Position numbers and translations under genes: made by a program. Source: Deltaproteobacteria bacterium (GTDB lineage Bacteria > Desulfobacterota > Desulfobacteria > Desulfobacterales > JAFDCJ01). Taken from it: a stretch of 39,053 nt of DNA. Each line of letters opens with the position of its first letter. The stretch's first letter is position 1. A model generated the notes under the pieces. The model saw nothing but the letters and a program-made list of their open reading frames with translations. It ran no database searches and was not told the origin of the DNA. The DNA is taken from positions 1 through 39,053 of the forward strand of contig JAFDCJ010000356.1 of NCBI GenBank assembly GCA_019312835.1, written 5' to 3'. This document shows, one piece after another, positions 1 through 39,053 of the stretch.

Positions 1-2
1 AG

Positions 3-215
3 CGGTGTCAGCGGCTGAAGGTATTGTTCTATAAGTTCTCTTTTCATCATCTGATTTTCAGTGCCTGGGCCAATACCAACGGCGATCATAATGAAATAGT
101 GGCATCCTGGCAAGCTGGAATAAAGGACCTGCGGGTTCAGACCGTTTTTTGCCCCCAATATCTCATTTACCCCTGGCGGTATCTTTCGCGTCGCGATCTA
201 AAAGGGCACGTTTAA
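3..215 (+). CDS. C-terminal end of an unidentified protein (partial)
   Basis: The frame is open from the left edge and ends at TAA, giving the last 70 residues of a possible protein. Codon choice looks natural (many GCC, ACC, GGC, CTG), but I recognise no family. The residues include several Trp and Tyr and a basic tail ending in RRDLKGHV. Its stop overlaps the stop of the convergent glycosyltransferase gene by two bases. The opposite strand here also carries a stop-free stretch running off the left edge (about 89 to 1, beginning MIAVGIGPG), so the true coding strand is uncertain. Confidence 0.3.
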   Translation, partial: RCQRLKVLFYKFSFHHLIFSAWANTNGDHNEIVASWQAGIKDLRVQTVFCPQYLIYPWRYLSRRDLKGHV

Positions 216-1636
216 AGCGATTGCGGCAAAGGGGGATCGCTCCACTTCAGCAGACTGAATTTTTCAAGATCAATAAAAGCGGATACCAGGATCTTTTTGT
301 CGATGCTCTGCCTGATCGGTGACCGGGCCACCCGGGTATAGACCTTATGCAACCGTTGAGCATAGCCTTTGGGATCGTAATTTCGTGCCACCGCCTCGCG
401 GTTATGCCGGATTAAACCGGTCTTGTCGGAAACATCTGCGGGTCCTGCCAAAAAGGGATTCAATTGGATCATCTTCTCACGTTTTGGGCGACTGCCACTC
501 AGATCGGCAATAAGGTTTTGCTGTGCCCCCTCATCCAGTAGTCCAAAGTCGATGCGACCGTCCTGGGTGCACGCATCAAATGCTGCGCGGATGTGGGTAT
601 CATCAACGCGATGTCTAAACAGCCCACAGACATGGCGCACACAACGGGACCAGGTGGCATGGAATTGGCTCAAATCGATCCAATCCACCGGAACAAGCAG
701 CCGGGGATACAAATGATGCAGTTTGACCCCCTTTTTTTCGAAATCGTGGCAGATATCAGGCAATTTGCGGCCCCATAGCAGCTTGCCGAAAAGCCAGGGT
801 TCAAGAAACGAAAACCCAAAGCCTTCCGTGATGCTGGTCGTCATCACTGACTCAGCGGAGGAGACATTGGTCTCAAAATCAACGGTCAGTCCCCGGTCAA
901 ACTCGACCTTCAGATGTTGATCTTTTACGAATGCCTTCCAGGTTCCGTAGCTCCGAATGTCAGCGGCACTGTTGGGCGGCAGGGTAATAGACAAGGTTTC
1001 CGCATTCTTAAAAAAAAGGGACCATAGGATCGCTTCGCCGATATTTTTTCGTCGAATCGCCCGAACCGGATACAGGATCATCGGTTTCGCAAGGCACTTG
1101 CGCGGCACTGTCGCGCGGGGCTGGGCGACCGTATTGGCCAGCAGATGCAATCCCCGGGATTTTAAGCCGGCCTGTAACAATATCTCGTAGTCCCGCCCGT
1201 TGATGACACCGTAATGACAATCAGCCGGATAGGCTTCGGTAAAATAGGCCTGGGGCCGGCCGTCTTCAGCAAAATCATGAATCTGAAGCAGAAGGTTGGC
1301 TCCTTTTCTCTGCAAAGATTTTAATATTTTTAGAAACTGATTGTTTTTCGCCAGAGTGGGATTGTGTACATGCAGCACGTCACAGGGTCCGCTAAAGCCG
1401 GTATGGATCGCATCCAGAATCGACTGGGCGACGTCGTCCGGATCAAACTGCCCCGTGTACTGACTGCTGTATGCAAGCTGGGGGATATGAATAACGGGGG
1501 CGGGGAAGGGGGTCTGCGGTAAACGGCCGGTAAGGACAAGGGCCTGCCACCGTCCCGGCAGGGCGTCCAGTTGCTGTTTTAAGACCGTGGTGACCCCACC
1601 GGTTTCTAAATGATAATGAATAAAGGCAATGTTCAT
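212..1636 (-). CDS. Glycosyltransferase, GT-B fold (GT4-like)
   Basis: A protein of 474 residues if it begins at MNIAFIHYHL; the frame is open for 20 more codons upstream to 1696, but homologues of this type begin at this strand. The N-terminus carries the GT-B start followed by the GGVTTV loop that binds the acceptor or donor phosphate, and a C-terminal half with a SITEGFGFSFLEP segment that matches the donor-binding E-x7-E region of GT4 enzymes. It probably transfers a sugar from an activated donor in the cytoplasm; donor and acceptor cannot be told from sequence. It lies downstream of PP2C and FHA genes on the same strand and near manA, so mannose-type donors are possible but unproven. Confidence 0.7.
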   Translation of the reverse strand: MNIAFIHYHLETGGVTTVLKQQLDALPGRWQALVLTGRLPQTPFPAPVIHIPQLAYSSQYTGQFDPDDVAQSILDAIHTGFSGPCDVLHVHNPTLAKNNQFLKILKSLQRKGANLLLQIHDFAEDGRPQAYFTEAYPADCHYGVINGRDYEILLQAGLKSRGLHLLANTVAQPRATVPRKCLAKPMILYPVRAIRRKNIGEAILWSLFFKNAETLSITLPPNSAADIRSYGTWKAFVKDQHLKVEFDRGLTVDFETNVSSAESVMTTSITEGFGFSFLEPWLFGKLLWGRKLPDICHDFEKKGVKLHHLYPRLLVPVDWIDLSQFHATWSRCVRHVCGLFRHRVDDTHIRAAFDACTQDGRIDFGLLDEGAQQNLIADLSGSRPKREKMIQLNPFLAGPADVSDKTGLIRHNREAVARNYDPKGYAQRLHKVYTRVARSPIRQSIDKKILVSAFIDLEKFSLLKWSDPPLPQSL

Positions 1637-1727
1637 GGGTCCGTGTATAACATTTTTGAGGGGAAGAATCCATGTTGGTGACGCGATGGTCGGCAAACTG
1701 CGGAAGCAACGATTTTCAGTACAAACG

Positions 1728-2507
1728 CTATTCAGGAGAGGCCTGGGGGATGGGTTGGGTTTCTTCCAACTTTTTTTCTCTGGATTTTCTCGGCCGGCGT
1801 TCAGAAAACCGTAGCTTGGTTTTTCCGATTTGAATGATATCGTTGTCGTGAAGAATCTTATCGTCCTTGACCTTCTTGGAATTCACTTTCGGACGCGACA
1901 TGCCACCGATATAACTCAAGTAAAAGCCATCCGGTCTTCTGCTGATGGTGGCCGCTGTGCGTCCAATCCCGAAGCCTTTGACGACAATATCCGATTCCGG
2001 ATGCCGGCCTATTTTTATGACGGACGTGCGGCACTTGTACTTGCCGCTGCCGCCGTCCACAAAACGCAGGATTGCGACGGTATCAGGTTTTTTTGTTTTG
2101 GCCGGTGGCTGGGCGGCTTCGTCTTTACTTTTAGTGACCATGGAGCGATAATCACTTGTATCCATGATCATGGTTTTTTCTATCTCTTCGGTCCCGTCAT
2201 CCTGCTGTTCTTCATCTTCGGAATAGCTGAATACGAGCGTGTGCTTGCCGATACTGATAATATCCTCCGGCTTGAGCCAATGGGAGTCAACCAATTTCCC
2301 ATTGACAAAGGAGCCATTTTTGCTTTGAAGATCAATCAGCACAAACCCGTCACCCACCGAGTCTATTTTGGCATGATGGCTGGATACCGCCAGGTTTTCG
2401 ATGATGACATCGTTATTCCTTTTACGGCCGATGGTCAGGGGATATCCTTTTTGCAGGGGATAATTTTCAAGGGTTTTGTTTTTAAAAACTAATTTAAGCG
2501 TTGGCAT
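1728..2507 (-). CDS. Protein with two FHA domains
   Basis: 259 residues with two forkhead-associated (phosphothreonine-binding) domains. The first spans about residues 4-95 and keeps the GR, SSHHA and NGSFVNG signatures; the second spans about 143-238 and begins with IKIGRHPESDIVV but has a looser NSKKV segment where the NG motif normally lies. A charged linker with a DEEQQDDGTEEIEKT stretch joins them and could hold phosphorylatable Thr. The gene follows the PP2C phosphatase by 65 bases on the same strand, a common pairing in bacterial Ser/Thr phospho-signalling and in type VI secretion control; no kinase or secretion gene is visible here. Confidence 0.85.
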   Translation of the reverse strand: MPTLKLVFKNKTLENYPLQKGYPLTIGRKRNNDVIIENLAVSSHHAKIDSVGDGFVLIDLQSKNGSFVNGKLVDSHWLKPEDIISIGKHTLVFSYSEDEEQQDDGTEEIEKTMIMDTSDYRSMVTKSKDEAAQPPAKTKKPDTVAILRFVDGGSGKYKCRTSVIKIGRHPESDIVVKGFGIGRTAATISRRPDGFYLSYIGGMSRPKVNSKKVKDDKILHDNDIIQIGKTKLRFSERRPRKSREKKLEETQPIPQASPE

Positions 2508-2572
2508 GATAACAATCTCGAGTTGCGTTGGCGCTGTTTGCCGTCAGGGGGCATGCCCGTCACCGCTCCCTT

Positions 2573-3415
2573 TTAGATTTTAAATTTATTGGTATACTTG
2601 TAAAATATCCTCTTGGCCATTGCCACCATACGTTTGAATTTCAGAGGTGTGTTGTTGACCTTTTTGATTTTCAGCACAATGGCGGTGATATTATCGTCGC
2701 CCCCGCGATTGTTGGCCAGATCGACGAGCCTTCTGCAGGCGGCATCAGATCCGTTGCCATCGACCAGCGCCTTGATCTCTTCCGGGGATGCTTTGTCACT
2801 TAATCCATCGGAACTGATTACCAGAATATCATCTCGAAAACATTCAATTTCATAAATATCGGCTTTGACCGATTCTTCTGTCCCCATGGCCCGGGTCAAC
2901 ACATGCCGGAATTCCATTCCAAGCTTTTCGGCATTGGCCGGATCCAGGGCGCTCTGTTCGGCCATCACGGTATGGGGAACGGACAGCAGTTGAATCTGGC
3001 CATCTCGTATCAAATAAATGGGGCTGTCACCGACATTGGCGGCGATTAAGGTGCCGTCGGTAAAGTAAACGGCTGAAACGGTTGAACCCATCCCGCGGTA
3101 AGATTTGTTGTCACGGGCCGCTTCGTGAACGGCTCTGTTGGACAGATGGATACCGGACATAAGCCGGTTCGCTTCCTTGGAGAGGGTCTGATTGCAATAG
3201 ATGGGCGTTTCATTTTCAGCATTTTCCTGACAGGACCTGATGTAATCGCCAATGGTTTCAACCACCATCCGGCTGGCCACCTCACCGGCCAGATGTCCTC
3301 CCATGCCATCGGCCACGACATAAAGCCCCATGGCGTCTTCCAGAAACAGGGCATCTTCATTTGCCTGCCGCTTTCTGCCCCTGTCCGTAATGCCTGCTGA
3401 TTCAATAAGGATCAT
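2573..3415 (-). CDS. PP2C-family Ser/Thr protein phosphatase
   Basis: 280 residues with the PP2C/PPM metal-binding motifs in order: RQANEDAL (residues 16-23), VVADGMGGHLAGE (about 33-45), ISSDGLSD (about 201-208) and NRGGDDNITAIV near residue 240. The three Asp-containing motifs are those that bind the Mn/Mg pair, so the enzyme is expected to be active. It should dephosphorylate Ser/Thr in cytoplasmic proteins and probably counters the signal read by the FHA protein encoded next. A basic tail of about 30 residues follows the domain. The divergent manA gene begins 152 bases away across an AT-rich spacer that must hold both promoters. No clear Shine-Dalgarno was seen at this start. Confidence 0.88.
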   Translation of the reverse strand: MILIESAGITDRGRKRQANEDALFLEDAMGLYVVADGMGGHLAGEVASRMVVETIGDYIRSCQENAENETPIYCNQTLSKEANRLMSGIHLSNRAVHEAARDNKSYRGMGSTVSAVYFTDGTLIAANVGDSPIYLIRDGQIQLLSVPHTVMAEQSALDPANAEKLGMEFRHVLTRAMGTEESVKADIYEIECFRDDILVISSDGLSDKASPEEIKALVDGNGSDAACRRLVDLANNRGGDDNITAIVLKIKKVNNTPLKFKRMVAMAKRIFYKYTNKFKI

Positions 3416-3567
3416 ATCGGTTTATATGCTTGAAATTCAGATTATTGATTTATATGTTAAAAGATGATCTAAATTTTGCTTCGATATCAATTTCTTATAT
3501 CGTCCCTTTTTTGAAAAACATAAATTTTTTTTAAATATTTAAGCCCATTGCCCGGAAGGGGGACATC

Positions 3568-4773
3568 ATGACCATCTTTGGATTGCTGCAAAACACGTTG
3601 CAGAAATATGACTGGGGATCCAGAACTGCCATACAGGAGCTTCTCGGCAATACTGAATTTTCCAGCGAACCGGCGGCGGAGCTTTGGATGGGCGCACATC
3701 CCAAAGCGCCGTCACGGGTCGATCAGGGTGGACAATGGATCGCCCTGAATGAGTTGATCGCCCAAAATCCTCAAGCTGTCCTGGGGGAGCACGTGGCCCG
3801 GAAATTTCACAACCAGCTTCCGTATCTGTTTAAAGTTCTGGCCGCGGCCAAACCGCTCTCCATTCAGGCCCATCCCTCTCGGGCGCAGGCGCAGGCCGGG
3901 TTTGAATTCGAAAATAATCAGGGAATTCCCCTGAATGCGACCCATCGCAATTACAAGGATGCCAATCATAAACCGGAGTGCATTTGTGCTTTATCCCCTT
4001 TCTGGGCCCTGTATGGTTTCAGAAGCATTGCTGACATTCTTCGCCGGGTGGGTGAAATCTGTCCGAATGGGCTGGGCAGTGAACTCAACCGGCTAAAAAA
4101 ACAAGCCGACCCCGGCGGTTTGAAACTGTTTTTTACAAAACTGATGTCATTGGAAACCGGCAAAAAAATGCAGGTGATCGATGAAGCAATCCAAAATGTC
4201 AGTAAACGACTGGATCAAGCGCCGGAGTTTCATTGGACCGCAAAACTGGGTGCCGAATACCCATCCGATATTGGCGTGCTTGCCCCCCTTTATCTAAACC
4301 TCATCCAGTTAACGCCCGGTCAGGCTTTATTTCTGCCGGCCGGAGAACTCCATGCCTATCTGGAAGGTGTTGGGATTGAACTGATGGCCAATTCCGATAA
4401 CGTTTTACGGGGCGGACTCACCCCCAAGCACATCGATGTTCCGGAGCTATTGAAAGTGCTGAACTTCAGGCCCCGCAAGATCAAACTCCTGGACGCAACA
4501 CACCTGGATAAAACCGAAAAAGTCTATGCCAGTTTGGCCGAGGAGTTCGTTTTATCCGTCATCAAGATTTCAAATGACGATTTGTATCAAAAATCGAATA
4601 TGGCCAGTGCCGAAATATTGCTGTGTACGGAAGGAGACGCCCGGCTCGAGGACAGCGACAGCAACCACCGCCTTCATATCAAAAGAGGCGACGCCGCCAT
4701 CGTCTTTGCCGCCGCCGAATCTTATTTCATCAAAGGCAACGCCGTTTTATTCAAGGCTGCGGTCCCGCCGTGA
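3568..4773 (+). CDS. manA: Mannose-6-phosphate isomerase, class I
   Basis: 401 residues, the usual length for type I phosphomannose isomerase, a zinc enzyme that interconverts fructose-6-phosphate and mannose-6-phosphate for GDP-mannose synthesis. Family hallmarks are visible: the N-terminal QKYDWGSRTAI, the zinc-site segments KPLSIQAHPSRAQA and DANHKPECICAL, and FLPAGELHAYLEGVGIELMANSDNVLRGGLTPKHID with the catalytic Arg region. The ATG is preceded by a GGAAGGGGGAC ribosome site. The gene stands alone, divergent from the PP2C gene and followed by a long non-coding stretch. Confidence 0.95.
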   Translation: MTIFGLLQNTLQKYDWGSRTAIQELLGNTEFSSEPAAELWMGAHPKAPSRVDQGGQWIALNELIAQNPQAVLGEHVARKFHNQLPYLFKVLAAAKPLSIQAHPSRAQAQAGFEFENNQGIPLNATHRNYKDANHKPECICALSPFWALYGFRSIADILRRVGEICPNGLGSELNRLKKQADPGGLKLFFTKLMSLETGKKMQVIDEAIQNVSKRLDQAPEFHWTAKLGAEYPSDIGVLAPLYLNLIQLTPGQALFLPAGELHAYLEGVGIELMANSDNVLRGGLTPKHIDVPELLKVLNFRPRKIKLLDATHLDKTEKVYASLAEEFVLSVIKISNDDLYQKSNMASAEILLCTEGDARLEDSDSNHRLHIKRGDAAIVFAAAESYFIKGNAVLFKAAVPP

Positions 4774-5403
4774 GAGCGGCCCGGGTATCCGGTGCGCCCC
4801 CTACCGTTGACAGTCTGAAAGCATCCAATCTGCCGTGAATCGTCAAAATTGCATCATTTTTCTTCTTTTTAACGCAATTATCTCATAATCGTTATTGACA
4901 ACTTTTGCCAAATCGGCGAAATATTTTAGCATACAGACATTATTATGAAATCAGCGCTGATAATCTCTTGACAAAACTTAAAGTTTTATTTAGCTTGGCG
5001 CCGTTATAGTGGTTGTCAAAAATTCGGTCCGGTATTCGAACGTTTTTTATAGAAGCGATCTCCAAAAAGTGATTTTGGTTCAACGTCGCGGCGGCGCTGA
5101 GTTTTCCAGCATAGCCGGATAACCATCTGATCTGAAACGGGCGGTGGCCTCAAACCGCAGGCGCAAATCAGTATCGCGAGGATTAACGGCTCACAAACAA
5201 AAGGTTGATGAAATGGGGCATCCCGCAACGCGGGGATACGAGCCACCCATCGCCGCCGAAAGCCGGGCGGGCAAAAGACTTTATTGAAACGGGTTCGAAT
5301 ACCGCTTGGCGGCTAGACCGTATTCGGAAAATCGTTGGATAAAGCAGTGTATGTGAATTATCAATTTTGAGTCCCCCTTTCGACGCACAGGAGCAACTGA
5401 TCT
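4774..5403 (+). other. 630-base gene-free stretch with a long-range inverted repeat
   Basis: No convincing ORF on either strand. TTGACA boxes occur at 4895-4900 and 4968-4973, but neither has a good -10 partner. A 12-base perfect inverted repeat (5030-5041, cggtattcgaac; 5293-5304, gttcgaataccg) closes about 250 bases. The right arm can alternatively pair over 7 bp with 5320-5326, forming a small hairpin. Between the arms lie several GC-rich local hairpins, for instance around 5218-5241. This could be a structured leader or small RNA ahead of the IHF-like gene, but I recognise no RNA family. Confidence 0.3.
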
Positions 5404-5700
5404 ATGACACTGACAAAAGCAAACATTGTTGATGCCATTCACGATGAACTCGGATTTCCTAAAAACCGATCCGCCGAATTAGTTGAGATTCTGCTAGAGC
5501 AGATCAAGAGTACGTTGGAAAACGGCGAAGATGTCTTAATCAGCGGATTCGGCAAATTCTGTGTAAAGGAAAAAAAGGCGCGAAGAGGCAGAAATCCCGC
5601 CACCGGTGATGACATGATGCTGGCACAACGTCGGGTGGTCACTTTCAGATGCTCCCATCTGCTAAGAGAAAAAATTAACCATCAGCAACCACTTGAATGA
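5404..5700 (+). CDS. ihfA: Integration host factor alpha-like (HU/IHF family) DNA-binding protein
   Basis: 98 residues, the standard size of HU/IHF subunits. The start MTLTKANIVDAI matches IHF-alpha (MALTKADIA), and the beta-arm region GFGKFCVKEKKARRGRNPATGDDM carries the GRNP turn, whose Pro intercalates DNA. It should bend DNA as a dimer in the nucleoid and help sigma-54 promoters, recombination and replication. The alpha-like N-terminus favours IHF alpha over HU. A good CAGGAG ribosome site lies 8 bases before the ATG. The next gene overlaps its stop by 4 bases, so the two are co-transcribed. Confidence 0.9.
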   Translation: MTLTKANIVDAIHDELGFPKNRSAELVEILLEQIKSTLENGEDVLISGFGKFCVKEKKARRGRNPATGDDMMLAQRRVVTFRCSHLLREKINHQQPLE

Positions 5701-6149
5701 ATGGTATTTTCGTCAGATGGCTAACCTTAACGGTTGCCATTGTATTTACTTCCTACCTGCTTGACGGCATCCACATAAGTGGATTCTTTTCGGCCCTTTT
5801 GGCAGCCGCGATGCTCGGAATCCTAAACGCATTCTTCCGGCCGATTGCGCTCGTGTTAACCCTTCCGATCAATGTTTTGTCCCTCGGGTTTTTTACCTTT
5901 GTCATCAATGCACTGATGCTGAAAATGGCCTCTGCGGTTATCACCGGCTTTGACGTGACCGGTTTCTGGACAGCCGTCTTCGGGTCATTACTGATTAGTG
6001 TTATCAGCTGGCTACTGAGTTCCTTCATCAATGATCGCGGAACCGTAACGGCCTTCGATGTGGAATACAGAGCCAGGCACAAGCCCAATCAACCCGTCGA
6101 CAAGAACACCATCGATCTGGAGCACAAGGGGGACGATCGTTGGGAATGA
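5697..6149 (+). CDS. Small integral membrane protein, phage holin family 4 / YvlD-like
   Basis: 150 residues with four hydrophobic segments (about residues 5-22, 27-49, 55-77 and 89-110) followed by a hydrophilic, charged tail. The segment LGILNAFFRPIALVLTLPIN is the signature of the PF04020 family, found in many bacteria as YvlD-type proteins. Despite the holin name there is no phage gene around, and its cellular role is unknown. It starts inside the stop of the IHF-like gene (ATGA overlap), so expression is probably coupled to it. A heptamer-type inverted repeat follows and may end the transcript. Confidence 0.85.
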   Translation: MNGIFVRWLTLTVAIVFTSYLLDGIHISGFFSALLAAAMLGILNAFFRPIALVLTLPINVLSLGFFTFVINALMLKMASAVITGFDVTGFWTAVFGSLLISVISWLLSSFINDRGTVTAFDVEYRARHKPNQPVDKNTIDLEHKGDDRWE

Positions 6150-6160
6150 TCTTAATGAAT

Positions 6161-6276
6161 GAATAATGAATAATGACAAATGACTAATTGTGGATGTCGC
6201 TTCGCTCTTTCATTCGATAAATATAAAATCGACAGAATTCCATAATTAGACATTATTCATCAGTCATTTGTCATTC
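6161..6276. repeat. Inverted repeat with heptamer-periodic arms (element 1)
   Basis: The left arm (about 6161-6189) is a run of 7-base units of the type tgaataa/tgacaaa/tgactaa. The right arm (about 6243-6276) is the reverse complement type (attattc/atcagtc/atttgtc). The arms flank about 50 bases. The right arm runs over the stop codon of cobT. See the other six elements of this type at 15191, 16492, 17838, 20632, 22960 and 24871. Confidence 0.75.
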
Positions 6277-7341
6277 CTTATCGGCCACCCCGGCTTCTTC
6301 AAATGTCAGCACTTCCCTGAAAATGCGCACGGCACCTTCTATGATGCTCATGGACAGCGCCCCGCCGGTCCCTTCGCCAAGGCGCATGCCGAGGTCCAGA
6401 AGGGGATCCAGGTTTAAATAATCCAGCATATACCGGTGACCGGACTCCTCCGAACAATGTCCGGCGAACATATAATCCACTACAGCGGGGCACAAGGCAT
6501 GGGCAATCAATGACCCGGCCGTTGAAATAAAACCGTCGATAACAACCGGGCGCCGGTGAAACGCTGCTGCCAGCACACATCCGGCAATACCGCCAATTTC
6601 AAAGCCCCCCACCTTGGCCAGCACCTCCAGACCATTTTCAACTGCCGGTTTGTTCACCTCAATGCCCCGGGACACGGCCTTGCGCTTGCGAGTTAATCCT
6701 TCATCATCCACTCCGGTGCCGCGCCCCACCATTTTATCCAGTCCCACACCCGTAATGACGGCGCCAATGGCTGCCGACGGTGTGGTATTGCCGATACCCA
6801 TGTCACCGGTTCCCAGAATGTCAACACCGTCTTGGTAAAGTTTGGAGGCTTCTTCGAATCCAAACAATATGGATTGCTCTGCTTCCTGCAGGGACATGGC
6901 CGGACCCCGGGTAAAATCGGCTGTGCCGGGTGCAATTTTGCGTGTCACCAAATGATCGCTGCCTGGCAAATCCAGTCCGCTCAGCTCCGCTTTTATGCCC
7001 ATATCCACCACGAATACTTCGGCGTCGACCTGCCTGCAAATGGCATTGATGCCGGCACCGCCGGCCAGAAAGGTTTGAACCATGGCACCGGTTACTTCCT
7101 GGGGATAAGCACTGACCCCTGCGTTAACCACCCCGTGATCACCGGCCATGACCAGAACCGCTTTGCGCCTGATTGATGGCTGCAACGTCCTTTGAATGGC
7201 ACACAGCCGTTCGGATATTTCATGCAGTCTTCCCAGGGCTCGTTTCGGCATCACCAGCTGGGCGGTTTTTTCCGAAGCCCGGTCAAGCCATTGTCGATCG
7301 ATGGGTTGGATACCTTTGCGGATTTCTTCTAATTTCATCAT
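6271..7341 (-). CDS. cobT: Nicotinate-nucleotide:dimethylbenzimidazole phosphoribosyltransferase
   Basis: 356 residues, full length. CobT transfers ribose phosphate from nicotinate mononucleotide to the lower-ligand base, making alpha-ribazole phosphate for the nucleotide loop of cobamides. The family pattern is clear: VMAGDHGVVNAGVSAYPQEVT near residue 65, ILGTGDMGIGNTTPSAAI near 175, and the catalytic-Glu segment RLGEGTGGALSMSIIEGA near 320. An AGGAGG ribosome site precedes the ATG; a second ATG follows at once. It is transcribed away from the main cobamide operon under its own riboswitch and terminator. Its final codons are overlapped by a heptamer repeat arm. Confidence 0.97.
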   Translation of the reverse strand: MMKLEEIRKGIQPIDRQWLDRASEKTAQLVMPKRALGRLHEISERLCAIQRTLQPSIRRKAVLVMAGDHGVVNAGVSAYPQEVTGAMVQTFLAGGAGINAICRQVDAEVFVVDMGIKAELSGLDLPGSDHLVTRKIAPGTADFTRGPAMSLQEAEQSILFGFEEASKLYQDGVDILGTGDMGIGNTTPSAAIGAVITGVGLDKMVGRGTGVDDEGLTRKRKAVSRGIEVNKPAVENGLEVLAKVGGFEIGGIAGCVLAAAFHRRPVVIDGFISTAGSLIAHALCPAVVDYMFAGHCSEESGHRYMLDYLNLDPLLDLGMRLGEGTGGALSMSIIEGAVRIFREVLTFEEAGVADKE

Positions 7342-7394
7342 TTAATTCCTCCTCAAAAAATTGTAGACATAAACGGCTAATTGGGCAACCGTCG

Positions 7395-7436
7395 AAAAAT
7401 AAAAAATCCCCAAGCGTTTCAAGCGCTTGGGGATTT
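7395..7436 (-). terminator. Intrinsic terminator of the cobT riboswitch
   Basis: On the minus strand a perfect 13-bp stem (aaatccccaagcg / cgcttggggattt; arms at 7424-7436 and 7404-7416) with a 7-base loop is followed by a T-rich tail. It lies between the riboswitch aptamer and the cobT ribosome site, so it is the likely expression platform that stops transcription when cobalamin is bound. Confidence 0.9.
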
Positions 7437-7461
7437 ACCTTCTCCTCAAACATGAACTTTA

Positions 7462-7645
7462 TGGCAGGTCTTCTGACTTCCCCGCCCTTTTAGCTGCCTT
7501 CCCATCACGATCAATCGCGACAGTGGCAGACGACTGCTAAAAGAGTTCCCCTTGCGTTCCATTCTGAAGGGGCGGGGTCACAGCGGCGGGTCCGTACCGG
7601 ATTCAAACCGGTTTCCCTATTATCCCCTTAGGGCGCCAAAAAGCA
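7462..7645 (-). ncRNA. Cobalamin riboswitch upstream of cobT
   Basis: On the minus strand the sequence shows the conserved cobalamin-aptamer parts in order: an AATAGGGAA element, GAATCCGGTACGGACCCGCCGCTGTGA, a CCACTGT segment, the GGGAAGGC stem, and GTCAGAAGACCTGCC closing the core. The GCCGCTGTGA junction (7578-7587) and the 3' AGACCTGCC are diagnostic. It controls cobT through the terminator at 7395-7436. Its 3' half is nearly identical to that of the divergent riboswitch at 7771. Confidence 0.95.
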
Positions 7646-7665
7646 TCACGATAAATTTTGCAGAT

Positions 7666-7694
7666 CTGATAAATTATTCTATAGGAGTTGTCAA
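7666..7694 (-). promoter_or_regulatory. Predicted sigma-70 promoter for cobT
   Basis: On the minus strand TTGACA (7694-7689) is separated by 17 bases from TATCAG (7671-7666), just upstream of the cobT riboswitch aptamer. The spacing is ideal and the position fits. Confidence 0.6.
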
Positions 7695-7732
7695 TGATTA
7701 TTATGCCGGCGATTGCGATCTGCATAATTACC

Positions 7733-7761
7733 TTGACACATTCAACCATTTTATCTATTAA
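7733..7761 (+). promoter_or_regulatory. Predicted sigma-70 promoter for the cobamide operon
   Basis: TTGACA (7733-7738), a 17-base spacer and TATTAA (7756-7761) lie about ten bases before the second riboswitch. This is the likely promoter of the rightward operon. Confidence 0.65.
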
Positions 7762-7770
7762 GAGCGAGTT

Positions 7771-7945
7771 AAGGTGCGTAAGCTTAATAGGGAATCCCGT
7801 GGGAATCGGGAGTGGTCCCGCCGCTGTAACCCCGGTCTTGCACTGAAACGTGTAAAGAAACCCTTTTAGCCTCGGTTAGCCACTGTTTCGATTGATCGTG
7901 ATGGGAAGGTTGCTAAAAGGGCGGGGAAGCCAGAAGACCTGCCTT
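7771..7945 (+). ncRNA. Cobalamin riboswitch upstream of btuC
   Basis: Conserved aptamer elements follow in order: AAGGTGCG, TTAATAGGGAA, GGAATCGGGAGTGGTCCCGCCGCTGTAA, GCCACTG, GTGATGGGAAGG and GCCAGAAGACCTGCC. It precedes an intrinsic terminator and the btuC start, so high cobalamin should shut the transport and synthesis operon. Confidence 0.96.
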
Positions 7946-8017
7946 GGCGTGTTGCTGTTTTTCTGCGGGCAACGGAATGGGTAGCAGCAATCAAAGGGTT
8001 AAGAAAACTGGGTGCAG

Positions 8018-8050
8018 CCCTTCAAGCTTTTTTGCTTGAAGGGTTTTTTT
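8018..8050 (+). terminator. Intrinsic terminator of the btu/cbi operon riboswitch
   Basis: A 10-bp perfect stem (cccttcaagc 8018-8027; gcttgaaggg 8034-8043) is followed by seven T. It lies between the aptamer and btuC and is the likely off-state of the riboswitch. Confidence 0.9.
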
Positions 8051-8095
8051 ATTGGTAAGGTCAAAAACATTCACCACTAAGCCATCCGGCTGAAG

Positions 8096-9166
8096 ATGCC
8101 GCCAAACTCAAACATGCGGTCGCCAGATTTTCAAAATCGCTGGCCCTTTGCTACGGCCATCTATATTTTGCTATTGTTCGGTTTGGCGGCATCCATCGTT
8201 GTCTCCACGAGCATGGGCTACATCCAAATACCCCTGGAGGCAGTTGTAAAAATCATTTTGACCAAAATATCGGGCCGGGTTTCATTGATCGACGGCCTAG
8301 ACAAGCTTTTTCCGGTCGTTGTCATCGATGTGCGCCTGCCACGAATATTAAGCGCCGCCATTGTTGGCGGTGGTCTGGCGATATCCGGGGTTGTTTTCCA
8401 GGGCATTCTCTTAAATCCACTGGCCGATCCCTATACGCTGGGGGTGTCGGCCGGAGCGGCTTTCGGCGCCTCCCTGGCATTGCTGCTAAATATCGGCATG
8501 CTGGGAAGTTACTCGGTGCCTTTGTTTGCATTTGTCGGGGCGGTCGCCACCCTGGTCTTTGTGATCTACCTTTCCTCGTCCAGCGGTGGTGTGTCGTCAA
8601 ATAATTTGATTTTATCCGGCATCATCGTGGCGGCTATTTTGTCGGCCGGCATCAGTTTTTTGAAATATGTAGCCGATGAGCAGGTGGCGGTCATTATTTT
8701 CTGGCTAATGGGAAGTTTTGGCTCCAAAACCTGGATGGATGTGACCCTGATATTGTTGCTGGTCGGCCTCGGTTTTGGTGTCTTCATTTTCCATGCCCGG
8801 GATTTGAATTTAATGTCCCTTGGAAACCGCACCGCTTCTTCGCTGGGCGTGGACACCCGCAAGGTGACGATTACGTTGTTGGTCACGGCCTCCCTGGTAG
8901 CCGCAATTTGTGTTTCGGTTTCAGGAATTATCGGATTCGTTGGGCTATTGGTCCCCCACATGATGAGACTGATCACCGGTCCGGACAACCGTCGCCTGGT
9001 TCCCGTATCGCTGCTGGCCGGCGCCGTCTTGCTGTGTGTGGCCGACACCATCACCCGGGCGGTACTGCCTTCGGAGATACCCATCGGCGTGCTCACGGCC
9101 TTAATCGGCGGGCCGTTCTTTTGCTATTTGTTCCGTAAACAGCATACGGCGCGTCGGGGTGCCTAG
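8096..9166 (+). CDS. btuC: BtuC-like ABC transporter permease (FecCD family)
   Basis: 356 residues and about nine to ten hydrophobic segments, typical of the FecCD/BtuC permease fold. Family signatures are DVRLPRILSAAIVGGGLAISGVVFQGILLNPLADPYTLG near residues 75-120 and the cytoplasmic coupling region FVGLLVPHMMRLITGPDNRRL near 285. With the ATPase and binding protein encoded next it should import a corrinoid across the inner membrane; a metal chelate is the alternative, but the cobalamin riboswitch in front argues for a corrinoid. The ATG at 8096 is used; another at 8114 is possible since no strong ribosome site is visible. Confidence 0.93.
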   Translation: MPPNSNMRSPDFQNRWPFATAIYILLLFGLAASIVVSTSMGYIQIPLEAVVKIILTKISGRVSLIDGLDKLFPVVVIDVRLPRILSAAIVGGGLAISGVVFQGILLNPLADPYTLGVSAGAAFGASLALLLNIGMLGSYSVPLFAFVGAVATLVFVIYLSSSSGGVSSNNLILSGIIVAAILSAGISFLKYVADEQVAVIIFWLMGSFGSKTWMDVTLILLLVGLGFGVFIFHARDLNLMSLGNRTASSLGVDTRKVTITLLVTASLVAAICVSVSGIIGFVGLLVPHMMRLITGPDNRRLVPVSLLAGAVLLCVADTITRAVLPSEIPIGVLTALIGGPFFCYLFRKQHTARRGA

Positions 9167-9244
9167 TTTGTGAATTTTTCAAAGCTTAAACATTGCTTTG
9201 AAAAGCACAATAGAAGCTGAATAAATTGGGTTGAGTAGGATCTA

Positions 9245-10018
9245 ATGCCTTTTGAATTGAATCATATTAGCTATCATTACGCGGATAGAAAAGTGATCGA
9301 TGATATCAGCCTTTCAATTGGATCCGGCAAATTGTATGGGATTATCGGTCCCAACGGCAGCGGAAAAACAACCCTGCTGGATCTGATGGCCCGGCATCGT
9401 TTGCCGGATGAAGGAGAGGTTAACTATCAGGGTCTGGCGCTCTCATCTTTTTCAAAAAAGCAGCTGGCCAGAGAAATCGCCCTGGTTCCCCAAAACTTTT
9501 ACATTAATTTCCCCTTTACCGTCAAAGAAATCGTCATGATGGGCCGTTATCCCCATATGCCAAGATTTGCCGCTCCCTCCGCTGATGATTTGAATATTTT
9601 GCATGATGTGATGCAGCGAACTGAAATCAATGAATTTGCCCATCGCTATGTCACCGAGCTTAGCGGGGGCGAAAGACAACGGGTGGTATTCGCCCGGGCA
9701 CTGGCGCAGAATACGCCGGTGCTGATTCTGGATGAAGCGACGTCCAATCTGGATATCAATTTTTCCATCAGCCTGCTTAATGTCGCCGAACAAAAAGTAA
9801 AACAACACGGACATACAGTGGTGGCCGTGATGCAGGACATAAATCTGGCGGCCAGCTACTGTGACGATCTTATTTTTATGTCCGGTGGAAAAATTGCGGC
9901 CTGCGGTTCTACCGCAACCGTTTTGAATGCTGAAACCTTGCGGACGGTATTTAACATCGAGGCCAAGGTATATCGGGAGTCATACTCCCAATCGTTGCAG
10001 GTGGTATTCAGGAAATAA
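9245..10018 (+). CDS. btuD: BtuD-like ABC transporter ATPase
   Basis: 257 residues with the full ATPase set: Walker A GPNGSGKTT (about residues 36-44), Q-loop at LVPQNF, signature LSGGERQRV (about 140), Walker B VLILDEAT and the following switch His (VVAVMQDIN has Q-D in place of the common T-H-D). It should energise the BtuC-type permease. Only 78 bases separate it from btuC and one base from the binding-protein gene, so the three form one transport unit. The length and the PFTVKEIVMMGRYPHM segment are typical of FepC/BtuD-type subunits. Confidence 0.93.
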   Translation: MPFELNHISYHYADRKVIDDISLSIGSGKLYGIIGPNGSGKTTLLDLMARHRLPDEGEVNYQGLALSSFSKKQLAREIALVPQNFYINFPFTVKEIVMMGRYPHMPRFAAPSADDLNILHDVMQRTEINEFAHRYVTELSGGERQRVVFARALAQNTPVLILDEATSNLDINFSISLLNVAEQKVKQHGHTVVAVMQDINLAASYCDDLIFMSGGKIAACGSTATVLNAETLRTVFNIEAKVYRESYSQSLQVVFRK

Positions 10019-10019
10019 C

Positions 10020-11018
10020 ATGACCAGCCGATTTAACCCTATCGTCATCATCTTTGCACTGGCTGTCGCCTTAGCGTTGATTCCGGGCGCTGTCATTACA
10101 GCGGCGGCTGCCGCTGCGATGCGGATTGAGGGGGATAATACGGTTGTCGATCAGGGCGGCCGATCCCTGACGGTCAATCATCCTTTTGAACGCATTATCT
10201 CCCTGTACGGAGGGCATACCGAAAACCTGTTCAGCCTGGGACTGAACGATGAGATCATCGGTGTATCGCGGCACGAGGCTTATCCGCCGCAGGCTTTGGA
10301 AAAGCCGGTGTTCTCCTATCGCGAGGATCCTGAAAAATTTTTAGCCGCTCGTCCGGATCTTGTTCTTATCCGACCGATGATAGACCGCGGTTATCCGCAA
10401 TTTGTTGCCATGCTTGAAAAAAACGGCATCGCCATCATATCACTGCAGCCCGGTACGGTTGAGGACATGTACACCTATTGGAAAATATTGGGCCTTCTGA
10501 GTGGAAGACCGCAGCAGGCCGACCGTATGATCGCTCGTTTCAGGGCCGCCGCGGAGGAATTCAGATCACTGACCGCCGTCAGAGCTGCCCGAAAAAAAGT
10601 GTATTTTGAAGCTATCCACAGCAAAATGAAAACCTTTACACCGGATTCGATGGCGGTTTTTGCCCTTGAAGCTGCCGGCGGCATCAATATCGCCGCAGAT
10701 GCCGAGCCGGTGCGCAATACCAATATTGCCTACTACGGCAAGGAACGCATTCTGTCACGGGGCCGGGAAATTGATGTCTATCTGGCCCAATCAGGTACCA
10801 TGAACAAGCCCACAATAGAGCTTATCACCAACGAGCCGGGCTTTAATACCGTTAAAGCGGTGGCTGCCCGGGAAATTTACTTTGTTGATGAGCAAATTGT
10901 GTCTCGCCCAACCATGAGACTGCTGGATGGAATTTACCAAATTGGAAAGATTTTATACCCGGCCGATTTTAACGCAAGGTCCCTGAAAATTTTAAATCGT
11001 GCCAAAAAGCCGGATTAA
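10020..11018 (+). CDS. btuF: Periplasmic corrinoid (or iron-chelate type) binding protein, BtuF-like
   Basis: 332 residues from the ATG one base after the btuD stop. The N-terminus is a Sec signal peptide with a long hydrophobic core and an Ala-rich cleavage region ending near residue 33; no lipobox Cys is present, so it is probably soluble in the periplasm. The remainder has the two-lobed periplasmic-binding-protein-3 pattern: FERIISLYGGHTENLFSLGL, VLIRPMIDRGYPQFV and an inter-lobe helix around residues 140-170. Neighbours and the upstream riboswitch suggest a corrinoid ligand; FepB-type ligands cannot be excluded. Confidence 0.88.
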   Translation: MTSRFNPIVIIFALAVALALIPGAVITAAAAAAMRIEGDNTVVDQGGRSLTVNHPFERIISLYGGHTENLFSLGLNDEIIGVSRHEAYPPQALEKPVFSYREDPEKFLAARPDLVLIRPMIDRGYPQFVAMLEKNGIAIISLQPGTVEDMYTYWKILGLLSGRPQQADRMIARFRAAAEEFRSLTAVRAARKKVYFEAIHSKMKTFTPDSMAVFALEAAGGINIAADAEPVRNTNIAYYGKERILSRGREIDVYLAQSGTMNKPTIELITNEPGFNTVKAVAAREIYFVDEQIVSRPTMRLLDGIYQIGKILYPADFNARSLKILNRAKKPD

Positions 11019-11047
11019 CCGTCGTCGCGGGTCAAAGGGAGGCAACC

Positions 11048-12445
11048 ATCAAAGGGTTCGTTATCGCCGGAACAAAAAGCGGATGCGGTAAAACCACACT
11101 GTCACTGGGACTGATGGAAGCCCTGGGTCGCAGGGGTTATAAGATTGCACCCTTCAAAGTAGGACCCGATTTCATCGATCCCGGTCACCACAGCCGCATC
11201 ACCGGTAGGACGAGCCGCAACCTGGACGGGTGGATGTTGTCCAAAAACTATAACCTGCAGTGCTTTGGGTCCCACGCAAGGGGGGCTGACATTATCGTTG
11301 TCGAGGGTGTCATGGGGCTTTATGACGGATATGACGGCAAGACTGAGGCCGGATCAACCGCCCAGATGGCCAAATGGCTGGGTCTCCCCGTTTTGCTGGT
11401 GGTCGATGCCAAAAGCATGGCTCGCAGTGCCGCCGCGGTTATTCTGGGATTCGAGCAATTCGATCCCGAGTTGACTTTTGCAGGCATCATCTTCAACAAC
11501 CTCGGCAGCAAGCGGCACCTGGATTATTTAATCGAGGCCGTTGAAGGCAATTCAGACCTTCCCTGCCTGGGCGGCCTTGTCACTGACGCGATGACTTCAA
11601 TCCCGGAAAGGCACCTGGGCCTCGTAACCCGGGAAGATCATACCCCGGGAGAAACGTCCACCGATCATTTGGCGAATATGATTGAAGAAAATATCGATCT
11701 CGACGCTCTAATTGAGAAGCTGCCAATGATCAAGGCATCCGATGGCACCGAGAAACGCCCATCGGCAGTGGCCCCGGCCACAGCCGTTCGAATTGCCGTG
11801 GCACGGGACAGCGCCTTTTGCTTCTATTATCCGGATAATCTTGATCTGCTGGAAACGCATGGTGCCGAGCTGATCTTTTTTTCACCGATTGCCGGCGACG
11901 ATTTGCCCGGAGGGGTTGACGGTCTTTATATCGGCGGCGGATATCCTGAGCTTTTTGGGGATAAATTGGCGGATAACCAGCGGCTTCGTCGCCGTATCAA
12001 AGAAAAAAGTAGGGACGGCATGCCGATTTACGGTGAGTGCGGCGGATTTATGTATCTATGCGAGAAACTTATCGACCCGCAGGGAAACGGCTACCCGATG
12101 ACGGGCTGCTTCCCGTTTACAACCCGCATGTTACCTCGTCTGAAGGCGCTTGGATACCGGGAGATTACCCTGAAACAGGATACGGTTATCGGAAAGCAGG
12201 GAATGATCATCAGGGGCCATGAATTCCATTATTCCGATCTTCAAACGCATGCTTCCGAATGCCAGCACATGAACGTGTATCAAATCTCTGACAGAAAGGG
12301 ATTGGACAGGCCGCCGGACGGTTATTTAGTCAGAAATACCCTGGGCAGCTACAATCATCTGCATTTCGGCAGTCAACCGGATGCAGCCGGCCACCTGGTT
12401 AAAAATTGCCTGGCCTACCGGCAACTAAAGGAAAAACAGAAATGA
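11048..12445 (+). CDS. cbiA: Cobyrinic acid a,c-diamide synthase
   Basis: CbiA amidates the a and c side chains of cobyrinic acid using glutamine and ATP. The protein would have 465 residues when started at 11048. The P-loop GTKSGCGKTT lies upstream of the first ATG (11114), so that ATG cannot be the start. The only start that fits homology (xKGFVIAGTKSG) and a GGGAGG ribosome site 5 bases upstream is an ATC codon; no ATG, GTG or TTG exists in frame before it. DLxGPDFIDPGHH-type and VVEGVMGLYDG motifs follow, and the C-terminal type-I glutaminase domain has its nucleophile in YGECGGFMYLCE. It overlaps cbiC by 4 bases. Confidence 0.92.
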   Translation: MKGFVIAGTKSGCGKTTLSLGLMEALGRRGYKIAPFKVGPDFIDPGHHSRITGRTSRNLDGWMLSKNYNLQCFGSHARGADIIVVEGVMGLYDGYDGKTEAGSTAQMAKWLGLPVLLVVDAKSMARSAAAVILGFEQFDPELTFAGIIFNNLGSKRHLDYLIEAVEGNSDLPCLGGLVTDAMTSIPERHLGLVTREDHTPGETSTDHLANMIEENIDLDALIEKLPMIKASDGTEKRPSAVAPATAVRIAVARDSAFCFYYPDNLDLLETHGAELIFFSPIAGDDLPGGVDGLYIGGGYPELFGDKLADNQRLRRRIKEKSRDGMPIYGECGGFMYLCEKLIDPQGNGYPMTGCFPFTTRMLPRLKALGYREITLKQDTVIGKQGMIIRGHEFHYSDLQTHASECQHMNVYQISDRKGLDRPPDGYLVRNTLGSYNHLHFGSQPDAAGHLVKNCLAYRQLKEKQK

Positions 12446-13059
12446 AACCAGCTGAAATTGAAAAATTAAGCTTTCAGATCATCGATCAGGAGGCGGGACG
12501 TCATCATTTTACCAGTGCGCAATGGTCCATTGTCAGGCGAATGATTCACACCTCGGCGGATTTTGAATACAAAGAAACGGTTCGTTTTCATCAAGATGCC
12601 ATAACATCGGGGCTGGATGCCATTCGTAAAGGCAAGAATATTATAACCGATACCAACATGGCCCGGGTCGGCATCCGCGAATATGAACTGTCCCAATTCG
12701 GTGCCACGGTCACGTGTTATATGAATGATCCCCAGGTTCACCGCACCGCAACAGCCACCGGCGTTACCCGCGCGAAAGTTGCCGTGGAGATTGCGGCGGC
12801 CGACATGGCGGACGGAATATATGTCGTCGGCAATGCACCGACGGCCTTGCTGGCCTTGATCGATCTGATTCATGAACACAAAGCAAAGCCGGCCTTGATT
12901 ATCGGATTGCCGGTGGGTTTTGTAAACGCTGCTGAGTCCAAAGCAGCGCTGATGGAGCTGGATTGTCCTTTCATATCCAATGTGGGACGCAAGGGAGGAT
13001 CCAATGTTGCCGCCAGCGTTGTCAATGCCCTGGCAATTATGGCGGCCGGGAATGCTTAG
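12442..13059 (+). CDS. cbiC: Cobalt-precorrin-8 methylmutase
   Basis: 205 residues, starting at the ATG inside the cbiA stop (ATGA overlap). CbiC moves the methyl group from C11 to C12 to give cobyrinic acid. Family features are RRMIHTSADFEY with the catalytic His, ITDTNMARVGI, and VGNAPTALLALIDLI followed by GLPVGFVNAAESKAAL. The length is standard. A 115-base gap with no clear feature leads to cbiL. Confidence 0.96.
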   Translation: MKPAEIEKLSFQIIDQEAGRHHFTSAQWSIVRRMIHTSADFEYKETVRFHQDAITSGLDAIRKGKNIITDTNMARVGIREYELSQFGATVTCYMNDPQVHRTATATGVTRAKVAVEIAAADMADGIYVVGNAPTALLALIDLIHEHKAKPALIIGLPVGFVNAAESKAALMELDCPFISNVGRKGGSNVAASVVNALAIMAAGNA

Positions 13060-13174
13060 TTCTCGGGGACATTTCGATGGGATCGTTAATGTGGACTGAG
13101 TATCGGGCACCGAAAATCAAGTCCCTCGTATCGAGAGAGCAGGGTTAAATTTTAACGAAGAATTAGAGGACACC

Positions 13175-13972
13175 ATGACTCAAAAAACCGGAATCTTATA
13201 TGGCATCGGCGTTGGACCGGGGGACCCGGATCTGATTACCCTGAAAGCGGTAAAGATCTTGCGCCAGGTTGACATTGTGTTTGCAGCAGCCTCCACAAAA
13301 AATGACCACAGCCTGGCGGTTAACATCGCCAGGGAACATATTCCCGACCGTGCGCCGGTGGTCCGGCTCAAGTTCCCCATGACCAGGGATAAATCCGAAA
13401 CCCGCAAGGCCTGGAAAGCCCACTCTCAAACCATTATCGCCGAGCTCGAGAAGGGCAGAAACGTCGCCTTTTTGACCCTGGGTGATTCCATGACCTATTC
13501 GACCTTTGGATACATCCTGAAATATGTGCAAACCATCGCCCCCCATCTCGAAGTGCGGACAGTGCCCGGCATAACCTCGTACCAGGCCGCCGCTGCCCGC
13601 TTGAATACACCCCTGGTGGAAGGCGAGGAGTCGCTGATGGTGGTTTCTGGCGCCCAAGGGGGCCATCGCCTCCGGGAATTGCACGCTAAACCGGAAAACG
13701 TGGTCTTTTTGAAGGCCTATCGCAACGTCACCGACATTAAAGCGGCCATCGATGAAACCGGTAACTATCCCTGTTGCGTGGGCGTCAAAAGCTGCGGACA
13801 CCCAGATGAGGAGATTATTAATGATATAGAAGAATTAGGACGACGAAAGCCCGATTACTGGACCCTGATCTTAACCAAGCATGCCAACAACAATGGCACG
13901 ATGAAGGATGCGTCAACGACCACCCGTAAAGAGGGTGGCTTGGATCCGCGGCCAGAGGCCGGGAAGACATAA
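13175..13972 (+). CDS. cbiL: Cobalt-factor II / precorrin-2 C20-methyltransferase
   Basis: 265 residues of the SAM-dependent tetrapyrrole methylase fold. The start GILYGIGVGPGDPDLITLKAVKIL carries the GxGxGDP loop, TLGDSMTYSTFGYI is the second conserved block, and VPGITSYQAAAARLNTPLVEG the third. It adds the C20 methyl that is later lost on ring contraction. About 25 residues beyond the usual end (after LTKHANNN) are low in family character and read as a species-specific tail. The AGAGGACACC ribosome site supports this ATG. Confidence 0.95.
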   Translation: MTQKTGILYGIGVGPGDPDLITLKAVKILRQVDIVFAAASTKNDHSLAVNIAREHIPDRAPVVRLKFPMTRDKSETRKAWKAHSQTIIAELEKGRNVAFLTLGDSMTYSTFGYILKYVQTIAPHLEVRTVPGITSYQAAAARLNTPLVEGEESLMVVSGAQGGHRLRELHAKPENVVFLKAYRNVTDIKAAIDETGNYPCCVGVKSCGHPDEEIINDIEELGRRKPDYWTLILTKHANNNGTMKDASTTTRKEGGLDPRPEAGKT

Positions 13973-14080
13973 GCACGTCAGTGCTTTAAACGTTGCGGGT
14001 GTAATCCGCCTCAGGCGGATTTGGAAACAACCAATCCTGAGCCCGGGCCCATACAAGCCAGCAGGAAAAAATATCCCTGA

Positions 14081-15151
14081 ATGAGCAAGTCCGCTACTGC
14101 CAAAGCAGATGAAAAAAAACAGATCAGACCTTTACTGATATCGCTGGGGATTTCGTTGATTATGATTTCAGCGGGGCTGATTCTGGTTGACACGCTACGG
14201 CCGATTCAAATTGCTTCCCGGCTATTATGGCCCCTGATTCGGCTGATGGTGTTTATAACCCTGGGGCTTTTCATTGGTCAAATTATCGAGGCGGCCGGCT
14301 GGATTAAAACCATGGCAGTTGTGGCGCGTCCCCTGTTTAGATTCGGTCGACTGGGAAACCACTGCAGTGCAGCCTTTACGGCAGCGTTTTTTTCAGGGGT
14401 CACCGCCAATGCCATGTTGTTGGATTTTTGGAAAGAAGGCCATATAACCCGCAGTCAATTGTTTTTGTCCAATTTTATTAATCAGCTGCCGGCTTTTTTT
14501 CTTCATCTGCCGACGACCTTTTTTATCGTTGTTCCGCTGACGGGCTGGGCGGGCGGACTTTATTTTTTAATTACTTTTTTGGCCGTCATACTGCGCACGA
14601 TTCTATTTATGGTTTATGGACGCCTGAGGCTGCCTCCGCTAAAAAAAACACCTGAAAATGCAGATGATAGTAGGATAAAGGCTAAAAAACCGGACTATAG
14701 CGACATTGCAAAGCGCCTTAAATCCCGGTTGCCCCGGCGAATTGCACGCATAACAGTGTATGTCGTTCCCATATATACCCTGGTGTTTATTTTGAATGCC
14801 GCAGGCTTATTCAAGCTTTTACGCGAGGCACTTGCCGGTTATGTGGTAACATCCATCATGCCGATGGAATCTTTGTCGGTCATTGTATTAAGCTTTGCGG
14901 CTGAATTTACCTCGGGTTTTGCGGCGGCCGGTGCCCTGCTGGAAGCAGGGGTTTTAACCATTAAACAAACCGTTATGGCGCTGTTGATCGGAAATGTCCT
15001 GGCGTTTCCGGTGCGAGCACTGCGTCATCAGCTGCCGCGCTATATCGGAATATTCTCGCCCCGGATGGGGACTCAGATTCTGTTGATGGGCCAGGGATTT
15101 CGGGTGGCAAGCATTATTGTTGTGGGAATCGTTTATTACTGGATCGGATAG
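14081..15151 (+). CDS. Nucleoside-recognition (Gate) domain membrane protein in the cobamide operon
   Basis: 356 residues with about eight hydrophobic segments in two halves, separated by a charged cytoplasmic loop (about residues 185-225, rich in Lys and Asp). Each half carries a Gate-type block: FFSGVTANAMLLDFWKEG in the first and FAAEFTSGFAAAGALLEAG in the second, followed by VLAFPVRALRHQLPRYIGIF. Proteins with this domain are membrane transport or gating proteins of uncertain substrate. Its place between cbiL and cbiD in a riboswitch-controlled operon suggests transport of a cobamide precursor, a lower-ligand nucleoside or cobalt; this is inference. The start has no strong ribosome site. 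Confidence 0.75.
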   Translation: MSKSATAKADEKKQIRPLLISLGISLIMISAGLILVDTLRPIQIASRLLWPLIRLMVFITLGLFIGQIIEAAGWIKTMAVVARPLFRFGRLGNHCSAAFTAAFFSGVTANAMLLDFWKEGHITRSQLFLSNFINQLPAFFLHLPTTFFIVVPLTGWAGGLYFLITFLAVILRTILFMVYGRLRLPPLKKTPENADDSRIKAKKPDYSDIAKRLKSRLPRRIARITVYVVPIYTLVFILNAAGLFKLLREALAGYVVTSIMPMESLSVIVLSFAAEFTSGFAAAGALLEAGVLTIKQTVMALLIGNVLAFPVRALRHQLPRYIGIFSPRMGTQILLMGQGFRVASIIVVGIVYYWIG

Positions 15152-15190
15152 GCTGTTTCTAGGATACAAAAGATTTCAGGTGTCCTTAAG

Positions 15191-15306
15191 TACAGAAGTC
15201 AGAAAACAGAGAACAGAAGACAGATGTAGAATCTGAAACTGTAGACCCTGGGGGCAATTCCCCCACACAGAGTGATCAGGCAGTCATCTGTCCTCTGTCT
15301 TCTGAA
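15191..15306. repeat. Inverted repeat with heptamer-periodic arms (element 2)
   Basis: The left arm (about 15191-15228) consists of 7-base units of the type cagaagt/cagaaaa/cagagaa/cagaaga. The right arm (about 15283-15306) is of the type tcctctg/tcttctg. A small GC hairpin (tgggggcaattccccca, about 15249-15265) sits in the middle. The right arm ends just before the cbiD start and supplies an in-frame ATG at 15306 that I did not choose. Confidence 0.75.
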
Positions 15307-15320
15307 TGGTTGATAGATCA

Positions 15321-16442
15321 ATGAAGAAAAAACTCCGCACAGGATTTACCACCGGGACGGCGGCGGCGGCGGCCACCAAGGGGGCACTGAAAATGATCCT
15401 GGAAGGCCGCAAACCTGCCCGGGTGCGCATCAGGCTCCTGACCGGCGACGACATCACGATCTCGATTCACAGCTGTCGGCTAAGCGGGGAGGGCACGGCC
15501 ATATGCACGGTGATAAAGGACGCCGGTGATGATCCGGATGTTACCCATAAAGCCGAAATCGGGGCACGCGTATCGATCAAGGACGTCAGCGGGGGACCGC
15601 AGGGCAGCCAAAAGCCGACCATAACGATCCATGGCGGTGAGGGGGTGGGACGGGTTACCAAGCCGGGGCTAGAAGTCCCGCCCGGTGGTCCGGCAATTAA
15701 TCCCGGCCCAGTAAAAATGATCACCCGGGCTGTCCATGATGTGCTGGAAAATCAGGGGCAGGTCGGCACGGTAGCTACCGAAATTTTCGTGCCGGCAGGA
15801 GAAAAGCTGGCTAAAAACACCCTCAATGCCAAACTCGGGATTCTGGGCGGTATATCCATCCTGGGGACCACGGGAATTGTTCGACCCATGTCCCACGATG
15901 CCTTTGCGGCCACGATTCGATTGGCCTTATCTGTTGCGCGTGCTGCCGGGCTTGATCATGTGGTGATGACCACCGGCCGTCGTTCCGAGAGGTTTTCCCA
16001 GTTGCTGTGGCCGGCAATGGCGGAGGAAGCATTTGTTCAGATCGGTGATTTTTTTAAGTTGTCCCTTGAAGCCGCCGCCGAATTGAACTTTGCAAGGGTC
16101 ACCCTGGCGGTATTTTTCGGCAAAGCGCTCAAAATGGCCCAGGGTGTGCCCCATACCCATGCCGCCAAAGCCAGTCTGTCATTGGACCGGTTGGCAACCT
16201 GGGCACGCGAAATCAGCGGCAATCAGAAACTGGCACAACAGATTTCAGCAGCTAACACCGCCCGGCATGCGTTTGACATCATCGGCCCGGATTGTCCCGG
16301 GATCATGGCATATGTGGGCCAACAGATTGCCAAATCAGCCCATCGGTTTGCGGGCGGCGGTATCCATATTCAAAGCATCATTTTCGATTATTCGGGAAAT
16401 GTGGCCTTTGATTCCGACCGTCATGCGAATCAAACTGGGTAG
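15321..16442 (+). CDS. cbiD: Cobalt-precorrin-5B C1-methyltransferase
   Basis: 373 residues from the ATG at 15321 (five more codons are open to an ATG at 15306 inside the repeat arm). CbiD methylates C1 in the anaerobic pathway, where it replaces the aerobic CobF route. Typical features are RTGFTTGTAAAAATKGAL at the N-terminus, VTKPGLEVPPGGPAINPGP near residue 115, and GISILGTTGIVRPMS near 185. No good ribosome site is visible ahead of either ATG. The gene is flanked on both sides by heptamer inverted repeats. Confidence 0.95.
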   Translation: MKKKLRTGFTTGTAAAAATKGALKMILEGRKPARVRIRLLTGDDITISIHSCRLSGEGTAICTVIKDAGDDPDVTHKAEIGARVSIKDVSGGPQGSQKPTITIHGGEGVGRVTKPGLEVPPGGPAINPGPVKMITRAVHDVLENQGQVGTVATEIFVPAGEKLAKNTLNAKLGILGGISILGTTGIVRPMSHDAFAATIRLALSVARAAGLDHVVMTTGRRSERFSQLLWPAMAEEAFVQIGDFFKLSLEAAAELNFARVTLAVFFGKALKMAQGVPHTHAAKASLSLDRLATWAREISGNQKLAQQISAANTARHAFDIIGPDCPGIMAYVGQQIAKSAHRFAGGGIHIQSIIFDYSGNVAFDSDRHANQTG

Positions 16443-16491
16443 TAAGTTTTGTTCTGATTGGGCCTGACTCGATAACGATGGCAATTTCTGG

Positions 16492-16618
16492 GTTTCAGGT
16501 GTCAGGTTTCAGGTGTCAGTAAAGGCACGAATCAGCATGAACCGATCGTACCGATATTCAACCTGACACCCGACACCTGACACCTGAAACCTTATTTTAC
16601 CTGACACCTGAAACCTTT
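16492..16618. repeat. Inverted repeat with heptamer-periodic arms (element 3)
   Basis: The left arm (16492-16519) alternates ggtttca and ggtgtca 7-mers. The right arm (16560-16618) is the complement type (acctgac/acccgac/acctgaa) and is longer, with a repeat interrupted by ttatttt. It shares its unit with element 7 at 24871 and lies between cbiD and cbiET. Confidence 0.85.
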
Positions 16619-16637
16619 AAGGAAGTAGCCTAGGCTT

Positions 16638-17861
16638 ATGAAGCCCGTAACCATCATCGGAATAGGGATGACCGTTGAGGATTTGACCGCCAGACACTTG
16701 GAAATTATCGATCAGGCTGAAATACTGGTGGGTGGCAAACGCCTATTAAACCACTTTAAAAAATCCCCGGCCCGCAAAAAGTTAATCGGCCGCGATATTG
16801 ACAGCGTTATTCATTTCATCAGCCGGGAAATGAAAAAAAAGCAGGTTGTCGTTCTGGCCTCCGGCGATCCAATGTTTTTTGGTATTGGCCGACGATTGGT
16901 AGAGGCCATCGGTGCGAAAAACACCCGCGTATACCCCAACATATCTTCTGTTGCGGCGGCATTTGCACGCATCAAGGAGCCCTGGGACGATGTGCAGGTG
17001 ATTAGCCTTCACGGTCGTAAAAATGAGGCCCTTCTTTTCAATTCTTTAGAAGAGGAAAACAAGATCGCCGTTTTCACCGATCCTAACAATAATCCAGCCT
17101 GGCTGGCCGCTCGTTTGCTGAAAAATCAAATTATTAATTATGACATCTGTGTACTGGAAGCCATGGGCAGTGAAACGGAAAAAGTCAACTGGTACCCCCT
17201 GTCCACAGCAGCACAGATGAAATTTGCGGATCCCAACATGGTTGTACTAAAACCTCGGCCCCCCGGTACGAAGGATAAAAGACCCCTCGTCTTGGGAGGG
17301 CCGGAAAGCTGGTACCATCACCAGAATGGATTGATTACCAAGTCTGAAATCAGGGCCATCTCCCTGGCAAAGCTGCGCCTGGCCGCCGATCACATCCTGT
17401 GGGATTTGGGGGCCGGAAGCGGCTCGATTGCAATAGAAGCGGCGTTGTTTATTAAAAGGGGACGAATTTTTGCGGTTGAAAAAAAATCCGAACGGGTTGC
17501 GCAGATAAAAAGCAATAAAAAGAGATTCGGCATCGGCAACCTGACGGCCGTTCAGGCCCGTTTACCCCGAGGCCTGGCGGAGTTGCCGCGCCCGGACCGG
17601 ATTTTCATCGGTGGTGGGGGCAAACACTTGAAATCTATTATCTCGGCTGCGGCGCAATACCTTAAACCGCAGGGTGTTATGGTCATCAACACCGTCCTCA
17701 TTCCCAATGTGGAGGCCGCCCGTTTGACCTTGGAAAAACTGGGTTTTGAAACCGACATCATTCAGGTGCAAATCAATCGCAGCCGGCAAATGCCGTGGGC
17801 CGAACGGCTGGAAGCCTTGAATCCGGTGTGGATCATATCCGGAATGCGGAAGGTGGAATGA
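16638..17861 (+). CDS. cbiET: Fused cobalt-precorrin-7 C5-methyltransferase and C15-methyltransferase/decarboxylase
   Basis: 407 residues that join two enzymes, as in CobL. Residues 1 to about 205 are CbiE (TIIGIGMTVEDLTARHLEII; LASGDPMFFGIGRRL), which methylates C5. Residues from about 225 are CbiT (LAADHILWDLGAGSGSIAIE, the SAM-binding motif I of class I methyltransferases; DRIFIGGGG), which methylates C15 and removes the C12 acetate carboxylate. The last codons, SGMRKVE, lie in the left arm of a heptamer repeat. In frame throughout, no sign of decay. Confidence 0.95.
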   Translation: MKPVTIIGIGMTVEDLTARHLEIIDQAEILVGGKRLLNHFKKSPARKKLIGRDIDSVIHFISREMKKKQVVVLASGDPMFFGIGRRLVEAIGAKNTRVYPNISSVAAAFARIKEPWDDVQVISLHGRKNEALLFNSLEEENKIAVFTDPNNNPAWLAARLLKNQIINYDICVLEAMGSETEKVNWYPLSTAAQMKFADPNMVVLKPRPPGTKDKRPLVLGGPESWYHHQNGLITKSEIRAISLAKLRLAADHILWDLGAGSGSIAIEAALFIKRGRIFAVEKKSERVAQIKSNKKRFGIGNLTAVQARLPRGLAELPRPDRIFIGGGGKHLKSIISAAAQYLKPQGVMVINTVLIPNVEAARLTLEKLGFETDIIQVQINRSRQMPWAERLEALNPVWIISGMRKVE

Positions 17862-18006
17862 TGAAGGCGGAAATAAATAGAAATTCAGAAAATGTCCTAA
17901 TGGAACCTTTAACCGAAGCAATGGCGAGCTATTAAATGTCGAAACAGTCAAAAAAAGATAATCATAGAGAGAATTCCGCATTCCGCATTCCGACTTCCGA
18001 ATTCGA
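17838..18006. repeat. Inverted repeat with heptamer-periodic arms (element 4), overlapping coding sequence
   Basis: The left arm (about 17838-17873) has units of the type ggaatgc/ggaaggt/ggaatga and covers the end of cbiET. The right arm (about 17971-18006) has units gaattcc/gcattcc/gcattcc/gacttcc and encodes residues of the cbiF N-terminal extension. The arms are complementary in type and 7-periodic. Confidence 0.75.
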
Positions 18007-18766
18007 CAATCCTGTTTTGTTCGTCGGGGCGGGGCCGGGGGATCCGGAACTCATCACGGTCAAAGGCCAGAAAGCTTTAAGGGCGGCCGATCTGGTGATA
18101 TATGCCGGCTCGCTGGTACCGCAAGCATTGCTCCAGTGGACTCGCGAAGGGACTTCCACCATCAGCAGTGCTTCGATGCACCTGGAGGAAATTGTCACTG
18201 AAATTCAAAGAGCCCATAGCGAGGGCCGGCGGGTGGTTCGGTTACATACCGGTGATCCCAGTCTGTATGGTGCCATATACGAGCAGATGTCAGAGCTCAG
18301 CAAAAGGGGGATTCCCTATAAGATTATCCCGGGGGTGACCGCTGCCTTTGCTGCCGCAGCTGCCCTGGGAATCGAATATACCTTGCCCGAAGTATCGCAG
18401 ACGCTAATTTTAACCCGTATGACCGGTCGCACCCCGGTGCCGGAGAAAGAAAATCTAGCGTCGCTTGCCAGGCACCAGGCATCCATGGCCATTTATCTGA
18501 GCATGTCCGTTATTGATGAAGTCTCGAAAATACTGTGTGATGCCTATGGTGAAAATTCGCCCTGCGCCGTCGTATATCGCGCCAGTCAACCGGAAGAACA
18601 GATAATCTTAACCCCATTAAAGGAGCTGTCTGCCAGAGTTGCGGCCGAGAAAATCACCAAGCATGCCCTGATCGTTGCCGGCAGGGTTTTGGCCATCAAT
18701 CCTGATGAGCTAATCCATAAATCAAAGCTGTATGATATGAAATTTAAGCACGAGTATCGTAGTTGA
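17936..18766 (+). CDS. cbiF: Cobalt-precorrin-4 C11-methyltransferase
   Basis: 276 residues. CbiF methylates C11 of cobalt-precorrin-4. The tetrapyrrole-methylase core starts at VLFVGAGPGDPELITVKG (about residue 28), with LHTGDPSLYGAIYEQM and IIPGVTAAFAAAAALGIEYTLPE following. The first 25 or so residues (MSKQSKKDNHRENSAF...) are hydrophilic and unlike the family, which normally begins a few residues before VGAGPGDP; they are encoded partly by a heptamer repeat arm. No other start codon with a ribosome site lies closer to the core, though a TTG at the Leu of VLF is possible. Confidence 0.94.
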   Translation: MSKQSKKDNHRENSAFRIPTSEFDNPVLFVGAGPGDPELITVKGQKALRAADLVIYAGSLVPQALLQWTREGTSTISSASMHLEEIVTEIQRAHSEGRRVVRLHTGDPSLYGAIYEQMSELSKRGIPYKIIPGVTAAFAAAAALGIEYTLPEVSQTLILTRMTGRTPVPEKENLASLARHQASMAIYLSMSVIDEVSKILCDAYGENSPCAVVYRASQPEEQIILTPLKELSARVAAEKITKHALIVAGRVLAINPDELIHKSKLYDMKFKHEYRS

Positions 18767-18771
18767 TTTAA

Positions 18772-19863
18772 ATGAAATCACCCCAGCAACATAAATTAGC
18801 CGTCTGGGCGATTACCCCCAACGGCGCCAGGTTGGCCGACAGATTGGCAGACAGTCTCAAGGAGGTGACCGTTTACATCTCCCAAAACCTGACCCATACA
18901 AGATCCTCGCACGTTCTTTTTGAAAGACTCTCTGTGACCCTGGCTGAAAAATTCAGGCAATACACCGGACACATCTTCATCATGTCGACCGGAATTGTGG
19001 TAAGGGTTTTGGCGCCCCTGGTACAGAACAAAATCAAGGATCCGGCGGTAGTGGTAGTGGATGATCTGGGTAAACATGCCATCAGTCTCTTATCCGGTCA
19101 TATCGGCGGTGCCAATGAATTGGCCCGAGACATAGCGCACATCGTCGAAGCCGAACCGGTAATCACCACGGCGACCGACATCAACGCGTTACCGGCCATT
19201 GATGTCATCGCCGTTGAAAATGGCCTCGTGATTGAAAATCCCGGCGCCATTAAATCGGTGAACATGGCGCTGCTAAACAAAAAGCGAATAACCGTCCATG
19301 ATCCCGCAAACTTGCTGGGCGAAATCCTGGATTCCGAGAAATACGAAGCGCTCTTCAACCGAATGCATGACTTTCAAGAGTTTTTACAACAGTTTGAGAT
19401 TCATAATAATTCATGTGTTTATATTGACGATCGCATTGTCGAACTACCTTCACATGTGCTGATTTTGCGACCGCCCAGCCTGGTCGCCGGTATTGGATGT
19501 AATCGCGGTACCGACAGACGGGAAATCGGCAAGCTCCTCGGACAGGTTCTCAAGACCAATCGTCTGTCATTGTCCAGTCTGACCTGCCTGGCGTCCATCG
19601 ATGTAAAAAACGACGAAGCAGGCTTGATTGAGACGTCAAGACAACTGGAATTGCCGCTGGTTTTTTTTAAGCGAGAGGAGCTGAACCAGGTCAGGGGAAT
19701 CCAGAATCCATCACAGATAGTTGAACACCACGTAGGAGTGAGAAGCGTATGCGAAGCAGCAGCAATTCTGGCGTCCCGGAGCGGGACACTGATCGTACCC
19801 AAAAACTCAACGAAAAACGTAACGGTGGCCATCGCCCGAACCGCCTCTTTGTCGTTGGAATAG
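18772..19863 (+). CDS. cbiG: Cobalt-precorrin-5A hydrolase
   Basis: 363 residues, full length with N, middle and C domains. CbiG opens the delta-lactone of cobalt-precorrin-5A and releases acetaldehyde. Signatures are AVWAITPNGARLADRL at the start, HIFIMSTGIVVRVLAPLVQNK, VVDDLGKHAISLLSGHIGGANELA, and the C-terminal VAGIGCNRGTDRREI and GTLIVPKNSTKNVTVAIARTA. Only 5 bases separate it from cbiF. Its last 115 bases overlap the start of cbiH in another frame. Confidence 0.95.
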   Translation: MKSPQQHKLAVWAITPNGARLADRLADSLKEVTVYISQNLTHTRSSHVLFERLSVTLAEKFRQYTGHIFIMSTGIVVRVLAPLVQNKIKDPAVVVVDDLGKHAISLLSGHIGGANELARDIAHIVEAEPVITTATDINALPAIDVIAVENGLVIENPGAIKSVNMALLNKKRITVHDPANLLGEILDSEKYEALFNRMHDFQEFLQQFEIHNNSCVYIDDRIVELPSHVLILRPPSLVAGIGCNRGTDRREIGKLLGQVLKTNRLSLSSLTCLASIDVKNDEAGLIETSRQLELPLVFFKREELNQVRGIQNPSQIVEHHVGVRSVCEAAAILASRSGTLIVPKNSTKNVTVAIARTASLSLE

Positions 19864-20642
19864 GGCCGGGCAACCCGGAACATTTAACCCGCCGGGCAAC
19901 TGACATCCTCGGTTCGGTCGAGGTTGTCGCCGGCTACAGTCCTTATATCGAGCTGATCCGCGCCCTGGTTGATGGAAAAGAAATCATCAGCACCGGCATG
20001 ACCAAGGAGGTAGCGCGGGTGGAGGCCGCCATCGATAAGGCCCTTTCAGGTAAATCCTGCGCCATCGTTTCCAGCGGCGACCCGGGGATTTACGCCATGG
20101 CGGGCCTGGTGTTTGAAACCTGCCAGATAAAGGGCGTCGCCATTGCAGGACCGCATTCGAAATCCAGGAGCGGTAATGACGACAACGCACTCACCATAGA
20201 AGTTGTGCCCGGCATTCCAGCCCTCGGTGCCGGTGCCGCCTTGCTGGGCGCCCCGCTGACCCATGACTTTGCAGCTGTAAGTCTGAGCGATCTGTTAACC
20301 CCCTGGGAACTGATTGAAAAACGGTTGGAAGCGGCTGCACGGGCTGATTTCGTCATCGTGCTCTACAACCCCAAAAGTAAAAAAAGAGACTGGCAGCTGA
20401 AAAAAGCGCAGGAGATCATTCTTCAGCACAGAGCCGGTGATACCGCCGTGGGGATTGTTGCACGAGCCATGCGGGAAGGACAGCGTATCGATATCATCAC
20501 CCTGGATAAACTGCACACCGCTGCGGTAGACATGCAAACCACCGTGTTTATCGGCAACAGCACATCGCGTAAGTATCTGGATTTTATGTATACACCAAGA
20601 GGATACGCTAAAAAATATAGGATTAAAGAGAATGTCGAATAA
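19749..20642 (+). CDS. cbiH: Cobalt-factor III C17-methyltransferase (ring contraction)
   Basis: 297 residues. CbiH methylates C17 and contracts the macrocycle. The core begins at RLFVVGIGPGNPEHLTRRA (about residue 32), with IVSSGDPGIYAMAGLVFE and EVVPGIPALGAGAALLGAPLTHDFAAVSLSDLLTPWE as the other methylase blocks. The only possible start in frame is the ATG at 19749, preceded by TAGGAG; this makes a 115-base out-of-frame overlap with cbiG and a 30-residue basic N-terminal extension. The stop codon lies in the left arm of a heptamer repeat. Confidence 0.93.
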   Translation: MRSSSNSGVPERDTDRTQKLNEKRNGGHRPNRLFVVGIGPGNPEHLTRRATDILGSVEVVAGYSPYIELIRALVDGKEIISTGMTKEVARVEAAIDKALSGKSCAIVSSGDPGIYAMAGLVFETCQIKGVAIAGPHSKSRSGNDDNALTIEVVPGIPALGAGAALLGAPLTHDFAAVSLSDLLTPWELIEKRLEAAARADFVIVLYNPKSKKRDWQLKKAQEIILQHRAGDTAVGIVARAMREGQRIDIITLDKLHTAAVDMQTTVFIGNSTSRKYLDFMYTPRGYAKKYRIKENVE

Positions 20643-20753
20643 TGAATTTCGAATATCGAATGTCGAAGGAATGCATCCTGTCTATTTTAAAATAGAAAGA
20701 GCGCAGCGATTCCATCCTTCGATATTCTGCAGTTGGACATTCGATATTCTGCG
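20632..20753. repeat. Inverted repeat with heptamer-periodic arms (element 5)
   Basis: The left arm (about 20632-20670) has units tgtcgaa/taatgaa/tttcgaa/tatcgaa/tgtcgaa. The right arm (about 20716-20753) has units ccttcga/tattctg/attcgat/attctgc. It begins in the last codons of cbiH and fills most of the cbiH-cobQ gap. Confidence 0.75.
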
Positions 20754-20828
20754 GTTCGCTGGCCAAATATTTTATGGCGAAGCAACTCTTATTTTAGTCC
20801 TAATTGAAAGATTGAGCGTTGAAGACTT

Positions 20829-22391
20829 ATGTCATCTAAAATATTAGATAAAGCTCCTTGCCTGGCGGTTCTTGGAACCGGCTCGGATGTGGGAAAGAGC
20901 ATCATCACCACTGCCCTGTGCCGTCTGTTCGCGAACCGGGGCATCCGCGTCGCCCCCTACAAGGCGCAGAATATGTCCAACAATTCCGGTGTTACCCCTG
21001 AGGGGCTGGAAATGGGCCGCGCCCAAATCGTCCAGGCTGAAGCGGCCAAAATTCCACCCCACGTTGATATGAATCCGATACTGTTGAAGCCCACCAGTGA
21101 AATCGGCTCACAGGTCGTCATGCTCGGCCGTGTCAGCGAAAACACCACCGCAGTCGATTACCACCGCAAAAAGGAAACCCTGTTTAAGACCGCCGCCGCC
21201 GCGCTAGACCGGTTGCGGCAAAATTTCGACCTCGTCGTCATGGAGGGGGCTGGCTCCTGTGCCGAAGTCAATTTGATGTCCAGTGATATCGTTAATATGC
21301 GCATGGCCGAATATGCCCGTGCCCCGGTAGTTCTGGTTGCTGACATCCACAGAGGGGGCGTCTTTGCCCAACTGGTCGGGACCCTGGAATGTCTTCCGCC
21401 GGCCCAGCAGGATCTCATTAAAGGGTTTATAATTAACCGTTTCCGAGGCGATATCTGCTTGTTTGAAGACGGTGTGAATTGGATCGAGGAGAAAACCGGC
21501 AAAAAAGTATTCGGCGTTCTGCCCTGGTATGATCATATCAACATCGAACCCGAAGATTCGGTCGTCATCGAACGCCCCAGACAGAAATTCAAACCTGACA
21601 GCGGTCAAGCCGCCATCGGTGTCATTCGCTTGCCCCACATATCCAATTTTAACGATTTCGATCCGCTTTCCGCCCTTGATGGTTTGACGGTCTATTTCCT
21701 CGAAAAGACTCAAGATCTGTCCAATTTTCGTGCAGTTATTCTGCCCGGATCGAAAAACACCCGCTTCGACCTGAACTGGCTCCACACAAGCGGCTGGTCA
21801 AAATTAATCAACGCCTATGCCTCCCGGGGGGGACACGTGATGGGAATCTGCGGCGGCTATCAGATCATGGGTCATTGCGTTCATGACCCGGACGGTCTGG
21901 AAGGACCTCCCGGCAAGACGGATGGACTCCGCCTGCTGCCGGTTGAGACTTACCTGAAGGCGCCCAAGACAACGACCCTGACACGCTTTTGCCGTGGGGA
22001 TATTTCCGGATCCGGATACGAAATTCACATGGGACATACCAGCCGGGCAGGGGGCGAGCCTTTGTTTGGGGTCCTGGAACGCAACGGCAGCTCCTGTGAA
22101 GACGATGATGGATGTTTTGATCCCGATACCGGCAATATGGGCACCTATATCCATGGCCTGTTCGAGGCACCGGAAATCACCGCTTTCTGGCTGCAGCATA
22201 TTGGATTGGAACATCTGCCGGCATCGGAGCTGGACGGTTTGGAAGCTAAAAACAGAGAATACGAACTGCTGGCAGAGCATTTTGAACATCACATAGATGT
22301 AAAAGGATTGGTTAAAAGCGTTCTGGATATACAGGTTCAGGATTCAGAGGTTCAGGGTTTGAAAAAAAGGAGCATCGGTTTATTCCAATGA
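20829..22391 (+). CDS. cobQ: Adenosylcobyric acid synthase (glutamine-hydrolysing)
   Basis: 520 residues; also named cbiP. It amidates side chains b, d, e and g of adenosylcobyrinic acid a,c-diamide. The N-terminal ATPase domain has VLGTGSDVGKSIITTALC and VVMEGAGSCAEVNL; the C-terminal glutaminase domain has its Cys in GHVMGICGGYQIMG and a His in GTYIHGLFE. The final 25 or so residues (from about DIQVQDSEVQG) exceed the family norm and are encoded by a 7-periodic stretch (22331-22360) resembling one arm of the heptamer elements. The stop overlaps cobU by 4 bases. Confidence 0.96.
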   Translation: MSSKILDKAPCLAVLGTGSDVGKSIITTALCRLFANRGIRVAPYKAQNMSNNSGVTPEGLEMGRAQIVQAEAAKIPPHVDMNPILLKPTSEIGSQVVMLGRVSENTTAVDYHRKKETLFKTAAAALDRLRQNFDLVVMEGAGSCAEVNLMSSDIVNMRMAEYARAPVVLVADIHRGGVFAQLVGTLECLPPAQQDLIKGFIINRFRGDICLFEDGVNWIEEKTGKKVFGVLPWYDHINIEPEDSVVIERPRQKFKPDSGQAAIGVIRLPHISNFNDFDPLSALDGLTVYFLEKTQDLSNFRAVILPGSKNTRFDLNWLHTSGWSKLINAYASRGGHVMGICGGYQIMGHCVHDPDGLEGPPGKTDGLRLLPVETYLKAPKTTTLTRFCRGDISGSGYEIHMGHTSRAGGEPLFGVLERNGSSCEDDDGCFDPDTGNMGTYIHGLFEAPEITAFWLQHIGLEHLPASELDGLEAKNREYELLAEHFEHHIDVKGLVKSVLDIQVQDSEVQGLKKRSIGLFQ

Positions 22392-22912
22392 ATAAAAAGA
22401 TATTTGTACTCGGCGGGTGTCGCAGCGGCAAAAGCCGTTATGCGCTGGAAACGACCCAGGAGTTCCCGGGGCATAACAGGGTATTCATAGCCACCTGCAA
22501 TCCCGAAGATGATGAGATGAAACAGCGGATCGCACGCCACCAAAAAGAGCGCGGTCGTTCCTGGAAGACCGTTGAAACGCCCTTGCTTTTGCCCGAAACC
22601 ATCGCCGCCAGCAGCCCCGGCGCCGATGTCATCCTTGTCGACTGCCTGACCCTCTGGATCAGCAACCTGCTCATGGCGTACGATCATCCCGATAAAATTG
22701 AACGGCAACTACCGCATCTGACCGATGCCATCACCGGAGCTGCTTGTCCTGTCGTTCTTGTGTCAAATGAAGTCGGCCAGGGCATTGTCCCTGAAAACAG
22801 TCTGGCCAGGCAGTTCCGGGATCTGGTGGGATATGTCAACCAGGCGGTGGCCGGTTGCGCAGATGAAGTCGTATGGACCGTGGCAGGGATGCCGGTGAAG
22901 ATTAAGGGGTGA
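22388..22912 (+). CDS. cobU: Adenosylcobinamide kinase / guanylyltransferase
   Basis: 174 residues. CobU phosphorylates adenosylcobinamide and adds GMP to form GDP-cobinamide. The P-loop GGCRSGKSRYAL is at residues 9-20; IATCNPEDDEMKQRIARHQKER holds the guanylylated His region; VDCLTLWISNLL and VSNEVGQGIVPENSLARQFRD complete the family pattern. Translation is coupled to cobQ by an ATGA overlap. Activity on cobinamide also supports salvage of imported corrinoids. Confidence 0.96.
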   Translation: MNKKIFVLGGCRSGKSRYALETTQEFPGHNRVFIATCNPEDDEMKQRIARHQKERGRSWKTVETPLLLPETIAASSPGADVILVDCLTLWISNLLMAYDHPDKIERQLPHLTDAITGAACPVVLVSNEVGQGIVPENSLARQFRDLVGYVNQAVAGCADEVVWTVAGMPVKIKG

Positions 22913-22959
22913 TATCCGATCGTTGAATGGTAATATAACATGAACGGATCTCAGTTATT

Positions 22960-23054
22960 TATTGGAGCAATGGCGTATTGGAGTGCTGGAGTAATGGAAG
23001 GCGAACCGAAACTTCAGACCAATACTCCAACACTCCATTACTCCAATACTCCAG
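22960..23054. repeat. Inverted repeat with octamer-periodic arms (element 6)
   Basis: The left arm (about 22960-23000) has 8-base units tattggag/caatggcg/tattggag/tgctggag/taatggaa. The right arm (23020-23054) has units ccaatact/ccaacact/ccattact/ccaatact. It fills most of the 200-base cobU-cobS gap. The same design as the 7-mer elements, but with period 8. Confidence 0.8.
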
Positions 23055-23112
23055 CTAAACAACAGTACTGGCAACCACTGGCTTTTTTCCAAATAACTTG
23101 TAAGGGCAGCTT

Positions 23113-23838
23113 ATGCGCTATCTGATCTCAGCCATTCAATTTATCACCATTCTGCCGGCGGGCAAACCGGGTCCTTTTGATCCGCCAAAGATGATGCCGT
23201 TTTTCCCGTTGGTGGGCCTTCTCCTGGGCGTGCTGGTTGCCGTGGTTGACCGTCTGGCTGCAATTTTTTGGAATGAACCGGTGGTTGCTTTGCTTGATGT
23301 GATCTTTCTGGCGATGGTAACCGGAGCGTTTCATTTAGACGGTCTGGGGGACACGGCCGATGGGCTGCTGGGGCAACGCCCCAGAGACAAAGCCCTCATC
23401 ATAATGAAAGACAGCCGCATCGGAGCCATGGGTCTGGTCGCCGTCGTTTTCGGCTTAGCCCTTAAGTGGGGCGGAATTGCCGGGTTGGAGGTAAATAGAA
23501 GCCTGTTGTTGATCCTTATTCCCGCCTATGCGCGCAGCGGGGTCTTGTTCGGAATTCGCTTTCTTGAGTATGGCAGACCCGACGGCGGCACCGGATTGGA
23601 GTTTTTTAAGGAGCCGCTCAAGCCGGCGGCCTTTTGGGGATTGATTCTCCCGGTTGGCGCCTCCTTGCTATTGGGCGGGCAAGCGTTATGGTTAAACCTA
23701 GGCTTTATTTTAATAGTTTCAACCATACTATTTTACTATAAAAAACGAATTGGATGCATCACAGGCGACATGTGTGGGGCAATGATTGAATTATTAGAAG
23801 CAGGATTGTTCCTGCTGGTGTCTGTTAGCGGAATTTAA
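23113..23838 (+). CDS. cobS: Adenosylcobinamide-GDP ribazoletransferase (cobalamin synthase)
   Basis: 241 residues and about six hydrophobic segments; an integral inner-membrane enzyme that joins GDP-cobinamide and alpha-ribazole (or its phosphate) into the finished cobamide. The metal-binding FHLDGLGDTADGLLG motif (about residues 73-87) and the following KDSRIGAMG block are diagnostic. It follows element 6 and is separated from cbiB by 12 bases or 27 bases depending on the cbiB start. Confidence 0.95.
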   Translation: MRYLISAIQFITILPAGKPGPFDPPKMMPFFPLVGLLLGVLVAVVDRLAAIFWNEPVVALLDVIFLAMVTGAFHLDGLGDTADGLLGQRPRDKALIIMKDSRIGAMGLVAVVFGLALKWGGIAGLEVNRSLLLILIPAYARSGVLFGIRFLEYGRPDGGTGLEFFKEPLKPAAFWGLILPVGASLLLGGQALWLNLGFILIVSTILFYYKKRIGCITGDMCGAMIELLEAGLFLLVSVSGI

Positions 23839-23850
23839 TGTCAGGCGGTC

Positions 23851-24819
23851 ATGGCGGGAATATATATGAACTGGTATTCAACTTGGTATATTCTGCCTTC
23901 GGCATTTATGTTTGATCTCATCCTGGGGGATCCACGCTACTTACCTCATCCGGTTCGTTGGATGGGAAAGGCCATTGAGGCGGCGGAATCTCGTTTCAGA
24001 CGGCTTCCCGGTAATCCGATCATCGCCGGCGGATTGTTTGCCGCCAGTCTTGTCGCGGGAACCTGGCTGCTGGTCTATTGGCTTCTGGCAGCCCTCAACC
24101 ATATTCACCCTCTGCTTAAAAATGCCCTTGAGATCGTATTGATCTATTACTGCATTTCGGCGGGCTCACTGGAAGAAGCCGCAGTTGAAGTAAAGCGCTA
24201 CCTGAGCGCTAAAGATATCACCCGAGCCAGGGAAAAGGTCGCACTGATTGTCGGTCGGGATGTTACCAACTATCAGACAACGGATATCGCCCGGGCGACG
24301 GTTGAAACCGTGGCGGAAAATCTGGTCGACGGCGTTATTTCGCCCCTGTTTTTTGCGGCCATCGGCGGTGCACCGCTGGCAATGGCTTACAAGATGGTGA
24401 ACACCCTGGATTCGATGGTTGGGTATAAAAACGAAAAATACCACAATTTCGGCAAAGCCGCGGCCAGAATCGATGACATGTTGAACTTTATTCCATCCAG
24501 ATTTGCAGCTCCCATCATTTCCCTGGCAACCCACATCCTTTGCGGGAAGGGAAGACGGTCTCTGGAAACAGCCGTCAGGGAAGGCGCCAACCATTCCAGT
24601 CCGAATGCCGGTTTTCCGGAAGCCGCCTTTGCCGGGGCGCTTGGCGTCAAACTCAACGGTCCCAATTATTACGCCGGCAAACTGGTGGACAAGCCCTACA
24701 TTGGCATAAACTTCGGTCCGTCTTCACCCGACCATATAAAGAAAGCCTGCGATATTATGCTGCTTTCCTCCTTTTTATGGCTGATGGTGATGTGGGGGGC
24801 AAGCCTGGCACTGAAGTAG
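23851..24819 (+). CDS. cbiB: Adenosylcobinamide-phosphate synthase
   Basis: 322 residues from the first ATG; the ATG at 23866 is equally likely (GGCGGGA lies ahead of it). CbiB is a membrane enzyme that attaches aminopropanol phosphate to adenosylcobyric acid. Family motifs are FDLILGDPRYLPHPVRWMGKAI at the N-terminus, TVETVAENLVDGVISPLFFAAIGGAP in the middle, NTLDSMVGYKNEKYHNFGKAAARIDD, and NHSSPNAGFPEAAFAGALGVKL near the end. No cobD (aminopropanol phosphate supply) is seen nearby. Confidence 0.95.
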   Translation: MAGIYMNWYSTWYILPSAFMFDLILGDPRYLPHPVRWMGKAIEAAESRFRRLPGNPIIAGGLFAASLVAGTWLLVYWLLAALNHIHPLLKNALEIVLIYYCISAGSLEEAAVEVKRYLSAKDITRAREKVALIVGRDVTNYQTTDIARATVETVAENLVDGVISPLFFAAIGGAPLAMAYKMVNTLDSMVGYKNEKYHNFGKAAARIDDMLNFIPSRFAAPIISLATHILCGKGRRSLETAVREGANHSSPNAGFPEAAFAGALGVKLNGPNYYAGKLVDKPYIGINFGPSSPDHIKKACDIMLLSSFLWLMVMWGASLALK

Positions 24820-24870
24820 TTTCTTGGGAGCCACTCAATTTTACGTGAGAATTCAGTATTATATGTCAAT

Positions 24871-24957
24871 AGGTGTCAGGTGTCAGATCGAACATCAGAA
24901 TGGCAGAGCCTTCTGATTCGTACATTTGCTGACACCTGATACCGGACACCTGAAACC
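24871..24957. repeat. Inverted repeat with heptamer-periodic arms (element 7)
   Basis: The left arm (24871-24886) is aggtgtc repeated twice plus ag. The right arm (24929-24957) has units cctgata/ccggaca/cctgaaa. It uses the same 7-mer as element 3 and occupies the cbiB-cbiR gap. Confidence 0.75.
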
Positions 24958-24980
24958 ATAAATTGGATCAATGTCAGCAA

Positions 24981-25820
24981 ATGAGCAATCGACCATCACA
25001 GGAATATCCTTCTTTACCTAAATCCTACAAGGGCATGTTCCCCTTCAAAATCGCCACCACTTCTTTTATATACCCCGATGATTATATACCCAATGTAAAA
25101 ATGCTGGGTCCCTGTATGGACGAAATCGAACTTTTGCTGTTCGAAAGCAAAGGGCCCGATAGCCTTCCTTCCCGAACGGTAATTTCAGAACTAGAACGAT
25201 TGGCCGCAGAATTCGAATTGAGTTATAACGTTCACCTTCCCACGGATATTTCCATAAGTGACCGTAGTGCCGATCGACAGGCAGCAGCATTGGAAACGAT
25301 GGCCCGGGTAATTGACCGGGTCAATCCACTTGATCCCTCGGCCCTGATTCTGCACGTACCGTACAACGAGAACTCGTTAGATGACCATGCTGCCGGGAAA
25401 TGGCAGGAGCGGGTACACCAAAACCTGCAAAAAATAGTTTCAACCGCTGGAAACAGGGACATCATCGCCATTGAAAACCTGGATTATCCCCTTGAATTGC
25501 TTGAGGATATCATAGTTGATCTGAATCTATCGATCTGTCTGGACTTGGGACATCTTATGGTATATGACTATGATGTCTTAACGGTCTTTAATAAATATGC
25601 CGATAAAGCGCCGATCCTTCATGTGCATGGTGTCGAAAACGTCTGTGACCACACGACCCTGGAGCGCCTTTCCGATAAATTATCTACTACCGTGCACCGG
25701 GTTTTAAAGAAATTTACCGGCGTTGTGTCCATAGAAGTCTTTTCCTTTGAACATCTGGATTCTTCCCTCAAATATCTTGAAGGTCTCTGGAGGAAGAGTG
25801 AAAATGGATGCCTTGTTTGA
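24981..25820 (+). CDS. cbiR: CbiR-like cobamide-remodelling TIM-barrel hydrolase (AP-endonuclease-2 superfamily)
   Basis: 279 residues from ATG 24981; the frame is open to a TTG at 24963, and an inner ATG at 25036 is also possible, with no strong ribosome site for any. The fold is a xylose-isomerase-like TIM barrel: IATTSFIYPDDYIPN strand 1, AIENLDYPLE with Glu165, CLDLGH with Asp188 and His191, HVHGVEN with His214/His216, and SIEVFSF with Glu252, a plausible metal site. CbiR of Akkermansia removes the nucleotide loop of cobamides so that a different lower ligand can be added; homologues occur in cobamide operons. Position between cbiB and an adenosyltransferase fits. The assignment rests on remembered family features and context, not an alignment. 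Confidence 0.7.
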   Translation: MSNRPSQEYPSLPKSYKGMFPFKIATTSFIYPDDYIPNVKMLGPCMDEIELLLFESKGPDSLPSRTVISELERLAAEFELSYNVHLPTDISISDRSADRQAAALETMARVIDRVNPLDPSALILHVPYNENSLDDHAAGKWQERVHQNLQKIVSTAGNRDIIAIENLDYPLELLEDIIVDLNLSICLDLGHLMVYDYDVLTVFNKYADKAPILHVHGVENVCDHTTLERLSDKLSTTVHRVLKKFTGVVSIEVFSFEHLDSSLKYLEGLWRKSENGCLV

Positions 25821-27099
25821 AAAGAGCAGCATCAACGGCATGGTCCTGTCCAACCGTTTTGTTCGGTCAGCAACCTGGGCAGGTATGGCAACGGATGAAG
25901 GCGCCTGCACCCCCCAATTAATTCGTCTCCTGACTGACCTTGCGGCCGGAGAGGTGGGCTTGATCATCACCGGTCACGCCTATGTTCGCCAGGACGGACA
26001 GCATTCACCCTGGCAACTCGGAATTCACCGCGACGCCGTTATTCCCGCTTTTCGGGACCTGACCCATGCCGTGCACGAACATGGCAGCAAAATCGTCGTA
26101 CAACTTGGTTACGGCGGGGCCTATCTGTCAAAATCAAGGGTCAGAAGCATGTCTGCCGAGGACTTTGAGGCGCTCGCCCAGGCTTACGGTCAGGCGGCGG
26201 TAAGGGCCAGACGGGCCGGGTTTGACGGAGTTCAAATATTCGCAGCACATGGTTTTTTCCTCAGCCAACTGCTCTGTCCGCGGTATAACGATCGCACCGA
26301 TGACTATGGCGGTAATATCGTCAATCGGGCCAGGGGTTTGATAGAGGTCCTGGAGGCCATACGAAACGCGGTGGGTATGGATTATCCTGTTCTGGCGAAG
26401 CTTAATTGCCGGGATTTCGTCGAAAACGGTCTTAACCTGAAGGATTCTGTGCAGGTTGCGAGCATGCTTGAAAAGGCCGGGATCGATGCCATTGAAATAA
26501 GTGGCGGACTCCTGAACAATCCCAACATCATGCACAGTAAGATCAATGCTGACGGCAACCAAGCCTATTTTCAGTCTGAAGCCCGGGTATTTAAGGAGAC
26601 GATTCATGTCCCCCTGATTCTGGTCGGCGGAATTCGATCTTATGACACCGCCAAACAGCTTGTGGATGAGGGGTATGCCGAGTATATTTCAATGTCCCGG
26701 CCTTTCATCCGGGAACCGGGACTCATTAAACGCTGGCGCACCGGTGACCGGCGGGAGGCTGCCTGCATCTCATGCGACAATTGCTTTGAGCCCATCAAGA
26801 AAGGCGAAGGGGTATCCTGTATTCCTTCAGAGCTGCAAGAGGCTCAAAAATTTTTCCCGCAACTATCCGAGATTGTACCTGCCAGTCCTCCGCATCCACC
26901 CGGCACCGGGTATAAAATATCCATCGGCCTTGAGGACTGGGAATCCAATTACATACCGATTGTTAAAATTCAAATGATATATAATGAAAGGACCTTGGAA
27001 CGCGGCCTGTCATTTCCCTTGGGAACTCAAGACCACCAAAAAGTATCCCGGACAATCGCCGATCTTTTAGAAAAACACGCGAATAGCAATGAACAGTGA
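25804..27099 (+). CDS. Old Yellow Enzyme-family FMN oxidoreductase with Cys motif and C-terminal extension
   Basis: 431 residues from the ATG at 25804, overlapping the cbiR end by 17 bases and preceded by GGAGG. The TIM-barrel OYE signatures are visible: SNRFVRSATWAGMATDEG, GFDGVQIFAAHGFFLSQLLCPRYNDRTDDYGG (quoted in two parts: GFDGVQIFAAHG, FLSQLLCPRYNDRTDDYGG), VLAKLNCRDF and LVGGIRS. After the barrel comes CISCDNCFEPIKKGEGVSC, reminiscent of the Fe-S Cys cluster of 2,4-dienoyl-CoA reductase types but shorter, then about 75 residues of unknown character. No second FAD/NAD domain. Within the operon it may reduce a corrinoid (Co(II) to Co(I) for the adenosyltransferase next door) or stand in for the absent CbiJ reductase; both are guesses. 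Confidence 0.75.
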   Translation: MDALFEKSSINGMVLSNRFVRSATWAGMATDEGACTPQLIRLLTDLAAGEVGLIITGHAYVRQDGQHSPWQLGIHRDAVIPAFRDLTHAVHEHGSKIVVQLGYGGAYLSKSRVRSMSAEDFEALAQAYGQAAVRARRAGFDGVQIFAAHGFFLSQLLCPRYNDRTDDYGGNIVNRARGLIEVLEAIRNAVGMDYPVLAKLNCRDFVENGLNLKDSVQVASMLEKAGIDAIEISGGLLNNPNIMHSKINADGNQAYFQSEARVFKETIHVPLILVGGIRSYDTAKQLVDEGYAEYISMSRPFIREPGLIKRWRTGDRREAACISCDNCFEPIKKGEGVSCIPSELQEAQKFFPQLSEIVPASPPHPPGTGYKISIGLEDWESNYIPIVKIQMIYNERTLERGLSFPLGTQDHQKVSRTIADLLEKHANSNEQ

Positions 27100-27104
27100 G
27101 GCTG

Positions 27105-27641
27105 ATGAAGCGCATGGAGAGTAAAAAGAGAGGATATACCCAGGTTTATACTGGCAATGGCAAGGGAAAAACCACGGCCGCTATCGGGTTGGCCATCCGG
27201 GCGGCAGGTGCCGGATTAAAAGTGTTCATTGCCCAGTTTATCAAGATGGGAGATTACAGCGAGATCAAAGCGTTAAAGCGATTTTCCGATCTTATTACCG
27301 TGGAGCAGTTCGGATTGGGCCGTTTTACAGACGGCAAGCCGGCACCGGAGGACATCGAAGCCGCACAAAAGGGGCTTGAAAGGATAAAGGCCGTTATGGT
27401 GTCGGATGAATATAAAATCATCATCCTGGAAGAAGCCAACGTGGCGGCGATGCTGGGGCTCTTCGCGGTACAGGATCTACTTAAAATAATTATTAACAAA
27501 CCCTATGACAAGGAACTCGTTATCACTGGGCGTGGCGCATCTCCCAGGATCATTGAAAATGCCGACCTGGTTACCGAAATGAAGGATATCAAGCATTATT
27601 ACCAGAAAGGTGTCCGGGCCAGGGTGGGGATTGAAAAGTGA
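27105..27641 (+). CDS. cobO: Cob(I)yrinic acid a,c-diamide adenosyltransferase
   Basis: 178 residues of the CobA/CobO/BtuR family, which transfers adenosyl from ATP to Co(I) corrinoids. The P-loop TGNGKGKTTAAIGLAIRAAG starts near residue 15, followed by FIAQFIKMGDYSE and the LEEANVAAMLGL and VITGRGASPRIIENADLVTEM blocks. The start is uncertain: GTG 27096 (4-base overlap with the flavoprotein stop), ATG 27105 and ATG 27114 are all open. It is the last gene of the rightward cobamide operon and converges on the selenoprotein gene 15 bases away. Confidence 0.93.
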   Translation: MKRMESKKRGYTQVYTGNGKGKTTAAIGLAIRAAGAGLKVFIAQFIKMGDYSEIKALKRFSDLITVEQFGLGRFTDGKPAPEDIEAAQKGLERIKAVMVSDEYKIIILEEANVAAMLGLFAVQDLLKIIINKPYDKELVITGRGASPRIIENADLVTEMKDIKHYYQKGVRARVGIEK

Positions 27642-27656
27642 GGATTCCTTAAAAAA

Positions 27657-27959
27657 TTAGGGGTGTCGTTTTTTGATAAATTGGGCAATACAGGCTTTAA
27701 GCTCCTCGGTGCCGGGAGTGCTGTCAAAAACCAACTCGCCCTCGATTACAATTGAAGGCACCGGGGCGGGTCTTCCTAAAGCTTTCGAAAATTCACTATA
27801 GCGCCTGGCGCCTGCAAGATCCCTGGTGACAATCTTTTTCCAGGTTAAGACACCCTCAAATTCAGGTGCAACCGATTCGACCACACGGGTCATGTATACG
27901 CAAGGGATTCAATGTTCTCCTTCGTGGAAAACCTCTAAATGAATCATTTTGGTATTCAT
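27657..27959 (-). CDS. Selenocysteine-containing thioredoxin-like protein (UxxC)
   Basis: 100 residues if the in-frame TGA at 27909-27911 is read as Sec17. The ATG at 27959 has a GAGG ribosome site 6 bases ahead. The Sec-centred segment HEGEH-U-IPCVYM aligns with YCLPCLYM in the adjacent paralogue (27985-28335), and with KKGCMLCDLA in the Cys homologue at 34282-34581; the rest aligns too (SVAPEFEG.LTW, APVPSIVIEGELVFDSTP). So U replaces the first Cys of the CxxC redox motif. Without read-through only a 78-residue fragment lacking the first strand and active site would remain. A GACC/GGTC hairpin lies 17 bases after the TGA. It should be a cytoplasmic redox partner of unknown client. The two genes form a minus-strand pair 25 bases apart. 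Confidence 0.82.
27879..27891 (-). promoter_or_regulatory. Candidate bacterial SECIS hairpin (thioredoxin-like selenoprotein)
   Basis: On the minus strand gacc-cgtgt-ggtc forms a short stem with a 5-base loop starting 17 bases after the TGA, extendable by a U-G pair. An alternative 6-bp stem (tacatg/cgtgtg) competes. Distance fits SelB-dependent SECIS elements; the fold is weaker than that of the methyltransferase gene. Confidence 0.45.
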
Positions 27960-27984
27960 TTTATCCTCAAAGTTGTTTCAAATT

Positions 27985-28335
27985 CTAGTTTTTATCGATA
28001 AATCCATTCTCGATGAGAACTTCTTCAATAGCCTCCTCCAATTCAAATTTGGGGGGAATCGCATCAAAAAATAGTTCTCCGTTGATAAATAAGGAAGGAA
28101 CGGGAGCCAGACGGAGATGCTTGTAAACGCCTTCTTCCCCGAACAGAGAGCTGGAAAGGTCCAAAAATCGTTTTTTACCGTCGCCCTTCAAGAATTCGAC
28201 ACGATGGTATTCAACATATTGGTCGTATTTCGGAATTACTTCGCGGACGGCTTCATCCATGTAAAGGCACGGCAGGCAATAATCCGCTTTATACATCACT
28301 TCAATCAATATTTTCTGGGGGCCAGTAGCTGTCAT
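27985..28335 (-). CDS. Thioredoxin-like protein with CxPC motif
   Basis: 116 residues from the ATG at 28335 (the frame is open further to 28449, but that part looks non-coding). The order is a first strand KILIEVMYKADY, then Cys20-LP-Cys23, a helix MDEAVREVIPKYDQ, a strand EYHRVEFLKGDG, and the cis-Pro segment LAPVPSLFINGELFFDAIPP typical of thioredoxin folds. It is the Cys paralogue directly upstream of the UxxC selenoprotein and shares its CVYM/CLYM and VPS.I.GEL.FD signatures. A redox role is expected; no substrate can be named. It diverges from the B12-binding gene across 161 bases. Confidence 0.75.
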   Translation of the reverse strand: MTATGPQKILIEVMYKADYCLPCLYMDEAVREVIPKYDQYVEYHRVEFLKGDGKKRFLDLSSSLFGEEGVYKHLRLAPVPSLFINGELFFDAIPPKFELEEAIEEVLIENGFIDKN

Positions 28336-28496
28336 ATCAAACCGAATACCATAGTAAATGTGAAATTTCAACGGGATTCGGGGGGGTGATCTTGTCTGGC
28401 TCAGCAAAAATGCCGATTTTGACGACCGCAATCGATTGAACATGGGCATACCACCAAGTTGACATTTTTCTCGCTTTTAAATAGAAATGAACGGTT

Positions 28497-28931
28497 ATGT
28501 TGATCGACCGAAAAATTGAACATTTCGTTAAAAGGGCAGGGCGGAGACCGAGAATTCTGGTCAGCAGTATCGGCAAAAAACAACACGATCAGGATACCAG
28601 GCTGCTTGCGACCATTTTTGCTGGAAGGGGGTTTGATGTAGATATCAGTCCACTGCATCAGACACCCCGGGGGACTGCCCGAATGGCGATTGAAAATGAT
28701 GTTCACATCATCTGTTTTTTAAGCACTGAAAACAAGCATAAACAGCTGGTCATGGAACTGGCCGAGGAACTGCAGTCAGAGCAAGCGGAAAATGTCAGAA
28801 TTGTAGTGGGAGGTGCCATTCCTCGATCTGATTACAAGTTTTTGTATGCTGCCGGCGTCGATCTCATCTTAAGTTCGGTGCAGGCAAATGAGGGTGAGAT
28901 AAATCAGCTCTTGGATTTGCTCGAGAAGTAA
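28497..28931 (+). CDS. B12-binding-domain protein (methylmalonyl-CoA mutase small-domain type)
   Basis: 144 residues covering only the cobalamin-binding Rossmann-like domain. The strands PRILVSSIGKKQHDQDTRLLATIFAGRGFDVDI..PLHQTP (residues 18-56), then VHIICFLST and VRIVVGGAIPRSDYKFLYAAGVD, follow the mutase C-terminal domain. The canonical D-x-H-x-x-G motif reads K28-Q-H30-D-Q-D33: the cobalt-ligating His remains, but Asp and Gly are replaced. It lies 29 bases before meaB, a usual partner of B12-dependent acyl-CoA mutases, so it may be the small subunit of a split mutase or a corrinoid-sensing protein. No large subunit is in the window. Confidence 0.78.
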   Translation: MLIDRKIEHFVKRAGRRPRILVSSIGKKQHDQDTRLLATIFAGRGFDVDISPLHQTPRGTARMAIENDVHIICFLSTENKHKQLVMELAEELQSEQAENVRIVVGGAIPRSDYKFLYAAGVDLILSSVQANEGEINQLLDLLEK

Positions 28932-28960
28932 ATTCAAAAAATATGGAAGCGGAAGTTAAC

Positions 28961-29959
28961 ATGGAAACTCAGGATTACATAGACGGCGTTCGATCGAGAA
29001 ACAGACGGATGGTTGCCAAAACAATCACATTGATTGAGAGCTCTCTGCCCTCGCACCAGGAATCGGCCAAAGCCATTGTCGATGCGCTTTTGCCCCATGC
29101 CGGCAAAGCGGTGCGTATCGGGATTACGGGAGTGCCCGGCGTTGGCAAAAGCACCTATATCGAAAGTTTCGGACTGCAATTGGTGAAGCAGGGCCATCGG
29201 GTGGCGGTGCTTGCCGTCGATCCCAGCAGTTCCAAAAGCGGCGGCAGCATCATGGGTGATAAGACACGGATGGAAAGGCTGTCTCTGGAACAAAACGCCT
29301 TTATTCGCCCCTCTCCATCCGGCGGCACATTGGGTGGAGTTGCCCGACGAACCAGGGAAACAATTGTTGTCTGTGAAGCAGCCGGATATGACGTCATCAT
29401 TGTGGAAACCGTCGGGGTGGGGCAGTCAGAGACCACCGTGGCCTCCATGGTTGATTTTTTTCTGGTGCTGATGCTGGCCGGTGCGGGAGACGAACTGCAA
29501 GGTATCAAAAAAGGGGTTCTTGAACTGGCTGATGCCATTGCAATCAACAAAGCTGACGGCAACAATATTACAAATGCCCAAAAAGCAAAAATCGAATATG
29601 AAAAAGCACTGAGTCTCTTGACCCCTTCCTCTAAAACCTGGTCTCCCCCGGTGCTGACCTGCAGCGCCGTGACCATGGATGGCGTTGACGAAATCTGGCA
29701 GACCATTTTGGAGCACCGCAGAAAAATGGAAGCGACGGGAGAGTTGAACGAAAAACGCCGCAAACAATCCCTTGACTGGATGTGGGCGCTGGTGGAAGAA
29801 GGATTGATCGATCGTTTTTATAAAAACCCGGGGGTCGAAAAATCTCTGCCAAAAATCGTAAAATCGGTTGAAGATGGCAAAACCGGGCCGACCATTGCAG
29901 CCCATAAACTGCTGTATCTTCATGACCTGTGCTTTTCCGAATCGGACTATAAGGGCTGA
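28961..29959 (+). CDS. meaB: MeaB/ArgK-family G-protein chaperone of B12-dependent mutase
   Basis: 332 residues from ATG 28961, chosen because GGAAG lies 9 bases ahead; ATG 28943 adds six residues. Motifs are the P-loop GITGVPGVGKSTYIESFG, switch region VDPSSSKSGGSIMGDKTRM, ETVGVGQSE (G3) and INKADG (G4), all diagnostic for the MeaB family. MeaB uses GTP to gate cofactor loading and to protect methylmalonyl-CoA mutase-type enzymes in the cytoplasm. It sits directly after the B12-binding protein gene and is followed after 4 bases by a zinc-ribbon gene. Confidence 0.95.
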   Translation: METQDYIDGVRSRNRRMVAKTITLIESSLPSHQESAKAIVDALLPHAGKAVRIGITGVPGVGKSTYIESFGLQLVKQGHRVAVLAVDPSSSKSGGSIMGDKTRMERLSLEQNAFIRPSPSGGTLGGVARRTRETIVVCEAAGYDVIIVETVGVGQSETTVASMVDFFLVLMLAGAGDELQGIKKGVLELADAIAINKADGNNITNAQKAKIEYEKALSLLTPSSKTWSPPVLTCSAVTMDGVDEIWQTILEHRRKMEATGELNEKRRKQSLDWMWALVEEGLIDRFYKNPGVEKSLPKIVKSVEDGKTGPTIAAHKLLYLHDLCFSESDYKG

Positions 29960-29963
29960 TGCC

Positions 29964-30146
29964 ATGCCGACCAAGTTCTGTCCACATTGCGGCAAGCGTA
30001 CCGGTTTTGAGGTAACCTTTAATGTTTCGTGCCGGATTGGTGATAAAAATGAAAAAGCGTATTTGCGCCAGTGCCAGGATTGCGGCGGGCGATTTATTAC
30101 CATTCAGGCTGATGAACATATAACAGAAGAAAAAAAGAATCCATAA
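29964..30146 (+). CDS. Small zinc-ribbon protein
   Basis: 60 residues starting 4 bases after the meaB stop. Two CxxC knuckles are visible: Cys6-PH-Cys9 and Cys37-QD-Cys40, with an extra Cys23, a pattern typical of four-Cys zinc ribbons. The tail is acidic and basic (EEKKNP). No function can be assigned; tight linkage with meaB suggests co-expression. The frame is open upstream to 29868 but there it runs inside meaB. Confidence 0.65.
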   Translation: MPTKFCPHCGKRTGFEVTFNVSCRIGDKNEKAYLRQCQDCGGRFITIQADEHITEEKKNP

Positions 30147-30315
30147 AAGAAAACCTGACGCATCAACATACAGAAGGTCAATTCCCTTCCCATGAATGTG
30201 TAACCTTTGGGCTGGCCCGGCCGTCATAAAAGAAAATACAAAGAGGCGTTAATTCCCAATTGCCCATCCGGAGCATGAATAGAACCGCTCAACCGATAAC
30301 GGGCCAAGGCCCAAA

Positions 30316-30999
30316 GTGCCCGAAAGTCAGAACCGTCATATGCAGGTAAATATACGCAAAAGGCTCCCTGCGGATGAACTGGAATCTATCCTGGGAAGGC
30401 ATGGCCGGTGGTTGAAATCCAAAGGATCGCGCGGTTGCAGGGCCGACCTGCGATGTTGCGACTTATCAAACCGCGATTTGTTTGGCGCTGTTCTGGTAAA
30501 GGCAATTTTAAGAGACATCGACTTTAGTCACACAAATCTAAGAACGGCCAACCTGAAACAGGCCGAATTGCATCATTGCCGGTTTCATCAAGCCCATATG
30601 CAATGGAGCATCCTGCAGGGGGCCGTGCTGCATGGCAGCGACTTGACGCAAGCCAACCTTCAATTTTGCGATTTTTCCAGCGCCACCGTGTCAGATACTG
30701 ATTTTGCCGGTGCATTTTTCCACAATGCCTATTTCGAAAAGGCGGTGCTGCGCAAAGCCAATTTTACCGGTACCAATTTGAGATTTTCAACCTGGTCGTC
30801 ATCAAAGCTATCCCAGATTAAATTCACTGCCTGCACCATTCAGTTGGCCGACTTCAGCAATGCCTCCCTGCGCGATACCGATTTCTCTGACGCGCACATA
30901 TTCAACACGGATTTCACCGGATCAGACCTTCGCGGTGTTGAATTTGCGGCGACCAGGATGGAAAATGTCAATTTTAAAGGTGCCCAGTTAGATCCGTAA
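30316..30999 (+). CDS. Pentapeptide-repeat protein
   Basis: 227 residues with about 30 consecutive A(D/N)(L/F)xx pentapeptides from residue 42 to the end (for example ADLRCCDLSNRDLFG, ANLKQAELHHC), which fold as a right-handed quadrilateral beta-helix. The start is a GTG at 30316 or an ATG at 30340; neither has a strong ribosome site. The TAA stop is followed in frame by 19 further codons, including ANWRDCIFDG, which fit the repeat; the gene may have lost its last turn by a nonsense change. The role is unknown; some such proteins mimic DNA, most are uncharacterised. Confidence 0.8.
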   Translation: MPESQNRHMQVNIRKRLPADELESILGRHGRWLKSKGSRGCRADLRCCDLSNRDLFGAVLVKAILRDIDFSHTNLRTANLKQAELHHCRFHQAHMQWSILQGAVLHGSDLTQANLQFCDFSSATVSDTDFAGAFFHNAYFEKAVLRKANFTGTNLRFSTWSSSKLSQIKFTACTIQLADFSNASLRDTDFSDAHIFNTDFTGSDLRGVEFAATRMENVNFKGAQLDP

Positions 31000-31099
31000 T
31001 GGCTCCAAAAGGCAAATTGGCGCGATTGCATCTTTGATGGCCCCGCCGATGGCCATTAAGCTGGTGATTTGTTCTCTAATCTGCTATTGGGGAGTCATC

Positions 31100-31777
31100 A
31101 TGCAAGAGATATGGATCATAGGGCTGGGCCAATTTGGATCTAGTGCTTATCGAAGATTGTCGGAAACCGTCCCAAAGAGGCATTTTGTCCTGGTCGATCC
31201 CGTAAAGGAAAATCTCTTGAAGTTCAACGGCCCCGCCATCACCCTCAGGGTTTCCGATGGGGTTGAATTTTTGGAATCAAATTTAACATCGGGGCGCAAC
31301 CCGGATTGGATCATCCCCGCGCTACCCATTCACCTGGCCGCCGAGTGGATTCTGGTTCATCTGGGGGCTGCTGGACTGAAACGGATTGTCCTGCCATCTG
31401 AAATCGAGACACGTATTCCCAACCCTATCCGCGGATCCGACGGCAACATCTATGCGAGTCACGCTGACTTCAGGTGTCCGGAAGATTGTGATGAACCCCG
31501 GGACATCTGCACCGTTACCCGAAAGCTGCGCAAACAGAACATGTTTGAGTTGTTGGGAAATTTAGATATCGCGCCATTTAGGGCCTTGAATATTCAAAGC
31601 CACCAGCTGGGACCGGGGATCGGGGGCTATCGTCCGGACCAGCTCTTCGATTTAATGGAGAAGGTAAAACAAGCGCGCGGGGCCATCCTGGTGAGCACGG
31701 CCTGTCGATGTCACGGGGTGATTACCGGTCTTGAAAGGATGTCGGCAAAAAGTAATCGGACACCCGACTCTTCATAA
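31100..31777 (+). CDS. Rossmann-fold (TrkA-N-like) protein with Cys cluster
   Basis: 225 residues from the ATG at 31100, with GGGGAG 7 bases ahead. The N-terminus IWIIGLGQFGSSAYRRL is a dinucleotide-binding GxGxxG loop followed by VLVDPVKENLLKF, as in TrkA-N domains. A second region has RCPEDCDEPRDICT and, near the C-terminus, TACRCHGV; the clustered Cys and His look like a metal or Fe-S site. No membrane segments. I do not recognise a named family; possible roles are redox or ligand sensing. It converges on the TPR gene, 8 bases away. Confidence 0.6.
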   Translation: MQEIWIIGLGQFGSSAYRRLSETVPKRHFVLVDPVKENLLKFNGPAITLRVSDGVEFLESNLTSGRNPDWIIPALPIHLAAEWILVHLGAAGLKRIVLPSEIETRIPNPIRGSDGNIYASHADFRCPEDCDEPRDICTVTRKLRKQNMFELLGNLDIAPFRALNIQSHQLGPGIGGYRPDQLFDLMEKVKQARGAILVSTACRCHGVITGLERMSAKSNRTPDSS

Positions 31778-31785
31778 TTTCGCTT

Positions 31786-32091
31786 TCACGGCTCCTGCCC
31801 GTCATCCGTATCGTTGGTTGCCGAATGGATCGAATGCTTGCTCCAGAACTGGGCATCCCGGCAACCCAGTATGGCGGCCGCATCTAAGTCATCACCGGCA
31901 TCGCGGTAGTTTCCCAGGGCATACTGGCTGGCGCCCCTGACAAAATAAGCTTCGGCATAAAAGGGATTTTTTTCAATGGCCAAGCTGAGGGCTTCGATTG
32001 CTTTCCGGTGACGGCCTCGGCGGGAAAGACGACGGCCTTTTTCATACCACTCCCTGTCACTAACACCCCGGAGCAGGCTTTTTTCCACCAT
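31786..32091 (-). CDS. Small tetratricopeptide-repeat protein
   Basis: 101 residues with two TPR units: WYEKGRRLSRRGRHRKAIEALSLAIEKNP in two parts (WYEKGRRLSRRGRHRKA, IEALSLAIEKNP) and AEAYFVRGASQYALGNYRDAGDDLDAA. It should mediate protein contacts. The gene starts 3 bases after the stop of the thioredoxin-like gene and completes the CobW-Trx-TPR set on the minus strand. Confidence 0.75.
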   Translation of the reverse strand: MVEKSLLRGVSDREWYEKGRRLSRRGRHRKAIEALSLAIEKNPFYAEAYFVRGASQYALGNYRDAGDDLDAAAILGCRDAQFWSKHSIHSATNDTDDGQEP

Positions 32092-32094
32092 AAC

Positions 32095-32343
32095 TCAACC
32101 TCCGAGAAGGCCGGCAATCCGTTCCGGTTTGTATACCTTGCCCTGGGCAACCACGACGCCTTCGATTGCCAGAGCTGGGCTGAGAAGCAGGCCGTATTTT
32201 TCGCGTATCTCTTCGGAAAGGGTCCATTTTTTGACCACTTCGGCCTCGATACCCGTTTCCCGGACGGCTTTTTTTGAATTTTCCAACAGCTCGTTGCATT
32301 TTTTGCACGGCGGTTCAAGTCCGATGACTTCGATGTGAATCAT
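32095..32343 (-). CDS. Small thioredoxin-fold protein (Thioredoxin_3 / MTH895-like)
   Basis: 82 residues: strand IHIEVIGLE, active site Pro-Pro-Cys13-KK-Cys16, helix NELLENSKKAVRETG, strand EVVKK, then LLLSPALAIEGVVVAQGKV with the cis-Pro and IAGLL end. This is the compact redox-active-disulfide family. It is encoded 30 bases after a CobW-like GTPase and directly before a TPR gene, so a role in protecting or loading the GTPase's metal client is possible. Confidence 0.82.
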   Translation of the reverse strand: MIHIEVIGLEPPCKKCNELLENSKKAVRETGIEAEVVKKWTLSEEIREKYGLLLSPALAIEGVVVAQGKVYKPERIAGLLGG

Positions 32344-32373
32344 ATGGGGCCGTCTCCTTTTACACCTGATTTT

Positions 32374-33522
32374 TCAACCTTCGATCGGTTCGCGGATGAT
32401 ATGCGGCGGTTCGGGGTAGGCCGGGCTAAAACACTGCAAGTCATCGATTTCAGAACGCACCGACATATCCCTTGAAACAGCGTCCAGGGAATCGCGAACA
32501 ATGGTTTCCAGATCCTCGGGCTCAAGTTTGACCCGGGCATTGATAATAAGTGTTCCCCGGGGCAATCGGTCAAGCTTTTCTCCGCCAACGGTCGGCTCGG
32601 CTGCCAGATGGGTCAGGTTGGCCCACATGGATTTACCGGAACTGGTCAGCACAAATTTCAGGTGGCCAATTTCCCCTTTTTCGATCTTAAATCTGTCACG
32701 CAGCCTGGTTGCCAGGGACGTCATCAACCGGCCGGCGTCAAAGGGCTGTTCGGCCTGCAACTTAACGGCGGCATTCAGCCAGCCCAAAACGGCCTCAGCG
32801 CGGGCATAGCGATCATAATCGATCTGGCTCAAAACCGTGTTGGCGCCCGGTCGGCCCGAAATAAGATCCTCGAGCCATTCATCCATTCCGGTGCCGTCTT
32901 TGGCTGAGACTGCCATCAATTTTTTTTGGGGATAGCGCTCCCCGATTGCCGCCAGCAGCCGACGCGTTTCTTTCTCGGTCAGGAGATCGACCTTGTTGAG
33001 AACAATGGTGTCGGCTTCCTCCAGCTGTTTGCCAAACAGGTAGGCAACATCTTCCGGAAAGTCGGTTTGGGTTTCATTTAATATCAACGAGCGCACCCGC
33101 TCAGGGTCCACCATGATTGAAAAGGGGGCGAAACGAAAGGCGTCACGGTACTGTATTTTTATCGGGTTGGCAACAGCCGCCACAAAATCTGTGCAGCTTC
33201 CCACCGGTTCGCCCATCAAAACGTCTGGATCGTGCGCCAAAATTTTTTCAACATGCTCGATCAGTTCATCAAATTTACAGCAAAAACACCCCTTAACCAC
33301 TTCTTCGACGGGAACACCGAGGTCCGCCAGCATCTGCCTCACGATGATGGTGTCAACCAGGTTTTCACTCTGGTCATTGGTAATAAATCCCACCCGCTGT
33401 TCTTTTTCGATCAACCGTTTCGCAAGTGCGGCTAAAGCCGTCGTTTTGCCGGAACCTAAAAACCCACCTGAAAATATCATTTTTACCGGCTTTTTGACAG
33501 ATAGCTTTCTTGAGGAACTCAT
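32374..33522 (-). CDS. COG0523 (CobW-like) GTPase, putative metallochaperone
   Basis: 382 residues. The P-loop FSGGFLGSGKTTALAALA is at about residues 17-34, the metal-binding Cys79-F-Cys81-Cys82 motif follows VVKG, and VLNKVDLLTEKE is the base-recognition motif. The switch segment reads EPVGSC, not the usual ESTG, a deviation. C-terminal domain from about 285 (HLKFVLTSSGKSMWANLT) is unlike the classic CobW_C. Family members deliver zinc, cobalt or iron to client enzymes with GTP. A strong CAGGAGG ribosome site precedes the ATG. It leads a three-gene minus-strand set with Trx-like and TPR proteins. Confidence 0.85.
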   Translation of the reverse strand: MSSSRKLSVKKPVKMIFSGGFLGSGKTTALAALAKRLIEKEQRVGFITNDQSENLVDTIIVRQMLADLGVPVEEVVKGCFCCKFDELIEHVEKILAHDPDVLMGEPVGSCTDFVAAVANPIKIQYRDAFRFAPFSIMVDPERVRSLILNETQTDFPEDVAYLFGKQLEEADTIVLNKVDLLTEKETRRLLAAIGERYPQKKLMAVSAKDGTGMDEWLEDLISGRPGANTVLSQIDYDRYARAEAVLGWLNAAVKLQAEQPFDAGRLMTSLATRLRDRFKIEKGEIGHLKFVLTSSGKSMWANLTHLAAEPTVGGEKLDRLPRGTLIINARVKLEPEDLETIVRDSLDAVSRDMSVRSEIDDLQCFSPAYPEPPHIIREPIEG

Positions 33523-33735
33523 GGGGTTACCTCCTGTTCATTTGTATATGCTTTAAACTTTAAGATCTTTACTTTCAACAGTCAATCATCCAAAGGCTGA
33601 TTTTAAATGGGCAGTGAGTTCAGAGACATATCAGGGGTTGAATTTCAGGGGCTTTTACCTGTATATAAACTGAATCATGACGGATAAGCGGCGACCGACC
33701 GCTTCCGCGAAAATAGCCTGTGTGAAGGAGGAGAG

Positions 33736-34245
33736 ATGGCAGTCATAGAAAAATTTCTTGGCCGGTGCGTCAACATTCCCGGTGATCGAAAATATTATGC
33801 CAAGCAGGGCCTGTGGGCCAAAGCGCAAGGTGATCGTGTTGTCTTTGGCTTCACGGAGCCAGCCCTGGTTTTGGCCGGTGGGGTGAATGGCCTGGACTGG
33901 CTGGTTGAGGAAAACGCTTCGGTTCGACAAGGACAGGACGTTGTATTCGTCATTACGGGCAAAATCCAATACATCGACACCCCCCTCCAGGGAACCATCT
34001 CTTTTAATAGGGGCCTGAAACCAGACCTCTCGCCCGTGGTAGAAGACCCCTATGACAAAGGGTGGCTGTTTAGAATAAAACCGGATGCCGGCATGACGGA
34101 GACAGACCTCACGGCAATGGACGCCCGAGGCTACACCGAGAGTTTAAAGAGCAGCGAGGGATGTAAAAACCCAGAAGGGTTAAAAGGTGGTGTTTCGGGA
34201 ATTTGCAAGGCGGTTTATTCAGGTATCCGCGATCAAAATATTTAA
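33736..34245 (+). CDS. GcvH-like (lipoyl-domain fold) protein lacking the lipoyl-lysine position
   Basis: 169 residues, with a perfect GAAGGAGGAGAG ribosome site. The fold follows glycine cleavage H protein: WAKAQGDRVVFGFTEPAL, VKxG-like VRQGQDVV, and EDPYDKGWLFRIKPDAG match strongly. Where GcvH has the lipoylated Lys (ESVKAxSD), this protein has Gly75 followed by Lys76 (VITGKIQYIDTP). A C-terminal tail of about 50 residues with two Cys is extra. It may no longer carry lipoate or carry it one residue away. It is next to a thioredoxin-like gene and far from any visible glycine-cleavage gene. Confidence 0.75.
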   Translation: MAVIEKFLGRCVNIPGDRKYYAKQGLWAKAQGDRVVFGFTEPALVLAGGVNGLDWLVEENASVRQGQDVVFVITGKIQYIDTPLQGTISFNRGLKPDLSPVVEDPYDKGWLFRIKPDAGMTETDLTAMDARGYTESLKSSEGCKNPEGLKGGVSGICKAVYSGIRDQNI

Positions 34246-34281
34246 AAAAATGCCCCAATTGGTTAAGGCAAGTATTCAGCC

Positions 34282-34581
34282 ATGCAGCAATACCAAAATC
34301 CAGTTCTGGTGGAGATCGTAGCCAAAAAGAAAGGCTGTATGCTTTGCGACCTGGCAATCGGAATCCTGGAAGAAGTATCTCCCGAGTTTGAAAACGGAAT
34401 ATTGACATGGGAAGTGGTGGATGTAAGTGACCGCGACGGCCTGCGCCGTTTTGATGAATTAACAAATGTGTGTGGACGACGGCCGGCGGTGCCATCTATT
34501 GTGATCAACAACAGGATCGCTTTCGATAACATTCCCGATATGGAAGCACTGGCAGAAGCTGTGAGATCGGCATCCACATGA
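34282..34581 (+). CDS. Thioredoxin-like protein with CxxC, Cys homologue of the selenoprotein
   Basis: 99 residues. The active site is KKKG-Cys19-ML-Cys22-DLAIG, followed by SPEFENGILTWEVVDVSDRDG and the cis-Pro block RRPAVPSIVINNRIAFDNIP. It aligns end to end with the UxxC selenoprotein at 27657-27959, with Cys19 opposite Sec17. It follows the GcvH-like gene by 36 bases on the same strand and converges on the TrxR-like gene after 21 bases. Confidence 0.8.
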   Translation: MQQYQNPVLVEIVAKKKGCMLCDLAIGILEEVSPEFENGILTWEVVDVSDRDGLRRFDELTNVCGRRPAVPSIVINNRIAFDNIPDMEALAEAVRSAST

Positions 34582-34602
34582 GCGTGCCACAACCATCTTT
34601 AC

Positions 34603-35532
34603 CTAACTGGAGGAGATGCTTGTTTCGATGAATTCGGCTGCATATTTGGCGGCCCTGGCACCATCGGCGCAGGCCGTCAGCACCTGCCACATGTCGGTCT
34701 CCCGCACATCACCGGCTGCGAAAAGACCGGGAAAAGATGTCATCAGCTTTTGATCCGCCTTCAGGTAGCCGTCTCCATTTTTTTCCACCTCAAGATCCAG
34801 CATTTTGGTGTTCGGTCGCCATCCGATGGCCAGAAATATCCCGTCAACTGCCAGGTGCCTGTCCGTATCCGCCGTGGTGGACACCACAACGCCTTCAACG
34901 ACCCCGGATCCCCGATAACCCTTGATTTCCGTATTCAAAAGCTGTTCAATATTTTTTTGTTTTCCAATTAGATTTTGATGGGCCGCATCCATCGCGAGTT
35001 TCTCGCTGCGGCATATCAGGAGGACCTTTTTGGCAATACGGGCCAAAGAGACAGCATGCTGGGCCGCTGTGTTATCGTTACCCACAACGGCCAGGACTGC
35101 ATCTTTGCCTCTGTACAGGGGCCCATCACAAATCGAACAAAAATGTACGCCGACGAGGTTGGCATTGGCTACCGCCAGCCTTTTCGGTAGGCGACCGGTG
35201 GCGACGACGGCGCAGGAAGCCGCATACTGCTGGCCATCGACGTCAATCCCGATAAAAAGGCCCGCCTCGTGACGCAGTCTATCTAGGCGCGTCATCGTAA
35301 AAAAGGCGCCTTCGCGCTGGGCCTGCTGGAATGCCATCGTACCGAATTGGGTACCGGATATTTCTTCCAGATAACCGGGAAAATTAGCCAGATGCTGGAT
35401 CATATAGGTGCTGCCGCCCGGGATATCACCAAATACGATGACGTTTAATCCCAATCGCTGGCCGTACAAGGCCGCTGTCAATCCGGCAGGACCCGATCCC
35501 AGAATCATGAGATCATATGTAGTTTCGGACAT
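34603..35532 (-). CDS. Thioredoxin-reductase-like flavoprotein
   Basis: 309 residues from the ATG at 35532, with AAGGACGG ahead and 12 bases after the CobW stop. The FAD loop DLMILGSGPAGLTAALYGQR, the redox-active HFCSICDGP (Cys132, Cys135) and the FAD-closing GLFAAGDVRETD are complete. The second Rossmann motif reads VVGNDNTAAQHA rather than GGGNSAxE, and the NADPH-specificity HRRxxxR is replaced by ICRSEKLAM, so NADPH is probably not the electron donor; ferredoxin, F420 or another carrier is possible. It should reduce the small thioredoxin-like proteins around it. Last gene of the set that begins with the selenomethyltransferase. Confidence 0.85.
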   Translation of the reverse strand: MSETTYDLMILGSGPAGLTAALYGQRLGLNVIVFGDIPGGSTYMIQHLANFPGYLEEISGTQFGTMAFQQAQREGAFFTMTRLDRLRHEAGLFIGIDVDGQQYAASCAVVATGRLPKRLAVANANLVGVHFCSICDGPLYRGKDAVLAVVGNDNTAAQHAVSLARIAKKVLLICRSEKLAMDAAHQNLIGKQKNIEQLLNTEIKGYRGSGVVEGVVVSTTADTDRHLAVDGIFLAIGWRPNTKMLDLEVEKNGDGYLKADQKLMTSFPGLFAAGDVRETDMWQVLTACADGARAAKYAAEFIETSISSS

Positions 35533-35543
35533 CTTTGCCGTCC

Positions 35544-36575
35544 TTATTGCGAATAGGGTTGAAACACCCCTCTGCTTGTCCAATCACCTGTACGGGTTGC
35601 CTCTTCGATTCTTTCCATGGATTCAGGCGGCCCGATAAAAACGACAATATTGCGGTGCTTGATGCGCGCCTTCGGCACACCGGATTTTTCAATGGCCCAA
35701 TCGCCCATGACATAACTGAACAAATATATTTCACCTTTTTCTTCCACAAACCCCTTGGCTCTGACAACCGAAGGGGGTAGGGCCTCGGCCATGGCTCTGA
35801 CCTGCTGCAGGTCGTCTCCGTTCCAGGTATAGGTGACGGACATGAGGATATCCGGTGGGGTTATTTCAAGATCGGGGCTATCCAGGAGGTCATCAATGAA
35901 TTGGTCAAGTGCTTCCTCCGAAAGGACCGGCACTTGTGCGGTTTTGGATTCCGGCATCTCGGAATCGGATAACACCTGTTCCCCTAAGTCAAAAAAATCC
36001 GCCAACGGGATATCGGCATAGGTGGTTTCAAAAAAGGAGGGGTCGGGGTGAAACTGCCGAATGATGCTTTTCGTTTCTTCAATGAGCTCCGGCGCGGCGC
36101 TATCAATCTTATTAATGATAAATACGGTGGAAGACGCAATCTGTTTTTCCAACGATGCGAAGGCGCCGTAAGCATCTAAAAAGTGAGCCGCATCGATTAC
36201 GCAAAACTGCTCCCTGAAGCGAAATCGATCGTTGAAAATAGGCAGTTTCAAATCTTTTTTTAAATCGGAGGGGTTGGCAACACCCGTTGATTCAATCAGC
36301 ATGACATCAGGTTTTACTTTGCTGTTGAGTTCGTAGAGACCTTTTATAAAATCTGTTTTAACGCAGACGCAAAAGATGGAACCTTTGCTGATTTCCATCA
36401 TATCGATGTCATCTCCCTCAACCAAAGTGCCATCCACGCCGACTTCACCGAATTCGTTAACCAGCAGGGTCAGTTTTTTATCTTTGGGGAAGCGCTTAAT
36501 AATGCGATTCAGCAAAGTGGTTTTGCCACTGCCTAAAAAGCCGGTAATCAGATATACGTGAGTGCAATCGGACAT
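35544..36575 (-). CDS. COG0523 (CobW-like) GTPase, second copy
   Basis: 343 residues. P-loop YLITGFLGSGKTTLLNRII at residues 8-26, VNEFGEVGVDG as switch region, ESTGVANPSD as G3 and INKIDSAAPE as G4 are all canonical. The metal motif reads FCVCVK (Cys69-V-Cys71-V), lacking the last Cys of CxCC. The C-terminal half is long, acidic between residues 200 and 240, then ends with VVRAKGFVEEKGEIYLFSYVMGDW as in CobW_C domains. Starts 3 bases after the Trx-like stop. As a putative zinc chaperone in the same set it could load the zinc-dependent methyltransferase; that is inference. Confidence 0.9.
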   Translation of the reverse strand: MSDCTHVYLITGFLGSGKTTLLNRIIKRFPKDKKLTLLVNEFGEVGVDGTLVEGDDIDMMEISKGSIFCVCVKTDFIKGLYELNSKVKPDVMLIESTGVANPSDLKKDLKLPIFNDRFRFREQFCVIDAAHFLDAYGAFASLEKQIASSTVFIINKIDSAAPELIEETKSIIRQFHPDPSFFETTYADIPLADFFDLGEQVLSDSEMPESKTAQVPVLSEEALDQFIDDLLDSPDLEITPPDILMSVTYTWNGDDLQQVRAMAEALPPSVVRAKGFVEEKGEIYLFSYVMGDWAIEKSGVPKARIKHRNIVVFIGPPESMERIEEATRTGDWTSRGVFQPYSQ

Positions 36576-36578
36576 GCC

Positions 36579-36824
36579 TTACAGCTTCTCCTCGATCTTT
36601 GCCTTGATTTGTTTGGGGCTGAGCACTTTGCCGGTTGAAATGACTTCGCCATCAATTACAAGCCCCGGTGTCATAAACACCCCCATTTTGGCAAAATAGT
36701 TGACGTCTCCGATTTTTTCGATATCAATCGCTGCGGGAGACGCCAGGTCAGCCACCGCATGTTGGGTGTTTTCATACAGTTGATCACAGCGCTTGCACCC
36801 GGTTCCTAAGATTTCAACTTTCAT
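36579..36824 (-). CDS. Small thioredoxin-fold protein (Thioredoxin_3 / MTH895-like)
   Basis: 81 residues: MKVEILGTG-Cys10-KR-Cys13-DQLYENTQ, IDIEKIGDVNYFAKMGVFMTPGLVIDGEVISTGKVLS, and a KIEEKL end (longer stretch quoted by its landmarks: GVFMTPGLVIDGE holds the cis-Pro). This is the textbook form of the family. GGGAGG lies 6 bases ahead of the ATG, just after a small ggcgg/ccgcc hairpin (36837-36851). It sits between the zinc-ribbon gene and the CobW gene. Confidence 0.9.
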   Translation of the reverse strand: MKVEILGTGCKRCDQLYENTQHAVADLASPAAIDIEKIGDVNYFAKMGVFMTPGLVIDGEVISTGKVLSPKQIKAKIEEKL

Positions 36825-36863
36825 GATTGGCCTCCCGGCGGAAAAACCGCCGCCCTTTATTGG

Positions 36864-37169
36864 TTATTCATAAAGGGGTATCGCATTTGCCTTATCTTGG
36901 AGCAGTAGAAGATTCTGGCAAAATTTGCAAACGCCCAGAGATCCTTTGGATCGGGTAAGTTGATCCCAGAGGTTAAAATAGATTGCCCTGTTGTTCGAGT
37001 CCATCTTCTCGGTCAAAGCATCCGGTTCTTCCAGTTCCCGGATGCGATCGGATTTTCCGCAATAGGGGCACAGGATGCCAAACAATGCCACGTCTGTTTG
37101 CGGCAGGCCGTGCTGCAAGACAAACGTTTTCAGTTCTTCAACCGCTTCATTCAATTCCAATATAAACAC
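36864..37169 (-). CDS. Four-Cys zinc-ribbon-like protein of unknown function
   Basis: 101 residues with two CxxC pairs: Cys34-PY-Cys37-GKSD and Cys81-KF-Cys84-QNLL, 43 residues apart, which could bind one zinc or an Fe-S cluster. The N-terminal 30 residues form a helix and a strand (EAVEELKTFVLQHGL). No family recognised. It lies after the Trx-like gene (37243-37644), from which a terminator-like hairpin separates it. Confidence 0.6.
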   Translation of the reverse strand: MFILELNEAVEELKTFVLQHGLPQTDVALFGILCPYCGKSDRIRELEEPDALTEKMDSNNRAIYFNLWDQLTRSKGSLGVCKFCQNLLLLQDKANAIPLYE

Positions 37170-37181
37170 GTCTCCACTTCT

Positions 37182-37223
37182 GCAAAATTAAACAAGCCGG
37201 GCCTATTGCAGGGCCCGGCTTGT
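37182..37223 (-). terminator. Terminator-like hairpin inside the selenomethyltransferase gene set
   Basis: On the minus strand a perfect 12-bp stem (acaagccgggcc / ggcccggcttgt, arms 37223-37212 and 37203-37192) with an 8-base loop is followed by TTAATTTT. It lies in the 73-base gap between the Trx-like and zinc-ribbon genes, and probably lets only part of the transcripts continue, so the first two genes would be made in excess. Confidence 0.65.
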
Positions 37224-37242
37224 GTGCATGCTCATGCGTTCA

Positions 37243-37644
37243 TCATTCGACTTTGGAATCCGTGCGCGTGGCCATACCGGCGCCTGCTTTTTTCAGGTTT
37301 TCCTGAATTTTATCAAATTCAAAGCCGTGGTCTCGAAGTGACACAATGCGTTCCCGCATGGCATCGGAAGGGGCCCGCTTGGCCATTTCATCGATCAGTT
37401 CCTCATACTGTGGAATGATACTTTCAAATACCAGGTCTTTTTCAATGCAGATGGTCGGCAGGACCTTACCCTGAAGCTCAATAAACTTACCGATGCCATC
37501 TTTGTTTTTGATCGACCATTCCTTGTATACGATCATATCCTGAACATCAGCCGGCAATGCTGCGATGGACTCCATCATGTAGCCGCAAGCGGCGCACTGC
37601 ACACTGTCCAGTGTCAGAACGTCAATGGTAATTTTATCTGCCAT
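37243..37644 (-). CDS. Thioredoxin-like protein following the selenomethyltransferase
   Basis: 133 residues. Strand KITIDVLTLDS, then Cys17-AA-Cys20-GYMMESI, strand IVYKEWSIKNKDG and LPTICIEKDLVFESIIP, with a cis-Pro-like Leu-Pro, follow the thioredoxin order seen in the other small proteins here. About 45 charged residues beyond the domain (residues 90-133, MRERIVSLRDHGFEFDK...) are an extension. AGGAGG precedes the ATG. It starts 27 bases after the methyltransferase stop and is the closest partner of that selenoprotein. Confidence 0.72.
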   Translation of the reverse strand: MADKITIDVLTLDSVQCAACGYMMESIAALPADVQDMIVYKEWSIKNKDGIGKFIELQGKVLPTICIEKDLVFESIIPQYEELIDEMAKRAPSDAMRERIVSLRDHGFEFDKIQENLKKAGAGMATRTDSKVE

Positions 37645-37671
37645 GATCCGAATCCTCCTTTCTGTAGTAGT

Positions 37672-38706
37672 TTACCAAGATTCCGGATACTTGGCATAAT
37701 ATTGTTCAAACCAGTCTCGGACTTCGATCGCTTGATCCATATGTTCCACCGGAACATCGTAAGGCATATCTCAGCCAGGGGCGAAGGTATAACCTTCTTG
37801 CCCGCCTGCGGCCAGGCTTACGATCGCATCCTCTCTGGGAGACAGCAACCCAAGGCTCAAGGCCAGGGTCAGCTTCAAGTTGCCGCCAAAGCCCACCCCG
37901 TGTTTGCGCGCCAGGTCGCGCACAAAGAGCATGTTGAGTTGTTCATCAATGGCAAAGCCGTGGGTGCCGATCTTACAGACATCTTCAAGGACCTTGGTGC
38001 AGTCGCCACAAATAAAGAATGATGAAGTCGCGCCGGCATCGTGAATCACTTTGATGGCCGGTTGTGAATTGGGAGTGACAAACTTCTGAAAGGTTTCGGA
38101 TTTGATCTGAGACGCCACCGGATCAACGATGGCGATGATCTCGCAGCCCATGTCGGCATAAAACCCTGCTGCTGCCGCACCAACTTCACCGGCAAATTTG
38201 ATAACATCGGCCGCAAAATCGGGATTTTTGTAAACATCGGTGAAGATGCGCACCCCGGCCAGATGGGAAGCCAGCGTCAAGGGGCCGCAAAAAAGTCCCA
38301 TCATGACACAATCGAGTTCATCCAGTTGGGGCTTGGCAATTTTGGCCGCCTCAAAAATTACCGGCCAGCGACCGGCGTCTTTGGTGGGAATGGACAGCCC
38401 GGCATCGGCCGGCGTCTTATCGGAGCAGGGATGGGTGGTTACGGAAGGTACGTTGTCGGGCCACCATTTCAGCTCACAACCGACGGAATTCGCTTCAACA
38501 GAAAGATCAAAAAGTAGCGGAATTCCGTCAGCCTTGTATCTTTTGGCGGCATTGACGACGCCCTTCGCTAATAGTTCAGGATCTTGGAGCATTTTATCCG
38601 ACGGTTCATTGATCAAGAAAGCGCAGTGAACCCCTGCGTATGGCACCCATGGGGGTTTTTCCGTTCTCTTACCCCGATAGGCATCGATCAACAGTTGTTT
38701 GGCCAT
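37672..38706 (-). CDS. Selenocysteine-containing MtaA/UroD-family corrinoid methyltransferase
   Basis: 344 residues when the in-frame TGA at 37771-37773 is read as Sec312. The first 311 residues are a UroD/MtaA-type TIM barrel (WVPYAGVHCAFLINEPSDKM, LFCGPLTLASHLAG, FFICGDCTKVL). The read-through adds DMPYDVPVEHMDQAIE and ends ESW; this restores the family C-terminus, normally APGC-D-x-P-x-x-(T/V)P. The Cys there is a zinc ligand in MtaA and MtbA, so Sec replaces a zinc ligand. The usual His of HxC is Phe231 (FIC233). Such enzymes move methyl groups between corrinoid proteins and thiols. AGGAG precedes the ATG. The next genes are Trx-like, zinc ribbon, Trx-like, CobW and TrxR-like. Confidence 0.85.
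37741..37757 (-). promoter_or_regulatory. Candidate bacterial SECIS hairpin (methyltransferase)
   Basis: On the minus strand atgttcc-ggt-ggaacat forms a perfect 7-bp stem with a GGU loop. It begins 13 bases after the TGA, and the loop lies about 21 bases after it, close to the geometry and GGU-type loop of the E. coli fdhF SECIS. The bases also encode protein, as bacterial SECIS elements do. Confidence 0.8.
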
Positions 38707-38938
38707 TGGAAATCTCCTTTCTTTTTGGTTTAGGGGTCACGTTTCTACACAGAATTGTATAAACGTTTCTTTCATCACCTCCTTCCATACTTGGTCTGAT
38801 TGCCGCTGTCTGGTAAAAATATCAGACGGCCCCAGTTGCGCACTCTCTGCAGTGATCTTGAACGATAGAAAACGAATACTAAACATCAAACTATACTGAA
38901 ATTGTCAAGATTCATTTTCATTTGTAAACCCCAGTGAC
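38707..38938 (-). promoter_or_regulatory. Leader region of the selenomethyltransferase gene
   Basis: Holds a strong minus-strand AAGGAGGTG directly before an ATG (38775) that opens a 12-codon ORF ending in TGA at 38737-38739, in frame with the methyltransferase ATG. A TTGACA box at 38908-38903 (minus) has only a weak -10. A gtctg/cagac hairpin lies at about 38808-38826. No other gene seen. Confidence 0.3.
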
Positions 38939-39053
38939 TTATTCTAGAAGAATAATGCCATAATAGTTATAGGTTTCACAGGTTTTAGCGGCAACCTCTG
39001 AAGATGTACCCAGATTACTTAAAGTTCCAATGACATCAATGGAAAATGATTCC
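38939..39053 (-). CDS. C-terminal end of an unidentified protein (partial)
   Basis: The minus-strand frame is open from the right edge and ends at TAA (38941-38939), giving 37 residues that include SIDVIGTLSNLGTSSEVAAK and end in YYGIILLE. The composition looks like a real protein, but no family can be named. It would lie upstream of, and on the same strand as, the selenomethyltransferase gene. Confidence 0.45.
   Translation of the reverse strand, partial: ESFSIDVIGTLSNLGTSSEVAAKTCETYNYYGIILLE

Follow-up and report, generated by a model that had tools for sequence, protein, structure and literature searches.

An in-frame UGA in a gene for an MtaA-like protein of the URO-D superfamily is, on comparative sequence evidence and with near certainty, read as selenocysteine (Sec), a process that would use SelA, SelB, SelC and SelD together with a hairpin 13 nt downstream of the codon. 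The best explanation overall, which we consider quite probable, is that this Sec-decoded, MtaA-like protein serves in corrinoid methyl transfer and holds a Sec-Cys metal site. The window, meaning the whole stretch of DNA analysed, is 39,053 nucleotides long, and the gene and its signals are located in it as follows.

37672..38706, minus strand: Sec-containing MtaA-like/URO-D gene, 344 aa with U312, from ATG at 38706 to TAA at 37672-37674 (translation, Pfam, PDB, AlphaFold2)
37771..37773, minus strand: in-frame UGA, predicted selenocysteine 312 (APG-U-D), TGA in 56/56 distinct close homologues
37741..37757, minus strand: SECIS-like hairpin (stem of 7 bp, GGU loop) at nt 17-33 from the UGA, position and pairing kept family-wide by synonymous constraint
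38713..38720, minus strand: Shine-Dalgarno AAAGGAGA of the Sec gene, 5' of ATG 38706 (sequence)
37654..37663, minus strand: Shine-Dalgarno AGAAAGGAGG of the downstream gene, 3' of the TAA (sequence)

The first-pass annotation, made from the sequence, had described a TGA straight after TFAPG, 32 further codons closed by a TAA, and a ribosome site for the next gene only past that TAA. All of this proved exact; the 32 sense codons after the TGA encode DMPYDVPVEHMDQAIEVRDWFEQYYAKYPESW, and no other convincing TGA read-through frame was recognised among the window frames listed. The source genome contains a second copy of the gene, 67% identical, with the same TGA (contig C432, locus L034).

Conservation of the UGA codon and of the tail

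Homologues were gathered from relatives, from the phylum and from GTDB genomes, giving 56 distinct sequences with 65-93% identity. Every one of them had TGA at the same codon, followed by a reading frame that ran on. The carriers belonged to Desulfobacterota/"Deltaproteobacteria" and to Firmicutes, among them the isolates Desulfospira joergensenii (L080) and Desulfotomaculum copahuensis. The TGA had been proposed to stand where related proteins have Cys, and alignment bore this out: the codon falls on the Cys of the MtaA APG-Cys motif, and it is TGT (Cys) in an orthologue that is 66% identical (L114) and TGC (Cys) in two distant homologues (L115 and L116).

Among 23 close homologues, differences past the TGA numbered 528, 695 and 2551 at codon positions 1, 2 and 3, and the last barrel helix of the AlphaFold2 model (residues 320-336) was built from the post-TGA part at high confidence. 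Given this third-position bias and the modelled helix in the barrel, the tail is protein. It aligns with MtaA as far as its own end, and the Cys orthologues run through in sense codons into the same tail. These results bear on the possibility that the TGA is an ordinary stop, so that the protein would have 311 residues and what follows would be an untranslated relic. Nine family members use TGA as their final stop too, and selB was not found in the source assembly (see below), as such a stop would allow, but a conserved tail with coding bias that folds into the barrel argues against it, as do the Cys orthologues. Homologues that end naturally at this site, which the first-pass annotation had named as evidence against Sec, were not seen, and TAA or TAG occupied the Sec codon in none of 57 close homologues. 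An ordinary stop is thus highly improbable and in practice refuted.

Less probable again, to the point of being negligible, is that a sequencing error produced the codon, or that UGA is generally reassigned (to Trp or Gly) in the source organism. What speaks for this is the bare TGA; against it, the same TGA recurs in 56 distinct sequences, mostly from separate assemblies, and a tRNA-Sec with a UCA anticodon is present. UGA is also still a stop codon, since the CAAC gene directly downstream and the nine family members terminate at TGA, and both error and reassignment are refuted by comparison.

The hairpin downstream of the UGA

The hairpin had also been pointed out in the first-pass annotation, as 7 bp with a GGU loop 13 bases past the TGA, and it is exact in the sequence: with the U of UGA as nt 1, AUGUUCC-GGU-GGAACAU runs from nt 17 to nt 33. 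The bacterial SECIS is a hairpin shortly downstream of the UGA with a G starting its loop, and the family hairpin was compared with this geometry. Taken alone, the hairpin in the window was unexceptional, with z-scores of -0.5 to -1.3 relative to dinucleotide shuffles, and because this single-hairpin score was unremarkable, comparative tests were used.

When genes were recoded synonymously according to each gene's own codon usage, all seven pairs were expected in 0.98 homologues; they were present in 42 of 56, a count taken over related sequences from two phyla and thus not one of independent events. Val codon 6 was GTT in 55 of 55 rows with Val, compared with 22% of the Val codons that precede the TGA in these genes, and the third base of codon 8 was G in 54 of 56, across the residues V, A, S and L, compared with an upstream frequency of 0.33. 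The loop G24 was present in 53 of 56 homologues, and two-sided changes were found at three pairs (17:33 as G-C, 18:32 as C-G and 20:30 as C-G). In a small clade that includes Firmicutes, a hairpin is kept at this location but with shifted pairing (nt 17-35). The Cys forms, L114 included, do not form the family hairpin. Judged from these alignments, the hairpin is held by selection on synonymous codons across the family. A search of the Sec gene against Rfam (4227 families) found no SECIS.

Selenocysteine machinery in the source genome and its relatives

The source genome encodes a tRNA-Sec (75.4 bits, with the UCA anticodon), selA (605 bits) and selD (353 bits). The selD gene has one in-frame TGA of its own (L118, C503:3099-4016), in which it resembles other Sec-type SelD proteins. 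In the source MAG, which is 93% complete and in 558 contigs, selB was found neither with the family model nor with a SelB query from the same genus, and it was not located beside selA. The best match to the selB model was EF-Tu, not SelB, and the same-genus query returned the same translation GTPases only. The first-pass annotation had held that a genome without selB or selC would speak against Sec; for selB that is literally what this MAG showed, and the tRNA-Sec, selA and selD were all there. Since these three are present, selB exceeded its cut-off in most relatives (49 of 58, with genomes of the same genus among them), and the MAG is fragmented and incomplete to the extent given above, the absence of selB is likely an assembly gap.

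A tRNA-Sec was also detected in 13 of 17 further carriers of the Sec gene, in 2 of 3 Cys carriers, and in all 10 carriers, some of them Firmicutes, that were reached through loci. Three genomes (G448, G449 and G450, the sources of loci L090, L097 and L102) each have a second, lower tRNA-Sec match of 53-55 bits, over the Rfam cut-off.

Protein family, fold and ligand site

The URO-D domain was recognised in the Sec protein with 152.9 bits (Pfam PF01208, cut-off 23.9, E 1.5e-44). Methanosarcina MtaA (PDB 4ay7) was the sole solved relative found with the single sequence (E 6e-24) and was matched by profile at E 4.6e-59. The AlphaFold2 model (mean pLDDT 94.2) gave a TM score of 0.88 to MtaA 4ay8, and by both profile and fold MtaA was the nearest solved structure, ahead of the uroporphyrinogen decarboxylases. 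The first-pass assignment to an MtaA/UroD family thus stood as to domain and fold, but not as to the MtaA-type models, because the protein missed the curated cut-offs for MtaA/CmuA, MtaA and MtbA (TIGR01463, for MtaA/CmuA, 130.7 vs 235.4 bits; NF040654, 101.7 vs 400; NF041608, 87 vs 600). As its score lies under the MtaA/CmuA cut-off, we describe it as MtaA-like rather than MtaA; by model score and by the His-Cys-Cys pattern it is not MtaA, and is at most a modified one.

S/Se-methyltransferases of the URO-D superfamily are described as having a His-Cys-Cys zinc site (PMC10418091). The Sec codon aligns with the Cys that is the third zinc ligand of MtaA, and the triad in the Sec subfamily is Phe231-Cys233-Sec312, not His-Cys-Cys. 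The usual His position is Phe in 55 of 56 sequences and Leu in one, and Phe also in all three Cys forms, and Cys233 and the position of residue 312 are invariant across the subfamily. The canonical URO-D proteins encoded nearby in these operons have L-H-I-C-G and PGCD. Sec had been placed at a zinc-ligand position in the first-pass annotation, and this is upheld by the homology of residue 312 with the third ligand of MtaA, along with the 56 TGA codons, the Cys orthologues, the hairpin and the machinery. The zinc chemistry proposed with it fared less well: the position does match the zinc Cys of MtaA, but with His changed to Phe or Leu a canonical zinc site is putative at most, and the role of Sec312 would have to be a presumed one.

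The operon and its neighbours

The Sec gene leads a conserved operon, of which the window contains the following downstream genes.

37243..37644, minus strand: thioredoxin-like CAAC protein, 133 aa, directly downstream in 34/35 loci, weak NF047660 match
36864..37169, minus strand: Cys-rich 101-aa protein (CPYC), conserved neighbour, no Pfam/NCBIfam match
36579..36824, minus strand: Thioredoxin_3 / MTH895-ArsE-type thioredoxin (profile match)
35544..36575, minus strand: CobW-family metallochaperone GTPase, Pfam cobW 6.6e-39, 30/35 loci
34603..35583, minus strand: thioredoxin-reductase-like flavoprotein, NCBIfam TRX_reduct 9.9e-74, below cut-off, 13/35 loci

Neighbourhoods were compared at 35 loci, and as many flanks were cut by contig ends, the counts are lower bounds. 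The source contig itself ends 347 bp upstream of the Sec gene, so that corrinoid genes are visible in relatives only and are assigned to this operon from those relatives. There, a corrinoid protein was present in at least 22 of 35 loci, an RACo/AcsV-type activase in at least 21, DUF6951 in at least 18, DUF2284 in at least 16, a canonical HIC/PGC MtaA-type URO-D protein in at least 15, and MtrH in at least 11. RQUxAC thioredoxins occurred in at least 15 loci and HUIPC thioredoxins in at least 14; the thioredoxin-like neighbours in the window itself have Cys, not Sec. The Cys homologues L115 and L116 each carry a fused C-terminal domain homologous to the CAAC protein (phmmer E 2.2e-14 and 1.3e-10), which strongly suggests that this protein and the Sec protein work together.

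The RQ-UGA-xAC (UxxC-like) thioredoxin-like proteins number one or two per operon (L080:10164-10433; L090:12649-12909 and 12936-13193; L102:12994-13254 and 13305-13565; L097:7639-7908), and their in-frame TGA aligns with Cys17 of the CAAC protein in the window. Since they score 31-44 vs 105 bits, well under the HUIPC selenoprotein cut-off, they perhaps form another, separate selenoprotein family that is unlisted. Two more Cys-type relatives of the HUIPC family, below cut-off, are encoded in the window at 34282-34581 (plus strand) and 27985-28449 (minus strand).

Other genes were observed in these regions. A GcvH-related protein is encoded at 33736-34245 (plus strand) of the window (NF045810, 251 bits), GcvH-like genes lie beside the Sec gene in L097 and L103, and L097 has apparent lipoate-synthesis genes, as read from their sequence. 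Within the operon at L090, positions 9780-10907 encode a channel of the aquaporin family (MIP) with a fused thioredoxin_3 domain. Two divergent cobalamin riboswitches are located in the window at 7446-7655 (minus strand) and 7755-7960 (plus strand), with 86.5 and 83.5 bits, flanked by genes for cobalamin transport and biosynthesis, which take up most of the window.

Possible role of the selenocysteine residue

Because a corrinoid protein, its activase, MtrH and a canonical URO-D protein are found near the Sec gene, the context is one of methyl transfer, and it is likely that the Sec protein works inside a corrinoid methyl-transfer system; it is probably an S/Se-methyltransferase-like enzyme. 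In the mechanism that we propose, the corrinoid protein would carry the methyl group and be re-reduced by the RACo/AcsV-type activase, and MtrH/MtgA could pass this methyl group to tetrahydrofolate. The Sec protein would move a methyl group between the corrinoid and a thiol or selenol, with the thiol probably residing on, or being delivered by, the near-obligate CAAC thioredoxin-like partner. Sec312 and Cys233 may form a soft metal (Zn) site at which the thiol or selenol is activated, the lost His being replaced by another ligand or by the substrate; whether such a site exists we regard as evenly balanced. The invariant residues His148, His92 and Glu71 are candidates for the replacing ligand. 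More tentatively, the naturally encoded Sec312 selenolate might coordinate the catalytic zinc, or another soft metal, of a corrinoid methyltransferase in which the thioredoxin-like partners, some of them Sec proteins, are the carriers of methyl groups or thiols.

Several results weigh against this explanation, namely the loss of the His ligand throughout the subfamily (Cys forms included), the missed MtaA-type cut-offs, the missing selB and the corrinoid genes being visible in relatives only, and the many thioredoxin-like neighbours would fit a redox role too. Sec might then be no metal ligand at all: in a URO-D barrel that lacks the zinc triad, Cys233-Sec312 could be a selenenylsulfide/thiol redox pair, or a nucleophile that accepts methyl groups, reduced by the CAAC partner and thioredoxin reductase. 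We consider this possible but rather doubtful. The Phe in place of the triad His agrees with it, as do the thioredoxin-like partner, which is near-obligate and forms a fusion in some homologues, and the Sec thioredoxins and thioredoxin reductase nearby, but the corrinoid, activase and MtrH neighbours favour methyl transfer, and residue 312 corresponds exactly to the zinc Cys of MtaA and Cys233 to the other ligand Cys, both invariant. Corrinoid proteins of the URO-D superfamily are also not known to be redox enzymes. In favour of a redox pair, most of the selenoproteins listed in a recent inventory (PMC13188914) are regarded as having redox functions.

Novelty and comparison with known systems

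No URO-D/MtaA member is among the 119 prokaryotic selenoprotein families and subfamilies of that 2026 inventory (PMC13188914), the most complete list consulted, whose table includes families cited to Haft and Tolstoy 2025 and Haft and Gwadz 2023, two papers covered here through the table. None is present in four further surveys (PMC12013277, PMC9312934, PMC5029168 and PMC2398784), and no selenoprotein model of NCBIfam (June 2026) matches the Sec protein. The family is therefore apparently an unlisted selenoprotein family, common to sulfate reducers and some Firmicutes. Standard annotation likely truncates its proteins and so hides the selenoprotein and its operon in many anaerobe genomes.

Sec-metal chemistry is known for Ni, Mo and W (see in part PMC13188914); if Sec312 is a metal ligand, this chemistry would extend to a zinc-type methyltransferase and would show what selenium contributes to methyl transfer to thiols, and the family would represent a selenium-tuned branch of MtaA chemistry. 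The Cys orthologue L114 and the Sec forms provide a natural Sec/Cys pair. The operon suggests that marine sulfate reducers, among them a relative of the Olavius symbiont Delta 1, have a methyl-sulfur or methyl-selenium pathway that is as yet uncharacterised.

Among related methyltransferases, Mlp2 acts on selenide (Kountz and Balskus 2023, PMC10418091), and the parts of that paper drawn on here describe the Mlps as keeping His-Cys-Cys, some Mlp1 excepted, and report no Sec in an Mlp. A type 1 mlp gene cluster is defined by at least one Mlp2 and at least one Mlp3, assigned by phylogeny. Compared by ligands and neighbours rather than by phylogeny, the Sec protein differs from Mlp1, Mlp2 and Mlp3 of these clusters in its Phe-Cys-Sec triad, the presence of MtrH and its thioredoxin-like partner.

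The HUIPC-motif thioredoxin-like selenoprotein (NF047660) recurs near the Sec gene within its operon and has a UGA of its own, and in L080 it exceeds the curated cut-off (131 vs 105 bits). It has a thioredoxin fold, whereas the Sec protein is a URO-D protein, and the window itself has only Cys relatives of it. HgcA, SaoL/SaoC and other selenoproteins linked to organometals (PMC13188914) likewise place Sec in or near corrinoid or organometallic chemistry, but they belong to other protein families, and their Sec is not at a URO-D ligand position.

The closest likeness is to MtaA, the methylcobamide:CoM methyltransferase of Methanosarcina (4ay7/4ay8), with which the Sec protein shares the URO-D barrel (25% identity in the fold alignment), the second and third ligand positions (Cys233 and residue 312) and, in relatives, clustering with a corrinoid protein and activase. 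Unlike MtaA, it has Sec for the third-ligand Cys and Phe for the His ligand, lies below the MtaA/CmuA model cut-offs, and occurs in sulfate reducers and Firmicutes, where it is linked to thioredoxin-like proteins.
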